64,000 bases of DNA, from assembly GCA_944321085.1 (NCBI GenBank), contig CALUJY010000011.1, forward strand, positions 1 to 64,000. Reading direction: 5' to 3'. The notes below the pieces were generated by a model. That model was not told where the DNA came from and did not search any database. It saw nothing but the letters and a program-made list of their open reading frames with translations. This document shows positions 1 to 64,000 of this stretch, in pieces. Position 1 is the first letter of the stretch, and every line of letters begins with the position of its first letter. Position numbers and translations under genes: made by a program. The DNA comes from an uncultured Barnesiella sp. Its GTDB lineage: Bacteria > Bacteroidota > Bacteroidia > Bacteroidales > Barnesiellaceae_A.

Positions 1-41
1 CTTGCTCAAGACAGTTAAAGGGTTCTGCTGTCTTATGCAAG
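1..41. repeat. Imperfect inverted repeat (hairpin) upstream of the first gene
   Basis: Arms at 1-14 and 28-41 pair at 12 of 14 positions around a 13-base loop. It lies about 45 bases before the start codon at 87. No T-run follows on the plus strand, so it could be the terminator of a gene outside the window, a 5' leader hairpin or an operator. The sequence does not decide between these. Confidence 0.5.
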
Positions 42-86
42 AAATAAAAAATGGAATTGATAGAACCCACCTATAATTAAACAAAC

Positions 87-2612
87 ATGAAAACAAGAAA
101 CTTACTTTTCTGTTTGCTGTCGTGCTTAATAGGCACCGGTGCAGCTTTCGCTCAGGAGGAGACAACGGTATTTTCCGAGACTTTTGATACCTCTGAGAGT
201 TTCTCAAAATTTACTGTCATAGATGTAGCGCAGGATTCCGAGACTTGGCTATACTATACTATCAAGAATTGCGCGAGGGCAAGTGTGTTGTTCAATACAA
301 ACGACGATTACTTGATAACCCCGGTTTTCAGTGTGACCGAAGGTAATACATATAAAATATATTTTTCGCTTTGTGGAAAGAAAGCCAAAATGAAATTGTG
401 TTACGGAAGCAGTGCCACTGTCGAAGGTATGGCCGAGCATACGCTGATGGAGGAAACGGTTTTCGATGGTGTCGAAGATACATATTGTTACGAATTTGTC
501 AGCGATTATACGGGCGACTGCTATATAGGCTTCCATGCTTCGAGTGGTGAAATGCTGACGTCAACCCTCGATATAGATGATATAATCATTACCGAGACAG
601 CGAAGCCGCAAGATGATACTCCTCTGTTGTATGGTACTATTGTAGGCTCTGACTTGGATAGCTTCACGGCCGGTATATACTCATTCACTCCTACACAAGA
701 GATAGAGTTGCAGGCGGTATATCAGCGCACCGATATGATAGCCAATGGCGGCGGATTTTATTGCGATGACAAATATTACTGTAACTACTATATGATATAT
801 GGCGCCGACATATTCTGTGCTCACCATATATATGACTTCGAGACCGGTAGCCTATCTACTGTGTTGAATGTGGGAAAAGAGTATGTTGCATCGGATGCAG
901 CATATGATGCTACGACCGATCTTGTATATTGTTGTCAGATGCTCAACGATAATACCTTTGCATTGAGTACCATTGATCGTGAGACCGGAGAAAAACATCC
1001 GATAGCAGCTATGGAACACATGGCTGTTATTGCTATTGATGCCGATGGGAAAATATATGGTATCTCGGGAGATGGCATTCTTTATGAGATCAACAAAACG
1101 GATGCGTCGCTGCGTTACATAGGCGATACCCAATTAAGAGGAATGGGATTGCTGGTACAATCGGGTACTATCGACCCTGTGACAGGGCGTTTCTTCTGGG
1201 CAATGTCAACAGATAACGGGAGTGGACTGTATGAGGTAAACAAGGAGACTGCCGAAACTACGTTGATAGGAAACTTCCCGAATAATGAGCGCATGAGCGG
1301 TTTGTTTACCCGAAGCGCTTATTTTGCACCCGAAGCTTGCGATACAGTGAGCGGATTAAATGTAGAGTTTGTCAATGCCGATTTGCAAGGGCTCGTTACG
1401 TTTGCTGCTCCTACTGTCGATTTGGAGGGTAATTCGTTGAGTGCTCCTATGGATGTAAAGATTTATGTCGATTATCAATTGCAGAAGGAGTTGACCGCCG
1501 TTGAACCCGGTAGCTTGCAGTCTGTACCTGTAAGTGTCGATGAGGAAGGATGGCATGTATTTGTTGTTACGACAAGCAACGAAGCCGGTAATGGTAAGGC
1601 TGCCAACGAAAGGGTGTATGTAGGTAATGATACGCCTTCGCCGGTTACTAACGTGACACTTGTCAATGAAGGACTTAATATGCACGTTACGTGGTCGCCC
1701 TCGACGGGTGGCGTCAACGGCGGGTATATTGACGAAAATGCTCTTACATATTACGTTATGCGTTATCCCGACTATGTTATTATTGCCGATAATCTGACGA
1801 CAACCGAGTTTACCGATGTGCTTCAAACAGACGAAATGACTACATACAGCTATGGCGTTGTGGCACAAGCGCATGGAAAGGAGAGCGAGATGATAGTTAG
1901 CAATTTTGTTACCGTAGGTGACGAAAAGGCAATTCCCTTTATGGAAACATTTGAAATACCGCAGACCTTTGCTAATTGGACAATCGTTGATGCCAATAAT
2001 GACGGTTATACATGGCGATACTCTACCGAGTTGCGTGCGGCTATTTATGAATGGAGTTTATCGGACGACTTTGCCGATGATTGGTTGATAAGTCCTCCGT
2101 TTACATTGGAAGCAGGATACGAATATCACTTCTCGATAGATGCTGTGAATTCTATATCCAACCAGATAGAAAAGATGGAAGTCTTCTTAGGAACGGATGT
2201 AACAGTCGAAAGCATGACACGTCCGTTGATACCGATTACTGATATAGATTGCGTCGGTGAATACATACGGTTAACCGAGTCATTTAAGGAAGAAACGGGC
2301 GGTAAATATCGTATAGGTATTCACGTATGCAGCGAGACGCATATCGGTGACTTGGTCGTAAAGAATATAGGTATGGAAAAAGGTAACAGTGGTATAGATG
2401 TTATCTCTGATACCGACTTGTTGCACATTACAGTTGTCGATGGCCGATTGTGTGTTGACAATCGTACGGCTACTGCTGCGGCGGTATATTCTATCGACGG
2501 TGTTTGCCGGGCTAATGTACAGGCCGGTCAGTATGGCGAATGGGATTTGCCGGCCGGTATATATATCGTAAAATCGGCAAATAGTGTGCAGAAAGTATTG
2601 GTGCGTAAGTGA
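87..2612 (+). CDS. Secreted modular protein with two choice-of-anchor-J-like domains, Fn3-like modules and a T9SS-like C-terminal sorting domain
   Basis: The 841-residue product starts with a clear signal peptide (cleavage near residue 22, after AFA). Residues ~25-165 and ~615-760 are two related jelly-roll-like modules with the FSETFD/FMETFE openings and the D-W/Y-LI(S/T)P signature of choice-of-anchor J domains. Residues ~180-420 have an irregular beta-propeller-like texture (repeated IYGI, YEIN, YEVN segments). Residues ~430-610 look like two fibronectin type III-like modules. The last ~75 residues (GRLCVDN..AVYSIDG..LPAGIYIVKS..QKVLVRK) match the type A sorting domain of the Bacteroidota type IX secretion system. 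It is therefore probably exported and attached at, or released from, the cell surface. The ligand is unknown. It is monocistronic and ends at a strong hairpin. Confidence 0.8.
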   Translation: MKTRNLLFCLLSCLIGTGAAFAQEETTVFSETFDTSESFSKFTVIDVAQDSETWLYYTIKNCARASVLFNTNDDYLITPVFSVTEGNTYKIYFSLCGKKAKMKLCYGSSATVEGMAEHTLMEETVFDGVEDTYCYEFVSDYTGDCYIGFHASSGEMLTSTLDIDDIIITETAKPQDDTPLLYGTIVGSDLDSFTAGIYSFTPTQEIELQAVYQRTDMIANGGGFYCDDKYYCNYYMIYGADIFCAHHIYDFETGSLSTVLNVGKEYVASDAAYDATTDLVYCCQMLNDNTFALSTIDRETGEKHPIAAMEHMAVIAIDADGKIYGISGDGILYEINKTDASLRYIGDTQLRGMGLLVQSGTIDPVTGRFFWAMSTDNGSGLYEVNKETAETTLIGNFPNNERMSGLFTRSAYFAPEACDTVSGLNVEFVNADLQGLVTFAAPTVDLEGNSLSAPMDVKIYVDYQLQKELTAVEPGSLQSVPVSVDEEGWHVFVVTTSNEAGNGKAANERVYVGNDTPSPVTNVTLVNEGLNMHVTWSPSTGGVNGGYIDENALTYYVMRYPDYVIIADNLTTTEFTDVLQTDEMTTYSYGVVAQAHGKESEMIVSNFVTVGDEKAIPFMETFEIPQTFANWTIVDANNDGYTWRYSTELRAAIYEWSLSDDFADDWLISPPFTLEAGYEYHFSIDAVNSISNQIEKMEVFLGTDVTVESMTRPLIPITDIDCVGEYIRLTESFKEETGGKYRIGIHVCSETHIGDLVVKNIGMEKGNSGIDVISDTDLLHITVVDGRLCVDNRTATAAAVYSIDGVCRANVQAGQYGEWDLPAGIYIVKSANSVQKVLVRK

Positions 2613-2674
2613 TATATTTTTAGTATCTTCTTTTGGGGCTGTGTGTAATAAATATTGCCACAGTCCTAAATTCA

Positions 2675-2716
2675 AAAAACAGAGCTGCGCCTCATCGAAG
2701 GCGCAGCTCTGTTTTT
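2675..2716. terminator. Bidirectional intrinsic terminator between gene 87-2612 and dnaA
   Basis: A perfect 18-bp stem (2675-2692 with 2699-2716) closes a 6-base loop. An A-run on the left arm pairs with a T-run on the right, so it can stop transcription on both strands. It sits between two convergent genes. Confidence 0.9.
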
Positions 2717-2756
2717 ATATCGAACCGATGCTGATATTCTTGTGTTCGAGAATGTG

Positions 2757-4157
2757 TCAGGCCGTCATCATCTGTTCTATTTCGTTTACCGACTTTTGCA
2801 GCTCCTTGTCAACCTGTAATTGTCCTTCTATAGTCTTGCAGGCATACAATACGGTGGCATGGTCGTAACGGCCGAGCAGCGAACCTATGCTGGCGAGTGC
2901 CGTAGAGGTATGTTTCTTGCTCAGGTACATAGCTACCTGCCTTGCAACGACTACTTCGCGTTTGCGTGAACGCATCACCAATTTATCGGGCTTGATATTA
3001 TAGTAGTTGCATACGGCGTTCTTGATAGAGTCGATTGTAATCTGTTTTTTCACCATACGCACGCTGCGGGCGAGTACCTGTTCGGCGAGTTCGAGCGTAA
3101 TGTCGCGGTTGAATGCCATAGCGTGTGCCATAAGCGAGACGATGGTGCCTTCCAAATCGCGCACGTTGTCGGTGACATTGCGGGCGATATAATCGACGAT
3201 TTCGTCTGAGATAACCAGTCCGTCGCGCTCTATCTTGTTGTGGAGAATATCGCGACGCAGAGAGTAGTCAGGACGTTCTACTTCAACCTGCAAGCCCCAT
3301 TTGAATCGTGTGAGCAGGCGCGGCACGATGCCTTCGAGCTCTACGGGCGGACGGTCGCAGGTGAGAACCAACTGCTTGCCGTTGAGATGGAGGTGGTTGA
3401 ATATGTGGAAGAACGTGTTTTGCGTCTGTATTTTCCCGGCAAACTCCTGTATGTCGTCCATCAACAGAACATCGATACTTTGATAGAAGTTGATAAAGTT
3501 GTTCAGTTGGTTGTGTACGACAGCGGTGGTATATTGCTGTTGGAACAGGTTGGCCGAGAGATATAGCACGCGTGCGCGCGGGTTCTGTTCTTTGATTTTT
3601 ATTCCTATGGCTTGTATCAGGTGGGTTTTCCCAACGCCCGACTCACCATAGACAAACATGGGGTTGAAAGGGTTGTGACCCGGCGATGCGGCAACAGCCT
3701 CGCCGGTAATGCGTGCAACCTTGTTACTGTCGCTGGTGTAGTAATTTTCGAAGGTATAATAAGGATTGAGCTGCGAGTCGAGGTCTTCGTATTCGGGAGT
3801 TTGGAACGGACTGAGTGGTTGTGCGGGAAGAGCCTGACGAATATTGCGTGACACCGTAGCCGATTTCTCGGGCGATGACACATTGACCGTAGCGATAGGA
3901 TTTTCTACTACCGTTACCTTGTAATATAATTTGATGCCTTTGCCATAGACACGTGTGATGACGGGGCGTAGCAACTCCGTGTAGTTTTCCTCGATATACT
4001 CTTGGAAAAAGTGGGAGGGGACTTGTAATACAAGCTCGCCATTCTCGAAAGAAAACGACTTGATGGGTACGAACCATTTTTCGTAGGCCACCTCTTCGAC
4101 GTTATCTTTTATGATAGCGAGGCATTTGTCCCATAAAGCGATATGTTCCAAACTCAT
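2757..4157 (-). CDS. dnaA: Chromosomal replication initiator protein DnaA
   Basis: DnaA, 466 residues, the usual length. Domain I spans about residues 1-85, followed by a short linker. The AAA+ domain starts near 130, with Walker A GESGVGKT at ~170-177 and Walker B LLMDDIQ near 230. Domain IV at the C-terminus carries the DnaA-box-binding helix-turn-helix signature (GRYDHATVLYACKTI near residue 430). The protein binds DnaA boxes in an ATP-dependent way and opens the replication origin. It stands alone between a convergent secreted-protein gene and the mlaD-like gene. The 357-base region in front of it shows no canonical TTATCCACA boxes, so an adjacent oriC cannot be claimed. Confidence 0.98.
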   Translation of the reverse strand: MSLEHIALWDKCLAIIKDNVEEVAYEKWFVPIKSFSFENGELVLQVPSHFFQEYIEENYTELLRPVITRVYGKGIKLYYKVTVVENPIATVNVSSPEKSATVSRNIRQALPAQPLSPFQTPEYEDLDSQLNPYYTFENYYTSDSNKVARITGEAVAASPGHNPFNPMFVYGESGVGKTHLIQAIGIKIKEQNPRARVLYLSANLFQQQYTTAVVHNQLNNFINFYQSIDVLLMDDIQEFAGKIQTQNTFFHIFNHLHLNGKQLVLTCDRPPVELEGIVPRLLTRFKWGLQVEVERPDYSLRRDILHNKIERDGLVISDEIVDYIARNVTDNVRDLEGTIVSLMAHAMAFNRDITLELAEQVLARSVRMVKKQITIDSIKNAVCNYYNIKPDKLVMRSRKREVVVARQVAMYLSKKHTSTALASIGSLLGRYDHATVLYACKTIEGQLQVDKELQKSVNEIEQMMTA

Positions 4158-4514
4158 TTCTTTTTTTCTGTATTATACCTTTTGTATAGAGGGCGTTTTT
4201 CCTCCTACAAAATTCTAATATATTTTCTGCAAAATCAAATGCCTAAAAATTTGCATTTTAACAATTAAATACAATCGCCTATTCTTCAATCACTTACAAC
4301 ACCTCGTTGTATAAACGATAAAATGGGCGAGGCAATTTTGTTATTTATATGGTTCTCAGTTATTTGCTTCGACGCCTCGCGAGACCACCCCATTCGACAT
4401 TACAAAAATGTTTCCCAAAAGTATCGTGAGAGTAACCCGAAAAGGGGCAATTCAAATTTTTTGTTGACGACTTCTTATTTATACAAATTCTAAATAAATA
4501 AAATCGGCGTGACA
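4158..4514. other. AT-rich 357-bp intergenic leader between mlaD-like gene and dnaA
   Basis: No ORF or RNA gene is recognised. On the minus strand there is a TAnnTTTG-type box (TACTTTTG, 4416-4423) that could start a long dnaA leader. Between it and dnaA lies an inverted repeat, GCGAGGC at 4327-4333 with GCCTCGC at 4374-4380, which extends imperfectly outward (AATGGG / CCCATT). A short AT-only inverted repeat (4475-4482 with 4494-4501) lies downstream of the mlaD-like gene. No consensus DnaA boxes were seen. Confidence 0.5.
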
Positions 4515-5396
4515 TCAGAAAATCGAGAAGTGTACATACCGTTTGGGACGGAGTCGTATATCTATCAGAAGCGAGTCGAGGCTGCCTACTGTACCGGTGA
4601 GTCTGTCATAGAGGTAGCGGTCGTTCAGAAGCAGTCCTAATGTATTGTCGGTGGCATTGAGACGTGCAGTTGTAAGCTCCAAGTTCCCTGCTATGCCGTT
4701 TACCGATGCTAAGGTGCTTTGCAAAGGCAGATTGTTGAGGGTGGTAGCAAACGTGTCAACACGACACAGTATGGTGTTGGCGGTAGATAGTACGGCAGGC
4801 ACGTCATTGCGCATCACGCGAGAAAGCGATTGTGACGAAGCGGCAAGGTCGGCCGTGATATTGTCCAGTCGCCCTATCGAAGTAGCGAGCGCCGGGTCGT
4901 TCACAAGTGTTTGCACGCCTGTGAGTATGCTGTCTAATTTGGGTATCAATGCCTCGATTTGCGGTATCATGGCCGATACGTTGTTGAGCATGCCGCTCTC
5001 GACAATTCCTTCTATAACGTCGCCTGAGGAGTAGTATTCGCTCACATAGGGGTTCATCTCTATGATTATAGAGGCGTTGCCCAAAAGGCTCTTCGAGAGG
5101 ATAATTTTGCTGCCTTTGGGAATTCGCAACTGTTTGTCGAGATTGAGCATTACACGTACTTGGCCGTTGTTTTCGTAATCGTACTGCATTTCATGTACAA
5201 GTCCTACCTTGAAGCCTTCTACCGTCACGGGCGACGATACCATAAGGTCTTGTACGTTATTGAAGGTCACGTAGTAATGGTTGGCCGGCTTCATTACGTT
5301 GATGCCTTTGAGGAATTGTATGCCCACATAGAGCACTATGAGACTCAGTATGACCGAAAGAGCTATCTTGACTTCTTTGGTGAAAAATTTTTTCAT
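4515..5396 (-). CDS. mlaD: MCE/MlaD family lipid-transport substrate-binding protein
   Basis: The 293-residue product has one N-terminal membrane anchor (residues ~8-30) and then an MCE domain (~38-115), including the typical 'VTVEGFKVGLV' turn. The remainder is a long helical region with few aromatic residues. In this family the MCE domain forms a hexameric ring on the periplasmic side of the inner membrane and passes phospholipids for an MlaFEDB-like ABC system. The ATPase and permease partners are not next to it here. It follows the amidase gene by 87 bases on the same strand, so co-transcription is likely. I infer the mla name from the domain only. Confidence 0.85.
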   Translation of the reverse strand: MKKFFTKEVKIALSVILSLIVLYVGIQFLKGINVMKPANHYYVTFNNVQDLMVSSPVTVEGFKVGLVHEMQYDYENNGQVRVMLNLDKQLRIPKGSKIILSKSLLGNASIIIEMNPYVSEYYSSGDVIEGIVESGMLNNVSAMIPQIEALIPKLDSILTGVQTLVNDPALATSIGRLDNITADLAASSQSLSRVMRNDVPAVLSTANTILCRVDTFATTLNNLPLQSTLASVNGIAGNLELTTARLNATDNTLGLLLNDRYLYDRLTGTVGSLDSLLIDIRLRPKRYVHFSIF

Positions 5397-5483
5397 ATCT
5401 CCGTTTTCTTTGTATGCCCTGATGAGGGGCGGGTTGATTGTTTTTTGTTTCTGTTACGGTGTCTTAGAGTGCCTATAAGGCGG

Positions 5484-6635
5484 CTACTGCACTCGTTTGC
5501 CGTCGCGCATGGCAATGATAAAAGCGTCCTTAAAGAGCTTTCGCACTTTTTGGAAGTCGGCTTCTATCCCCTTGCGGCTTGTGGAGGCGCCATAAGTATA
5601 TTTGTAGTATCCTTTTTCGTAATAGACTTCTACGGGCGACAGCCCTTTGAACTCTTTGCTGTTCTTGCTCAGTTTGTGGGGCAATGCCATAAATTGTACT
5701 TTATAGACTGTTTCTCCCGTTTGTGCGGCCGGTGTGTTGTCGGATTCCTCACTCTCATCGGCCTCGTCGGCAGCAGTATCGTCTGTGACGGTCGATGGGT
5801 CGGGACGTTTCTTTATCTTCGACAGATCGATGTTTTCGCCGTCGTAACTTGCTTTGTAAGAGGCAAATGCGTTGTAAATCGACTGCGCCATCTCTTGTTG
5901 TCCTTTCTCTGACAACATATATTTTTCTTGCGTGGGGTTGCAAATAAAGTCGAGCTCTATCAGCACCGACGGCATGCTGGTGCGGGCAAGGACATAAAAG
6001 ATATTTTGTCTTACGCCGCGGTCTTTACGGCCCGCTACGCTCGACAACTCGTCTTGTACCAGTCCGGCAAAGGCGATGCTTTGGTCGCGATAGACATCTT
6101 GCATGGTCTCGAAGATGATATACGACTCGGGCGAGTTGGGGTCGAACCCTTCGTATTTGGTTGTGTAGTCGTCTTCGAGCATGATGACGGCATTTTCACG
6201 CTGGGCTATTTCGAGATTTTGTTTTGAACGTGCCAAACCTAATACGTAAGTCGAGGCTCCGCGTATCGTCTTTCTGTTTTTGTTCTTTTTGGAGACAGAG
6301 TTGGCATGTATCGAGATGAAGAGGTCGCCATGATTTTTGTGGGCTATATCGGTACGCTCTTTCAGTCCGATGAATACGTCGGTTTTGCGTGTGTAGCACA
6401 CTTTCACGTTAGGCATATTCTTCTCTATGAGTGCGCCCACCTTCAACGCCACACCCAGATTGATGTTCTTTTCTTTACCCTTTACGCCTATGGCGCCGGC
6501 ATCTTTACCGCCGTGACCGGGGTCTAATACGATGACAAAATCTTTGGCCGATGCCGTCGTGGTAAACGGCGAGGGGCATAACCACAGAGATGCCAACAAC
6601 AAGGCACAAAGCCATCTGCTGTGCCGGTGAAACAT
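5484..6635 (-). CDS. N-acetylmuramoyl-L-alanine amidase (Amidase_3) with C-terminal SPOR-like domain
   Basis: A zinc-dependent cell-wall hydrolase of the AmiA/B/C type, which cuts the bond between MurNAc and L-Ala in peptidoglycan. With the chosen start the product is 383 residues with a signal peptide (~1-30). Visible residues are the Zn-binding His41 in DPGHGG, Glu55, a third ligand in SIHAN and the catalytic Glu in the IELDF motif. After an acidic linker, the last ~70 residues resemble a SPOR domain (peptidoglycan/septum binding). An in-frame ATG at 6692 lies on a TAnnTTTG promoter box and is unlikely to be used. The ATG at 6656 is possible. The one at 6635 has AAGG just before it and gives the cleanest signal peptide. 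Confidence 0.9.
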   Translation of the reverse strand: MFHRHSRWLCALLLASLWLCPSPFTTTASAKDFVIVLDPGHGGKDAGAIGVKGKEKNINLGVALKVGALIEKNMPNVKVCYTRKTDVFIGLKERTDIAHKNHGDLFISIHANSVSKKNKNRKTIRGASTYVLGLARSKQNLEIAQRENAVIMLEDDYTTKYEGFDPNSPESYIIFETMQDVYRDQSIAFAGLVQDELSSVAGRKDRGVRQNIFYVLARTSMPSVLIELDFICNPTQEKYMLSEKGQQEMAQSIYNAFASYKASYDGENIDLSKIKKRPDPSTVTDDTAADEADESEESDNTPAAQTGETVYKVQFMALPHKLSKNSKEFKGLSPVEVYYEKGYYKYTYGASTSRKGIEADFQKVRKLFKDAFIIAMRDGKRVQ

Positions 6636-6689
6636 CCTTATATTGAAACTGAACATGTTGCTGTGTCTGTATAGAGAAATAAAATCGGG

Positions 6690-6697
6690 CAAAATTA
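6690..6697 (-). promoter_or_regulatory. -7 promoter box for the amidase gene
   Basis: TAATTTTG on the minus strand matches the Bacteroidota -7 element TAnnTTTG. It lies 30-60 bases before the usable start codons. No TTTG was found at the right distance for -33, so this rests on one element. Confidence 0.45.
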
Positions 6698-6769
6698 CAA
6701 AAAAATGCCGATATAGCCGATGTCAGTTCCTGCAAATGTATTGTTTATGTATGCTAATTTAGGTATTTA

Positions 6770-7816
6770 TTAGTTCTTTCTGAGCAATGAAATTATGTCA
6801 TGAGCTCTTTCTGTTTTGTATTTACCACTTGTATCAAAAAGTGTACTGTTGATTAGTTTTTGGAGGGATTTGTTTGTTTTTGATTTTTGGATTATAGAAT
6901 CTATGTTTGATATTATAAAAATTTCATCGTGAAGATTCCATTTTCTCAAAATGTTAAGATATTTGGGCTCTAATCTATTGTTTATATCATTTATATAATT
7001 GAAATTGTCAATAAAATCAGTTGTTGCAATAGTATTAATTAAATCTAATAATGTCTGCATAGTTCCTGATGAACCTGATAATTTATCCCAAAGTTCCTCA
7101 GCAATTAACATTTCGTTTAATGCAAAACTTTTGCGTAGGTTAATCACCGTATTAGAAAATCTTTCTTTATTATATTCGGTACCATTGCCAGTTGGATCGA
7201 ACGGAAATCCTATATAGAATTTAACTTGTTTATGTGGATTAAGTCGTTGTAGTGCCGTTTTCCCTTCTAAAATCTTTTTCTTCTCACCTCTCATTTCGCC
7301 AGAATTGGGCTTTACTGATTTTAATTCTATTGCGATTATTTCATTATCTGTTTCATAATAAACATCGGCAGAAAATCCCGTTGCATATACTTCGTTTCCG
7401 TAATTTAAAGCATTTATTCGTTGTTCTTCATTTGCTACATTTGGAACGCATACATCATTGTAAAGATCGGATATGATATTAGTAATTTCTGTAGATTGAT
7501 GTTCTGTTATTTTAAGTAATCCTAATTTTTTGGAGGTATATTCTCTTTTTTCTCCATCAGATAATATATGGGCTGTTTTTTCGAAAAAAGTTTGTCCTAA
7601 TGTTGTACTTAGTCCATGTAGCCAGCTACTCATTGTTATAAAGTAGTTGATATCATTTATTTTGTCTTGGAGTTTATCTGCAAATGCTTTGAGGAATGCT
7701 GTGTGAAAAGGTGCATTTCTATTTCCTTCTGCATCAATAGGAAAGTTCTCAAATCTGGAATATAAAACATGTATTATGATTTGTGATATTCTTTCTATTT
7801 TAAAGTCTTCAATCAT
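6770..7816 (-). CDS. Type II restriction endonuclease, TdeIII-like
   Basis: The 348-residue product carries a PD-(D/E)XK nuclease core: an Asp in 'FSADVYY', then 'IAIELKSVKPNSGEMRGEK', giving the D...ExK arrangement. The KSVKPNSGEMRGEK stretch and overall length resemble the TdeIII family of type II enzymes, whose namesake from Treponema denticola cuts GGNCC. The recognition site here is not known. It starts 11 bases after the methyltransferase stop, so the pair forms one operon in the order methylase then nuclease, the safe order for entry into a new host. Base composition is clearly more AT-rich than both neighbours, which suggests transfer. Confidence 0.7.
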   Translation of the reverse strand: MIEDFKIERISQIIIHVLYSRFENFPIDAEGNRNAPFHTAFLKAFADKLQDKINDINYFITMSSWLHGLSTTLGQTFFEKTAHILSDGEKREYTSKKLGLLKITEHQSTEITNIISDLYNDVCVPNVANEEQRINALNYGNEVYATGFSADVYYETDNEIIAIELKSVKPNSGEMRGEKKKILEGKTALQRLNPHKQVKFYIGFPFDPTGNGTEYNKERFSNTVINLRKSFALNEMLIAEELWDKLSGSSGTMQTLLDLINTIATTDFIDNFNYINDINNRLEPKYLNILRKWNLHDEIFIISNIDSIIQKSKTNKSLQKLINSTLFDTSGKYKTERAHDIISLLRKN

Positions 7817-7827
7817 TTTTTTTAGTA

Positions 7828-9432
7828 TTAAGATGTTTTGTCTTTTAGATGAAATATTATTTCTGAGTATGCTCCTTTGTCTTTTTCCGTCCTATTTAGA
7901 ACAGGTCTCTTATATTGGTTTACAATTTGTAGTCCTGAATTTTCGGCGATAGATGGATATAGTCCATATTTGTCGTTGGCAACAAGGAAAATGTCAAAAT
8001 CGTCGGCAAGAAATTGTTTTGCATTATTTAGAACTGCTGAAATACCAATTACATAATTTTCTTTTGCCGTATTTCCTTGTCCTTTGTATAAAGGTCCTAT
8101 TTCTTGTTCATCGTTTCTTGTAAAACCGAAGAGGTCATATGCATATGCATGTTGTTCGTGATAATTTATAAGACCTACGTATGGTGGACTTGAAAAAATA
8201 CCTTTGATTTTATTTTTACAAATCAATTCATAAAAAGGCATGTTATATGTTTTAATTACATCGGGAATATTGATACTTCTACTATCTCCTGTGATACAAA
8301 GTTGGTAACTATTTGTTCGAATAAGAGAAAATTCATGTAATCTGTTAACAGTATCTTTGCTATATGTTTTCCACCATTTTAATATAGAGAAAATAGGCTT
8401 ACATATTTTCCCATGTTTTGCGCAATAGTATGTGTTGATAATAGGATCTTTGAGTGTAGCTAAATCGGCATGTGTAGTGGCTCGACAAGACCTCATAGTC
8501 CTACTTAGAACAATACACAAGATATTTTTTACAGATGTATTTTTAATTTTCTTTATTTCATTGAAAACAAAATCAATTTCTTCGCGGATGTGTTCTGTAT
8601 ACCATTTTTCTATAAAGCAATTAGCTGTTGGTTGTAGTAGCTTTATATCGTATTTTTGTACAAGCCTTTTATAAATTGGTAGGAATATTTCTTCTTTTTC
8701 TTGTCCATATTTTTCGCCATTGATTTCTTTTAATTGTACTTGCCGTTTGAAATCAGGAACAGGGAACCATTTGTTATTAAATTCATTTAGTTCGGCAGTA
8801 AGTTCTTTCTCAAAATCCGATGTATTATTTCTATTTGAAAAGGCCTCTAATAAATTTGTAATACGAAGAATTTCTTGAATCAATATATCTTCATCATATG
8901 GTGATATTTTGATATTTGAAATTAGGGTATTAAATGCTGATATGTCAACTCCAATAGCATTTATGCCAAGTTCATTTGCTTGAACTAACGTAGTACCGCT
9001 ACCGCAAAATGGATCTAAGATTATATCGCCTTTATGGAAATATATATTTTGTTTGAAATTATCAGTGTGGGAATCTAAGAAGTATTCTACTAATTGTGGA
9101 ATAAATTTCCCTTTATATGGATGCAAACGATGGACATGTTTAGTTGTTTCAGCCTCTTTCAAATTTTCGAATGATAGCGCCCAATTTAGGTCTGTACCAA
9201 GTTTCGTTTTCCAATTGAATTCCCGACTCCTTTTAAATGAATTGTAATATTGGATAAGTTCTTTTTTTGATATTAGTATAGAATTATCATCTCCTAACTT
9301 GCTAATTTTTCCGTAATTAATGAGATAAATTATATTTGCTGTGGTAACGTTTTTGCCTAAATATTCTGAAGCAAATTTGCTTGCTTCTTTTATATTTAGC
9401 AATTCATTTATTGTATCACTTTTAGAATCCAT
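7828..9432 (-). CDS. Site-specific DNA methyltransferase (N4-cytosine or N6-adenine type) of the R-M pair
   Basis: The 534-residue product has the SAM-binding motif I (DPFCGSGTT, ~140-150) well before the catalytic motif IV (SPPY, ~415), with a large insert between that presumably reads the target. SPPY indicates amino-methylation of cytosine N4 or adenine N6 rather than C5 methylation. The HRLHPYKGKFIPQ segment just before motif I is typical of this methylase group. The first ~65 residues look like a MerR/excisionase-style helix-turn-helix (NIKEASKFA...ISKKELIQYY), perhaps for autoregulation. It would protect host DNA from the nuclease encoded 11 bases downstream. The start at 9432 follows a consensus promoter by about 14 bases from the expected transcription start. 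Confidence 0.85.
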   Translation of the reverse strand: MDSKSDTINELLNIKEASKFASEYLGKNVTTANIIYLINYGKISKLGDDNSILISKKELIQYYNSFKRSREFNWKTKLGTDLNWALSFENLKEAETTKHVHRLHPYKGKFIPQLVEYFLDSHTDNFKQNIYFHKGDIILDPFCGSGTTLVQANELGINAIGVDISAFNTLISNIKISPYDEDILIQEILRITNLLEAFSNRNNTSDFEKELTAELNEFNNKWFPVPDFKRQVQLKEINGEKYGQEKEEIFLPIYKRLVQKYDIKLLQPTANCFIEKWYTEHIREEIDFVFNEIKKIKNTSVKNILCIVLSRTMRSCRATTHADLATLKDPIINTYYCAKHGKICKPIFSILKWWKTYSKDTVNRLHEFSLIRTNSYQLCITGDSRSINIPDVIKTYNMPFYELICKNKIKGIFSSPPYVGLINYHEQHAYAYDLFGFTRNDEQEIGPLYKGQGNTAKENYVIGISAVLNNAKQFLADDFDIFLVANDKYGLYPSIAENSGLQIVNQYKRPVLNRTEKDKGAYSEIIFHLKDKTS

Positions 9433-9453
9433 TATGAGAATATTTTAGCTATG

Positions 9454-9484
9454 CAAAGTTAATATATCAAATGTTAGAATCAAA
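9454..9484 (-). promoter_or_regulatory. Consensus Bacteroidota promoter of the R-M operon
   Basis: On the minus strand: TTTG (9481-9484), 19 bases, TAACTTTG (9454-9461). This is a full match to TTTG-N19-21-TAnnTTTG. Expected transcription start is near 9447, giving a leader of about 15 bases before the methylase ATG at 9432. Confidence 0.75.
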
Positions 9485-9591
9485 TTTTTAGGTTTAGAAG
9501 TACTTTTCATTTCTTCTGTCTCATAATTAGATTCTTGTCTTAGAATATATAAAAATACATTGTAAATCACTTGGTATTTCGAATTGACTGT

Positions 9592-9626
9592 TCGCCCCCC
9601 ACTTTTTCGTAAGATGTGGGGGGCGA
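9592..9626 (-). terminator. GC-rich hairpin at the 3' end of the APE operon
   Basis: A perfect 11-bp stem (9592-9602 with 9616-9626, C6/G6 core) with a 13-base loop lies 56 bases past the last gene of the operon. A T-run is missing, so termination may be partial or the hairpin may protect the 3' end of the mRNA. Confidence 0.55.
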
Positions 9627-9681
9627 GCGTGGTTGTTGTGGCTATGAGCCGTAAGGCGAACCGCTGTGTTATGAGAGGATA

Positions 9682-10983
9682 TTATTTGCGCAGGTCTATA
9701 AATTTGACGGGTTTGCGACTCATGGCCGGGAATTGCAATTGGGTTATCAGTTCGGGTTGTTCGAATCGCACGGTGGGGGCAACCCGTACTTTGGCGCGGA
9801 ATAGGTCTTTGATTTCCTTTTCGAGCGAAGCTCCGCCAGCGGGTGCGCCTACGCGGATAAGAATTTCGTCGGTGCCGATATTATTGGTATAAACCTCGAC
9901 GATGTAGTTGGTCACGGCCGGGATATTGTCCAAGATGTCGAAGAGTGCAGGCGGGTAGAGGGTAGTGCCTTTGTATTTTATCATCTGTCCTTTGCGTCCG
10001 AGTACGGGGCTGAGGCGTACGGTGTTGCGTCCGCAGGGGCACGGGTCGCTGTGGTGATAGCAGATGTCGCCTGTCTTGAAGCGCAGCAGGGGCATTCCTG
10101 TCACTTGCAGGGTGGTGACGGTCACTTCGCCCGGTTCGTCGTCGGGCACAGGGTTGTTGTTGTCGTCGAGAAACTCTACAATGATGAGGTCGGGTTGGAG
10201 GTGTCCGCCGTGGAAATATTCGCAATCGGTAAAGGAAGCCTGCATCTCGGTCGATGCGTAGGTCGAGTGCAGTTTCAGTTCGCCCCATCGTGCTTCTATC
10301 TGTTTGCCGAGGGTGTTCGGTTCGTAATCGGGGTAGGTGCGCAGGGCTTCGCCTATGCAGATACACTTTTTGAGCGAGCTGTTGTGGTAGTCGATACCGT
10401 TCTTTTCTGCAAAGTCGATGAGTTTGAGCAGGAACGACGGTATCACCATGCCGCAGGTAGAGTGTATGCGGTGTATGGTGTCCCATTGCAACTCGGGGAT
10501 ACCGTTGCCTACACGGCATACGCCCATGCCCAATTCGCGGGCTCCCATAAAGTAGGCAAGTCCGGCCATGAAGCGGCGGTCTATGGTGACCATGAGTTGC
10601 ATGATGTCGTCGCGTGTGCAGCCGGCGGTGGTGAAAGAGAGATATTCGTTATAGGATAGACGTTGCAAGTCGCTCTCGGTGAGGGCAAAATTGACGGGCG
10701 TTCCCAGCGTTCCCGAGGTAGTGACGTAGTCGATGACTTCGTTGCGGGGTACGCATAGGAAGTCGTCGTTATGCAGTTGCAAGTCGGTTTTGGTGGTGAC
10801 GGGTAGGCCGGCGAGGTCTTCTATATGGCGTATGTCGGCCACGTCGATGCCCTGTTCGGCAAACATACGCCGGTAATAGGGTGAGTGTTGTTGCAGGTAT
10901 TGCAACGTCTCGGCAAGCAGGCTTTCCTGATAGGCCTTTATTTCTTGCTGTGAAGCGAATTGTATGTCGGGATTTCTTCTCAT
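9682..10983 (-). CDS. PaaK-like AMP-forming acyl ligase of the APE operon (ApeH role)
   Basis: 433 residues of the phenylacetate-CoA ligase-like branch of the adenylating enzymes. Motifs seen are the phosphate loop TTSGTLGTPVNF (~residues 85-96), ASTEMQ, the ribose-binding LLRFKTGDICY and a C-terminal lid (GRKGQMIKYKGTTLYP). Such enzymes activate an aryl or acyl carboxylate as AMP ester and transfer it to CoA or to an ACP. In this operon the substrate is probably the cinnamate-type starter made by the ammonia-lyase, loaded onto an ACP, the role of ApeH in enterobacterial APE clusters. The ATG at 10983 lies 5 bases after the stop of the C45 gene. Longer in-frame starts overlap that gene and add no homologous sequence. 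It is the last gene of the operon. Confidence 0.8.
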   Translation of the reverse strand: MRRNPDIQFASQQEIKAYQESLLAETLQYLQQHSPYYRRMFAEQGIDVADIRHIEDLAGLPVTTKTDLQLHNDDFLCVPRNEVIDYVTTSGTLGTPVNFALTESDLQRLSYNEYLSFTTAGCTRDDIMQLMVTIDRRFMAGLAYFMGARELGMGVCRVGNGIPELQWDTIHRIHSTCGMVIPSFLLKLIDFAEKNGIDYHNSSLKKCICIGEALRTYPDYEPNTLGKQIEARWGELKLHSTYASTEMQASFTDCEYFHGGHLQPDLIIVEFLDDNNNPVPDDEPGEVTVTTLQVTGMPLLRFKTGDICYHHSDPCPCGRNTVRLSPVLGRKGQMIKYKGTTLYPPALFDILDNIPAVTNYIVEVYTNNIGTDEILIRVGAPAGGASLEKEIKDLFRAKVRVAPTVRFEQPELITQLQFPAMSRKPVKFIDLRK

Positions 10984-10988
10984 GGTTG

Positions 10989-12659
10989 TTACTTTATCTG
11001 TTTTATTTTGTCTTCTATGCGGATTTTTTCTCCTTCTTTTGGAATGGCAAATTGCAGTGCACTTTCCCATTCGGCAAGAGCTTGGTCGTGGTTGCCTTGC
11101 GATAGGTAGTAGTCGCCGAGCAACTCGTGGGTGTGGTAGAAGTCGGGGTTGGCCGACAGGAAGCGTTGCAACGTATCGGCCGGTAAGCATGTCGCCGTGC
11201 GGGCGGCATCGCGTATGACGGGTACAAGCCTGCGGTATGCGATAACATCGTCGTAGTAGGCGGCGAGGAATGCCGTGTCGGCAGCTATTGGCGCGATGGA
11301 TACTTCGATGCGTTTTTCTATCGTTTTATCGGTGCAAAATACCGAGTCGAGGTTATATGCTACATACTTTCCTGCTTGCCACGGAGCGGTCGATACCCAC
11401 ATGATGCGCTTTTCAGGGGCAAATATGACCGAGTGGTGGGCGATACATTGGTTGATGGAGAGTTCGTTGCAAAGTCCTATGAAGCAGCCCTCTTCGTCAC
11501 GGTAGTCGCGTAGCATGGAGGCTGCCCGAGCCGGAGTGAGGGGCGCCAACGAATCGGCAAGCCGGTATAGGCGGCGCAATCGGTGCGGGCTGTCGGAGGT
11601 GCGTATGTTCTCTTGGTTGTGCGTGTCGTTGGCAAAAGCCGCCGATTGGTAGTGGTTGGTACAAGCGATGCGGTTGTCTGTGGCGGTGAACAGTGCCATG
11701 CGGTCGGGCGACTTCTCTATGATGGCAGCCTTCCCGTCGCGAGCCGAACCTATGAGTAACGATTCCGATACGAAGGTTTTGCGTCGGCCGGCAATGGCGT
11801 AAGCCTCGTCGATGGTGGCAGCATATTGCAGTATTTCGCGTGCAAGCAACGAGATGGGGGTGGCTGTGGCGCGGGGTAATGTCCCTTTGGCGGCATTGAT
11901 GGTGACGGTGAGCCCCGCCTCGTTCATTCCCGACAATACGCCTATCATACCGGGCCACCCTATCGAGGCGAAGCGGTACCCGCTATCGGGTTCGCAAAAG
12001 GTGATAAGTTTGTTGCGGGCAAAGTCGTCGCCCATGTAGAAGTCGAAGTTCCGGCCAACAAGCAGGGTCGAGTCGGCCGAGTCGCTGTCCCATACGGCGA
12101 ATGAGCTGCAACCTACCAGCATGTAGTCTTGCATGAGGTGCCCTATATCGTGAGCGGCATGGTAATTGAGTTGCCGTTCGTAGGGAGTACCTATGAAATC
12201 GTATTCGTGAGTGCAGGAGAGGGCAATGGCGGCAATTTCGGTGCGGAACTCTTCGGTGACGTTATTACCGAGGTCGCGGTTGAAGAGGACGATGAGATAG
12301 CGCAAGAAGTTGAGGTAACTTTCCGAAGGAACATACTCTCTGATTTGGTCTACAAAGACGCTCTCTTGGTAATATAGGAGCGAGTCGGCGAGAATACCGG
12401 CTGCCTCGCCTCGGGCAACGGCGTCGCCGTGGATATACATTTCCCATAACCCGTCGTTGTTGCGTCGCAAGAAGTTGCCGTTGTAGATGCGGTAGCCGGC
12501 ACTATCGGTGAGGGCGTAGTGCGAGAGACGCTCCGGGTTTATGGCCGGTTCTTTCATGTCGGTGGTTCTGTATAATATTGCGGCAGCTATGACGAGCAGC
12601 ACAAGCAACCCCACCGGTATGGCAATGATGATGGCGACGATTTTAAGAAACTTACGCAT
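10989..12659 (-). CDS. C45-type (acyl-CoA:6-APA acyltransferase-like) Ntn-hydrolase, membrane anchored
   Basis: The 556-residue product has a hydrophobic anchor (residues ~5-30), a helical region and a C45/Ntn-hydrolase domain. The likely self-cleavage nucleophile is Cys184 in VGCSSFAVWD, followed by GRNFDF and GLTVTINAAKG motifs of the acyl-CoA:6-aminopenicillanate acyltransferase family. A single TPR-like unit (~505-530) sits near the C-terminus. Family members cleave themselves before the Cys and move or hydrolyse acyl groups on amines or esters. Here it may attach or release the polyene acyl chain at the outer face of the inner membrane. That role is inferred from context only. It overlaps the oxidoreductase gene by 8 bases. 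Confidence 0.75.
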   Translation of the reverse strand: MRKFLKIVAIIIAIPVGLLVLLVIAAAILYRTTDMKEPAINPERLSHYALTDSAGYRIYNGNFLRRNNDGLWEMYIHGDAVARGEAAGILADSLLYYQESVFVDQIREYVPSESYLNFLRYLIVLFNRDLGNNVTEEFRTEIAAIALSCTHEYDFIGTPYERQLNYHAAHDIGHLMQDYMLVGCSSFAVWDSDSADSTLLVGRNFDFYMGDDFARNKLITFCEPDSGYRFASIGWPGMIGVLSGMNEAGLTVTINAAKGTLPRATATPISLLAREILQYAATIDEAYAIAGRRKTFVSESLLIGSARDGKAAIIEKSPDRMALFTATDNRIACTNHYQSAAFANDTHNQENIRTSDSPHRLRRLYRLADSLAPLTPARAASMLRDYRDEEGCFIGLCNELSINQCIAHHSVIFAPEKRIMWVSTAPWQAGKYVAYNLDSVFCTDKTIEKRIEVSIAPIAADTAFLAAYYDDVIAYRRLVPVIRDAARTATCLPADTLQRFLSANPDFYHTHELLGDYYLSQGNHDQALAEWESALQFAIPKEGEKIRIEDKIKQIK

Positions 12660-14133
12660 ATCCTACTTTTTTAGCTAAATAATCTTGTCCTAAAAATTCG
12701 GCACAGGTGAGCAGCGAAGTGAGACTTACGCCTAATGCTCCGTGTACGTTGAGGTTTTGCCCTGCAAAATAGAAGTTGGGCAGATGTGTCCGCGATGATA
12801 AAACGCAGAGGTGCGGGCTTTTATAGTTTTTCTCGAAGCCGTATGCCGCACCCTGTGTCGTGGCGGTATAGTCGCGGTAGGTGAGAGGCGACGAGGTGAT
12901 TATATGGTCGATACACCCCTCGTAGTCGAGGCCGTGACGGCGTACGAAGTCGAGTATGCGCCGTGTTTTTTGCTCTTTGTATGCCAGATAGTCGTCGCCG
13001 CGATGTTCTACGCAAGTATTTTCCCATGCTTTTACTTCGTCGTAGGGTGTGGGCGTGAGCAGCGTTACCACGTCGGCATAATCGTTGTGCGGCGATACGG
13101 CTTGCTGCGATATGAGGCAACTTTGCATGTCGTTGTGCTCGTCGTACCATACGTCGTTGCGCATGTGCAGAAAGCGGTTGAAGTTGTCGTATGGCACGGT
13201 GCCCGGTTTGGTAAGCAAGTATATGGTGAAGATGCCGTATGTGTTGGGCATGGCGGCGATGCGGCGTTTGTAGGCCTTTTTGATGGTCGGTGTGTCGTCG
13301 AGCAGGGCAAGGGTAGCCTGCGGGTGGATGGTAGAGATAAACCGGTCGGCTTCGATATACTCTTCATCATTGACATATACCGCTTTTACACGGGTTCCGT
13401 CCACCACAAAGCGGGTAATGCGACTGTTGTTGCACACCTCGCCGCCGTATTTACGCACTACGTCGGCCAGTGCATCGGTCACCTGAGCCGAGCCTCCCAC
13501 GAAACGATAAGCCCCCGAGATATACGAGTTGTTTATCATGCCGTGGCAATAGAGCGGCGAGCGGTCGTTGATGCCTCCGTATAGCTGCACTGTGCCGGCA
13601 AGGACGCGGCGCAGGGTGGCATCTTGGGTACACTCCTCGATGAAAGCCGATGCCGAATGAGAGAAATATTTATATCCGCCATCCGAGAATATGCCCCGGC
13701 GCAGCAGCTCTACGCTCGATGTGTTGCCTATCTCTTGCAGCTGTGTAACGTAGTGACGCAATGCGGCTTGTTCGTGGGGAAACTCTTGTGCCAAGGTCTC
13801 AACAAAGCGGTCATATCCCATGGCATAGCGATACTCTTTGCCGTCGAGACAGATGCGGTCGAAACCCTCTTCATCGAGGCGTTGCAGCCGCAGTTTGTCG
13901 GTGATACCCATGTACTTGAAAATCGTATGCAGCAGTTGCCCTTCATCCATGCTGCCTACATAGTGTATGCCCGTGTCCAACAGTTTGCCGAACCGCCTAA
14001 ACGATTGGAAACAGCCTCCTATCAGAGGATTTTTTTCCAATACGCACACGTGCATTCCCTCTTTGGCGAGTATGGCGGCGCATTCGAGCCCTGCGAGGCC
14101 GCCTCCTGCGATTACTATATCATATCGGCTCAT
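12652..14133 (-). CDS. FAD-dependent oxidoreductase, phytoene desaturase/carotenoid isomerase-like
   Basis: 493 residues. The N-terminal dinucleotide-binding motif is IAGGGLAGLECAAILAKEG with the acidic end of strand 2 (VLEKN). The C-terminal FAD contact is of the phytoene desaturase/CrtISO type (NFYFAGQNLNVHGALGVS). Such enzymes oxidise or isomerise conjugated polyenes. A related flavoprotein is common in Bacteroidota APE/flexirubin clusters, but its exact step is unknown to me. The ATG at 14133 overlaps the stop of the upstream gene (ATGA) and is preceded by GAAGAG. The longer ORF start adds 23 residues without family features. Confidence 0.8.
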   Translation of the reverse strand: MSRYDIVIAGGGLAGLECAAILAKEGMHVCVLEKNPLIGGCFQSFRRFGKLLDTGIHYVGSMDEGQLLHTIFKYMGITDKLRLQRLDEEGFDRICLDGKEYRYAMGYDRFVETLAQEFPHEQAALRHYVTQLQEIGNTSSVELLRRGIFSDGGYKYFSHSASAFIEECTQDATLRRVLAGTVQLYGGINDRSPLYCHGMINNSYISGAYRFVGGSAQVTDALADVVRKYGGEVCNNSRITRFVVDGTRVKAVYVNDEEYIEADRFISTIHPQATLALLDDTPTIKKAYKRRIAAMPNTYGIFTIYLLTKPGTVPYDNFNRFLHMRNDVWYDEHNDMQSCLISQQAVSPHNDYADVVTLLTPTPYDEVKAWENTCVEHRGDDYLAYKEQKTRRILDFVRRHGLDYEGCIDHIITSSPLTYRDYTATTQGAAYGFEKNYKSPHLCVLSSRTHLPNFYFAGQNLNVHGALGVSLTSLLTCAEFLGQDYLAKKVGYA

Positions 14134-17100
14134 CTCTTCAAAATATAGATTGTGTTGGACGTGTAGCGGTCGTTTTTGTGCAACGTCATCTTCATGCCGC
14201 ACTCGCGGGCAAAACCGCTCATATCGTCGTCCGATATGAATTGCAGCGATTGCACCGTTTTGTTGAAGTGCAGGATGCGGGTGGAGAAAAGCTCGGTGAG
14301 GCGAGTTACACCGTGCTTGTTGTCGGTGGCATTGCCGTCGCGTACGATGATGGTACCGCTTTCGTTGAGTCTGGCGGCACAGCGCAACAGAAGTTGACGT
14401 TGTTCGTCGCGGGAAAGGTAGTGCAACATGTCATTGAGTACAAAGACGTCGCTGGGGGGTAGTTCATATTGCAGCGAGTCGGCACACACGAATTGCAGCG
14501 ACAGGGGACGGGCAAAACCGTTGTCGGCAATGGCTATCTTGTCGGCATCGTAGTCGATACCCAATATCTGTCTGTCGGGTGCATACATGGCAAGCATGTA
14601 GCCGAGGTAGCCGTACCCGCATCCTATATCGGTTACGCGGGCATTGCGCGGAATGAGACTGTCGAAGAGCCGGTAGTTGTCTTCCATCTTGACCTTGATG
14701 CGGGTGTACCACTCCAATACAGGCCCTTTGTATATGAAATTGCGTACCAATCGGTTGTAGAAGTAGGGGTTGTCGGGCGTATTGTAGCGGTTGCACAGCT
14801 CGGCATATTGTTCGCGGCAATATGCGGCTATTTGTTTGGTACGTTCGCGATAATCTGCACCGAAAGAGGTATCGTCGGGCGTAATGCGGGGCAATGCTTT
14901 CATCACCAAAGTCGTACAGTGCAGATGGAAAGATTGCCGTTTGGGCAGAGCTTTGTCGGGTCCGTAGAAGAGCAGAGGCAGTATGTCGAGGTGTAGTTGT
15001 TCTGCCAAATAGAATGCGCCCTTGTGGAACCGATGCAATTTACCGTCGCACGAACGGGTGCCTTCGGGAAAGACAACGATGGAGTATCCCTCGACTGTTT
15101 TCTTTTGCAGGAGGCTTACGCCCGTGTCGTATCCGTCGCCGGTGTAGTGAAAGCCGAGGTAACGTATGATATGGCCGAAAACAGGCGAATGATAGACCCA
15201 TTTGTTGGTCACCATGACAATGTGTGGCGTCAGTGCGAATATCAGCAGGATGTCGATAAACGAGGCGTGGTTGGCTATGATGACAGCCGGACGGTCGAAA
15301 GTGTGGGCATCTATCCCCTCATAGACTTTCTTGCCGGCATAGCTGTAAACGATACCCCGGCACAGCTTGTGGGCGCACCACGACAGGGCATACTGCTTGT
15401 GTCGCCGGGCAATGGGCAGTGGCAGCATGACGAGCAGCAGCAGTGTGAGCAAGAGGCAGCCTATGAAGAATTCGATGAAGAAGAATGCTGTGCCCGCGAT
15501 GCTCCAAAGCGTGTAGGGCGGTAGTCGTTTGGCTGCCGGGTTGCCTATGAACAGGTTGAATATGACAGGTTCGATGGTGTATGCCACAAGCACCACGGCC
15601 ATCATACCTATGATGGAGACGAGCGAGAGCGACTGCAAAGCGGGATGTCGGGCAAAGACCATGGCTCCCATACCTACTACGGTAGTGAAAGCCGAGAAGA
15701 ATATGGCTGTCTTATGCGAATTGAGGAGCTTGTTGCCCCGCATGTAGCGGTTTTGCAAGCCGTCCATAATGAAGATGCTGAAATCGTCGCCGATACCGAA
15801 AATAAATGTCGAGAGGATGATGTTGACGATGTTGAAGCGGATGTCGAGTAAGCCCATCACTCCTACGATGATAATCCAGCTGATGCACATGGGCAGGAAG
15901 CTGATGAGTGTAAGTTCTAAGCGTCCGTAAGAGATAAGCAGGGCTATGAATATGAGAGCCGATGATACGAAAAGAATATAGTTGAAGTCGTTGTTGACCG
16001 TATCGACCCATCGGTTGGTGAAGTAAGCGCGGTCGAATATGACTACGTTTTCATCGTCGGCAAAACGGGCGTATACGGCCTCTTTGTTGTCGGCCGAGAG
16101 GCCTACTTGGGAGAGGAGCATGACCATGCCCGGCGCCGTATCGTACCACTGTGCAAAAGGCGAGAATGCATCCCATTGCGTCGAGTCGTAGGGGCATGTT
16201 GTAAAATCGCCGTTGAGCCAATCGGCGAAGTGGTCGAATGCGCCCTCCTTGAAGCCGAGACGGCTTGCCTCCTGCTTTACACCTCCGATGAGTGCGGCTT
16301 TGCGTTCGGGAGTCCAATATTCGTTCCACGTTTGCAGGCGTTGCTGTTGTACCGAGTCGGGAATGAAGAGCCGTTCGGCCGAGGAGACTTGCCATATCAG
16401 CGAGTCGGCTTGCAGGTGTCGCAACCGGTCGTTAGTGCGGGCATATACTGCTGCGGCCTCGTCGAAATCCTTGCCTACGCTTACAAAAAGGATGGTTTGG
16501 TGGTCGGGGTCAACCATTCCGTTGAGCCGCTCCTCGCTCTCTTTGAGGTGTCGCGGCTCGAAGCTCAACGCCATCATGTCGCTGTCGAATGTGACACGTT
16601 GTGCGAAAAACGAGCAGACGATGGCCAGCAACACGATACCTGCCACGATGTATATATTGCGGTCGTAGGGGTAGGCATTGATGCGTTCTATACATCGCAG
16701 CAGCGCATTTTGTTTTATCTCGGCATCGCCGCGCAGGAAGTGGGGCAGATAGATGAGGCAGAAGAGGGTCGTGCCCACGAGGGTCATGGAGGCAAACAGA
16801 CCGAGGTCGTGCAACAACTCTGACGAGGTGAAGATAAGGGCGAAGAATGCTCCTATCGTAGTAAAGCTGCCTATGGTGAGTGGTAGCGTAAGCTCCTCGA
16901 TGAGTTGTTCTACGCTTCTGACGTGGTTCTGGTGTGCCAGCATGTGTATGGAGTAGCTGAGCGAGATGCCGAGGATGACCGAGCCTATACCTATGGCGAT
17001 GGCCGAGACGCTGCCTTGTACGAAGTAAATGACCGTAAGGGCGAATAGTGCGCCGAACCCCACGGTGGGCAACATGAGCAGGATGGATACCTTGCGCTTG

Positions 17101-17969
17101 AAAACGGCAAGGATGAAGAGTACGATAATCAGCAGCGCTACCGACAGGGTGAGCATGGTGTCGTGTTTGACTTGGCGGGCATTGTAGACAGCTACCGAAG
17201 GGCCACCGAAATACTCTATATTGACATCGGGATAGAGCACCGACAAACTGTCGCGTGTGGCTTCGATTTTGTGTATGAGTACTTCGTTTTCGCCGGTGTA
17301 GCCCGAGCCGAAACGCGGTGAGACGAAGAGCAGCAGCGTAGAACCGTCGGCCGAGAAGATGTGCCCGTCAATCATTTCGTACGATGCGTCGCCTTGCAGG
17401 TCGCGCAAGATGGTCATGGCCTTTCCTGAGAGACCCACGGGGTCGGTTGTGATATTCTCTTTGATAGCGCCTCCGATGGGCGATAGCAGTTGCATGTAGC
17501 TGCGGGACATGGCAGCGGCGATGCCTTCGGGTGCGGCAATGGTATCGAAGCGGGCATAGTCGGCCGGCGTGACAAACAAAGGCAGATACTGTCGTACGAA
17601 GCGGCTCGCCTCGCTCACGGTTTTGCCCTCTACGACGTTCATGGTGGCCGTTATGTGGTTGCCTCCATCGGCGGTGGTCAAGGTTTGGTTATAAGCGTCG
17701 GCACAGTCGGCAAGTTGTCGGGTATCGGTTGAGGCTGTGTCGCGCAAAGAGAACATTACAATGATTTTGTCCTTGATTTTGAGGTTGTCGAAGACACGGG
17801 CAGTATAGTCGTCTTCTCCTTTCCGCGGGAAAATAGAGGTGATGTTCTCTTCGAATTTCACCTGCGTCGTACAGTATGTCATGATGCCTATCCATACGAG
17901 CAGAGAGGCGTATAATAGAAATTTATGGCGGTGTAGAAAGTGATATAGTGTGATGAAAAATCTTACCAT
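14130..17969 (-). CDS. Three-domain fusion: MMPL/RND exporter - PlsC-like acyltransferase - SAM methyltransferase
   Basis: 1279 residues. Residues 1-~830 are an MMPL-type exporter with two sets of transmembrane helices and two periplasmic domains, as in the exporter of other APE clusters. Residues ~880-1050 are a lysophospholipid acyltransferase (PlsC) domain with NHASFID (HX4D) near 900 and FPEGTRS near 970. Residues ~1090-1279 are a class I methyltransferase with DIGCGYG near 1115. The fusion suggests that acylation of the lipid anchor, methylation and flipping across the inner membrane are physically coupled. The reading frame is open throughout, so it is a genuine fusion in this sequence. 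It starts 13 bases after the GT2 gene and overlaps the next gene by 4. Confidence 0.9.
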   Translation of the reverse strand: MVRFFITLYHFLHRHKFLLYASLLVWIGIMTYCTTQVKFEENITSIFPRKGEDDYTARVFDNLKIKDKIIVMFSLRDTASTDTRQLADCADAYNQTLTTADGGNHITATMNVVEGKTVSEASRFVRQYLPLFVTPADYARFDTIAAPEGIAAAMSRSYMQLLSPIGGAIKENITTDPVGLSGKAMTILRDLQGDASYEMIDGHIFSADGSTLLLFVSPRFGSGYTGENEVLIHKIEATRDSLSVLYPDVNIEYFGGPSVAVYNARQVKHDTMLTLSVALLIIVLFILAVFKRKVSILLMLPTVGFGALFALTVIYFVQGSVSAIAIGIGSVILGISLSYSIHMLAHQNHVRSVEQLIEELTLPLTIGSFTTIGAFFALIFTSSELLHDLGLFASMTLVGTTLFCLIYLPHFLRGDAEIKQNALLRCIERINAYPYDRNIYIVAGIVLLAIVCSFFAQRVTFDSDMMALSFEPRHLKESEERLNGMVDPDHQTILFVSVGKDFDEAAAVYARTNDRLRHLQADSLIWQVSSAERLFIPDSVQQQRLQTWNEYWTPERKAALIGGVKQEASRLGFKEGAFDHFADWLNGDFTTCPYDSTQWDAFSPFAQWYDTAPGMVMLLSQVGLSADNKEAVYARFADDENVVIFDRAYFTNRWVDTVNNDFNYILFVSSALIFIALLISYGRLELTLISFLPMCISWIIIVGVMGLLDIRFNIVNIILSTFIFGIGDDFSIFIMDGLQNRYMRGNKLLNSHKTAIFFSAFTTVVGMGAMVFARHPALQSLSLVSIIGMMAVVLVAYTIEPVIFNLFIGNPAAKRLPPYTLWSIAGTAFFFIEFFIGCLLLTLLLLVMLPLPIARRHKQYALSWCAHKLCRGIVYSYAGKKVYEGIDAHTFDRPAVIIANHASFIDILLIFALTPHIVMVTNKWVYHSPVFGHIIRYLGFHYTGDGYDTGVSLLQKKTVEGYSIVVFPEGTRSCDGKLHRFHKGAFYLAEQLHLDILPLLFYGPDKALPKRQSFHLHCTTLVMKALPRITPDDTSFGADYRERTKQIAAYCREQYAELCNRYNTPDNPYFYNRLVRNFIYKGPVLEWYTRIKVKMEDNYRLFDSLIPRNARVTDIGCGYGYLGYMLAMYAPDRQILGIDYDADKIAIADNGFARPLSLQFVCADSLQYELPPSDVFVLNDMLHYLSRDEQRQLLLRCAARLNESGTIIVRDGNATDNKHGVTRLTELFSTRILHFNKTVQSLQFISDDDMSGFARECGMKMTLHKNDRYTSNTIYILKR

Positions 17970-17982
17970 CGGAGTTGTATAG

Positions 17983-19167
17983 TTAGTGCGGTCTCTTAGA
18001 CCGGCTGGCCAATCGTATGATACAATATGTCACAGCTCCCGCAATGAGGCTGCATATAACTGCAAAGATAATGCTTCCTACCAAATATTGTGTCAGAACC
18101 TCTGTGATATTCTTCAACGTCAGGCTGTCGTAGCGGAAGAGTATTTCATCGCCCAACACAAGGCATCCCGTGGCATAGCTGCCGAAGAGGATAAAGGGTA
18201 TCATGGGCGGTATGCTGATGTTGGAAAACAGCACCGTGATGACTTTATTGAGCTTGAAGAGGTGCGCAAGAAATATGGCACATACAATCTGATAGCCCCA
18301 AATGGGGACGATACCCATGAAGATGCCCAGCATTACTGAGAGGACAAATTCGCGGGTGCTGACATTGTCGTGGAGCACGTTGTTGACATATTGCTTGATG
18401 TTTTTCCACGACATCTTGCGCAACAGATTGCGAGGCCATATATAGAAGGCGGCAATCAGCACCAATACGGTGTTGACGAGACTGATGCGTGTGAAGTCGC
18501 GCAGCGGGTTGAAGTGCGAAACCCGTTCCCCTTCGGGCGGATAATACACCCTGATGGCTATGTCGCGCACGGAAACACCGCTCCATGCGGCAGCGACAAG
18601 AGCTTCGAGCTCAAATTCGTAGCGGGCGGTGAAGCACTTCATGGAGCCGAATGCGGCGAGCGGGTAGAGGCGGTACCCCGATTGGGTATCGTGTAGCTTG
18701 ATGCCGGTCTCTAACCGGAACCAGAAGTTGGAGAACTTGTTGGCGAAGGTGTTTTTGCCGGGCATGTTCTCGGCGTTGAGGTTACGTGCGCCGACGAGGA
18801 GGGTATCGGGGGTTGTCTCTATCTCGGCAATAAAGTTCGGGATGTCGTCGGGGTAGTGCTGTCCGTCGGAGTCGATGGTAATGGCATATCGGAACCCGGC
18901 CTCACGGGCTGCCGTCAGTCCGTTGCGCAAGCCCGCACCTTTGCCCATGTTGACGGGGTGAGTGATGACGCGAAGGTCGGGTATGCGTTGCAATATATCG
19001 GCTGTATCGTCGGTACTCCCGTCGTTGACGACAAAAATATCGCGGCAATAGGCCTGCACGCCTGTGATGACGGCTTCGAGCGTCTTACCGTTGTTGTATG
19101 TGGGTATGACAACGGCAATACCGAGCGACTGGGCTTTCGATATGATGTCGGGGCGGGTCTCGTTCAT
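17983..19167 (-). CDS. GT2 family glycosyltransferase with C-terminal DUF2062 membrane domain
   Basis: 394 residues. Residues ~15-235 are a GT-A glycosyltransferase family 2 domain (VVIPTYNNGKTLEAVI, VVNDGSTDDT, and the metal-binding TIDSDGQH). Residues ~255-390 form a DUF2062 domain with several hydrophobic helices. The closest characterised GT2 relatives are dolichol-phosphate or lipid-linked sugar transferases, so it may glycosylate the polyene lipid or its carrier. DUF2062 proteins are regular partners of APE clusters. The start overlaps the stop of the dehydratase gene by 4 bases (ATGA). Confidence 0.85.
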   Translation of the reverse strand: MNETRPDIISKAQSLGIAVVIPTYNNGKTLEAVITGVQAYCRDIFVVNDGSTDDTADILQRIPDLRVITHPVNMGKGAGLRNGLTAAREAGFRYAITIDSDGQHYPDDIPNFIAEIETTPDTLLVGARNLNAENMPGKNTFANKFSNFWFRLETGIKLHDTQSGYRLYPLAAFGSMKCFTARYEFELEALVAAAWSGVSVRDIAIRVYYPPEGERVSHFNPLRDFTRISLVNTVLVLIAAFYIWPRNLLRKMSWKNIKQYVNNVLHDNVSTREFVLSVMLGIFMGIVPIWGYQIVCAIFLAHLFKLNKVITVLFSNISIPPMIPFILFGSYATGCLVLGDEILFRYDSLTLKNITEVLTQYLVGSIIFAVICSLIAGAVTYCIIRLASRSKRPH

Positions 19168-19535
19168 ACGGCGATATAGGTTGCTTTCAGTTTCATGTAG
19201 GTCGTGGTGTCGTCGCGTACTTCGGCGCGGCAGTTCCAGTTATTTTCGGCATCGGTCGAGAGAGCCAATGCTATCTCTAATCGGTTGTCGATGTCCGGTC
19301 GTATTATGCTGGTGAATTTACAAGATGCTATGCGGCTTGTCATCAGCCGACGGCCGATGGCCTGTTCGCAGCTCTCTTTGATGATTTGCAGGGTACACAC
19401 GCCCGGTACGACCGGGTTGCCCGGGAAGTGTCCGGCGTAGAGCGGATGCGTCGCATTGAGTGTGACGGTTGCCGCATATTCTCCCGGAGCGGTTTCGTGC
19501 AGTATATCTATAGTGTAGAAATCAGCGAGTAGCAT
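19164..19535 (-). CDS. Hot-dog 3-hydroxyacyl-ACP dehydratase (ApeI/FabZ-like)
   Basis: 123 residues with the FabZ/FabA-type motif HPLYAGHFPGNPVVPG (His30, His36). It would remove water from 3-hydroxyacyl-ACP to make the trans double bond in each polyene elongation round. In enterobacterial APE systems ApeI fills this role and works with a second hot-dog protein (ApeP), which is also present in this operon at 25943-26377. It overlaps the lipoprotein gene by 14 bases and the GT2 gene by 4. Confidence 0.8.
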   Translation of the reverse strand: MLLADFYTIDILHETAPGEYAATVTLNATHPLYAGHFPGNPVVPGVCTLQIIKESCEQAIGRRLMTSRIASCKFTSIIRPDIDNRLEIALALSTDAENNWNCRAEVRDDTTTYMKLKATYIAV

Positions 19536-20079
19536 GGTTGTCGTGGATAGATGGGTTATAGGGTGTAATCTCTATTTGCAGTTTCAGCCATTTGTGTGCG
19601 ATGCGGGTGGCGTGGTTGTCGGCATCGTAACGGATGGTGCCGCGAGTCAGTCCACATCCTGTGCGGCGCAGTTGTCGGCCGTCGCTGTCGTATGTAACCG
19701 AGCCGTGTGTGGACAGAAAGATGCTCCTGAAATCGTCGGCAAGCACTGTCCATATTTTTTCGTTGCGCAACGGTCCTATGCAGTGGTTGAGTGTGTAATC
19801 GTCATTGCGCAGCGTGATGTCGAAAAGTGTCAACCCGAAAGGGCTTGCGCATACAAGGCGCGCTTCGTCGTTGTGCAGGCGAGTTACAAGTAGTCCGTTT
19901 TGTTGCACTTTGCCCATAACAAACGTTATGTCGTAGCGGGCGGTGGTATCGCTTACGGCATAGAGAGCCGGACGCACAGGGGCATCGAGCGAGGCCTGTC
20001 GTGAACAAGCGGTCAAAAGGGTTGCCGCAAGGAGTATTACCGCTAGACTATTGTATAGAAAAGCGCGGGTCATGGGCAT
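19522..20079 (-). CDS. APE-cluster lipoprotein (DUF3261/LolB-like)
   Basis: 185 residues. The signal sequence ends in a lipobox (LLTAC, Cys25), so the mature protein is lipid-anchored. The body reads as beta-rich repeats (YDITFVMGKVQQNGLLVTRL..., LTLFDITLRN) reminiscent of the LolA/LolB fold, and APE clusters usually carry a DUF3261 lipoprotein next to the LolA homologue. It probably receives the hydrophobic product or a lipoprotein at the outer membrane. The start overlaps the LolA-like gene by 32 bases. A second ATG at 20073 is equally possible. Confidence 0.65.
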   Translation of the reverse strand: MPMTRAFLYNSLAVILLAATLLTACSRQASLDAPVRPALYAVSDTTARYDITFVMGKVQQNGLLVTRLHNDEARLVCASPFGLTLFDITLRNDDYTLNHCIGPLRNEKIWTVLADDFRSIFLSTHGSVTYDSDGRQLRRTGCGLTRGTIRYDADNHATRIAHKWLKLQIEITPYNPSIHDNHATR

Positions 20080-20692
20080 CGAGTTGGTTGAAGCGCTTGC
20101 TGGTGAAGCGGTAGCGCGTATAATCGTTTTCGTTTTCGTGGAAGACGAGTTCGGTCACCGACATATCCTTTTTGTCTATTGTCAAACCTATCTTGGCAAG
20201 GTAGGCCGCGATATTTTTGTCATGCGGCCGGGCAATGATGTAGTAGTGCTGCGCATCGGCTTCGTAGGTGAGGTCGAAGTCGCTTTGCAATGCTTGCAGA
20301 TTACCCGCCATGCAGACACCGATGAGTTTTTGCATCTCGTTCATCATGGCATTCGAACCAAGATTGACGATGGTTTTGTGTCCGTCGGTAAGTGTCATAA
20401 GGCGGTTGCCGTTGATGACAATGCGGTAGGACATGGGCTGGCGGTAGTCAAGACATATTTGTGTGCCGTTGCAGTAGAGAAATGTACCGCGCGACTCTAC
20501 GTCTTCATCGAAAATATCGATGTGTTTGGTTTGTACAAATTCACTCTCTATCGATGTGATTTTTCCGGCCGTCTCTTGCAGTCGGCGGTTCAGTTCGCCG
20601 AGGTCGGTAAGCGGTTGTGCGGCGTGTGCCATGCTTCCGGCAAGGAGCAGGAGGCAGGTATGTAATAATATGCGGGTCATTATTCTTTTCAT
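20048..20692 (-). CDS. LolA-like periplasmic carrier protein of the APE operon
   Basis: 214 residues with a signal peptide (cleavage after ~24, MAHA). The rest matches the LolA fold: an N-terminal helix followed by SIESEFVQTKHIDIFDEDVESRGTFLYC, the open half-barrel that carries acyl chains. Housekeeping LolA carries lipoproteins between the membranes. The copies inside APE clusters are thought to carry the pigment lipid. It overlaps the deacetylase gene by 4 bases (ATGA) and the lipoprotein gene by 32. Confidence 0.85.
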   Translation of the reverse strand: MKRIMTRILLHTCLLLLAGSMAHAAQPLTDLGELNRRLQETAGKITSIESEFVQTKHIDIFDEDVESRGTFLYCNGTQICLDYRQPMSYRIVINGNRLMTLTDGHKTIVNLGSNAMMNEMQKLIGVCMAGNLQALQSDFDLTYEADAQHYYIIARPHDKNIAAYLAKIGLTIDKKDMSVTELVFHENENDYTRYRFTSKRFNQLDAHDPRFSIQ

Positions 20693-21411
20693 TGTCGCTT
20701 GTCGGTTTGAGGGTTTGTCGTAAGTTTCAACATTCGGTCGGCTCTTTCTACACGGTAGCCGTTGTCGTGCAGGTATTCGAGCAGGCGACCGAGTAATGTA
20801 TGGCTGTCGGGCAGGCGGTCGTGCAGCAACACGATGCTACCGGGGCTGATGCGGTTGCAAACGCGCTTGAAGGCCGCATCGGGGTTGCGTACCGTGTCGA
20901 ACGAGCGCACATTCCATCCTATAACGGTGTAGCCGAGCGATTTTACGGCCGAAGCTACGGTGGGGTTGGTTACTCCGAAGGGGGGGCGGAAGAGCTTCAT
21001 GGCGTTGCCCGCAGGTGCGCATTGTGCCAATGCGTCATTGCATCGTTCCATATCGAGCTGCATTTTGTGGCGCGAAAAGAGGGGAAAGCGGTTGCTATGG
21101 CTGTAACTGTGGTTGCCTATGAGATGCCCTTCGGCGACTATCTGCCGCACTATATCGGGGTGAGCTTCTGCCCGGTTGCCTATGCAGAAGAAGACGGCTT
21201 GCACGTGGTGCTGCCGCAGCACTTCCAATACGCGAGGCGTTTGTATGGGGTCGGGGGCGTCGTCGAATGTGAGAGCAATCACTTTCTCATCGGTGGCAGC
21301 CCGACACGCAGCCTTTACATAGACTCCCGAGCCTATCGCTGCCGAGGCATATACCGCGACTGCTATGAGTGCGACAACGGCTACGGTCAGTATGAGTGCG
21401 GGAATTGTCAT
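20689..21411 (-). CDS. Polysaccharide deacetylase (NodB homology domain), membrane anchored
   Basis: 240 residues: one N-terminal membrane helix (~3-26), then a carbohydrate esterase 4 domain with motif 1 TFDDAPD (Asp50, Asp51), the zinc-binding HSYSH, RPPFG, and LLHD near the end. It should remove N- or O-acetyl groups from a sugar on the outer face of the inner membrane. In this operon the sugar could be the one added by the GT2 protein. The start at 21411 overlaps the chain-length-factor stop (ATGA). The longer start at 21423 adds only four residues. Confidence 0.85.
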   Translation of the reverse strand: MTIPALILTVAVVALIAVAVYASAAIGSGVYVKAACRAATDEKVIALTFDDAPDPIQTPRVLEVLRQHHVQAVFFCIGNRAEAHPDIVRQIVAEGHLIGNHSYSHSNRFPLFSRHKMQLDMERCNDALAQCAPAGNAMKLFRPPFGVTNPTVASAVKSLGYTVIGWNVRSFDTVRNPDAAFKRVCNRISPGSIVLLHDRLPDSHTLLGRLLEYLHDNGYRVERADRMLKLTTNPQTDKRQ

Positions 21412-22337
21412 AGGCTGCCGCACAGCATGACGCTGTGATATTCTTGTGAATGGTTATAGATAAGTGCGTAGCGGGCTTTCCCGCCTGCTATTTCGTCGGC
21501 GGCCATGCTGAGCGCGGCAGCCGGGGCAGTGGGATATTCACCGCATATTTTTTTATATGAGAGCCGTCGGCTTGTCGGAGCTACGAGCCGGTCGAGTGTG
21601 GCAAAAGGCTTGTCGTGCAGTGTGTTGCCGTTTTCGCCGGTAAGCCACAAATCTATATCGGCAGCTTGCAATCCCTTAGCTTGCAACAAAGTTTCTACGA
21701 AACAGTCGGCTGTCGCGGGCGCGCTGCCTGTTTCGAGTGCCAGCAATGTGGCGCAGGCGTCATGAGGCTCGCTGTCGAGCAGGAAAAAATGCGCCCCTTC
21801 GCCGGCCGTGATATTCCGTAGCAAGCCCATACGTTGCTCTATGGTATATGGCGTTTCGTACATCTCGTCTATGGCGCCAACGAGGATGTTGTGTCGACCC
21901 TCTTCGACGAGCAGCAGCGAGTCGAGCAGTGCGCTCTCGAAACTGAGGGAGCGGTGCACGTAGGTCATGTTGTAAGCCTCTATCTTGTGCAACAAGGCTA
22001 TTTGCGCACCTATGGTGTTGAACGTAGATTGTATGAAAGTCGATGGGTTGAGCAGATTTTCGCCCAACGAAAGGATTTGTGAGGCAAACTTTTCGGTATC
22101 GCCTACGCAACCGAGACCCGTAGCCGTGACGATAGCTTCGGGACGTATATCGTCCTTCAAACACATTTGAGCGGCAGCAACGCCCATCTTGATGATACGG
22201 CTCATGCGACGGCGCAGCCCCGGGTTGTCGATGAGGCTTTTGTAGTCGGGTTCGGCAGCCGTCAGGTAGTTTTTCCCCTCGGCATCGCCGCCGGGCGAGA
22301 TGGCGGCATGGCGTTTTATGTAACAGGTGGCGCTCAT
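21408..22337 (-). CDS. Chain-length-factor-like degenerate ketosynthase (ApeC role)
   Basis: 309 residues, shorter than a full ketosynthase (~400). The thiolase-like fold is visible (ATGLGCVGDTEKFA, ESALLDSLLLVEEGRHNILVGA, AGEGAHFFLL) but the nucleophilic Cys is missing: the corresponding segment reads VHRSLSFESAL. This is the pattern of a chain-length factor that pairs with an active ketosynthase, as ApeC does with ApeO in enterobacterial APE systems. The likely partner is the ketosynthase encoded directly upstream, whose stop overlaps this start by 4 bases. Confidence 0.8.
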   Translation of the reverse strand: MSATCYIKRHAAISPGGDAEGKNYLTAAEPDYKSLIDNPGLRRRMSRIIKMGVAAAQMCLKDDIRPEAIVTATGLGCVGDTEKFASQILSLGENLLNPSTFIQSTFNTIGAQIALLHKIEAYNMTYVHRSLSFESALLDSLLLVEEGRHNILVGAIDEMYETPYTIEQRMGLLRNITAGEGAHFFLLDSEPHDACATLLALETGSAPATADCFVETLLQAKGLQAADIDLWLTGENGNTLHDKPFATLDRLVAPTSRRLSYKKICGEYPTAPAAALSMAADEIAGGKARYALIYNHSQEYHSVMLCGSL

Positions 22338-23515
22338 GGTCGGGAAAATAAAAGGGAGGTTTCGTTACCGCCGAATCCGAAAGCGTTACTCAGGACGTGG
22401 CGTATAGGATTGCCTTCGCTGTAACGGACAACGGGCGTGAGTGCCGTCTCCTCTATCGATGTGGCAAATCGCAGATTGGGCAATAATATGCCTCGGGCGA
22501 CACACAATGCCGAATAGACGGCCTCGATACCTTCCGAACCGCCTAACGCATGCCCGATGTATCCTTTGACCGAGGCAAAGGGCGGTACGTGGTTGTCGAA
22601 GAGGCGCAGCATGGCGCGGCTCTCCGAGAGGTCGTTGAGGGGGGTGCCTGTGCCGTGTACGTTGACGTAGGATACCTCGTCGGGCGTTATACCTGCCATT
22701 GTTACGGCTTCGCTCATGGCACGGAAGGCTCCGTTACCCTCTGGCGATGAGCCTGTTTGGTGAAAAGCATCGTTGGTGTTGGCATAGCCTGTGAGGCAGC
22801 AATAAGGCTCCCGCCGCAAGGCTTTTTCGTTTTGCAGTACGATGTAGCCTGCACCTTCGCCAAGGTTAAGCCCGGCGCGACTGTTGTCGTAAGGACGGCA
22901 CAGCTCTTTGTCGAGAATTTTCAGCGAGTTGAAGCCGTTGAGGGTGAAGCGGCACAACGCATCGGTACCGCCTACGATAACCGTGTCGAGCCTGCCGCTG
23001 CGGATAAGCCGTGCTCCTAACAGTATGGCGTTGGCAGCTGACGAGCAAGCCGTGCTTATGGTTGTGGTAAATCCTGTGATGCCCAGTCGACGAGCCATGC
23101 GCAAGGTGCTGTCGGCACAGTCGTGCGAGGCGGTGAGGCGTATATCGCCCTGCTCGGGGTCGTTGCGGAAACTTTCGTAAAATATTTCGCTGCGGTCCAT
23201 ACCGCCTACCGAGGTACCCGAGATGAAACCTGTACGCGGCATCCCGGCCGTGATTCCGGCGTCGCGGCACGCTTCGCGGGCGGCGAGCAGTCCTAAGAGC
23301 ATGGTGCGCGAGTAGGGAAAGCCTTTGTCTAACGACAACATCCCTGCCAAGGTTTCATTATCGAGTTTCACTTCGCCTACGGGCACGTCGAGAGCGGTCT
23401 CGAATAACGAGACTTTGTCCAAGCCGTGTCGATAATGGCGCAGCGCATCGAGATTCTCTTCTACGCCGCACCCTATGGCCGATACGACCCCTAAGCCTGT
23501 AACGTATATTGTCAT
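22334..23515 (-). CDS. Beta-ketoacyl-ACP synthase, KAS II-like (ApeO role)
   Basis: 393 residues with the complete Cys-His-His triad: Cys157 in ISTACSSAANA, the His in VNVHGTGTP (~290) and the His in KGYIGHALGG (~325). It would condense malonyl-ACP with the growing polyene and form a heterodimer with the chain-length-factor-like protein encoded next. The translational overlap (ATGA) fits equal production of both. The start is 16 bases after the ACP gene. Confidence 0.9.
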   Translation of the reverse strand: MTIYVTGLGVVSAIGCGVEENLDALRHYRHGLDKVSLFETALDVPVGEVKLDNETLAGMLSLDKGFPYSRTMLLGLLAAREACRDAGITAGMPRTGFISGTSVGGMDRSEIFYESFRNDPEQGDIRLTASHDCADSTLRMARRLGITGFTTTISTACSSAANAILLGARLIRSGRLDTVIVGGTDALCRFTLNGFNSLKILDKELCRPYDNSRAGLNLGEGAGYIVLQNEKALRREPYCCLTGYANTNDAFHQTGSSPEGNGAFRAMSEAVTMAGITPDEVSYVNVHGTGTPLNDLSESRAMLRLFDNHVPPFASVKGYIGHALGGSEGIEAVYSALCVARGILLPNLRFATSIEETALTPVVRYSEGNPIRHVLSNAFGFGGNETSLLFSRP

Positions 23516-23531
23516 GGCTCAGGAGCGACGG

Positions 23532-23789
23532 TCATGCACGATGGCTCTCTATATAGCGTGCCAGCGTGTCTACGGAGTAGAAAATCTCTTTCCCTTCGGC
23601 GGGATTTTCTATCTTGATGCCGTAGTTGCGTTCGAGAATAAGGATAATTTCGAGGGCATCGATAGAGTCGAGACCCAAACCTTCGTCCCCGAAGAGAGGA
23701 GCTTCGGTATCGATATCTTCGGGAGTCATCTCTTCGAGATTGAGTTCATCAATCAACTGTTGTTTCAGTTCTTTTACGAGTTCTTCCAT
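23532..23789 (-). CDS. Acyl carrier protein (first of two in the APE operon)
   Basis: 85 residues with the phosphopantetheine attachment site at Ser42 in GLDSIDAL and the usual acidic helix 2. It carries starter and growing acyl chains as thioesters. The ATG at 23789 is chosen because the region upstream belongs to the preceding ketosynthase gene, which ends 2 bases before. A longer in-frame start would add 63 residues of non-ACP sequence. Confidence 0.9.
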   Translation of the reverse strand: MEELVKELKQQLIDELNLEEMTPEDIDTEAPLFGDEGLGLDSIDALEIILILERNYGIKIENPAEGKEIFYSVDTLARYIESHRA

Positions 23790-23791
23790 TG

Positions 23792-25516
23792 TTATTTTGT
23801 TGTGAAAAGTTTCAGGTCGGCAAGGTAACGGCCTTGCAAAAAGTCGCACCAGCCCACGATGCAATATTGCAGTCCGTCGCGGCTCATGGCCGATCGGGCG
23901 TAGCGTTCCAAGCGGTCGGGCTGGTATGTGTCGCCTATGAAGAATGTGTTTTCGCCCTGTATTTTGTGTCTGATGCACACCTCGCCGGCGGCAACATTGG
24001 GCAGGGTATAAACGAAAACAGCCGGTGCGGCAGCGGCCTCACCTTCGTTGTCTATTATATCTTGGTGGCGACGGTCGGTATCTAACGACGCCGAGCGGTT
24101 GGCAAGGATGATGCCTGCCTCTGTGGGTACAAAGGTAGGTGTTTTTTGCAATAAAACTTCGGTAGCGATATATGCCGTTTTGCCAAGGTCGGACATTTTG
24201 TAGAATTTCATGTTGTTCCCGTCGATGGCTTTGTATGCCTCGCGGATGAAGGTAGCAAATGGCGTATCGGGGTCGCAACTGAAAAGCGTTTGGCCATCGA
24301 GCACGATTTCACCACCGGCAATGCGGCAGTGAGCTATGGCATGTATCGGTGCAAGCTGTGGCCGAGGCCTGTTTGCCGAGGCATTTTTTTGCAGCACGAT
24401 GGCGGCATTGCATCCGCCGAACCCTGATGCTGTCTTGACACAAACGTCGGTACGTACGCCGGTACGGTGTGTAGCCTCTACCACGATGGGACAAGGTACA
24501 CCTAACTGCTCGAAGTGGAGCGTTGCCGGTATCATGCTTTGTTGCATGGCATGGGCGCAGATGATGCTCTCTATTACGCCCGATGCTCCGAGCGTGTGGC
24601 CGAAGTAAGGTTTCAGGCTGTCGACGGGTACTTGTTGCAGCCTGGCAAGGTGTATGGCTTTCGACTCCATTTCGTCATTGTATGCCGTGGCAGTGCCGTG
24701 GGCGTTGACAAAATCTACCTCTTCGGGTGTTACACCGGCCTCGTCCATGGCGTGGCGTATGGCGTAGAAGAGTCCGTCGCCTGTGCGTGAGGGCCCCGAT
24801 ATGTGGTTGGCATCGTTGGTAATGCTGCCGCCTGTGATGGCGATACCCCCCGGGGTATATTCGCTCGTGAGTAATACGCTGCCGCAGGCTTCGCCAAGGT
24901 TGAGCCCGTTGCGGGCTGCATCGTAGGGACGACAGCATTGCGGGCTCACCGATTTGAAAGAGAGAAATCCGCTTGTGATGAAGGGCGACAGTACGTCGCA
25001 TCCTGCAACAATGGCTTTGCTGTATAGGCCTTCGTCGATGAGGCGCGCTGCCATGATGAGTGCCGAGACGCCCGAGATACATGCGTTGGAAATGAGGTAA
25101 GTATCTGTCTCGGCTATGCCGAAGTAGTCTGCCACACGTCGTGCCGTGTGCGAGAGAAATGCTTCGTCGGGGATGTCGTTGCGGCCACCGAGTGCTGCAA
25201 CATTGCCTTTGGTGGTAGAGAGGATGAGTGCTGTGCTGCCCTCGGGACGAGTAAGGTGCTGTTGTTGCAGGGTGTCGGTGATGGAGAGAATGAGCAGTTG
25301 CTCGACCGGCGAATACTTGCCGCCGTCGGTGAGAGCTTTGGCGCGCTCCTCCAAGGTTGTGCGTTCTATGGTAGCCGCCATGACGGGTGTCGCCGATATG
25401 TGCTTGTCGGCCGTAAGAGCGATACCGCTGCGGTAGGCGGTTATCGCGGCAAAGTTCTCGGCGGTGGTGAAGCCCAACGCGCTGATGATGTTATCGCTTG
25501 TGATGAAAACTCTCAT
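23792..25516 (-). CDS. Ketosynthase fused to a cysteine-less half-ketosynthase
   Basis: 574 residues. Residues 1-~390 are a complete KAS with Cys146 (ISNACISGVSAL), the His in VNAHGTATAYND and the His in KPYFGHTLGASG. Residues ~400-574 are a second, short ketosynthase-like part (KMSDLGKTAYIATEVLL, IILANRSASLDTDRRHQ, VYTLPNVAAGEVCIRHK). In it the position of the nucleophile reads TLPN, so it cannot condense. Stand-alone proteins resembling this second part occur in Bacteroidota pigment clusters. Here it is covalently attached and may act as a structural or length-determining partner. The start overlaps the thioesterase stop (ATGA). Confidence 0.8.
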   Translation of the reverse strand: MRVFITSDNIISALGFTTAENFAAITAYRSGIALTADKHISATPVMAATIERTTLEERAKALTDGGKYSPVEQLLILSITDTLQQQHLTRPEGSTALILSTTKGNVAALGGRNDIPDEAFLSHTARRVADYFGIAETDTYLISNACISGVSALIMAARLIDEGLYSKAIVAGCDVLSPFITSGFLSFKSVSPQCCRPYDAARNGLNLGEACGSVLLTSEYTPGGIAITGGSITNDANHISGPSRTGDGLFYAIRHAMDEAGVTPEEVDFVNAHGTATAYNDEMESKAIHLARLQQVPVDSLKPYFGHTLGASGVIESIICAHAMQQSMIPATLHFEQLGVPCPIVVEATHRTGVRTDVCVKTASGFGGCNAAIVLQKNASANRPRPQLAPIHAIAHCRIAGGEIVLDGQTLFSCDPDTPFATFIREAYKAIDGNNMKFYKMSDLGKTAYIATEVLLQKTPTFVPTEAGIILANRSASLDTDRRHQDIIDNEGEAAAAPAVFVYTLPNVAAGEVCIRHKIQGENTFFIGDTYQPDRLERYARSAMSRDGLQYCIVGWCDFLQGRYLADLKLFTTK

Positions 25517-25959
25517 AAGATACCCCATTTCTCTTTCCAACGACGGTAGAAAAGGGGTGTGTTCAGTTCCAATTCGTTCCTGTCGCGGTTGATGAAAACC
25601 TGTATGCTGCTACCTGTGGCGGCGACGCTCATGTCGGCAGCCCGGTACACGGTATAGTCGAATACGATTTTGGCAGCCTCGGTAGCTATGTAGCGGGTCT
25701 CTACGATAGCCTCTTCGCCGAAGGTAAGAGGGTGCTTGTATTGTACGTTGAGCTCTACGATAGGTGTTGTGAAGCCGTTGTCGAAGAAGTCGCAGTAATC
25801 GAATCCGTATTCTCGGCCGAAAGCCTGTCTGCCGTCTTCGAAGTAGCGTACATATTCGCCATGCCATACAATCTGCATGGCATCGACCTCGCTGAACCTA
25901 ACCCTGATGCGGGTACGGTTTGTAAGGGCTGCTTGTCGTTCGTTATGCTTTTTTCTCAT
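25513..25959 (-). CDS. Hot-dog acyl thioesterase, 4HBT/YbgC-like (ApeK role)
   Basis: 148 residues of the 4-hydroxybenzoyl-CoA thioesterase type. The catalytic Asp26 lies in FSEVDAMQIVWHGEYVRYFED. It would hydrolyse acyl thioesters, either releasing the finished polyene or clearing wrongly loaded ACP. ApeK is the counterpart in enterobacterial APE clusters. It overlaps the ApeP-like gene by 17 bases and the ketosynthase fusion by 4. Confidence 0.85.
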   Translation of the reverse strand: MRKKHNERQAALTNRTRIRVRFSEVDAMQIVWHGEYVRYFEDGRQAFGREYGFDYCDFFDNGFTTPIVELNVQYKHPLTFGEEAIVETRYIATEAAKIVFDYTVYRAADMSVAATGSSIQVFINRDRNELELNTPLFYRRWKEKWGIL

Positions 25960-26377
25960 GTTTGCTTTCGATAAAGATTTTCATGCGGCACCGGCATATC
26001 GGTCGGTCGTCCGAGCGGGTTTCCGCTTCGACGAGTGTGATGCCGAACACCTCTTGTAGTACCTCGATACGGGTGGTGAGGTTATCGCCTACAGAGGGGA
26101 GGGTGAAAAGTTGCAGTTTCTCTACCGCCCCTATATAGCCGAGAGGTACATCCTCGCTTCGTGACAGGCTTTCGTATCCGCAACGCGCCGCGGCACTTTG
26201 TGCGATATGTTCTATCACGCCGCTCTCTTGCAGCTTGCCATCGGCGACGAATAAGTTGTCGGGCTGTATGGCAAACGTTGTGAGCGAGGTGTTGCCGTCG
26301 AAGCCGTCGAAAGTGGTTACCATCACGATGGGAGGGCGTTGCGGGATGAGTTGCAGTATGTCGTAGCGTGTAGCCAT
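25943..26377 (-). CDS. Second hot-dog 3-hydroxyacyl-ACP dehydratase (ApeP-like)
   Basis: 144 residues. The region LQESGVIEHIAQSAAARCGY (Glu51, Glu56, His57) is typical of the ApeP subgroup of hot-dog proteins, which differs from the HxxxGHFPG type. It probably works together with the FabZ-like protein at 19164-19535, as ApeP does with ApeI. It starts 8 bases after the methyltransferase gene. Confidence 0.75.
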   Translation of the reverse strand: MATRYDILQLIPQRPPIVMVTTFDGFDGNTSLTTFAIQPDNLFVADGKLQESGVIEHIAQSAAARCGYESLSRSEDVPLGYIGAVEKLQLFTLPSVGDNLTTRIEVLQEVFGITLVEAETRSDDRPICRCRMKIFIESKHEKKA

Positions 26378-26385
26378 TACTTTTG

Positions 26386-27474
26386 TTATTTACTCCGTTT
26401 ACATTGCATGATGCTGTGTCCCATGCCCAGCCCGTCGTGTATCTGTTCTATTTCCAGTCCGGCAAGGGTTACGCAATGTGCCATGTCGTCGCTGTGGTAC
26501 ATCTTGCTGTTGCCGTTGGCAAGAGCTGTGAAATAGATACTTGTCTGAGTGAGGCAGTAGGCTGCTGTCTCGAAGTGTTGTCTATCCCAAAACGTCTCCA
26601 TGATGTAGAGGCGCGAGTGCTCGTCCATTGCTGCGGCAGCCCGTTGCAAGATGCTTGTCACCTCTTCTTCCGAGAAGCAATCGAGGAATTGGCTCATCCA
26701 TATAGCGTCGAAGGTTGCCGGAAATTTTGTATTGGGGTCAAGCAGGTTGGCGCCATAGCCATGTATGCGTTCGCATCCTACCGAGCCATCGACAGCTTGT
26801 CGCATCAGCTCCAATTGTTGGGGAAGGTCAACGATGGTCACCTCTACCTCCGGGTCGTATGTTACGCATTGTTGTGCCCAACGACCAGTGTTGCCGCCTA
26901 CGTCGAGCAGTGTACGGGGATGGTTGGCAAATACGATTTGCAATGCTTGCGGGAAAGAGCAGTCGGAATAGAAGTGGTCGAAGCCGAACCAACTGCGTTG
27001 TACCTGTTCGGGAAGTTGCGACAGCCCTTCGTAAATGGTATTCCAGTCGCCGAAAACTTTCAATCCCTCGCATTTGCCGTTGAGGAGCGACTCTTCGAGA
27101 TAGAAAAGCCCTTTATAGTTGACGTCGTGGTTGAAGTCCATGTTTATGCGCGTCATCTTGTCGGTGAGCAAGAACCAACCGGTCTTTGACAAGTACCATC
27201 GTTCGTCATGGAAAAGAACCGTACCGATGGTGAGCGAAGCCTCTAAAAGTACCTGCACGGCATAGTGCGAGAGTTGGGTGGCGTCGATAATTTCTTCCAT
27301 TGTCATCCCATTGCGATGGTTGCGCAGCAGGTCTAAGATACCGAACTTTATCATGAGCCTCGATACCTGAAAGACTACCGGGGCAAAGGCTATCTCTTCG
27401 GCGGCTCGTTGCGCTTCCTGCGCACTGAGCCGTTCGTGCGAATATCGCTCTTGAAGGGGTTCAAACATTTTCAT
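26386..27474 (-). CDS. SAM-dependent O-methyltransferase (dimerising plant-type fold)
   Basis: 362 residues. The N-terminal ~100 residues form a winged-helix dimerisation region (VSRLMIKFGILDLLRNHRNGMTMEEIIDAT). The C-terminal SAM fold has LLDVGGNTGRWA near residues 180-190. The layout is that of O-methyltransferases acting on phenols and other small aromatic compounds. The most natural substrate here is the phenolic head of the polyene, giving a methoxy group, although methylation of a precursor is also possible. The ATG at 27474 overlaps the acyltransferase stop (ATGA). The longer ORF start adds 18 residues within the neighbouring gene. Confidence 0.75.
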   Translation of the reverse strand: MKMFEPLQERYSHERLSAQEAQRAAEEIAFAPVVFQVSRLMIKFGILDLLRNHRNGMTMEEIIDATQLSHYAVQVLLEASLTIGTVLFHDERWYLSKTGWFLLTDKMTRINMDFNHDVNYKGLFYLEESLLNGKCEGLKVFGDWNTIYEGLSQLPEQVQRSWFGFDHFYSDCSFPQALQIVFANHPRTLLDVGGNTGRWAQQCVTYDPEVEVTIVDLPQQLELMRQAVDGSVGCERIHGYGANLLDPNTKFPATFDAIWMSQFLDCFSEEEVTSILQRAAAAMDEHSRLYIMETFWDRQHFETAAYCLTQTSIYFTALANGNSKMYHSDDMAHCVTLAGLEIEQIHDGLGMGHSIMQCKRSK

Positions 27475-28403
27475 TGCTCTCTGTATTTCTTTTTTTGAGC
27501 TTCGCTGTCGGTTGTCGGCACTGCCCAAAAGTCATAATAATTAAACCATTGTTCAGGGTATCTTTTCACTATCTCTTCCAAGTCTTTCACATAAGCATCG
27601 AGCAGGATTTGTTCGCCATGCTCGCCCCGTTTGTATTTGCGTGGTTCTACGATAGTGAAATGGAAGCGATATTGTCGGCCTTTCTCTCTCATGGCAAAGT
27701 AGAAAACGACGGGTACTTTCATGCGTGAAGCTATAATGAAAGGCCCTGCCGGGAAAGGCGCCTTATTGCCGAGGAAATCGGCATAGAGCAGTTTCTCTTC
27801 GTTGACGTATCGGTCGCCTTGAAAGCAGACATATTCGTGCCGTTGCAGGGCGTCGTTGATGAGGAATACATGCGACAGAGAGTCGTGGTTGACGGCTATC
27901 ATTTTGTATTCGCTGGCAATGCTTTTGTTCTCTTCCATCAGTTCCTTGATGGCTCGGTACTCGGCATCGTATAATACAATGTGCATCTTCTTCCCGTATT
28001 CACCGAAGAAAGGTGCTCCCGTCTCCCAGTTGCCTACGTGCGCGCCTATCAGTACCACACCGCTTTCTCCGTCGAGGAGCTGTCGGAAAGGTTCGTAATT
28101 CTCGAATTGAAAATTATATCGCGCTGCCATACCGTTGAGGATAGCCATTTTGTCTATCAGTATTTGTCCCATACGGTAGAAGTTGCGGCACATAAGTCTC
28201 CATGCCTTGCCAGCACTGTATCCCAAACCTTTGCGGGCGTATGAGATGATGGCTGCTGCTGGTTTACGGGCGAAGAGGATGAAATACCCCGCTACAAAAT
28301 AGAGAAAGGCATACGCAGCACCTATGCCAAGGTGCTTGATGAGGCCTATGAAAAATAGATACCCCCATCGGTTGCCACGCGTCTTACCTTTCCATCGGGG
28401 CAT
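27471..28403 (-). CDS. LpxL/HtrB-like lysophospholipid acyltransferase
   Basis: 310 residues with one N-terminal hydrophobic helix (~15-45) and the HX4E active site GAHVGNWE (His122, Glu127). Relatives add acyl chains from acyl-ACP to lipid A or other lipids in the inner membrane. In APE clusters such a protein probably transfers the polyene or a fatty acyl chain to the lipid anchor. It lies 6 bases after the ACP gene, which could supply its acyl donor. Confidence 0.85.
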   Translation of the reverse strand: MPRWKGKTRGNRWGYLFFIGLIKHLGIGAAYAFLYFVAGYFILFARKPAAAIISYARKGLGYSAGKAWRLMCRNFYRMGQILIDKMAILNGMAARYNFQFENYEPFRQLLDGESGVVLIGAHVGNWETGAPFFGEYGKKMHIVLYDAEYRAIKELMEENKSIASEYKMIAVNHDSLSHVFLINDALQRHEYVCFQGDRYVNEEKLLYADFLGNKAPFPAGPFIIASRMKVPVVFYFAMREKGRQYRFHFTIVEPRKYKRGEHGEQILLDAYVKDLEEIVKRYPEQWFNYYDFWAVPTTDSEAQKKKYREQ

Positions 28404-28409
28404 GGCGTA

Positions 28410-28661
28410 TCAAGCCGCTCCTCCTTGGCGGGAGAGTATCATGTTGTAAAAATCGCCGAAAGTCTTTACGCCTACGAAGTCTTGCCCAGTCACGGTAAAG
28501 CCGAAGTTTTTCTCTATGAGCACAACGATGTCAACCATGTCGAGGCTGTCGAGTTCGAGAGTCTCCATCAGTGGTGCATTGGGGCGAATCTGGTTTATAT
28601 CAACTTCAAATTCGTCGGCAAGTACTGCTCTTATCTGTTCTATTGTCTCTTCTTGTGTCAT
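28410..28661 (-). CDS. Acyl carrier protein (second of two in the APE operon)
   Basis: 83 residues with the attachment Ser39 in LELDSLDMVD. It differs from the other operon ACP (GLDSIDAL), which suggests a division of labour, for example one for the aryl starter/polyene and one for the anchor acyl chain. It sits between a ketosynthase gene (25 bases) and an acyltransferase gene (6 bases). Confidence 0.9.
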   Translation of the reverse strand: MTQEETIEQIRAVLADEFEVDINQIRPNAPLMETLELDSLDMVDIVVLIEKNFGFTVTGQDFVGVKTFGDFYNMILSRQGGAA

Positions 28662-28686
28662 GAATATGGTTCGTTGGTAATATTAT

Positions 28687-29913
28687 TTATTTCTTTAATT
28701 TGCCGATGATGAGCGACGAGTTGGTGCCGCCGAAACCGAACGAGTTGGATAAGAAACGGTCGTACTCCAACTCTACCCTTTGCGTGGGGATGTTCAGCAG
28801 CGATGTGACTTCATCACCCTCGGTATAGTTGAGACTGGGGGCTATGAAGTGATTGTTCATCATCAGGAGCGAGTATATCACTTCGCTGGTACCTGCCATC
28901 CACATTTCGTGTCCGGTTTGTCCTTTGGTGGATGTCACGTAGGGTCGGGTGTCACCGAATACTTCGGTGATGGCACGCGCTTCGTTTTCATCGCCTACCG
29001 GTGTAGATGTGGCATGAGCGTTGATATAAGGAATGTCGGCAGCTTGCAGCCCGGCATCGTTCAGAGCCATGCGCAACGAGCGGGCAGGACCGTCGACGTT
29101 GGGTACCGATATATGGTTGCCGTTTGAGGAGAAGCCATATCCCTCTATCTCGGCAATGATATGTGCGCCGCGAGCCACGGCCGATTCGTAGCTCTCTATG
29201 ATGACTGTGGCGCCACCTCCGCTGGGGATAAGTCCGTCGCGCTCTTTGTCGAAGGGACGCGAGGCGGTAGTTGGGTCGTCGGCTCGTTTCGAGAAGGCTC
29301 CCAAACCGTCGAAAGCTCCTACTGCATAGGGGTTTACTTCTTGTGCTCCGCCGCAGATGATGCACTCTTGCAACCCGTCGCGGATGAGCAGGTAGCCCAA
29401 TCCTATGGCATGTGAGCCGCTGGCGCATGCTCCCGATATGGTGAGATTGATGCCACGCAACTTGAAGATGGTAGAGAGTGTCATGGTGATGGTGGAGTTC
29501 ATGGCTTTGAATATGGCGCTCGACCCTACCAAGGCAGTGTTGTGCTTCTCACGCATGATGTCTACACCCTCTATGACAGCGGCCGCGCTGCTGTCGTTAC
29601 CATAGAGAATACCTACTTCGTTCTTCTCTAAGAAATCTTCATCGATTCCGGCTTCTTGCAATGCTTCGATAGTTGCCATATAGGCATATTCTCCCTCTTC
29701 TGCCAAATAGTGGCGGCTGCGGCGGTCTAAAAGTTTTTTCAGCTCTGGGCGTGGTACAATGCCTGTAAGCGGAGAGGCGAAGCCCATCTCTGTGCGGCGG
29801 GCATCGATTCCTATACCCGAGCGGCTGTTGAAGAGCGATTCTTTCACCTCCTCTTTATTTGTTCCTATACATGAGTAGATACCCATGCCCGTTATGACAA
29901 CTCTTCTTTTCAT
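28687..29913 (-). CDS. Beta-ketoacyl-ACP synthase, FabB/FabF-like (third ketosynthase)
   Basis: 408 residues with Cys163 (SGACASGSHA) and both catalytic His residues (YINAHATSTPVGD and TKGQTGHEMWMAG). It looks like a KAS I/II enzyme and could start or lengthen the chain, the role suggested for ApeR. The ATG at 29913 begins the canonical MKRRVVITGMG. A longer in-frame start adds 36 residues overlapping the fabG-like gene. Confidence 0.9.
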   Translation of the reverse strand: MKRRVVITGMGIYSCIGTNKEEVKESLFNSRSGIGIDARRTEMGFASPLTGIVPRPELKKLLDRRSRHYLAEEGEYAYMATIEALQEAGIDEDFLEKNEVGILYGNDSSAAAVIEGVDIMREKHNTALVGSSAIFKAMNSTITMTLSTIFKLRGINLTISGACASGSHAIGLGYLLIRDGLQECIICGGAQEVNPYAVGAFDGLGAFSKRADDPTTASRPFDKERDGLIPSGGGATVIIESYESAVARGAHIIAEIEGYGFSSNGNHISVPNVDGPARSLRMALNDAGLQAADIPYINAHATSTPVGDENEARAITEVFGDTRPYVTSTKGQTGHEMWMAGTSEVIYSLLMMNNHFIAPSLNYTEGDEVTSLLNIPTQRVELEYDRFLSNSFGFGGTNSSLIIGKLKK

Positions 29914-29941
29914 TATCTTCTCTCTTGTTAATGTATGGCGG

Positions 29942-30670
29942 TTATGTATATAGCCCGCCGTTGATGGAGATAACCTCTCCCGTGATATATGCTGCGGCAT
30001 CCGAGATGAGGAATGCTGCAAGGTCGGCCACCTCTTCGGGACGGCCGAAACGTCCTATGGGGATATTCTTTTTCAGTTCTTTCTCATCCAAGTCGGCCGT
30101 CATATCGGTGGCGATAAAGCCCGGAGCGATGGCGTTGACGGTGACTTGCTTTTTGCCGACTTCTTGCGCAAGCGCCTTTGTGGCGGCGATAATAGCGCCT
30201 TTGGCTGCCGAGTAGTTGGTTTGTCCGGGCAACCCTTTGATACCCGAGAGGGAGACGATGTTGACGATGCGGCCGTGCTTGTGTGTGAGCATCCCTTTGA
30301 GCACGGCTTGCGTAGCCGTAAAAAATCCCTCGGTTGTGGTATCGAGCACGCTGCTCCACTCGTCGTGTGTCATCCACATGAGCAGGTTGTCGCGGCGTAT
30401 ACCGGCGTTGTTGACGAGTACTTCGATGTAGTCGTCGGGGTGTGCTTGTTGCCACTCTGCAATGCTGGCGGCAAAAGCCTTATGGTCGGCGACGTCGCAA
30501 CGTAACAGATACCCCTCACTGCCTGCTTCGCGTACCGCTTGCAGCGTAGCCTGCGCTTCGGTGTCGTTGCTGCGGTAGTTGATTATGATTGCATAACCCT
30601 CATGCGCCAGCCTGATAGCGATGGCTCGTCCTATGCCGCGTGCGGCGCCGGTGATAAGAGCATGTTTCAT
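29942..30670 (-). CDS. 3-oxoacyl-ACP reductase, FabG/SDR family (ApeQ role)
   Basis: 242 residues. It has the NADPH-binding TGAARGIG near the start, NNAG at ~87-90 and the catalytic Ser140, Tyr153 and Lys157 (SLSG...YSAAK). It reduces each 3-ketoacyl-ACP to the 3-hydroxy form before the dehydratases act. The start overlaps the ammonia-lyase stop by 4 bases and it ends 28 bases before the third ketosynthase gene. Confidence 0.9.
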   Translation of the reverse strand: MKHALITGAARGIGRAIAIRLAHEGYAIIINYRSNDTEAQATLQAVREAGSEGYLLRCDVADHKAFAASIAEWQQAHPDDYIEVLVNNAGIRRDNLLMWMTHDEWSSVLDTTTEGFFTATQAVLKGMLTHKHGRIVNIVSLSGIKGLPGQTNYSAAKGAIIAATKALAQEVGKKQVTVNAIAPGFIATDMTADLDEKELKKNIPIGRFGRPEEVADLAAFLISDAAAYITGEVISINGGLYT

Positions 30671-32211
30671 ATAGCGAGGTCTTTGAGGTCTATCTCTTTC
30701 AAATATTCGATGACGCCGGCCACAGCGGGATACAATACCTTATCGTCCGTGAATGCGGGGAATATGTTGCGTACCTCATTGTAGATACGTCGTGTGGCGG
30801 GCGAGAGCTTGTCGGCAATATCGAGGCAATCTACCGCCTGTGCCATTCCCATGTATAGTACCGAAAGAACTTGGAAACTGTTGTCTACGACGCGTCGGGC
30901 TATCAGTGCCGAGTTGGTACCCATGCTTACGATGTCTTGGTTATCGTTATTATTGGGTATGCTGTGGACATACATGGGGTTTGAGAGCGTCTGACACTCG
31001 GCGGTGGTCGATGTGGCAAGGAATTGCGAGGCTTGCAGTCCGTAGTTGAGTCCCAACGTACCCATGTTGACAAAGGGAGGCAGTATGCCGTTGATGCGGT
31101 CGTGGAAGAGGTAGTTGGCTTGTCGTTCGCACAGCATGGTGAGCTTGGTAATGGCAATTTTCAGTTTGTCCATTTCGAACGATATATAGTCGCCGTGGAA
31201 GTTTCCGCCGTGATATACTGTACCGTGGTCGGCATCGACGATGGGGTTGTCGCAGGCCGAATTTACTTCGTCGACAAGTATCTGTTCACAGTTGGCAAGC
31301 GTGTCGAATACCGGCCCCAACACCTGTGGCACGCAACGCAGCGAGTAATAAGGCTGTACTTTGTGCTCGAATATTTTCTCTTCGTGGCGTTGGTCGTAGA
31401 GCTCGGCTTGGCGGTTGCGCAGGCTGTGGCTGCCGTGGCTGATGTTACGCATGGCGGCAGCAACGGCGCGTTGTCCGCGGTGCAGCTTGGTGGCATTGAG
31501 TTCCTTCGATTGGAAATCGTCGTACGACGAGGCTATTTCGTTCATCATGACGGCTGCAACGGTAGCCCAATGAAGTAGCTTTTTGGCATAAATGAGGTTT
31601 ACAAGACCTATACCTGTCATTACCGATGTGCCGTTCGATACCGACAGACCTTCGCGTATGTGCATCTTGAAAGGTTGCAATCCCAGCTCTTTCAGTACTT
31701 CGTCGGTGGGGCGTTTCTCTCCGCGATAGAAGACATCGCCTTCGCCGATGAGGGCGAGTGCCATGTGAGCAAGTTGCACAAGGTCGCCGCTGGCTCCTAC
31801 GCTGCCGTGCTCGGGAATGTATGGATATATGTCGTTGTTGATGAATTGCACCAACAGGTCGGTAAGCTCGCGGTGTACGCCCGACTTACCCTGCAAGAAG
31901 GTATAAAGGCGGGCTACCATGGCAGCTTTGACATAAGGAGCTGCCAACGGTTCGCCTGCACCGGTAGAGTGGCTGCGTATGATGTTGTATTGCAGGGCTG
32001 TGAGGCTGTCGTTGTCGATGCGGTATTGCGCCATAGGACCGAAGCCTGTGTTGATGCCGTATATGACTTTGTCGCGCGAGAATGTAGCAAGAAAGTCATA
32101 ACTGTCGTCGATGGCTTTTTGTTGTTGGGGTGTGATGGTGACGGGTACACCGTGGAAAATTATGTCGTTCAGCTCGCTCAGCTCTATTTTTTTGCTGTTG
32201 TCGCTTTTCAT
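30667..32211 (-). CDS. Aromatic amino acid ammonia-lyase, tyrosine ammonia-lyase-like
   Basis: 514 residues of the HAL/PAL/TAL family. The MIO cofactor forms from Ala140-Ser141-Gly142 in GSVGASGDLVQLAHM. The catalytic Tyr51 lies in YGINTGFGP. At the selectivity position it has Arg-Ser80-His81 (YNIIRSHSTG), like histidine lyases. As I recall, the same context (GFGPMAQYRI..YN(L/I)IRSHS, NPMYVHSIPNNNDNQDIVSMGTNSA) occurs in the well-studied tyrosine lyase of Flavobacterium johnsoniae, so tyrosine is the best guess. It would make 4-coumarate, the aryl starter of the polyene. It is the first gene of the operon and follows a consensus promoter. Confidence 0.85.
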   Translation of the reverse strand: MKSDNSKKIELSELNDIIFHGVPVTITPQQQKAIDDSYDFLATFSRDKVIYGINTGFGPMAQYRIDNDSLTALQYNIIRSHSTGAGEPLAAPYVKAAMVARLYTFLQGKSGVHRELTDLLVQFINNDIYPYIPEHGSVGASGDLVQLAHMALALIGEGDVFYRGEKRPTDEVLKELGLQPFKMHIREGLSVSNGTSVMTGIGLVNLIYAKKLLHWATVAAVMMNEIASSYDDFQSKELNATKLHRGQRAVAAAMRNISHGSHSLRNRQAELYDQRHEEKIFEHKVQPYYSLRCVPQVLGPVFDTLANCEQILVDEVNSACDNPIVDADHGTVYHGGNFHGDYISFEMDKLKIAITKLTMLCERQANYLFHDRINGILPPFVNMGTLGLNYGLQASQFLATSTTAECQTLSNPMYVHSIPNNNDNQDIVSMGTNSALIARRVVDNSFQVLSVLYMGMAQAVDCLDIADKLSPATRRIYNEVRNIFPAFTDDKVLYPAVAGVIEYLKEIDLKDLAI

Positions 32212-32291
32212 GATGCGTCTGATATTCTTTCTTGTTTGTTGTTTTTTCGATAGTTTGACGGCAAGAGGAATGCCTTACTGTTTTTACGCCG

Positions 32292-32323
32292 CAAAATTAC
32301 TCTTTATATCGGGTAAAAACAAG
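32292..32323 (-). promoter_or_regulatory. Promoter of the 21-gene APE operon
   Basis: On the minus strand: CTTG (32320-32323; consensus TTTG), 20 bases, TAATTTTG (32292-32299). Expected transcription start is near 32285, leaving a leader of about 75 bases before the ammonia-lyase ATG at 32211. No other convincing promoter interrupts the operon, because later genes overlap or are spaced by at most 28 bases. The 270-bp gap 32212-32481 contains this promoter and the terminator at 32425-32457 and nothing else I recognise. Confidence 0.65.
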
Positions 32324-32424
32324 TTTATTTCAGCTTATTTCTCGATGGTTTTATGACAGATTGATGGATTTTGCTGCCGAAAAACGGATTATAGGAACTT
32401 ACAGGTCAGATGATATTTATAAAC

Positions 32425-32457
32425 GAGGGAAAGAAAGCAAGACACTCTCTTTCCCTC
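32425..32457 (-). terminator. Terminator of the gene at 32482-33063
   Basis: A 10-bp perfect stem (32425-32434 with 32448-32457) with a 13-base loop, followed on the minus strand by a T/A-rich stretch. It separates the unknown gene from the APE promoter. Confidence 0.7.
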
Positions 32458-32481
32458 ATGGCAGTGTGACGAAATGTGTGC

Positions 32482-33063
32482 CTATTTTTTCATGACATAT
32501 TTCTTCTTGACAAGCCATTTGCCTGTTTTATTGCCGAGATTATCGAAAGCTACGGCTTTGGTTTGCTCCATGACATACATCGTTGCCGATTTACTCTCGT
32601 CAACGGCTATCACGGCCATTACTTCACCGGTGGTGGTATCTATTACGCGGATGGTGGCGTCGATAAGAGTTCCTCTCGACACAAAGCCTACACCGGCGAA
32701 CCCGAGGTCGATTTTGTCGATGTTGAATGTGAATTTGTAACGTGCCGTATTGCTGACTTCAACGCGAGAACGTTTACCCAGCGAGCCACTGAAACTTTTA
32801 CCTAACATTTCGAGAGCCGTAGCGCGGTCTTGCTCATACCACAGACGCTTAAACTCTTCGGGGTCTTCTTTTTCGGGCAGTTTGCTGTCAACGTACTCTG
32901 CTTCGGTCATTTCGCCCATCATGGTGTTGTCCCATGTGAGACTTACTTGTAGTTCGGTAACATCTTTGAGAAAATTCAGGTCACCTTCCACAACGGTAAA
33001 TTTTTGTGCGTTTGCCACGCAAGCAAGAGCGGTAGCTGTGAGAATTACCAATAGTTTTTTCAT
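32482..33063 (-). CDS. Exported protein of unknown function
   Basis: 193 residues. A signal peptide is clear (cleavage after ~19, CVANAQ), typical of Bacteroidota periplasmic or surface proteins that begin with Gln. The mature part has a charged stretch around residues 50-75 (AEYVDSKLPEKEDPEEFKRLWYEQ) and then beta-rich sequence resembling the small Bacteroidales proteins that carry DUF4468-like or FKBP-less folds. I do not recognise a family with certainty and assign no function. It has its own terminator and a possible promoter box, so it is probably not part of the APE operon just downstream. Confidence 0.7.
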   Translation of the reverse strand: MKKLLVILTATALACVANAQKFTVVEGDLNFLKDVTELQVSLTWDNTMMGEMTEAEYVDSKLPEKEDPEEFKRLWYEQDRATALEMLGKSFSGSLGKRSRVEVSNTARYKFTFNIDKIDLGFAGVGFVSRGTLIDATIRVIDTTTGEVMAVIAVDESKSATMYVMEQTKAVAFDNLGNKTGKWLVKKKYVMKK

Positions 33064-33167
33064 ATAGATTATGTTTTTTATGTAATGAATGCCTTATGAT
33101 TTCTCTTTCTTGTTTTCGGTTTTATGGAATTTTATATTGGCTTTATTGTTTCATTCGTTCATAAATA

Positions 33168-33175
33168 CAAAGATA
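33168..33175 (-). promoter_or_regulatory. Possible -7 box for the gene at 32482-33063
   Basis: TATCTTTG on the minus strand matches TAnnTTTG. No TTTG is found at the -33 distance. The leader would be about 95 bases. The rest of 33064-33359 is AT-rich and carries the cinA terminator. Confidence 0.35.
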
Positions 33176-33280
33176 TATAAAAATGATTTATATTTCGAGT
33201 TTATTATTTTAATTTTCCAAAAAATGTAATTAGCATTTTAATAAGATATGTCTTGCCGGTAGTGTGCAGGTAAAAAATAT

Positions 33281-33319
33281 TTATACCCTTTGCATCCATT
33301 GCATGGAAAAAGGGTATAA
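33281..33319 (-). terminator. Terminator of the tsaD-cinA unit
   Basis: An 11-bp perfect stem (33281-33291 with 33309-33319). Its loop holds a second short inverted repeat (CCAT/ATGG). A run of T follows on the minus strand (AAATATTTTTTAC). Confidence 0.75.
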
Positions 33320-33359
33320 GTTGTTTATTATAAGAAGTGTCAGAAAAAATATGGCGGCG

Positions 33360-34601
33360 TCAATGGTTTATCAGCTCTATGAGCATAAGCAGCGCGCGTT
33401 GTGTGGCGCGTTCTATTACGTAGTGGCGCGAGCCGCCGAATTGGCAACATTCTGTGACGGTGGTATCGCCGCAACGGGCAGCTATCCATACGGTTCCTAC
33501 CGGTTTTTCGGGCGTACCGCCGTCAGGTCCTGCAATGCCCGATGTGGCTATGGAACACGTCGTACCCATGAGTTGTTGCACGCCGCGAGCCATGAGTTCT
33601 ACCGTAGGTTGGCTTACAGCACCGTGCTGTTGCAATACTTCGGCGGGTACGTGCAGCACATTTTGCTTTATTTCGTTTGAGTAGGCTACTACCGAGCCGG
33701 TGAAGTAGCGTGAGCTGCCGGCTACATCGGTTATTTCGTGAGCGATGTTGCCGCCTGTACAGCTCTCGGCGGTGGCAAGGGTATATTGATGTTGTAATAG
33801 TTGCATACCCAAAGCTCCGGCAATGGTGTGGTCGCCGTCGGCAAAGATGTCGTTGCCTAATATTTCGTGTAGTTTGTCTGTTTGGGCATCGACAAGGGAG
33901 GCTAGGAGCGTTTCGTCGTCGCCGCGGGCTGTGAGTCGGAGACGCACCATGCCCGGGGTGGGCAGGTAGGCGAGTTTGATGCGGTCGGGTAGCTGCCGTT
34001 CGAAATCTTGCAATCGTTCCGATAGTCCCGACTCGGTGTTGTGATACACCAACAACGTGCGGTGCAGTATGGTATCGTGGTCGCCGAAGTGTCGGCGCAG
34101 GCGCGGAATAACTTCGCCTTTCATGGCTACACGCATTTCGTGTGGTACGCCGGGCATGGATACGAGTACTTTTCCGTCTTTCTCGAACCACATGACGGGT
34201 GCTGTACCTACGGGGTTGGGTATGACCGTGCATACGTCGGGTACGTCGGCTTGATGTCGGGTCGATTCGTTCATTTTCAGTCCGCGACCGGCAAAGTAGC
34301 GTTCTACTTGCTTGTAGACCGATTCGTCGAACCGCATTTTACCGCCGAAATAGCGGCAAAGTACGGGTTTGGTTATATCGTCTGAGGTTGGGCCTAAACC
34401 TCCCGTCATCAGTACGGCATCGACATGGTTCAATGCACTCTCTATGGCTTCGGTGATGGCCTGCGCTTCGTCGCGGACGGTGACAACGCGGCATACGTCC
34501 CAACCCACATGATTCAGTTCGGCGGCCATCCAAGCCGAATTGGTATCGATGACCTGCCCTATAAGTAATTCGTCGCCAATGACGATGATTTCTGTTTTCA
34601 T
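33360..34601 (-). CDS. cinA: CinA family protein (MoCF-like domain plus nicotinamide-nucleotide amidase)
   Basis: 413 residues. The N-terminal half is a molybdopterin-binding-like domain (GDELLIGQVIDTNS, MTGGLGPTSDD). The C-terminal ~155 residues are the CinA/PncC deamidase domain (TAESCTGGNIA, YSNEIKQNVL, TSGIAGPDGGTPEKPVGTVWIA). The family recycles pyridine nucleotides by deamidating nicotinamide mononucleotide, and the N-terminal domain can have ADP-ribose pyrophosphatase activity. It follows tsaD by 31 bases and is probably co-transcribed with it. Confidence 0.93.
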   Translation of the reverse strand: MKTEIIVIGDELLIGQVIDTNSAWMAAELNHVGWDVCRVVTVRDEAQAITEAIESALNHVDAVLMTGGLGPTSDDITKPVLCRYFGGKMRFDESVYKQVERYFAGRGLKMNESTRHQADVPDVCTVIPNPVGTAPVMWFEKDGKVLVSMPGVPHEMRVAMKGEVIPRLRRHFGDHDTILHRTLLVYHNTESGLSERLQDFERQLPDRIKLAYLPTPGMVRLRLTARGDDETLLASLVDAQTDKLHEILGNDIFADGDHTIAGALGMQLLQHQYTLATAESCTGGNIAHEITDVAGSSRYFTGSVVAYSNEIKQNVLHVPAEVLQQHGAVSQPTVELMARGVQQLMGTTCSIATSGIAGPDGGTPEKPVGTVWIAARCGDTTVTECCQFGGSRHYVIERATQRALLMLIELINH

Positions 34602-34632
34602 CTGTTGCTGTTTTTCTATGGCGAACGCGAGA

Positions 34633-35652
34633 TTACAGTTCTACTCTGGCAAAAGGAGCTTTGTCGAGGCTGCAAAAGTCGTGGTCTAAGTATTTGTAGT
34701 ATCCTGTTATTGCCACCATGGCGGCGTTGTCGGTTGTGAAAGAGAGTTTGGGAAGGTGTATCGTCCATCCGTATCGTGCGGCATATTGCTCGAAGGCGCC
34801 TCGCACCGCCGAGTTGGCCGATACGCCGCCACCTACGGCAACTTCTTTGATGCCGGTCTCTTTGACAGCTTTATATACCTTGTCCATGAGTATCTCTACG
34901 ATAGTTGCTTGCAACGAAGCGCAGAGGTCGTTTTTATTATTCTCGATAAATGCCGGGTCTTCTTTTATCTTGTCGCGCAAGAGATAGAGGAACGATGTTT
35001 TCAGTCCGCTGAAACTGTAATCCAGTCCTGCAATGTGAGGCTTGTGCAGTGCAAAGGCACGGGGGTTGCCCTCTTTGGCAAGGCGGTCTATCACCGGTCC
35101 GCCGGGGTAAGGCAGTCCCATCACCTTGGCGCATTTGTCGAACGCCTCGCCTGCGGCATCGTCGATGGTTTGTCCTATGACTTTCATTTTGTTGTAAGCC
35201 TCTACGCGAATGATTTGCGAGTTGCCTCCCGATACGAGGAGACAGAGAAACGGGAACTTCGGCGGGTTGTAGGGTGTGCCGGGGTCTTGTATGAAATGTG
35301 CAAGGACATGCGCTTGCAAGTGGTTTACATCGACCATGGGTATATCTAACGCCGTGGCGAGTCCCTTGGCAAACGAAGTGCCTACGAGTAACGAGCCCAT
35401 GAGACCGGGGCACCGGGTGAAGGCTATGGCGTTCAGCTCTTCTTTACCGATGCCGGCACGCTTGATGGCTTCCGATACTACCGGTACGATGTTTTGCTGG
35501 TGGGCGCGTGAAGCGAGTTCGGGTACCACGCCGCCGTATGCTTCGTGTACGGCTTGGCTGGCAATGACATTCGACCGCAATACGCCGTCGCAGATGACGG
35601 CAGCCGATGTGTCGTCGCACGACGATTCTATACCTAAAATGCAGATGCTCAT
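34633..35652 (-). CDS. tsaD: tRNA N6-adenosine threonylcarbamoyltransferase TsaD
   Basis: 339 residues, the usual length. It transfers threonylcarbamoyl from the AMP ester to A37 of tRNAs that read ANN codons. Seen are the ASKHA-fold start GIESSCDDTSAAV, the GVVPELASRAHQQN segment, the metal-binding HLQAH motif (HMEAH-like), LLVSGGNSQI and a DNA/ATP-binding PYPGG. A longer reading frame would add ~100 residues crossing the divergent promoter region, so the ATG at 35652 is chosen. Confidence 0.96.
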   Translation of the reverse strand: MSICILGIESSCDDTSAAVICDGVLRSNVIASQAVHEAYGGVVPELASRAHQQNIVPVVSEAIKRAGIGKEELNAIAFTRCPGLMGSLLVGTSFAKGLATALDIPMVDVNHLQAHVLAHFIQDPGTPYNPPKFPFLCLLVSGGNSQIIRVEAYNKMKVIGQTIDDAAGEAFDKCAKVMGLPYPGGPVIDRLAKEGNPRAFALHKPHIAGLDYSFSGLKTSFLYLLRDKIKEDPAFIENNKNDLCASLQATIVEILMDKVYKAVKETGIKEVAVGGGVSANSAVRGAFEQYAARYGWTIHLPKLSFTTDNAAMVAITGYYKYLDHDFCSLDKAPFARVEL

Positions 35653-35705
35653 GATTCTTTCCTTGGTTTTGCAGGGCAGCGTGTGCTGCGCCCCTTTTCG
35701 ACCTG

Positions 35706-35713
35706 CAAAAGTA
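35706..35713 (-). promoter_or_regulatory. -7 promoter box for tsaD
   Basis: TACTTTTG on the minus strand matches TAnnTTTG, about 55 bases before the tsaD ATG. No clear -33 element. It is paired with the divergent tamB-side box at 35790. Confidence 0.45.
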
Positions 35714-35789
35714 CATATTTTATGCCAATTCATGTGCTTCTGCTGCTTATTTCCTTGCAACCGATATTCATAGGGTGCAGAAAAAACCG

Positions 35790-35797
35790 TAACTTTG
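35790..35797 (+). promoter_or_regulatory. -7 promoter box for the TamB-like gene, near-leaderless
   Basis: TAACTTTG matches TAnnTTTG and ends 14 bases before the ATG at 35812, so the mRNA would have a very short leader. It lies inside the longer reading frame that could start at 35683, which argues against that start. Confidence 0.5.
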
Positions 35798-35811
35798 TAG
35801 CCCTTATCATC

Positions 35812-38800
35812 ATGAGAACATTCTTTGTTTTGGTGAAACGCATCCTGCAAGGGACGATTATAACGCTGGTGGCGTTGTATGCCTTGCTTTATGTGCTCCT
35901 CTCGATACCTGCCATACAGGGCAAGGTGCGCGATGTGGGGCAGCATACACTGTCGCAATACTTGGGTGTACCGTTGAAGATAGCAAGGGTAGAAATTTCA
36001 CCTTTCAACAAAGTGGAACTTTTTGGCGTTTTGCTCCCCGACCAACGAGGCGATACGTTGTTATATGCCCATAAAATTGCTGCCGGAATAGATTTATGGG
36101 AGTTGCCCGGCGGGAAAATCGACCTGTCGAATATCCAGCTCTTCGGCCTCGACTTGCGGGTCGTGCGCGATTCGGCAGATGCTCCTACCAATTTGCAATT
36201 TGTTATAGATGCTTTTGTCGATACGACACGCGAAAAGAGCGACCCTGCCCTGAATCTTGCTATTCAATCGGCCGTGATACGGCGTAGCAGCATGCGATAC
36301 GATGTGTTGTCGGCTCCTCGTCAGCCGCAAGGTGTGTTCGATGCCAATCACGTGGCTGTGACCGACCTTTTGGCAACCATGTCGTTGAAAGCCTTCAATA
36401 AGGACTCTGTCAATATTTATATCAAACGATTGAGCGGTAAGGAACAGTCAGGGTTTAATCTCGACCGCCTGACACTTCGGGTAGAGGGTAACCGTCGATG
36501 CATTGCGGCATCGCATTTCTCGGTGCAGACGGGAGGCACACATTTGCATACCGATACCGCTACTATCTTGTTCCCGGCTTCGGCCGGCGGTATTGCACTG
36601 ACCGACAGCACACGTCTGCTCTTTGCCATGAACGATGCCGTTGTTGTACCTTCCGATTTCGCCCCATTGCTACCGGCTTTGCGGCATTTCGATATGCCTG
36701 TCTCGTTTACCTGTATGGTCGGAGGAACACTCGACGATCTCCATGTCCGCGATATTTCGGCGATATGCGGCGACAATGTGGCACGCCTCGGCATGGAGTT
36801 TACGGTACGTCATGCCTTGCAGTCTGACAGCCTGTCGGTAGCCTGCCCCTCGATGATGTTGACGATACGTGAAGGAGGGCTCTCGGCTTTGGCTCGAAAT
36901 CTCAATGTCACCGATGCCCGTACGTTACAGATGCTCGATACATTGGGCAATGTAGCGATAGAAGGTTCGTCGGTCGGACGAATGCCACTTTTCGAAGGTG
37001 ACATACGGCTGCATACCGCAGCTGGAGACATGCAAGTGGATGGAACAGTCCTTCGTAGCGATGACAAGCAGAGTTTCGTTTTCAAGGGCGACATGTTTAC
37101 CGACGGTGTCGACTTGGCAAAGGTCATGGGCGAAAATTCGCAATGGGGCATGGTGGCATTTGACTTGCATGCCGATTGCAACTTATATCCCGATGCTCCG
37201 CCCGCGGGACATTTGTCGGGACATATAGGACGCTTCGATTATAAAGGATACAGTTACGAGAATGTGAAACTCGATGCTGCGTACGCGCGGCGTATGGTAA
37301 GTGGCAAAGTGGCGATAGACGACCCTAACGCCCGTGTCGCCGTGGAGGGTAGGACGCGCATAAACGGTCGCAGCACTTTGGCAGATTTGCGGATTGTTTG
37401 CGACGGTATCGCTTTCGACAAATTGCATTTGAGCGACGCATATCCCGGTTATCGCCTCTCTTTTTCGCTCGATGCGGCTTATACGGGCAATCGCCTCGAC
37501 AATGCTAACGGTTATATCTCTGTCGATTCGTTGCTCTTTACCGATGGCGACTCGCACTTTGCATGGAATCGATTCCGTATTGCTGCGCGTAACGACACGT
37601 TGCCGCAACGCATCGTGGTAGAATCGGATTACATCAACGGTGAAGTGACAGGTCATTATACTTTCTCGTCACTCGGTCGGTCGTTGCGCAATATGGTTGC
37701 AGCCTTGTTGCCTACTGCGGTACCGCCCGAACCGTCCAACTCTCGTCGTCGCAATCGCTCTGTACAGGATAACGATATAGAGTGGCATTTTGTCATTACG
37801 CCGCATGTAGAGATGGCGCAAATCTTGCGTTTGCCTTTTACCATTACCGACCGTACGAGAATAGATGGTTATATACGCGATTTGGAGCAGACAGCCCGCC
37901 TCAATATGGATATACCTAATATGTGGGTGGGAAGTAAACACATAGAAGATGCTGCCGTGTATATCAATCGTCGGGGTGACAAACTCGACTACTCTTTGCA
38001 GGCCGGGTATATCAATAAAAAGAAAATCTCCACGATGTGGAGTGTGCGCGGCGGGGTAGAACACGATAATGTAAAAGTCGGTATCCATTGGAACACCAAT
38101 ACGGCTGCTACCTATTGTGGTGCAATAAGTCTCGATTCACGTATCATGCCGTGTCCGGTACGTCCCGAAGGCGTCGACCTTTCCGTGACAGTGCAACCCA
38201 CGCAATTCGTTATCAACGATACGGTGTGGGACATCAAACCTGCACATATATTGCTGCACGACAAGAATATCATTGTCGACCGGCTTGAACTATCGCGCCC
38301 CTCGCAACACATATATATCGAAGGCGTGGCATCGGAGAATCCTGCCGATACGATGCACATTGACCTACGCGACATCAATCTCGACTATATCTTCGAGACG
38401 CTCAATATCAACTATGTAACCTTTGGCGGACGTGCCACCGGACGGGTCGATGCGGCCAATCTTTTCAGCAAAACGCCCTATCTTGCCACAAACGGGCTCG
38501 ACGTTCGTAATTTTTCGTACAACCATGCCGTTTTTGGCGACATCTCGCTGTTGAGCATGTGGAATCCCGATAACAAGGGTATATTGCTCAAAGGCATCAT
38601 TACGGGAAAGGAGCAAAACGAGAGCTATGTCGACGGCTATATCTTTCCTACACTCGACTCTCTCTCTATCGATTTCAATGTCGACCGTGTGCCGCTGTCA
38701 TTTATTCGTCCGTTTGTGGGGAATATATTGAGTGATGTCGACGGTACGGCATCGGGGCAGGTAACACTCGGCGGAAACTTCAAACGAATATTCCTTACGG

Positions 38801-40515
38801 GCGATGCGTATGCTCATGATTTTTCGTTCGGAGTGCCCTTTATCAACACGCGCTACTATGTGACCGATAGTGTACACTTTACGAAAGAAAGTATTTGGTT
38901 CCGTAACATAGCAGTAGGCGACGGGCGCGGTAATATGGCGCATGCCGACGGAATATTGCGGCACCGTTATTTTGCTAATCTCAGTTACGACATCGATATT
39001 CACGATGCCGTCGATTTGCTGGTATTCAATATTCCGCCGACACCCGGGGCATCGTTTTACGGCACAGTCTACGGGACGGGTGGGGTAGCTATCAAAGGCG
39101 ACGATTTCCATACCGACATAAGCGTGAATATGCTTACCGAGGATAACTCGGAGTTTGCTTTTGTATTGACTAATACGGCCAATGCAGCCGATTACAGTTT
39201 CTTGACTTTCACCGATTCCTCGGCCGAAGCCGCGAAGTCGCGTCGGCAGGTGGTAGCAGAGGTCGACAGCACCGTGATACGCAACAACATGATGATGGAG
39301 AAACACACGGCGGCTCCCAAGCCCAAAAACGTGCTTTACCTTACCGTACAGGCCGATATAACGCCGCAAGCCGATATAACCCTCGTCATGGATGAGGTGC
39401 TTGGCGACAAGATGGAAGCTACCGGCGAGGGCAACATCCGGGTAGAATATAATACGGGCGAAGACGATTTCAAGATGTATGGTTCATATACCGTAGGTAA
39501 CGGAAGTTACAATTTCAGCCTGCAAGATATCATCACACGCGATTTTTCCATTACTTCGGGCAGCACGGTGTCGTTTAGAGGGTCGCCCTTAGATGCTATA
39601 CTCGACATTAATGCCGTCTATTCGTTGCAAGCCAACCTTGCCGACCTCGATGAGTCGTTTGTCACCGAGGGCGAGCTCACGCGCACTACAGTTCCCATAC
39701 ATACTATATTGAAGATTTCGGGCAATCTCACTCGTCCCGATATAGCTTTCGACATAGAGCTGCCTACCGTGAGTGCCGACATCGACAGCAAGATGCGCAG
39801 TATTATCAGTACCGACGAGATGATGAACCGTCAAATTATTTATCTGTTGGCGTTGAATCGTTTCTTTACGCCCGACTACAACACCGGGCAGAACGGCAAC
39901 AACGAGTGGGTGTCGATGGCCTCTTCTACCATATCGTCGTCGTTAGGTTCTATTTTGGGGCAAATCAGTGATAATTGGAATATCTCGCCTAATTTCCGCA
40001 GTGATAAGGGCGACTTTTCCGATATGGAAGTCGACCTTGTGCTATCGAGTCAGTTGCTTAATAATAGGCTCATATTCAATGGTAATTTCGGCTATCGCGA
40101 CAAGCGTTATAATTCTACTAATTTCGTGGGCGATTTCGACATCGAGTATCTCCTTACAGAGAGCGGCAATTTGCGTCTCAAAGGCTATAACCATTTCAAC
40201 GACCGGAACTATTCTATGCGGACAGCTCTTACCACGCAAGGTATAGGTATCATGTATACCCACGATTTCGATTCGTGGCTCAAATTCTTCGACCGCTCGT
40301 CCAAAAGCAAGAAGCGCGATAAAAAACGGAAAGGAGACTCTGCCGCAACTAAGTCACAACCCACCGATACGGTACCGAGCGTTCCGGCCGATACCACGCG
40401 GGTAGTCACTGCTATGCCTGCCGCAGTCGAGCCCCAATCCATCGATACGGTATCGAGCACTCCTGCCGATACGGCGCGAGAGGTTACTGCTATCCCTGTC
40501 GCAATCAAACCATAA
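35812..40515 (+). CDS. tamB: TamB/AsmA-like translocation and assembly module protein
   Basis: 1567 residues: an N-terminal membrane helix (~8-30), a very long beta-rich body with AsmA-like features and a C-terminal TamB (DUF490) domain (~1080-1480: GDKMEATGEGNIRVEYNTGEDDFKMYGSYTVGNGSYNF..., FSITSGSTVSFRGSPLDAILDINAVYSL). Such proteins form a hydrophobic groove across the periplasm for lipid or outer-membrane-protein delivery. The tail after a Lys-rich stretch is two copies of a 26-residue Pro/Thr/Ala repeat. A third in-frame copy follows the stop codon (see repeat entry), so the tail seems shortened by a nonsense change. It is monocistronic, divergent from tsaD. Confidence 0.88.
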   Translation: MRTFFVLVKRILQGTIITLVALYALLYVLLSIPAIQGKVRDVGQHTLSQYLGVPLKIARVEISPFNKVELFGVLLPDQRGDTLLYAHKIAAGIDLWELPGGKIDLSNIQLFGLDLRVVRDSADAPTNLQFVIDAFVDTTREKSDPALNLAIQSAVIRRSSMRYDVLSAPRQPQGVFDANHVAVTDLLATMSLKAFNKDSVNIYIKRLSGKEQSGFNLDRLTLRVEGNRRCIAASHFSVQTGGTHLHTDTATILFPASAGGIALTDSTRLLFAMNDAVVVPSDFAPLLPALRHFDMPVSFTCMVGGTLDDLHVRDISAICGDNVARLGMEFTVRHALQSDSLSVACPSMMLTIREGGLSALARNLNVTDARTLQMLDTLGNVAIEGSSVGRMPLFEGDIRLHTAAGDMQVDGTVLRSDDKQSFVFKGDMFTDGVDLAKVMGENSQWGMVAFDLHADCNLYPDAPPAGHLSGHIGRFDYKGYSYENVKLDAAYARRMVSGKVAIDDPNARVAVEGRTRINGRSTLADLRIVCDGIAFDKLHLSDAYPGYRLSFSLDAAYTGNRLDNANGYISVDSLLFTDGDSHFAWNRFRIAARNDTLPQRIVVESDYINGEVTGHYTFSSLGRSLRNMVAALLPTAVPPEPSNSRRRNRSVQDNDIEWHFVITPHVEMAQILRLPFTITDRTRIDGYIRDLEQTARLNMDIPNMWVGSKHIEDAAVYINRRGDKLDYSLQAGYINKKKISTMWSVRGGVEHDNVKVGIHWNTNTAATYCGAISLDSRIMPCPVRPEGVDLSVTVQPTQFVINDTVWDIKPAHILLHDKNIIVDRLELSRPSQHIYIEGVASENPADTMHIDLRDINLDYIFETLNINYVTFGGRATGRVDAANLFSKTPYLATNGLDVRNFSYNHAVFGDISLLSMWNPDNKGILLKGIITGKEQNESYVDGYIFPTLDSLSIDFNVDRVPLSFIRPFVGNILSDVDGTASGQVTLGGNFKRIFLTGDAYAHDFSFGVPFINTRYYVTDSVHFTKESIWFRNIAVGDGRGNMAHADGILRHRYFANLSYDIDIHDAVDLLVFNIPPTPGASFYGTVYGTGGVAIKGDDFHTDISVNMLTEDNSEFAFVLTNTANAADYSFLTFTDSSAEAAKSRRQVVAEVDSTVIRNNMMMEKHTAAPKPKNVLYLTVQADITPQADITLVMDEVLGDKMEATGEGNIRVEYNTGEDDFKMYGSYTVGNGSYNFSLQDIITRDFSITSGSTVSFRGSPLDAILDINAVYSLQANLADLDESFVTEGELTRTTVPIHTILKISGNLTRPDIAFDIELPTVSADIDSKMRSIISTDEMMNRQIIYLLALNRFFTPDYNTGQNGNNEWVSMASSTISSSLGSILGQISDNWNISPNFRSDKGDFSDMEVDLVLSSQLLNNRLIFNGNFGYRDKRYNSTNFVGDFDIEYLLTESGNLRLKGYNHFNDRNYSMRTALTTQGIGIMYTHDFDSWLKFFDRSSKSKKRDKKRKGDSAATKSQPTDTVPSVPADTTRVVTAMPAAVEPQSIDTVSSTPADTAREVTAIPVAIKP

Positions 40516-40599
40516 CCTGCTGACACGAAACAGAGCAACCCGGCCGATATGGCACGGGTTGCTGTTCTTCTTGCTGATACGCTGCAAATAATAATTCTA
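40366..40599 (+). repeat. Three 78-bp tandem repeats at the 3' end of the TamB-like gene, the last beyond the stop codon
   Basis: Copies begin at 40366, 40444 and 40522 (GATACGG/GACACGA...), exactly 78 bases apart and in the same frame. The first two encode 26-residue units (DTVPSVPADTTRVV.., DTVSSTPADTAREV..). The third is more diverged. Just before each unit the codon is CAA, CAA and then TAA, and this TAA is the present stop (40513-40515). Without it the frame would run to TGA at 40615-40617. Confidence 0.8.
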
Positions 40600-40610
40600 C
40601 CGGCGTTGCC

Positions 40611-40649
40611 GAAGTGAAATCTATGTTGGGTAGGAATAGATTTCACTTC
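40611..40649. terminator. Hairpin between convergent TamB-like and lytTR genes
   Basis: A perfect 14-bp stem (40611-40624 with 40636-40649) with an 11-base loop. T-runs are short on both sides, so it is a probable rather than certain terminator for both genes. Confidence 0.65.
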
Positions 40650-40671
40650 TTCATGAATGTATAATCGTTTG

Positions 40672-41442
40672 TTATTTCGATTCGTCGTCGTTGTTGGTCG
40701 ATGCGGCGTTGTGTTGTTCTATTAAGAAAGGCGAGTGTTGCTCTATGAATTCGTTTACGCGGTTGCGGTATGTGTCGCCTATGGGAATGTACGTGTTACC
40801 GAATACAATGCGGTTGCGTTCTATGGTCTTTATTTTGGAGCATTGTACGATGTAAGAGCGATGTACGCGCAAGAACTCTTCGGGGAGCATCTCTTCGAGC
40901 GCTTTTAGGCTCAGCAGCGAGACAAGCGGATGTTCTTCGCCTTCGATGTAAAATTTGACGTAGTCTTTGAGCCCTTCGATATAGAGAATTTTTTTGATAA
41001 AAATCTGTTTCAGTTTGTAATCGCTTTTTACGTAGATATATCTCTCGTCGTCGGGCGAGGCCTTTTCTGTCGTTTCGGTGCGCGGCGCAAGTGCTTTCAG
41101 AGCCTTTTGCGTGGCTTTTATGAATTCTGTATAGTCGATAGGTTTCAACAGATAGTCTATGGCGTTGACTTTGTAGCTTTCTACGGCATATCGGTCGAAA
41201 GCCGTTGTGAATATGACACGTGTTTTGCCCTCTACCAGCCTCGAAAATTCCAAGCCGTTCAGGTTCGGCATCTGTATATCGCAGAATACAAGGTCTATAT
41301 CTCCTTTCATGATGCGTTCTACCGCTTGCATCGCTGAGGAGAAGCTGTCGACCAACTCTAAGTAAGATGTGCGTTGTACGTAGCTTGCCAGCAAATCTAT
41401 GGCCAACGGCTCGTCGTCAATAATACAGCATTTCAGTATCAT
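40672..41442 (-). CDS. LytTR-family response regulator
   Basis: 256 residues. The receiver domain (1-~120) has the phospho-acceptor Asp55 in FCDIQMPN, acidic Asp9-Asp10 and the conserved Lys in LLKPID. The C-terminal LytTR DNA-binding domain (~145-240) shows IYVKSDYKLKQIFIKKILYIEG and EFLRVHRSYIV. It is the partner of the histidine kinase encoded 2 bases upstream and most likely regulates this same efflux operon or envelope genes. The long ORF start would run back through the kinase gene. The ATG at 41442 gives the canonical receiver start MILKCCIIDDE. Confidence 0.92.
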   Translation of the reverse strand: MILKCCIIDDEPLAIDLLASYVQRTSYLELVDSFSSAMQAVERIMKGDIDLVFCDIQMPNLNGLEFSRLVEGKTRVIFTTAFDRYAVESYKVNAIDYLLKPIDYTEFIKATQKALKALAPRTETTEKASPDDERYIYVKSDYKLKQIFIKKILYIEGLKDYVKFYIEGEEHPLVSLLSLKALEEMLPEEFLRVHRSYIVQCSKIKTIERNRIVFGNTYIPIGDTYRNRVNEFIEQHSPFLIEQHNAASTNNDDESK

Positions 41443-41444
41443 GG

Positions 41445-42497
41445 TTACGTATTTTGATGTAAATCTATGGAGAGTACGGCGCAATATATGTTGTCGGCGC
41501 ACGATATGTCGAAGGTATATTTCCCGGGATAGAGCAAATCGAGCTGTCGACGTATATTGTCTAATCCTATGCCCGACCCGCTGTGGTCGTCGCTGTTTTT
41601 GGGGAAATGGCTGTTGCGTACGCAGCAACAGATTTTTCCTTCTTCGGGAGCTGTGATGCTTATTTCTATGAAAGAGTCGAGCATAGGGTCTATGCCGTGT
41701 TTGAAGGCGTTTTCTATGAGCGGCATAAACAGCAATGGGGCTATGCGGTAATTGCAGCATCCGGTAGCATCGATGTTGACATTTATGCGTGTTCGTTTGG
41801 TTTGCCGCAGTTGCATCAGCCCTATGTAATCACGCAGGAAGTTCAGCTCCTGCTCTACGGGAACATACCGTTCTTTGTTCTCATACAGCACATACCGCAG
41901 CAGCCGGCTCAGCTTCAATACAGCTTGTTGCGCTCTGTTGCTGTCTAAGGTGATGAGTGCGTATATGTTATTCAGTGTATTGAATAGAAAGTGCGGGTTG
42001 AGTTGGTTTCTTAGGTTTTTCAACTCTGCTTCGGTACGTTCCTGTTCCAGTTTCCGGTTTTTGCTTTCGGCTCGTTTCCATAATATTACGGTTTTAAGTC
42101 CTGTACTGAGGCCGATAAAACAGACGATGGAACCGGCATCGCGTAATAAGACGATGATGAAAGGGTCGTGCGGAGGCTTGTGTGTCGGCGCGTTGGGGTG
42201 TAATGTAGTCATCTCGTGTACAAAGTACAGCCCGGTACACAAAACTATTAAGAGTGCTATATTTAGTAGCAAGAAAGCTGCTGTTTTACGCTTGAAGAGA
42301 AAGTAGTCGGTAAAGATAAAATAGTTGGCATAGAAAGCGATAAGATAAGCAACCGGTAAAGCTATCAGCGGCAGGGGCAACGGAGAACGGTGCGACCCGG
42401 TGTATTGAAAGATAAAAATGGGCAGCAAGAAGAACAATATCCATGCCGTTGCGTGGATTCCTGCGGTGATAATATGTTGTTTTAGAGGATTGCTCAT
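41445..42497 (-). CDS. LytS/YehU-type sensor histidine kinase
   Basis: 350 residues. Four hydrophobic helices fill residues ~10-145. A short coiled coil (RAESKNRKLEQERTEAELKNLRNQ) leads to the His_kinase domain with the phospho-accepting His in LNPHFLFNTLNNIYAL (~190) and an ATPase domain (LIENAFKHG, GSGIGLDNIRRQL). With no large sensor domain, it probably senses a membrane signal or the pump itself. It follows the permease gene by 16 bases and precedes the response regulator by 2. Confidence 0.9.
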   Translation of the reverse strand: MSNPLKQHIITAGIHATAWILFFLLPIFIFQYTGSHRSPLPLPLIALPVAYLIAFYANYFIFTDYFLFKRKTAAFLLLNIALLIVLCTGLYFVHEMTTLHPNAPTHKPPHDPFIIVLLRDAGSIVCFIGLSTGLKTVILWKRAESKNRKLEQERTEAELKNLRNQLNPHFLFNTLNNIYALITLDSNRAQQAVLKLSRLLRYVLYENKERYVPVEQELNFLRDYIGLMQLRQTKRTRINVNIDATGCCNYRIAPLLFMPLIENAFKHGIDPMLDSFIEISITAPEEGKICCCVRNSHFPKNSDDHSGSGIGLDNIRRQLDLLYPGKYTFDISCADNIYCAVLSIDLHQNT

Positions 42498-42513
42498 ACA
42501 CAAAAGTACAAAT

Positions 42514-43734
42514 TTATTCGTAACGTAAGGCTTCTATGGGGTCTAAATTTGCCGCTTTGCGTGCCGGATACCATCCGAAAAATATTCCTGTGAGCGTACA
42601 TACGGCAAACGACAAAACCACCGACATGGGCTCAATGAAAATAGGCCATTTGAAGAATGCGTGTACGCTTATCGATGCGCCTACACCCGTCAGTACGCCT
42701 ATGATACCGCCTGTGACGCTGATAAGAATGGCTTCGAGGAGGAATTGCGACAGTATGTCTATGCCGCGTGCCCCTATCGACATGCGCAGTCCTATCTCTT
42801 TGGTACGTTCTGTCACGGAGACATACATGATGTTCATAATGCCTATTCCGCCTACCAAGAGCGAAATGCCCGCCACGCAAGCGAGCAGCAATGTCATCAT
42901 ATCGGATGTAGAGGTGAGCATCGAGCTTAACTCCTGTTGCGAGCGTATCTCGAAGTCGTCCTCCTCATGGGCTGTGAGCTTGTGGTTGCGACGCAGCAAG
43001 ATGCTTATCTCGTCTATGGCCTGCTCGGTGAGTTCTTCGCTCAAAGCCGAGCAGAAAATGCCTTGCAGATAGGTGATGGCAAGTACACGTTTCTGTACAG
43101 TGGTATAGGGGGCGAGCACCAAGTCGTCTTGGTCCATACCCATGCTGTTGTAACCTTTGGGTACGAGTGTTCCTATAATGGTGAACGGTATCTTGTTGAA
43201 GCGAATGATTTTACCTACCGGGCTTTCTCCGTCGGGGAAGAGGTTGTCGGCTACCGTCTTGCCTATGAGACATACTTTGGCGGCCGATTGAATGTCGCGG
43301 TCGGTAAACATTTCTCCTTCGTCGATGCTGATTTTGCGTATTTCCAGATAGCCTTGGCTTATGCCATAGAGGCTGCTGGGGTAGTTGTTGGCTCCGTTGA
43401 TAAACTGTCCGCTGCTTTGCACCGATGGCGATACTGCTGCAACATACTCCGTTTCATCGCATATCGCGGTGTAATCGTCGAGTTTGAGCGTCTGCATATC
43501 GTCGGCGCTTTGGCGTACGCCGCCCCGCTCCATGTTGCCGGGGTGTATCATTATCATGTTCGACCCCATTTCCGAAATTTGTTTTTTGATACTTCTTTTG
43601 GAGCCTTGCCCTATTGCCAGCATGGTGATGACCGATGCCACACCGATAATGATACCGAGCATGGTGAGGAAGCATCGCAGCTTATTGTTGTTGAGAGCCC
43701 TGAACGCTATTTTGAAGAGATTGCTTATGTTCAT
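42514..43734 (-). CDS. MacB-type ABC transporter permease (FtsX family)
   Basis: 406 residues: one N-terminal helix (LRCFLTMLGIIIGVASVITMLAIG), a periplasmic MacB_PCD domain (~50-240) and three C-terminal helices of the FtsX domain (residues ~285-395, ending ALRYE). In this operon the ATPase is a separate protein, unlike E. coli MacB where both are fused. It forms a tripartite export system with the MacA- and TolC-like proteins encoded upstream. Confidence 0.92.
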   Translation of the reverse strand: MNISNLFKIAFRALNNNKLRCFLTMLGIIIGVASVITMLAIGQGSKRSIKKQISEMGSNMIMIHPGNMERGGVRQSADDMQTLKLDDYTAICDETEYVAAVSPSVQSSGQFINGANNYPSSLYGISQGYLEIRKISIDEGEMFTDRDIQSAAKVCLIGKTVADNLFPDGESPVGKIIRFNKIPFTIIGTLVPKGYNSMGMDQDDLVLAPYTTVQKRVLAITYLQGIFCSALSEELTEQAIDEISILLRRNHKLTAHEEDDFEIRSQQELSSMLTSTSDMMTLLLACVAGISLLVGGIGIMNIMYVSVTERTKEIGLRMSIGARGIDILSQFLLEAILISVTGGIIGVLTGVGASISVHAFFKWPIFIEPMSVVLSFAVCTLTGIFFGWYPARKAANLDPIEALRYE

Positions 43735-43752
43735 ATTGAGGTATGTTGTCCT

Positions 43753-44499
43753 TTATTCATTCTCGACGGGCAATGTTTTTAGAACATCGGCTGCCGAAGC
43801 CTGTTTCTGATTGTATTCGTCGGCAATGACGTGACCGTCGCGCAGCACGATATTGCGGCTGCTGAATGCCGAAAGCTCGGGGTTGTGTGTGACGAAAATA
43901 ATGGTGCGTCCGCGGGCGTGCAGTTGTTGGAACAAGACGAGTATCTCGTAAGAGGTGCGGGTATCCAAGTTACCCGTAGCTTCGTCTGCAAGGATAATCA
44001 CAGGGTCGTTTACCAAGGCGCGGGCTATTGCCACGCGTTGTTGTTGGCCGCCCGACATTTGGTTGCTTTTGTGTTCCTTACGGTCGCCGAGCCCGACAGC
44101 CTCTAAGGCTTCTGAGGCAAGTTCGCGCCGTCTGCGTGCCGGGATGTTCGGGTTATACATCAAAGGCAGTTCCACGTTCTCCAAAGCGGTGGTTTTGGGC
44201 AACAGATTATATGATTGAAATACGAATCCTATCTTGCGGTTGCGTAACAAGGCGCGTTGGTTACGTCCCATAGAGCGGACTGCTACGCCATCCAAATAGT
44301 ACTCGCCCGATGTGGGGGTGTCTAAGCATCCCAATATATTGAGCAGGGTAGATTTTCCCGAGCCGCTGGTACCCATGATGGTAACAAACTCGCCTGCCTC
44401 AATACTGAAACTGACCCCGCGCAAGGCATGTACCGTACTGTTGCCTACGGTGAAATCGCGCTTGATATGGTCGAGTCGGATGATTTCTTTATTCTTCAT
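43753..44499 (-). CDS. MacB-type ABC transporter ATP-binding protein
   Basis: 248 residues. Walker [10 protein letters not shown] (43-51), Q-loop [10 protein letters not shown], signature [15 protein letters not shown], Walker [10 protein letters not shown] and the H-loop THNPE are all present. It drives the mechanotransmission-type export of the adjacent permease. The ATG at 44499 lies 7 bases after the macA-like stop. A longer frame would add 39 residues inside macA. Confidence 0.94.
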
Positions 44500-44506
44500 A
44501 TTATTC

Positions 44507-45730
44507 TTATTTCTTTTTGTTTCCTCCCGGATGTCCCGGCATGAAAGGACTTGCGCCTTCGTCGTCGGGTATGGCGGCATTTGTAGTAGTACTGGCTTGT
44601 GTGTATCCTGTGGCAACCTTTTCGCCCTCGGCGAGACCGTTCCTTATGACAATATTTACACCGTTGTCCATGCCGATTTCCACGGTGCGGGGTTCTAATG
44701 CACCGTTGTCTTTCATTACCCATACGGTACGACGGTGTTCATTGTCGGGTAGCATGGATGACTCGATGTTCTCGGGCGCTTGTTCGGGCGCGATGCTTGC
44801 TCCTTTGGGCGGCTCGGGTACGAAACGCAGGCTTTTCAAGGGGAGATATAGTATGTCGCGCTCTTCTTGCGTGTAGATGGTAACGTTGGCCGTCAGTCCC
44901 GGTTTCAGCTTCAAGTCGGCATTAGGGGCATTGATGATGGTTTCGTAGGTAATTACATTGGAAGTTTCGGTAGCTTCCAACCGAACTTGCGTGACGGTAC
45001 CTTCGAAAATGTCGTTGGGGTAGGCATCGACGGTGAAAGTTACTCTTTGCCCTTCGGCTACGCTACCTATATCGGCTTCATCGACATCGGCTACGACCTG
45101 CATCTGTGTCAGGTCGTTGGCAATGGTAAAAAGCGTAGGCGTACTGAAACTTGCGGCTACCGTTTGTCCTTCATCGACGGCGCGCGAAATCACTACGCCG
45201 TCTATGGGCGAGTAGATGCGGGCGTATCCGAGGTTGGTAGAGGCTCTTACCAAGTCGAAACGGCTCTTCTCGTACTCGGCTTTTGCCCTCTCGTAGTTGT
45301 AAGTGGCTGTTTCGAAGTCGGTATCGCTTATCACTTTCTTTTCATGAAGTTCTTTTTGCCGGGCATAGTTCTTTTCTTGATATTCATATTCTACCCGGGC
45401 GCTGTTCATCGTTGCCGTACTCGATGCCAACTCTGCTTCGAGAGTGGTGCGGTCTAACTCGGCTATGAGTTGTCCGGTGGTCACTTCCGAGTTATAGTCA
45501 ACATAGATGTGCGATATGATACCCGACACCTGTGTTCCTACCTCTACTTGTGTAATAGGTTCTACCGTACCGGTTGCGGTGACGATATTGGCAACATCGC
45601 CTCGGCATACGGTGGTGGTATCTACTGTCAGCGGTTTGCTCTTGTCACGCGTGAAGATGATGAGTGCCGCGCAAGCTATGATTACGACAGCAATGACAGT
45701 CCATACGATAATGCTTTTTCTCTTTTTCAT
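44507..45730 (-). CDS. macA: MacA/HlyD-type periplasmic adaptor subunit
   Basis: 407 residues: an N-terminal anchor helix (~6-27), a lipoyl/barrel-sandwich domain split around a long hairpin coiled coil (~95-180) and beta-barrel and membrane-proximal domains (GQRVTFTVDAYPNDIFEGTV, LKPGLTANVTIYT). The C-terminus ends in a Gly/Lys tail. It links the inner membrane permease to the TolC-like channel. It starts 13 bases after the tolC-like gene. Confidence 0.92.
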   Translation of the reverse strand: MKKRKSIIVWTVIAVVIIACAALIIFTRDKSKPLTVDTTTVCRGDVANIVTATGTVEPITQVEVGTQVSGIISHIYVDYNSEVTTGQLIAELDRTTLEAELASSTATMNSARVEYEYQEKNYARQKELHEKKVISDTDFETATYNYERAKAEYEKSRFDLVRASTNLGYARIYSPIDGVVISRAVDEGQTVAASFSTPTLFTIANDLTQMQVVADVDEADIGSVAEGQRVTFTVDAYPNDIFEGTVTQVRLEATETSNVITYETIINAPNADLKLKPGLTANVTIYTQEERDILYLPLKSLRFVPEPPKGASIAPEQAPENIESSMLPDNEHRRTVWVMKDNGALEPRTVEIGMDNGVNIVIRNGLAEGEKVATGYTQASTTTNAAIPDDEGASPFMPGHPGGNKKK

Positions 45731-45743
45731 ATTGATAACTCTT

Positions 45744-47060
45744 TTATTCCAATGTAATGGGGATGTTGTTGTAGAATTCGAGCAGCTTGCGATTGAGCAG
45801 TGCCATATATTTGGCTTGCAAAGCCTCTTGGCGAGCTTGCAGCAAATCGTTTTGTGCGCTGAGCATCTCGAAGGTATTTTTGATGCCGAGTTGGAATTGC
45901 TCGGCTATCAGTTCGTAGGCATCGGCAGTGGCCAACGCGTTTTCTTGTGCCGCCTTGTATTGCTCTTGTGCCGAACGGGCATCGAGGTATGTGCTCTCTA
46001 TGGTGTGAGTGAGCGTATTCTCTTTTTCCTCGCGGTCGTATGTAGAGTAGAGAGCCTCGATGCGGGCTCGGGCTACGGCTGCACGTGTTTGTCCGTTGTC
46101 GTATAGCGGAAGTGTGAGGCTGATGCCTGCACTCTCGCCGAAGTTGGCTTTCATTTGGTCGCCCCAGACCCCGTTGCCGCTCATGGTACCGGTTGACAGT
46201 CCTGCCGTGAGGGCTATGGTAGGATAGTAGCCCGATTGGGCTGTCTTTATGCCGAGAGCGGCTTTTTCTTCGGCAACATAGCTTTGCCGTATGCCCGGCC
46301 AACTATTCATGGCAGTAGCCAACACGGTATAACGGTCGGGCAGAGGAGCAAGTATCTCTTCATCTTCGAACGAAGGGGTGGCAATGTCGAATGTAGTATC
46401 GAGAGCTATGTTGAGCAACTGTTTCAGCTCTACCAGCAACAAGTCGGCTTGTGCCGAGGCTGTAACCACTTGGTAACGGTTGTTGGCACATTGCGCCACG
46501 AGTTGCGAATAGTCGCTTTTGGAAATTGAGCCGGCATCGAGCAAGGCTTTACCGCGGGCTTCCTGCTCCTCCGATACGACAAGTGATTGTCGGCATATTT
46601 CGAGGCTCTCTCGTGCGTAGAGTATTTGCAGATAAGAACTGAGTATCTCCATCTCTATCTCGTAGGCCGTCTCTTGTGCCGATAGCTCTTGTTCCTGTTG
46701 GGCTAATCGGTTACTTTTGATGTTGTAATAACGTTGTCCTCCGTCGAAAAGAGTCCACGAAGCGTTTAGCCTGTAAGAACCGTTGTATATGGCGGCTCTT
46801 TGTGACGGGTCGTCGGTGTAAGGCGTTTGGCTGTAATCGTGCGAAGTGCTGAACGAGAGCGAAGGAAATAATTGCTCTTTGGCTTCGTGCAAATCTACTG
46901 CCGAACTTTCTACCGATAGTCTGCTTTGTCCTATGCTGATGTTGTGCGTGTGGGCATACTCGATGCACTGCTTCAAGCTCCATGCTTCGTTGCTTTCTTG
47001 CACCGCAGCGGTTGTTGCGATACAACCTGCCAATATCAAGACAATTCCTTGTAGTTTCAT
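45744..47060 (-). CDS. tolC: TolC-family outer membrane efflux protein
   Basis: 438 residues with a signal peptide and the two-fold OEP repeat: WSLKQCIEYAHTHNISIGQSRL near the start, long helices (QSRLSVESSAVDLHEAKEQLFPSL and the second half around ALGIKTAQSGYYPTIALTAGLS). It is the outer membrane exit duct of the tripartite pump and the first gene of the six-gene operon. The ATG at 47060 is chosen because a longer frame crosses the consensus promoter at 47085-47116. Confidence 0.92.
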   Translation of the reverse strand: MKLQGIVLILAGCIATTAAVQESNEAWSLKQCIEYAHTHNISIGQSRLSVESSAVDLHEAKEQLFPSLSFSTSHDYSQTPYTDDPSQRAAIYNGSYRLNASWTLFDGGQRYYNIKSNRLAQQEQELSAQETAYEIEMEILSSYLQILYARESLEICRQSLVVSEEQEARGKALLDAGSISKSDYSQLVAQCANNRYQVVTASAQADLLLVELKQLLNIALDTTFDIATPSFEDEEILAPLPDRYTVLATAMNSWPGIRQSYVAEEKAALGIKTAQSGYYPTIALTAGLSTGTMSGNGVWGDQMKANFGESAGISLTLPLYDNGQTRAAVARARIEALYSTYDREEKENTLTHTIESTYLDARSAQEQYKAAQENALATADAYELIAEQFQLGIKNTFEMLSAQNDLLQARQEALQAKYMALLNRKLLEFYNNIPITLE

Positions 47061-47084
47061 GACAATATAATCTTTCTGACTTTG

Positions 47085-47116
47085 CAAATGTAAAATCCGA
47101 CATGCCCGTTTGCAAA
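47085..47116 (-). promoter_or_regulatory. Consensus promoter of the TolC-MacA-ABC-LytS-LytTR operon
   Basis: On the minus strand: TTTG (47113-47116), 20 bases, TACATTTG (47085-47092), a full match. Expected transcription start is near 47078, with a leader of about 18 bases. The other ~215 bases up to the terminator at 47330 hold no gene that I can support. Confidence 0.8.
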
Positions 47117-47329
47117 AAATAATATACCAATCGGGGCAGATATTTCGACGAATTGTCATAATTAACCTACATTCTACCCGAATAAGTCGATGAATCGCAG
47201 CCGCAGATTGTGCCGACGATAGCGAAAGATTACAGAAGTGTGGCGAAGAAATAGATGGTGGTAAGGAGATATACAGATGTTTTTTTGCCGATTGTTTTGT
47301 GTATAATTTTATACCGTACGGCAGAGAAT

Positions 47330-47372
47330 AAGAACCCCCGTGCAACAGATACGATGTTGCACGGGGGTTCTT
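47330..47372 (-). terminator. Terminator of the AspT/YidE-type transporter gene
   Basis: A perfect 17-bp GC-rich stem (47330-47346 with 47356-47372) and 9-base loop lie 18 bases past the stop codon. Minus-strand T-rich sequence (TTCTTATTCT) overlaps its 3' side. Confidence 0.85.
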
Positions 47373-47390
47373 TATGTTGATGTTGTCCTT

Positions 47391-49061
47391 TTATGCAAAT
47401 GCAAGTACGAGAATTTGTGCCGTGAGTACGCGCAAGAACATAGAGAGCGGGTACACGGTAGAGTAGGCCACGGCGGGAGCGTCGTTGTTGGCGACTTTAT
47501 TGCTGTAAGCAAGGGCTGGGGGGTCGGTATAGGAGCCGGCCATCAAGCCCGAGAGGGTATAATAGTTGAGTTTGTAATATCCGCGACCGAAGAAGCCTAC
47601 GATAAGTAGCGGAATGAATGTGATGAGGAAGCCCCACAATATCCACATCAAGCCGCCTGACTTGACGGTTGCCACAAACTCGCCGCCTGCTCCTATACCT
47701 ACGCTGGCGAGGAACATGCAGATACCCACTTCGCGCAACATCAGGTTGGCGCTTGTAGAGGTGTAGGTTGTTAAGCCCATTTTATATCCGTAGCGACCTA
47801 TCAGGATGGCTATGATGAGGGGGCCGCCGGCCAATCCCAATTTCAGTGGTACCGGCATACCCGGTATGGCAAATGGGATGCTGCCGAAAACGATACCTAA
47901 CAATATACCGATGAATATAGTGAAGATGTTCGGTTGGTTGAGGCGTTGCATAGAGTTACCCAGCCGTTCGGCAAGTCGTTCGATATCTTCTATTTTACCC
48001 ACCACAGTGAGGCGGTCGCCCACTTGCAGCGAGAGGTTGGGATTGGCAAGCAAATCTACACCGGCACGGTTGACGCGTGTAACGTTGAGGCGGTAACCCA
48101 TGCGCAAACGAAGGGAACCTATTTTGCGACCGTTGAACTCTTCTTTCGATACGAGGATGCGGCGCGATACCACCGGAGCCGGAATAGCTTTCCAGTCCAT
48201 CTCTATTTTAGGTCCGATAAATGCACTCAGAGCCTCTTCGTCGGGTTCCGACAAAACTGTAAGCAAGAGGTCGTTCTCGGCGATGGTTACCTCTGAGTTG
48301 GGGATGATTATCTCGTCGTTGCGTTTGATACGCGATACCACAAAGTTGCGGTTTATCATCAGACCGAGGTCGCTGAGCGTGCGCCCTACGATGAGTTTGT
48401 TTTCGACTTTATAAGTAACTACGTGAGGGGCAAGCAAGCTGTCGGCATTCTCTTTTTCTATCTTGGCAGTTTCGTCGGCATATTTTACGCGAAACACGAG
48501 ACGTACCAATATCATGGCAAGAATAATACCGATGACACCTAACGGATAAGCTACGGCATACCCCAATGCTATCTTAGGAACTTCGGTGATGATACCGTCC
48601 TGATACAGCTGCGAGAGAGCTTGTTCGGCTGCTCCCAGACCGGGGGTATTGGTGACGGCACCCGAGAGGATACCCACTAACATGGGCATTTCTATGCTGC
48701 CATCGAGAAAGTATATCGCTAACGTGACGACGATGTTGAGTGCAATGATAGTCATTGCAAGGAAATTGAGCCGGATACCCTCGTGCTTAAATGATGAGAA
48801 GAAGCCCGGACCTACTTGCAAACCTATCGAAAATACAAATAAGATGAGGCCGAACTCTTTCATGAAGTTGAGTATCGGTGCATCTATTGCCAGCCCGAAG
48901 TGTCCTATCAAGATGCCCACGAACAAGACAAATGTCACGCCTAATGACACTCCGAAAATTTTCACTCTGCCCAAAAGCACGCCCGCCGCTATCACCAATG
49001 CATACAGAAATGCTGTGTGTGCGATAGATGTGCCTGTGAACAGTTCTTCAATCCATTCCAT
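47391..49061 (-). CDS. AspT/YidE/YbjL-type transporter with two RCK_C domains
   Basis: 556 residues. Two blocks of about five to six membrane helices (residues ~15-180 and ~380-555) show the AspT duplication motif ([52 protein letters not shown]). Between them lie two RCK_C/TrkA_C ligand-binding domains (~205-370: [36 protein letters not shown]... and [45 protein letters not shown]). Characterised relatives exchange aspartate for alanine or carry succinate, but the substrate here is unknown. It is monocistronic, with its own promoter and terminator. Confidence 0.9.
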
Positions 49062-49154
49062 TGCTACTATGCTTTATTATTTATGAGTACACTCGTCTAT
49101 GATGGGGCCGACAGCCCCGTGTGTCACGAAAATAGACCTTTTCAAAATTTGCCG

Positions 49155-49186
49155 CGAAGTTAGCTAAAAATAGAACGTCATACAAA
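49155..49186 (-). promoter_or_regulatory. Promoter of the AspT/YidE-type transporter gene
   Basis: On the minus strand: TTTG (49183-49186), 20 bases, TAACTTCG (49155-49162), one mismatch to TAnnTTTG. Transcription start is expected near 49148 and the leader is about 87 bases. Confidence 0.6.
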
Positions 49187-49402
49187 TAATAGGAATGTTA
49201 AAATAGCCCCTCCCTGCTATTTCTTGCAAGCACCATCTGTCGGTTTCATGCCGTGATGTCGAGCCTCGTTTTTGTGCATTGTCCGTTGCTGCTTGTTGCC
49301 CGTCGCATATAACCTTCTCGTCTGGCAGAATTTTATGAATGCTTGTTGCTCGGTGAGCAAAATTAAAACGGTGCTTTATTTCTTTTTGCTCTCGCCTTGC
49401 AC

Positions 49403-49410
49403 TATCTTTG
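49403..49410 (+). promoter_or_regulatory. -7 promoter box of the phosphoglycolate phosphatase-like gene
   Basis: TATCTTTG matches TAnnTTTG and ends 18 bases before the ATG at 49429. No TTTG lies at the right -33 distance. It overlaps an earlier in-frame ATG at 49408, which is therefore unlikely to be the start. Confidence 0.5.
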
Positions 49411-49428
49411 CATTCGCTTATAGAGAAG

Positions 49429-50091
49429 ATGAAACGGATAGTTATTTTCGATTTGGACGGTACGTTGCTCAATACCATCGACGACCTTGCCGCAGCCACC
49501 AATCATGCCCTCGCTTGTTGCGGGCATCCTGCCCATCCCGTATCGGCTTACCCCTATTTCGTGGGTAACGGCATAGACAAGCTCTTCGAACGCGCCCTCC
49601 CTCCCGAGGTACGCAACTCGACCGAGATAGCACGCATGAGAACATTCTTCGTGCCCTATTATAACACTCATTGCGATGTATATACCCGCCCATACGACGG
49701 TATCGTCGAGTTGTTGCAACGCTTGCAGACTGCCGGTATTGCCGTAGCTGTGGCGTCCAACAAATACCACGAGGCCACATGTCATTTGATAAAAGAATAT
49801 TTCCCCGACATTGCTTTTGCTGCCATCTGCGGACAACGGGAGGGTATACCTAAAAAGCCCGACCCTGCTATCGTCAACGCCATCCTTACCGATGTCGCAA
49901 TTTCTCCCACTGATGCCATCTATGTAGGCGATTCGGGTGTAGATATGCTCACAGCCCGGAATGCAGGGGTCGAGTCGGTGGGTGTTACATGGGGATTCCG
50001 TCAGGTCGATGAGTTACAGCAGGCCGGTGCCATTCATATAGCATGTAATACGGCCGATTTGTGGTATTGTATTACAGGCGACGGGAAATAA
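49429..50091 (+). CDS. gph: HAD-superfamily hydrolase, phosphoglycolate phosphatase-like
   Basis: 220 residues with all four HAD motifs: FDLDGTLLNT (catalytic Asp), the Ser/Thr motif VAVASNK, the Lys in KKPDP and the acidic YVGDSGVDM. The cap domain is the small helical C1 type of Gph. It probably removes phosphate from 2-phosphoglycolate or a similar small substrate. Other phosphatases of this subfamily cannot be ruled out by motifs alone. It is monocistronic. Confidence 0.85.
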   Translation: MKRIVIFDLDGTLLNTIDDLAAATNHALACCGHPAHPVSAYPYFVGNGIDKLFERALPPEVRNSTEIARMRTFFVPYYNTHCDVYTRPYDGIVELLQRLQTAGIAVAVASNKYHEATCHLIKEYFPDIAFAAICGQREGIPKKPDPAIVNAILTDVAISPTDAIYVGDSGVDMLTARNAGVESVGVTWGFRQVDELQQAGAIHIACNTADLWYCITGDGK

Positions 50092-50403
50092 AATCGCCCC
50101 ACCATCCGATAAAAATCGCTGCGTGCCCGGCGAATACAATACGGTCGATACACAGAGACAATCGTGCAGAAACGTTCCGTTTTCTGTAACGGGAGAAACC
50201 TGTCGGATATTGCAGTAATATGTCGCATAAGGTATGAAGTACCCCTTGATGCTGCAAAAAAACATTCACTTTGGCAATATTTCCAACTTTTTGTTATATT
50301 TGCACATACGGGATATGCTCGGGAACGTCTCTGTGGCGATACCCCTTGACGTTTTCCCCAACCGTACCTATGCCTATGAATTGTAACATCTAATACTTGT
50401 CGT
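50092..50403. other. 312-bp intergenic region before the lipoprotein gene
   Basis: Only the consensus promoter at 50270-50302 and a weak inverted repeat (CAGAAAC near 50161 with GTTTTCTG near 50180) are visible. The leader from the expected start (~50309) to the ATG at 50404 is about 95 bases. No gene or RNA family is recognised. Confidence 0.4.
50270..50302 (+). promoter_or_regulatory. Consensus promoter of the lipoprotein gene
   Basis: TTTG (50270-50273), 21 bases, TATATTTG (50295-50302), a full match to the Bacteroidota promoter. Confidence 0.75.
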
Positions 50404-50976
50404 ATGGAAAAGATAATATGTTTGGCATGTTTTTCGCTGCTCCTGTTGGCGGGATGTCGTACTCACAAAAATGCCCCTGTGGTATCGGTTTACGAAGGCG
50501 CAACCGACACTGTTTTCGAATGGAACGCCGCGAAACCTGCTACTGCTGCCGCTATGCCCCCTGTGATAGTTTATAAAACCACACGCGACTACAACAACAA
50601 TGTACCTGTGATACTCAATGCCGCAGGTACGCAGATAGTCTCTTTCCCCGACCCGTCAGACCTTCGTCGCGGTGATGGTTTCACCACTCCCACACCGCTC
50701 GATAACGGTTACCTTTTAGACAATCGCGGTATCAGCAAAAACACGGCATTTCTCGATTACACCTACGAACAATATGCCGCGTTCGACACTGTGCCGTCAC
50801 TCGACGAGATGATGCGCCATATCATAGACAAAAAACCGATTGTCGAGATGTGGTACTGCGGGCAAGTAACTCGTTATCAGGATAAAATAAAAGAGCTCAA
50901 TGAGCTCATTGCACATGGCTTCCCTGGTTGCACCAAAGTCGTGGGCGGCTCTACAACGAGGGAAGACCGGCCATAA
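50404..50976 (+). CDS. Lipoprotein of unknown function
   Basis: 190 residues. A signal sequence with lipobox LLAGC (Cys18) shows lipid anchoring, probably in the outer membrane. The mature part has no motif I recognise. It contains repeated short Pro/Thr-rich phrases (FPDPSDLRRGDGFTTPTPLDNGYLLDNRGI), a segment FLDYTYEQYAAFDTVPSLDEMMRHII and a Cys-containing WYCGQVTRYQD. The protein may have two Cys residues (in WYCG and GFPGCT) that could form a disulfide. It is monocistronic with a consensus promoter and a strong terminator, so it is expressed on its own. Confidence 0.7.
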   Translation: MEKIICLACFSLLLLAGCRTHKNAPVVSVYEGATDTVFEWNAAKPATAAAMPPVIVYKTTRDYNNNVPVILNAAGTQIVSFPDPSDLRRGDGFTTPTPLDNGYLLDNRGISKNTAFLDYTYEQYAAFDTVPSLDEMMRHIIDKKPIVEMWYCGQVTRYQDKIKELNELIAHGFPGCTKVVGGSTTREDRP

Positions 50977-51012
50977 ATACAGATACGATACTCGAACGAA
51001 AAATACTTGAAC

Positions 51013-51041
51013 AAAAAAGCTGCCCGTCGGGCAGCTTTTTT
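51013..51041 (+). terminator. Terminator of the lipoprotein gene
   Basis: A near-perfect inverted repeat (51013-51026 with 51028-51041) with a GC core (GCTGCCCG) ends in a T-run and further T. A matching A-run on the other side makes it symmetric. The remaining part of the 50977-51320 gap holds only this and the next terminator. Confidence 0.88.
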
Positions 51042-51263
51042 GTTTTATGACATGAATTAGAGATACCAACTAAGGGTTGTCGTTATTTGGGATATTGAAT
51101 TTTTTTGGGGGAATAAAGGATTGAGAGATATATTTGCGCGGTGGGTATATATAAGATATGTTACACGACTGATATAGAGACTTATTTTGTAAATTGCTCT
51201 CTTCGGAAGAGCCAACATGATTTCCCGAAGCAGAGATGTGTCGAGGAAAACCGTGTAAAAATA

Positions 51264-51296
51264 GCAGAGGCGTACCTCATGATGGCACGCCTCTGC
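51264..51296 (-). terminator. Terminator of the M16 peptidase gene
   Basis: A perfect 10-bp stem (51264-51273 with 51287-51296) with a 13-base loop lies 25 bases past the stop codon on the minus strand. It is followed there by TATTTTTA. Confidence 0.8.
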
Positions 51297-51320
51297 ACGT
51301 ATTTTGCGTTAAGGCAGGTT

Positions 51321-54149
51321 TTATTGTACTTCGCCCGACATGACTACCTCTGTGCAGTTTTCGTTACCTGTAAAGAGTGTGCGGATGAAGTTATTTAGTT
51401 CGCTGGCAGTGATAGATTCCAATGCTTGTTTGTAGCCTACGTAGGAGTTGATGCCGAGTGCGTGGTTGCGCAGCATGGTTTTCCAGTAGCTGTTTTCGCG
51501 TTGGTTGTTGTCATACTCTTTGAGCATGTACTCTTTCACTTTGTTGAAGTCTTTTTCGCGTACGCCATTCTTCACAACGTTCATCAGTTCGGCTTTGGCG
51601 CGGTCGGTGAGGTGGTCTTGTTGTTCTACGTTGGTGTCGAAGCCGAAGAGGAACATCCACTCGTTATTGGTGGCGGCAAGGCTGGCCGATGTACCTACGC
51701 CGTAGGTTCCGCCCTCTTCCTCACGGATGGTTTCGGTGTAGACGATGTCCATGATTTGTTCGAGCATCGACATCATGATATCTTTGCGCAGGCTGTATTT
51801 CTCTATACCGTGGTAGATGACATATACCGTCGAAGCGGGATTCTCCATGGGTATGGTGAAGTCGTTGGATATTTTTCCGTTGGCATATACGGGTTTCGTG
51901 TTGGCAGTCTCGCGTTCTGATGAGGCGGGGAGCGAAGCGATATATTTCTCTACGAGCGGTTTCAGTTCTTCGGGTTTGAACGAGCCGATGAAGTTGAATG
52001 TATAGTCGGCTGCATTGGCCGTACGTTCTTTGACGATTTCGAGGATGCGGTCGTAGTTGGCGGCATCAAAGTCCTCGGCTTTTTCCATCGCGAAAAGCGG
52101 ATTGTGACCGTACATGGTGTTGCGCAGTGAGTCGGAGAAGATAAAGCGGGGTGCAGCGGCATAGCTGGCGAGCATGTTCTTTATCTGGTCGCGGTTTACG
52201 GCATATACCTCTTCGTCTTTGCGTATGTCGGTGAAGGTGAGGTAAACGAGTTGGAGCATCGTCTCTACATCTTTCACGGCGCAGGAGGCTTCTACATCTT
52301 CACTGAATGTGTTCAACGAGAATCCCGAGCTGGCTTTCTTGCCGGCAAGAGCTTTTTGGAGGGCGGTCGATGAGAAATTGCCCAGTCCGCCTACTTCATA
52401 CAGCATGGGCAGAGCTTTCAGGTTGGCGGCATCTTCGTTGCCGTAGAGTGTCTTGCCACCTTCGCTGACGGCGGTCATCAATATTTCATCGTCTTTGAAG
52501 TCGGTGGGTTTCAATACTACGCGCACGCCGTTGGAGAGTATCCACTCGGTGGTACCGGGCAGGCTGCCTTCTATTTCGGCAACAACGCGTCCGGCAACCG
52601 GTTCGTTGGCGATGAGCGGTTCGTTAGAAACTTCGTCTACGTATGCTGTTATCTCTTCGGCTTTTACTTCGTTGATGGCAGCAAGAGCCTCTTCCTTGGT
52701 AGGATAGGTGATACCCTCTTTTTCGGGGCCTGTCACGCAGATGATAACGTTGCTGTCGTTGATGATTTCCTCAATGTATTGGTTTACAGCTTCGAGGGGT
52801 ATTTGCGGAGCAACGCTTTGCATGAGTTGGTATTCCAGTTCTATGCCGGGAATGTATCCGCCGTCGATGAAGTGACGGATGTATTCGTTGGCATATTGTA
52901 TGTTGCGGCGGTTGTTGCGCTCGTTATAGAGGTTTTCGTATTGGGCTAACAAGTCGGCTTTGGCACGGTCGTATTCTGTAGCGGTAAATCCGAAGCGGTT
53001 TACGCGTTCGGCTTCGCGCAAAACTCCCTTTAAACCATCTAATACTTTGCCTTCTTCAACGGTTGCCGAGAGTGAGAAGGCGTCTTTGGTAACGGCAATG
53101 CCGTAGAGGTGACCGTCGTAGGCGTAAGCACCCATAAACGGCGCGTTGGGCTTATTGGTGATTTCGCGGAAGCGGTTGTTGAGCATGATGCTTGCTACCG
53201 ACTCTACATAGTCGTTTACAACGCCCATCATGGTTCCTCGCAGCTCTTTGGGCATGGGGTCGTGCTTGAAGTTGATATCGACGCTTGTAGAGGTGGCCTC
53301 TTTGTCGCTGCCTACTACGTAGATGGGTTCTACATTATCGGGTACGGTAAAGTAGGTGCGTTCGGCAGGATTCTCGGGCATTTTGATGGGCGAGAAGAGT
53401 TCTTTGATGCGAGCTTCCATCTTGTCGACGTCGATGTCGCCAATGACGATGATACCTTGGTTGTCGGGACGGTACCATTTGTGGTAGTAGTCGCGCAGGT
53501 CTTGGTAGGGGAAGTTCATCACTACTTCCATCGTACCGATAGGCAGACGGTTGGCATATTGGCTTCCTGCAAACATCTCGGGTAATATTTTCTCAATAAT
53601 ACGCCAGTTGGCGTCGTTGCGGGTACGCCACTCTTCGTGTATCACACCGCGCTCGTTGTCTATCTCATCGTCTTCGAGTAAGATAGCGCATGACCAGTCG
53701 TGCAATACGAGGAGGCACGAGTCAACCAATCCGGGGTTGGTGGTAGGTACGTTTGAGATGCGATATACCGTTTCGTCGAATCCGGTGTAGGCATTGATGT
53801 CGGTACCGAATTTTATACCGTTGTGTTCGAGATAGTTGAGCATTGTTTTCCCGGGGAAGTGCTCCAATCCGTTGAAAGCCATGTGCTCCAAGAAGTGTGC
53901 CAAACCGCGTTGGCTCTCTTCTTCGAGAATAGAACCTACGCTTTGTGCGATGTGAAATTCGGCGCGGTTTTTGGGCGTCTCATTATGGCGGATGTAGTAG
54001 GTGAGTCCGTTGTCGAGGACGCCATAACGAACTTGCGAGTCGATGGGCAGCTGTTGTGTCATCGGGTTTTGTTCTTGTGCGAAGGCCGGGATAGCGAGCG
54101 CTATGATGGCTGTTGCCAAGAAACTTTTCAGTGCTTTTACGTTCATCAT
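51321..54149 (-). CDS. M16 family zinc metallopeptidase (PqqL/insulinase type)
   Basis: 942 residues: a signal peptide (~1-24, IPAFAQ) and two M16 repeats. The N-terminal repeat carries the inverted zinc motif HFLEH (~85-89) and the downstream Glu in ERGVIHEEW. The second repeat (~500-940) lacks an HxxEH motif and serves as the structural half. Such periplasmic peptidases trap and degrade unfolded or small peptides. Two adjacent ATGs give start 54149 or 54146. It begins 53 bases after an XRE regulator gene and might be co-transcribed with it, or start from a promoter I could not identify. Confidence 0.92.
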   Translation of the reverse strand: MMNVKALKSFLATAIIALAIPAFAQEQNPMTQQLPIDSQVRYGVLDNGLTYYIRHNETPKNRAEFHIAQSVGSILEEESQRGLAHFLEHMAFNGLEHFPGKTMLNYLEHNGIKFGTDINAYTGFDETVYRISNVPTTNPGLVDSCLLVLHDWSCAILLEDDEIDNERGVIHEEWRTRNDANWRIIEKILPEMFAGSQYANRLPIGTMEVVMNFPYQDLRDYYHKWYRPDNQGIIVIGDIDVDKMEARIKELFSPIKMPENPAERTYFTVPDNVEPIYVVGSDKEATSTSVDINFKHDPMPKELRGTMMGVVNDYVESVASIMLNNRFREITNKPNAPFMGAYAYDGHLYGIAVTKDAFSLSATVEEGKVLDGLKGVLREAERVNRFGFTATEYDRAKADLLAQYENLYNERNNRRNIQYANEYIRHFIDGGYIPGIELEYQLMQSVAPQIPLEAVNQYIEEIINDSNVIICVTGPEKEGITYPTKEEALAAINEVKAEEITAYVDEVSNEPLIANEPVAGRVVAEIEGSLPGTTEWILSNGVRVVLKPTDFKDDEILMTAVSEGGKTLYGNEDAANLKALPMLYEVGGLGNFSSTALQKALAGKKASSGFSLNTFSEDVEASCAVKDVETMLQLVYLTFTDIRKDEEVYAVNRDQIKNMLASYAAAPRFIFSDSLRNTMYGHNPLFAMEKAEDFDAANYDRILEIVKERTANAADYTFNFIGSFKPEELKPLVEKYIASLPASSERETANTKPVYANGKISNDFTIPMENPASTVYVIYHGIEKYSLRKDIMMSMLEQIMDIVYTETIREEEGGTYGVGTSASLAATNNEWMFLFGFDTNVEQQDHLTDRAKAELMNVVKNGVREKDFNKVKEYMLKEYDNNQRENSYWKTMLRNHALGINSYVGYKQALESITASELNNFIRTLFTGNENCTEVVMSGEVQ

Positions 54150-54183
54150 TTGCGGGTTTATTAAAGGTTAGGTTTTGTATTTT

Positions 54184-54209
54184 GTTCTTTTATTTTGTTC
54201 TTTTATTTT
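54184..54209. repeat. Two perfect 13-bp tandem repeats
   Basis: GTTCTTTTATTTT occurs at 54184-54196 and 54197-54209, with partial copies on both sides. The stop codon of the XRE gene (54203-54205) lies inside. It sits between the XRE gene and the M16 peptidase start and may vary in copy number. Confidence 0.7.
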
Positions 54210-54415
54210 GTTTCTGGACGGTATTCAAGAATGTCGCCGGGCTGGCAATCGAGTTCTCGGCAAATGGCTTCGAGGGTCGAGAAGCGTATAGCTTTGGCTT
54301 TCCCCGTTTTCAGTATCGAAAGGTTAGCGGGGGTTATCTCGATGCGTTCCGAGAGCTCGTTGAGCGACATCTTGCGTTTGGCCATCATTACGTCAAGGTT
54401 TACTATAATAGGCAT
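54203..54415 (-). CDS. Small XRE-family helix-turn-helix transcription regulator
   Basis: 70 residues, essentially one Cro/CI-type DNA-binding domain (KMSLNELSERIEITPANLSILKTGKAKAIRFSTLEAICRELDCQPGDIL). It is the YozG-like type that usually accompanies a DUF2975 membrane protein, here encoded 9 bases upstream. The pair may sense a membrane signal and control its own operon. The start is the ATG directly after the DUF2975 stop. Confidence 0.85.
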   Translation of the reverse strand: MPIIVNLDVMMAKRKMSLNELSERIEITPANLSILKTGKAKAIRFSTLEAICRELDCQPGDILEYRPETK

Positions 54416-54424
54416 GTTGTCGTT

Positions 54425-55072
54425 TTAGATGGTTAGTTCCTGTTCTTCTTTGAGTTGCCGTGCAATGCCGAGTATCTCGGTGAGCAGAATAAGGATGACG
54501 GCTGTCACCAGCGACTCGCTGATGCGCGGATAGCTGACGGTGTATTGTGCTAAATCGATATGCCTGCTGTAATACCATGTGGGCAGGTAGGAGGCGAGGG
54601 CAAACAGTATGTATGAGAGTAACATACTGTATGAGACGCGTCGTAATTGTTTGATGGCGGGGGCATTCATGAGCCCTCGGCGGGCTATGATGGGTACCGA
54701 CTTGATGACGCTTATAATGTAGTAAATGGCACAAGCTACGGCAACAAACGAGATAATGGCATTAATGGTGGTTATCGTGGGCGACAGTACCGCCTTGGGG
54801 AGGAAATAGATACCCTCGCGTTTGATGTCCATATAGCCCAGCAGTCCGCGGTTGCTTTGCTGCATCTGCATGAGTTCCTCTTTGGGTGTCGTTTCGAGGC
54901 ACACGGGGTAGGGGGTGTAGCCGAGCTTGTCGTTGAACAGCTCTTTGTTGCTGTTCATTCCCATAATCACTCCGGTCGCCATATCGTAGCAAAGAGGGAC
55001 TATGAGCAGTATCCCTATGATGGCCGATAGCACCATTATTTTTCGTTGCGGGTCTTTTATTATCATAAGCAT
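54425..55072 (-). CDS. DUF2975 membrane protein
   Basis: 215 residues with four hydrophobic helices (roughly residues 12-33, 95-120, 140-160 and 185-205). DUF2975 proteins often pair with a YozG-like XRE regulator, as here with only a 9-base gap, and are thought to act as membrane-bound signal receivers. The target is unknown. The start could also be the second Met (55066). No promoter was seen. Confidence 0.8.
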   Translation of the reverse strand: MLMIIKDPQRKIMVLSAIIGILLIVPLCYDMATGVIMGMNSNKELFNDKLGYTPYPVCLETTPKEELMQMQQSNRGLLGYMDIKREGIYFLPKAVLSPTITTINAIISFVAVACAIYYIISVIKSVPIIARRGLMNAPAIKQLRRVSYSMLLSYILFALASYLPTWYYSRHIDLAQYTVSYPRISESLVTAVILILLTEILGIARQLKEEQELTI

Positions 55073-55174
55073 AACTCTGTTATGTGGCTTTGATTGCTAC
55101 TGCAAAGAAAAGCCTTTTTTGTGAAAGATGCAAGAAAAACAATATTTTTTTATTGAAAAACGATATTTCGTCTC

Positions 55175-57127
55175 TCAACTCTCTACATTGGTCGATAGCG
55201 AGTCGCACTCGGCGAGCCACATAGAGGCGGCCGCGTCGCTGGGCATGCGCCAGTCGCCGCGCGGCGAGAGGCTTACCGAGCCTACCTTGGGGCCGTCGGG
55301 GAGGCACGACCGCTTGAATTGTTGCGAGAAGAAGCGGCGGTAGAAGGTGCGCAACCAATGTTTTATTGTGGCGCTGTCATATTTCCCCTCAAAGGCTTTG
55401 CCGGCGAGGAAGTATATCTTCGACGGACGGAATCCGTGTCGCAGCGTATAATAGAGGAAGAAGTCGTGCAGTTCGTAAGGACCTACCAAATCTTCGGTTT
55501 TCTGCTGTATGTTGTCGTTCTCGTCGGCAGGCGTCAATTCGGGACTGATGGGAGTGCCTACTATGTCTTGCAGTAAGGCTTGTACGGCGGGTGAGTATGA
55601 TTCGTCGTGCGAGGCGTGCTCTACAAGACATTTGATAAGGGTTTTGGGTACTCCTGCCGATACGGCATACATTGACATGTGGTCGCCGTTGTAGGTAGCC
55701 CAGCCCAACGCCAGCTCCGACATATCGCCTGTGCCTATGACCAGACCTCCCGTTTGGTTGGCTATATCCATGAGTATTTGCGTGCGTTCGCGTGCTTGTG
55801 CATTTTCGTAGGTAGCATCATGGTTATCGATGTCATGCTCTATATCGGCCAAGTGCTGTGTCACCGATGGAACGATAGATATTTCGCGTGTGGCGATACC
55901 CAGCTCACGCATCAGCTCTATGGCATTGTGGTAAGTGCGGCCGGAGGTGCCGAACCCCGGCATGGTAATGCCTATTATATCCGACATAGGGCGTTGCAGC
56001 CGTTGCATGGCGCGTATGCATACCAAAAGGGCGAGCGTAGAGTCTAATCCGCCCGATATGCCTATGACCAAGGCTTTCGTATTGGTATGCAAGATACGTT
56101 TGATGAGGCCGGCAGCTTGTATTTCTAAGATTTCGTCGCAACGACGGTCGAGTTTGTCGGTCGATGAAGGGAGGAAAGGCATGGGGTCTATCTTGCGGTC
56201 GAGTTCTATTACGTTGTTTACAACGATGGGAATGGCTATCTCGTGATATACCTCGCCCTGTCTTTGTGATGCTGCGTGTTCCATGAAGCTGCTTGTCATC
56301 TGTCGCTCGTTCATGAGACGTTCTATATCTATGTCGCTGATGGCAAGTTGCGGTTGCATGGTGAAACGCGGTGTAGCGGCAAGTTGCGTGCCGTTTTCGT
56401 ATATGAGTCCGTTGCCGGCAAATACCAAGTCGGTTGACGATTCGCCGAATCCGGCCGAGGCATAGACATATCCTGTAATGCAGCGCGCACTTTGTTGTGC
56501 CACGAGCGAAAGCAGGTAGTTGTGTTTCCCAATCAGTTCGTCGCTGGCCGAGAGGTTCATGATGATGTTGGCACCGCCCAATACATGTCGCGAGCTGGGA
56601 GGAATAGGCACCCACAAATCTTCGCATAGCTCTATGGAGATTTTAGCATTCCCGGTGACAAAGAGCTGTTTTGTCCCGAAAGGAACTTGCCGGTTGCACA
56701 GGGTGACGATGTTGCTGAAAGCGTTGGCTGCGTCGGCAAACCATCGTTCCTCGTAAAACTCTTTGTAACCCGGTATGAAACTCTTGGGTACTACACCCCA
56801 AATGCGACCGTGGGACGATACTGCGGCGCAGTTGAAGATTTGGTTGTCGCATCTTACCGGTAGCCCGGTGACACATACCATATTATATTGTGCGGTGGCT
56901 TCTACGAAGTAAGCTAAGGCATTTTCGGCTTCTTCCAATAAGAGGTTCTGTGTGAATAAGTCGCCACATGTGTAACCTGTGATACACAACTCGGGGAATG
57001 CCATCCATACTACGCCTTGCATTGATGCTTTTTCAGCAAGGCTAATCATTTCTTTTACATTTTGTCGACAGTCTGCTACGGTGACGGGCGGAACAGCGGC
57101 AGCCACCTTGATAAATCCGTGGTTCAT
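55175..57127 (-). CDS. nadE: Glutamine-dependent NAD+ synthetase NadE
   Basis: 650 residues. The N-terminal nitrilase-type glutaminase domain (1-~290) shows Glu in FPELCITGY and the catalytic Cys in ELCEDLWVP (~166). The C-terminal synthetase domain has the P-loop SGGLDST (~360) and a DMSELALGW segment. It makes NAD+ from NaAD, ATP and glutamine-derived ammonia. A longer frame starting at 57160 would overlap the promoter box at 57158-57165, so the ATG at 57127 is used. Confidence 0.96.
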   Translation of the reverse strand: MNHGFIKVAAAVPPVTVADCRQNVKEMISLAEKASMQGVVWMAFPELCITGYTCGDLFTQNLLLEEAENALAYFVEATAQYNMVCVTGLPVRCDNQIFNCAAVSSHGRIWGVVPKSFIPGYKEFYEERWFADAANAFSNIVTLCNRQVPFGTKQLFVTGNAKISIELCEDLWVPIPPSSRHVLGGANIIMNLSASDELIGKHNYLLSLVAQQSARCITGYVYASAGFGESSTDLVFAGNGLIYENGTQLAATPRFTMQPQLAISDIDIERLMNERQMTSSFMEHAASQRQGEVYHEIAIPIVVNNVIELDRKIDPMPFLPSSTDKLDRRCDEILEIQAAGLIKRILHTNTKALVIGISGGLDSTLALLVCIRAMQRLQRPMSDIIGITMPGFGTSGRTYHNAIELMRELGIATREISIVPSVTQHLADIEHDIDNHDATYENAQARERTQILMDIANQTGGLVIGTGDMSELALGWATYNGDHMSMYAVSAGVPKTLIKCLVEHASHDESYSPAVQALLQDIVGTPISPELTPADENDNIQQKTEDLVGPYELHDFFLYYTLRHGFRPSKIYFLAGKAFEGKYDSATIKHWLRTFYRRFFSQQFKRSCLPDGPKVGSVSLSPRGDWRMPSDAAASMWLAECDSLSTNVES

Positions 57128-57157
57128 GATGGTAAACTGTGTTAATACATAGTGTGG

Positions 57158-57165
57158 CAAAGATA
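57158..57165 (-). promoter_or_regulatory. -7 promoter box of nadE
   Basis: TATCTTTG on the minus strand matches TAnnTTTG, with about 30 bases to the ATG at 57127. No good -33 element. It is divergent to the box at 57205-57212. Confidence 0.45.
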
Positions 57166-57204
57166 AAAAAAATGATATGAAAGTTGCATATCCATGCGAT
57201 ATAT

Positions 57205-57212
57205 TACCTTTG
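57205..57212 (+). promoter_or_regulatory. -7 promoter box of the small membrane protein gene
   Basis: TACCTTTG matches TAnnTTTG and ends 17 bases before the ATG at 57230. A GTTG at 57183-57186 is 18 bases upstream and may serve as -33. An ATG at 57194 lies upstream of the box and is not the start. Confidence 0.45.
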
Positions 57213-57229
57213 TTGCGAAAAAAATTTTT

Positions 57230-57520
57230 ATGAAATACAATCGATTTTTCGCGTTTATCATATCTACCCTGCTGATGTGGGCGGTATGCTATTTGTTTAA
57301 TACCACGGCGACTGTGGGTAAAGTGGTCTTTTCGCTCTCTTTTATAAATCCGTGGAAGACCTATACGGCCGTAAAATATTATATGTGTGTCGGTATGGGG
57401 CTGACCGACTGGTTGGCTTATACGCTGGCGGCAGTGTTGCTGCTTTTCTTGTGGGGCGCGTTATACTATTTTGTTTATTCGGTAAAGTGTGCCATCGATA
57501 CGAAGCCTTATCGTCGCTGA
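57230..57520 (+). CDS. Small membrane protein of unknown function
   Basis: 96 residues with two membrane helices (~5-25 and ~58-80) around a loop that ends in a Tyr-rich segment (NPWKTYTAVKYYMCVGMG). The C-terminus is basic (TKPYRR) and probably cytoplasmic. I do not recognise a family. It is divergent from nadE and its 5' end is set by the promoter box just before it. It lies 201 bases from the convergent GH97 gene. Confidence 0.6.
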   Translation: MKYNRFFAFIISTLLMWAVCYLFNTTATVGKVVFSLSFINPWKTYTAVKYYMCVGMGLTDWLAYTLAAVLLLFLWGALYYFVYSVKCAIDTKPYRR

Positions 57521-57638
57521 ACGACGCTTCTGCGATTTGAGGGGTAGGTTTTTCCTGAGTGTTGCGGTTGGTATATCCGTCGTTTGAATCTGAAAACAAA
57601 AGGCGTTCTCAGTGGGCGATGAGCCTTCTTGAAAAAAA

Positions 57639-57678
57639 GAGAGCGGCAAAAGAACCATCCGGGTCTTTTGCCGCTCTC
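57639..57678 (-). terminator. Terminator of the GH97 gene
   Basis: A perfect 15-bp stem (57639-57653 with 57664-57678), 10-base loop, followed on the minus strand by a run of seven T. It may also weakly stop the convergent small gene. Confidence 0.88.
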
Positions 57679-57721
57679 GTGAGCTTATGCGGCATGAAAG
57701 TGCCGCTGTTTCAGACGTATT

Positions 57722-59974
<2,253 letters not shown>

Positions 59975-59982
59975 TCATGTTG

Positions 59983-60014
59983 CAAATTTACTGTTTCGCA
60001 GTTGTGCTTGCAAT
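59983..60014 (-). promoter_or_regulatory. Promoter of the GH97 gene
   Basis: On the minus strand: ATTG (60011-60014, one mismatch to TTTG), 20 bases, TAAATTTG (59983-59990). Expected start near 59976 and leader of about 86 bases. Confidence 0.6.
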
Positions 60015-60044
60015 AATCGGACAAAATTTGTGCAATTTGAAAAT

Positions 60045-60100
60045 GCAAACGTTTGCGTTGCTTCGGCGGTTGCCGGTGCAACGGGTATGCAAACGGTTAC
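60045..60100. promoter_or_regulatory. Cluster of LacI-family-like operator palindromes upstream of the GH97 gene
   Basis: A perfect 12-bp palindrome GCAAACGTTTGC (60045-60056) has the central CG and A/T flanks of LacI/PurR-type operators. GCAAACGGTTAC (60089-60100) matches it at 10 of 12 positions. Between them is the inverted repeat GTTGC/GCAAC (60069-60082). All lie 30-90 bases upstream of the -33 element, suiting an activator, upstream repressor or loop. Confidence 0.6.
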
Positions 60101-60154
60101 ACGTGGTTGCTGGGTGCGTATGAGCCGCTTCTTAGAGTGAGGGCTGAAAGCAAA

Positions 60155-60185
60155 AGAAGAGCCGCAGCATGGCCGCAGCTCTTCT
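60155..60185 (-). terminator. Terminator of the pta-ackA unit
   Basis: Stem AGAAGAGC (60155-60162) with GCTCTTCT (60178-60185), extended imperfectly inward by GC-rich pairs, followed on the minus strand by CTTCTTTTGCTTTC. Confidence 0.65.
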
Positions 60186-60240
60186 ATCGTCTTGCTTCCT
60201 ATCTCACACGCCACGGTGAGCATAATGGAGAACAAACTCT

Positions 60241-61443
60241 TTATTGGCGTGTAATGATGTCGCGTGTGTCGGTGGCAATCATCAATTCCTCGTCGGTGGG
60301 TATGACAACCACTTTTACTGTCGAGTCGGGAGTGCTTATGAGACACTCTTTGCCGCGTAAGCCGGCATTGAGTTCTTTGTCAATCTTCACACCCATAAAG
60401 GAGAGGTTGTCGGTAACCGATTCGCGGGTGAGGGCTTGGTTTTCGCCTACACCGCCGGTGAATACAATGATGTCTACACCATTGAGAGCAGCGATGTATG
60501 AGCCTACGTATTTTATGATACGGTATTCATACATGTCGAGTGCCAGCTTGGCGCGCTCGTTGCCCGCAGCGATGGCAGCCTCTATGTCGCGCATGTCTGA
60601 CGAGATGCCCGAGATACCCAGCACGCCGCTCTTTTTGTTTACGAGGTTGGCGACACCGGCCGAGTCGAGGTGCTCTTTGTCCATCAGGTAGGTGAGTGCG
60701 CCGGCATCTACGTCGCCCGAACGAGTACCCATCATCAGTCCTTCTACGGGGGTCAGACCCATAGAGGTATCGACCGACTTGCCGTCTTTGATGGCGGTAA
60801 TAGAGGCACCGTTACCTATGTGGCAGGTAATGATTTTCTGCTCTTCGTAGGGTACGCCTAAGAATTCGCAAGCGCGGCGCGATACGTAACGGTGGCTGGT
60901 GCCGTGGAAGCCGTAACGACGTACGCCATATTTCTCGTACACCTCATAGGGGAGGGCATACATGAATGCGTGTTTGGGCATGGTTTGGTGGAATGCTGTA
61001 TCGAACACGCCTACTTGCGGTACCGAGGGCAACAACTCTTCTATGGCTTCTACGCCGGTGACGTTGGCGGGGTTGTGCAGCGGGGCAAGGTCGTAGCATT
61101 CTTTTACCTTGTCTATCACCTCTTTGGTGATGAGTACGCTCTTGTTGAACTTCTCGCCGCCGTGTACGAGACGATGGCCTACGGCGTCGATTTCGTTATA
61201 CGAAGCGATGCAGCCATACTCTTTGCTCGTGAGTACGTTGAGTATGTTGCGTATAGCCGAGCGGTGCTCGGGCATGTCATACTCCAATACTACTTTCTCG
61301 CCGTTGGGCAGGGTGAGTTTCAGGAAAGAGTCTTTCAACCCTATCTTTTCTACGCCGCCTTGCGCCATTACTTCGCCTTTTTCGATGTCGAACAATTTGT
61401 ATTTTACCGACGAACTTCCACAGTTCAATACCAGTATTTTCAT
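60241..61443 (-). CDS. ackA: Acetate kinase
   Basis: 400 residues, full length. It transfers phosphate from acetyl phosphate to ADP, giving acetate and ATP. Visible features are the ASKHA start LVLNCGSSSVKYKLFD, RLVHGGE, VGVFDTAFHQTMP, the active site GFHGTSHRYV and FTGGVGENQ. It follows pta by 43 bases and forms the acetate overflow pathway with it. Confidence 0.97.
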   Translation of the reverse strand: MKILVLNCGSSSVKYKLFDIEKGEVMAQGGVEKIGLKDSFLKLTLPNGEKVVLEYDMPEHRSAIRNILNVLTSKEYGCIASYNEIDAVGHRLVHGGEKFNKSVLITKEVIDKVKECYDLAPLHNPANVTGVEAIEELLPSVPQVGVFDTAFHQTMPKHAFMYALPYEVYEKYGVRRYGFHGTSHRYVSRRACEFLGVPYEEQKIITCHIGNGASITAIKDGKSVDTSMGLTPVEGLMMGTRSGDVDAGALTYLMDKEHLDSAGVANLVNKKSGVLGISGISSDMRDIEAAIAAGNERAKLALDMYEYRIIKYVGSYIAALNGVDIIVFTGGVGENQALTRESVTDNLSFMGVKIDKELNAGLRGKECLISTPDSTVKVVVIPTDEELMIATDTRDIITRQ

Positions 61444-61486
61444 ATCTTGTCGTGTTTCTTTGTGTAAGACAAAAGGATTAAAAATA

Positions 61487-62500
61487 TCAACGGGATTTTT
61501 TCAGACCGATGGCTTGGTTGGCTGTGATGGCAACCATGTTATATACATCGTCGGTACTGCATCCGCGTGAGAGGTCGTTGACGGGTGCTGCAATACCTTG
61601 CAGGATAGGACCTACGGCCTCGGCTCCCGAGAGACGTTGTACCAATTTGTAAGAGATATTGCCTACTTCGAGGGTGGGGAATACCAGCGTGTTGGCATGT
61701 CCGGCAATGGTGCTGCCCGGAGCTTTCGATGCGCCTACCGAAGGAACGATGGCGGCATCGGCTTGCAACTCGCCGTCGATGGCAAGGTCGGGTGCCATCT
61801 CTTTGGCCAAGCGGGTGGCTTCGGCAACTTTGTCAACCATCTCATGTTTGGCGCTACCCTTGGTAGAGAAGCTGAGCATGGCAACGCGAGGTTCTATACC
61901 GGCTATGTCGCGAGCGGTACGGGCTGTCGATACGGCTATCTGAGCCAACTCTTGTGCATTGGGATTGGGCATTACGGCGCAGTCGGCAAAGATGAGCAGA
62001 CCGTTTTCACCATATTCGGGTTTGGGGGTAAACATCAGGAATGCTCCCGATACCACGCTTACGCCCGGCACGGTTTTGATGATTTGCAGGGCAGGACGCA
62101 ATACGTCGCCTGTGGTGTTGCGGGCGCCGGCTACTTCGCCGTCGGCATCGCCGTTTTTGATGATGAGAGTTCCTAAGTAGAGAGGGTCGGCAGCCAATAC
62201 GAGGGCTTTTTCCATGGTCATGCCCTTGGCTTTGCGTAATTCAAAGAGAAGATTGGCATATACCTCCTTGCGGGGGTTGTTGGCAGGGTCGATGATGGTG
62301 GCTTTGCCTATGTTTTGCAAGCCGAGTTTTCCTGCCAAAGCAAGTATCTCGTCGGGGTTGCCAATGAGAATAATGTCAACTACTTCGTCTGCAATAAGGC
62401 GGTCTGCCGCACGAAGGGTGCGCTCTTCGGTACCTTCGGGGAGCACGATGCGTTGTTTGTTGGCTTTGGCGCGCTCCACAATTTGTTTCATCAAGTCCAT
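61487..62500 (-). CDS. pta: Phosphate acetyltransferase
   Basis: 337 residues, the short form without N-terminal regulatory domains. It converts acetyl-CoA and phosphate to acetyl phosphate and CoA. Typical segments are RIVLPEGTEERTLRAADR, YVAGARNTTGDVLRP-like VAGARNTTGDVLRPALQ, LIFADCAVMPNPNAQELAQIA and GEISYKLVQR-like VGNISYKLVQRL. It is the first gene of the pta-ackA operon. Confidence 0.97.
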   Translation of the reverse strand: MDLMKQIVERAKANKQRIVLPEGTEERTLRAADRLIADEVVDIILIGNPDEILALAGKLGLQNIGKATIIDPANNPRKEVYANLLFELRKAKGMTMEKALVLAADPLYLGTLIIKNGDADGEVAGARNTTGDVLRPALQIIKTVPGVSVVSGAFLMFTPKPEYGENGLLIFADCAVMPNPNAQELAQIAVSTARTARDIAGIEPRVAMLSFSTKGSAKHEMVDKVAEATRLAKEMAPDLAIDGELQADAAIVPSVGASKAPGSTIAGHANTLVFPTLEVGNISYKLVQRLSGAEAVGPILQGIAAPVNDLSRGCSTDDVYNMVAITANQAIGLKKSR

Positions 62501-62867
62501 ATTTGTGATATATTTAAGATTGTGTTTCAGGTATTTTTTGTTGGAGCAAGGTATGCAGCGAACGCGTCTGTCGGAGTCGGTGCGAAAGGCCTTACTTCGG
62601 GGAGCAAATTTATAAAAAAGAATTTATTCGGCATAGCCAAAATTTCAAATTAAGGTGTATGATGCGAACTTTTTATTGTGCCCGTTTGTCTTGGCAGGAG
62701 TAGAAGCCTTTTGTTGCAGGTGCGAAAACTGTCGGGAAGGCTGCTGTTACTAAAAAATAATATCTGGTTTTGTATATTGAGAAATAATACATATATTCGC
62801 TGCCGAAAGCGATTGTTTGTTACAAAAGTATTTCGGAATATCGCGGATTATTTTGAAGGAGTGTCCT
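62501..62867. other. Intergenic region between pta and the START-like gene
   Basis: It holds the pta promoter box (62605-62612) and, just before the next gene, a Shine-Dalgarno-like AAGGAG at about 62857-62862. A short tract of inverted sequences is present but no gene or RNA family is recognised. The divergent plus promoter was not found. Confidence 0.4.
62605..62612 (-). promoter_or_regulatory. -7 promoter box of pta-ackA
   Basis: TAAATTTG on the minus strand matches TAnnTTTG. The nearest TTTG is 25 bases upstream, too far for a good -33. The leader would be about 98 bases. Confidence 0.45.
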
Positions 62868-63251
62868 ATGAATAAAGAGAAGTTTGTTATTGAATACGAT
62901 TTCAAGAAAGTTTCGCCGTCATTATTGTGGACTTTTGTCAGCACAGCCGCAGGTCTGTCAGAATGGTTTGCCGACCAAGTGGAGCATCAAGAGAAAGAGT
63001 ATACTTTTTATTGGAATAAAAGTCCCCAAGTCGCTCTGATGACAGCATCCCGTACGGGAGTTTATGTGCGCTTTCATTGGGAAGAAGATGTTAACGAGCG
63101 TTCGTTTTTCGAGATGCGCATAGAGTCTTCCGAGTTGACGGGTGCCACCATACTTGTTGTTACCGACTTTGCTGCCCCTGACGAAATTGAAGATGCCCGA
63201 GAGCTGTGGGATAACGAGGTGGAGCGATTGCGCCGCCGTTTAGGGTTGTAA
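62868..63251 (+). CDS. START-like/SRPBCC domain protein
   Basis: 127 residues. The sequence fits the small Bacteroidota START-like (AHSA1/SRPBCC) fold: an opening EYDFKKVSPSLLWTFVSTAAGLSEWFAD, then beta strands (KEYTFYWNKSPQVALM, YVRFHWEED, SFFEMRIESSELTGATILVVTDF) and a final helix (ARELWDNEVERLRRRLGL). This fold holds a hydrophobic ligand, but none can be named. The ATG at 62868 is preceded by AAGGAG, an unusually good ribosome site for this phylum. It ends 125 bases before the permease gene, which has its own promoter. Confidence 0.8.
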   Translation: MNKEKFVIEYDFKKVSPSLLWTFVSTAAGLSEWFADQVEHQEKEYTFYWNKSPQVALMTASRTGVYVRFHWEEDVNERSFFEMRIESSELTGATILVVTDFAAPDEIEDARELWDNEVERLRRRLGL

Positions 63252-63318
63252 TGGCGACCGTGTGCCGCTGTTCGAGAGATGGCGATTTCTTAATTAATAT
63301 CTAAATGTGAAGATTGTC

Positions 63319-63349
63319 TTTGCAAGCTGACTATTTTGCGCTATTTTTG
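63319..63349 (+). promoter_or_regulatory. Consensus promoter of the LptG/YjgP-type gene
   Basis: TTTG (63319-63322), 19 bases, TATTTTTG (63342-63349), a full match. Expected start near 63356, giving about 20 bases of leader before the ATG at 63377. Confidence 0.75.
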
Positions 63350-63376
63350 CACATTCATTCATAATAGCGCCGCTTG

Positions 63377-64000
63377 ATGTTTCGTCCCAAAAGACTATAT
63401 GGGTTCATGTTGCAGAGCTTCCTGCCTGTCTTTTTCATGACCTTTTTTATCTGCCTCTTCATCGTACTGATGCAGTTTTTGTGGAAGTACGTCGATGAGA
63501 TGGTGGGTAAGGGTTTGGAAATATCGGTCTTGCTCGAACTTTTCTTTTACGCCGCCGTGACCATGGTGCCGTTGGCTTTGCCGCTCTCTATTCTGTTGGC
63601 ATCGCTTATGACTTTCGGTAACTTGGGCGAGCGATTCGAGCTGCTTGCCATCAAGGCGGCCGGCGTATCCTTGCTGCACGTGATGCGACCGCTTATATTC
63701 CTTGTCAGTGTGATTGCCGTACTTGCTTTCTTTTTCCAAAATGATGTCTTACCGCAGGCGCAGGTAAAGATGTGGACTCTCATATACTCTGTCAGGCAAA
63801 AGTCGCCCGAGCTGGATATTCCCGAGGGTGTGTTTTATGACGAGATAAGCGGATATAACCTCTATGTGAAGAAAAAAGACCGCGATACGGGATTCATGTA
63901 TGATATGATGATTTATGACATGTCGAAAGGATTCGACAATGCCACTATCGTTTTGGCCGACTCCGGAAAGTTGCAGACGACTGCCGACAAAAAACATCTT
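63377..64000 (+). CDS. lptG: LptF/LptG (YjgP/YjgQ) family permease, 5' part
   Basis: The frame is open to the window edge, so only the first 208 residues are seen. Helices at ~12-35, ~60-85 and ~100-122 are followed by the periplasmic jellyroll domain (LDIPEGVFYDEISGYNLYVKKKDRDTGFMYDMMIYDMSKG). The segment GNLGERFELLAIKAAGVSLLHVMRPL is characteristic of the family. LptF and LptG are the membrane subunits of the lipopolysaccharide export ABC system. Which of the two this is cannot be decided from the part visible. Confidence 0.85.
   Translation, partial: MFRPKRLYGFMLQSFLPVFFMTFFICLFIVLMQFLWKYVDEMVGKGLEISVLLELFFYAAVTMVPLALPLSILLASLMTFGNLGERFELLAIKAAGVSLLHVMRPLIFLVSVIAVLAFFFQNDVLPQAQVKMWTLIYSVRQKSPELDIPEGVFYDEISGYNLYVKKKDRDTGFMYDMMIYDMSKGFDNATIVLADSGKLQTTADKKHL

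Follow-up and report, generated by a model that had tools for sequence, protein, structure and literature searches.

The gene for a TamB-like protein in the window, the 64,000-nucleotide stretch of DNA from an uncultured Barnesiella sp. analyzed here, ends in a tandem repeat whose last copy is interrupted by the stop codon. The question was whether this arrangement reflects a longer protein tail that was shortened by a change from CAA to TAA, as an earlier note on this DNA had claimed, or a copy that was never translated. The features of the locus are summarized in Table 1.

Table 1. Features at the 3' end of tamB, in window coordinates
Feature	Position	Strand	Remarks
TamB/DUF490-family gene	35683..40515	+	ORF of 1610 aa from GTG 35683; Pfam TamB match
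78-base unit 1, SAATKSQPTDTVPSVPADTTRVVTAM	40339..40416	+	holds the genus-conserved end motif QPTDTV
78-base unit 2, PAAVEPQSIDTVSSTPADTAREVTAI	40417..40494	+	58/78 to unit 1
78-base unit 3	40495..40572	+	18 coding bases, TAA and 57 post-stop bases; 48/78 to unit 1, 47/78 to unit 2
Current stop TAA	40513..40515	+	CAA at the same place in units 1 and 2
Open frame past the stop	40516..40617	+	33 codons and TGA; probable former gene end
Terminator-like hairpin, AGCAACCCGGCC-GATAT-GGC(A)CGGGTTGCT, then GTTCTTCTTG	40534..40564	+	inside unit 3; -22.5 kcal/mol
Perfect 13-base inverted repeat, GAAGTGAAATCTA...TAGATTTCACTTC	40611..40649	.	between convergent tamB and LytTR-type gene

TamB protein and its repeated tail

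Bacteroidota TamB is the partner of TamL/TamA and takes part in outer-membrane homeostasis. Judged by its sequence, the product of the gene at 35683-40515 is such a protein, as PF04357 (the TamB/DUF490 C-terminal domain) was matched at residues 1081-1529 with an E value of 2.5e-50 and 172.3 bits, against a curated cut-off of 22.4. Translation probably begins not at GTG 35683 but at a later ATG (MRTFFVLVKR...). The C-terminal strands of TamB are thought to serve as a pseudosubstrate for TamA/TamL, and in F. johnsoniae these strands are followed by a disordered end at which a C-terminal tag was tolerated (PMC12045153). The present protein is similar to F. johnsoniae Fjoh_4592 (TamB, PF04357) in that the TamB domain and conserved C-terminal strands are followed by a disordered tail (PMC12045153). 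Unlike in Fjoh_4592, the tail consists of 26-codon units, of which two and a quarter are translated and which eight congeners lack. In a structure model of low overall confidence, the tail was predicted to be without structure beyond residue 276 of the 350 modelled.

TRF reported a tandem repeat with a period of 78 at 40357-40503, and together with the unit-to-unit comparison this bore out the exact 78-base spacing described earlier. The spacing of the copies placed at 40366, 40444 and 40522 therefore stood, but their register is arbitrary, as the array starts further upstream, at about 40339. Because the array spans approximately 40339 to 40572, the TAA lies inside unit 3, as its seventh codon and in frame with the long ORF. 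Accordingly, the claim of CAA in two copies and TAA in the third was correct, while its placement at a unit boundary was not. The third copy does continue in frame past the stop, and readthrough would add 33 residues, PADTKQSNPADMARVAVLLADTLQIIILPALPK, up to the TGA at 40615-40617; the last 45 bases before the end of this TGA (40573-40617) are outside the repeat. The likeness of unit 3 to the other units is not due to chance, since the best unrelated match to a unit within the window was 38/78 (mean 19, sd 4). In the rest of the genome, no convincing dispersed copies of the unit were found.

Comparison with other species of the genus

The comparison set consisted of eight other species of the genus (nine genomes counting the source), with TamB at 56-63% protein identity. 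The gene was present in all eight. Tail repeats were found in none of them; each protein ends in one short motif, such as LPTDTVLTTVPDMLE, QPADTVITITPDILE or QPTDTVLTIMPDILE, which in most cases follows an acidic stretch whose length varies. Thus, the tail is variable and of low complexity, as had been proposed, and the congeners carry a different, unrepeated version. The acidic stretch is rich in Glu and Tyr (EEEYEYEY) and was seen at variable length in the TamB tails of L002, L003, L005, L006, L009, L101 and L104. In its place, the source TamB has a basic Lys/Arg stretch and PxDT units.

The earlier note had also suggested looking for CAA at 40513-40515 in related strains. At the level of species, the residue at the stop site is Gln in five congeners, with four CAA codons and one CAG at the motif start, and Leu in three, all with CTN; none has a stop there. 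Since the eight congeners are without repeats and have Gln or Leu at this site, the array is specific to the source lineage and the TAA is derived. Moreover, the ancestral protein end probably gave rise to the array, because unit 1 holds the QPTDTV with which the congeners' motif starts.

In more distant Bacteroidales, the tails are short, different and unalignable, and the TamB of one relative, L053, stops at KHDWGK, just past the conserved domain. Therefore, the tail is variable and, in at least some species, dispensable. A search of viral contigs for relatives gave none. Among the genomes searched, neither another strain of the source species nor a close sister species turned up.

Divergence of the third unit after the stop

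Private changes were counted using the three units as mutual outgroups. Over the 18 pre-stop bases, units 1, 2 and 3 have 4, 3 and 2 private changes, respectively. The pairwise identities there are 11, 12 and 13 of 18, units 1 and 2 resembling unit 3 at least as much as they resemble each other. Over the 57 post-stop bases, the private changes number 4, 6 and 16 (binomial p 0.003 for unit 3), and those of unit 3 are spread over the codon positions without bias (5/6/5). This pattern fits three units of similar age, of which the third would have been free of protein constraint from the stop onward. The claim of a nonsense shortening was thus supported by the Gln and Leu codons of the relatives and by an excess of change that begins at the stop. 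The claim that it was recent was not: the 16 private changes past the stop, evenly spread over the codon positions, and a well-formed hairpin resembling a terminator point to an established stop, and the CAA-to-TAA change most likely happened some time ago. Placing the duplication before the stop gain relies on one locus, the congeners being too distant for dating.

The 33 post-stop codons have a codon score of 0.066, which is at the 10th percentile of in-frame stretches of tamB (mean 0.18, sd 0.10), is above 98% of out-of-frame stretches and is reached by about 12% of intergenic stretches. Their codon usage is still closer to that of coding sequence than to that of other frames, but it exceeds intergenic sequence only weakly. 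By a simple count, an open frame of 33 codons is by itself not rare (about 1 in 5). The TGA at 40615 is the probable old stop of tamB; against this reading, the 40573-40617 end gave no significant alignment with the congeners' terminal motif.

Hairpins behind the stop

The hairpin in unit 3 has a stem of 12 pairs, begins about 20 bases past the TAA and ranked 10th of 4264 folding windows by energy; the RNA downstream of the TAA has a favourable fold (z -3.5). Of the 12 pairs, unit 1 retains only 7 and unit 2 only 8, and when either unit was made to decay at random by an equal number of changes, the hairpin was reached in 0-2 of 2000 simulated runs. The tail after the stem is only T-rich, its T-run being interrupted, and a simple consensus terminator scan did not return this hairpin. 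Hairpins of comparable energy (about -22 to -32 kcal/mol) and distance (roughly 20-60 bases past the stop) are present at many further gene ends of the window. On its computed structure, the hairpin is probably the intrinsic terminator of tamB. It is conceivable, though doubtful, that selection made this terminator from the coding repeat unit once the nonsense change had freed it, so that one array would have supplied both a protein tail and an RNA end signal.

The left arm with its flank, AACAGAGCAACCC (40529-40541), agrees at 12/13 bases with AACAGCGCAACCC, the left arm of the hairpins behind tamB in the congeners L005 and L009, which is better than shuffled sequences; this likeness may reflect homology or convergence. 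A genus-wide search for the hairpin sequence gave one match, at the tamB end of G006, with a pattern that misses the window's own hairpin.

The left arm of the inverted repeat at 40611-40649 contains the TGA at 40615, and the repeat follows the stop of the convergent LytTR-type gene at a distance of 22 bases. Because of this site, it may serve the LytTR-type gene or may have been the old tamB terminator. Elsewhere in the window, at 2612-2757, convergent genes have in common one strong bidirectional hairpin (AACAGAGCTGCGCC...GGCGCAGCTCTGTT) with A and T runs at its flanks.

Probable shortening of the tail

The likely course of events is that the tail was duplicated and then shortened by a nonsense change, after which the leftover decayed and came to be used as a terminator. 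A disordered, fast-changing tail lies behind the conserved C-terminal domain, and in the source lineage the ancestral end motif (QPTDTV...) was probably multiplied into three 26-codon units. As the outgroups and rates suggest, a single C-to-T change would then have turned CAA into TAA in unit 3 and removed 33 residues from the protein. The freed 3' piece would have evolved without protein constraint and now holds the strong hairpin. Losing the 33 residues was probably neutral, given how disordered and variable the tail is and given that the L053 protein ends almost at the domain. The disordered, tag-tolerant tail of F. johnsoniae (PMC12045153) and the lack of structure in the modelled tail here point the same way.

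The opposite direction of change, in which unit 3 was always 3' UTR, the gene ended at the TAA, and units 1 and 2 arose by duplication of the gene end with its UTR, the stop becoming CAA and a coding tail being born from UTR, appears improbable. The position of the hairpin in unit 3 and the match of its left arm to L005 and L009 would suit such a history, but that match is short and post hoc, and in those relatives more than 100 bases separate the motif from the hairpin that follows it. Moreover, the CAA position corresponds to Gln and Leu codons of a coding end motif in the congeners, the copy nearest to that motif is unit 1 and not unit 3, and divergence is equal among the units before the stop and accelerated after it in unit 3 only.

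It is also rather unlikely that the stop came first, in a tail of two units, and that the upstream unit was later duplicated into units 1 and 2, the tail having shrunk and re-grown. Units 1 and 2 are indeed the closest pair over the full length, but their pre-stop identity is no higher than that of the other pairs, which fits units that are equally old, with decay that was faster past the stop. As one base decides the matter, an error of sequencing or assembly at 40513 was considered as well, in which case the real protein would run to 40615. This is highly improbable, as the genome is 99.96% complete with 0 contamination in 23 contigs, and neither the codon-blind decay of unit 3 from the stop onward nor a terminator-like hairpin is expected in translated sequence.

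Meaning for gene-end evolution

Movement of gene ends through shifts of the stop codon has been described (Vakhrusheva et al. 2011, as cited in PMC4161906). The tamB case is alike in that a new upstream stop shortens the gene and a 3' piece that was once coding is left behind. It differs in that the tandem repeat allows polarity and decay to be gauged internally and in that the leftover forms a terminator-like hairpin. A literature search for repeat tails shortened by stop gain found nothing specific. The case is tidy but ordinary gene-end evolution, and the function of TamB is unchanged by it. It offers a clean, small example of a moving bacterial gene end, with a seeded repeat, a stop gained by one base and a decaying piece, in which the sister units 1 and 2 show the earlier state of unit 3. 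Should the hairpin prove functional, it would illustrate that a terminator can arise from former coding sequence.
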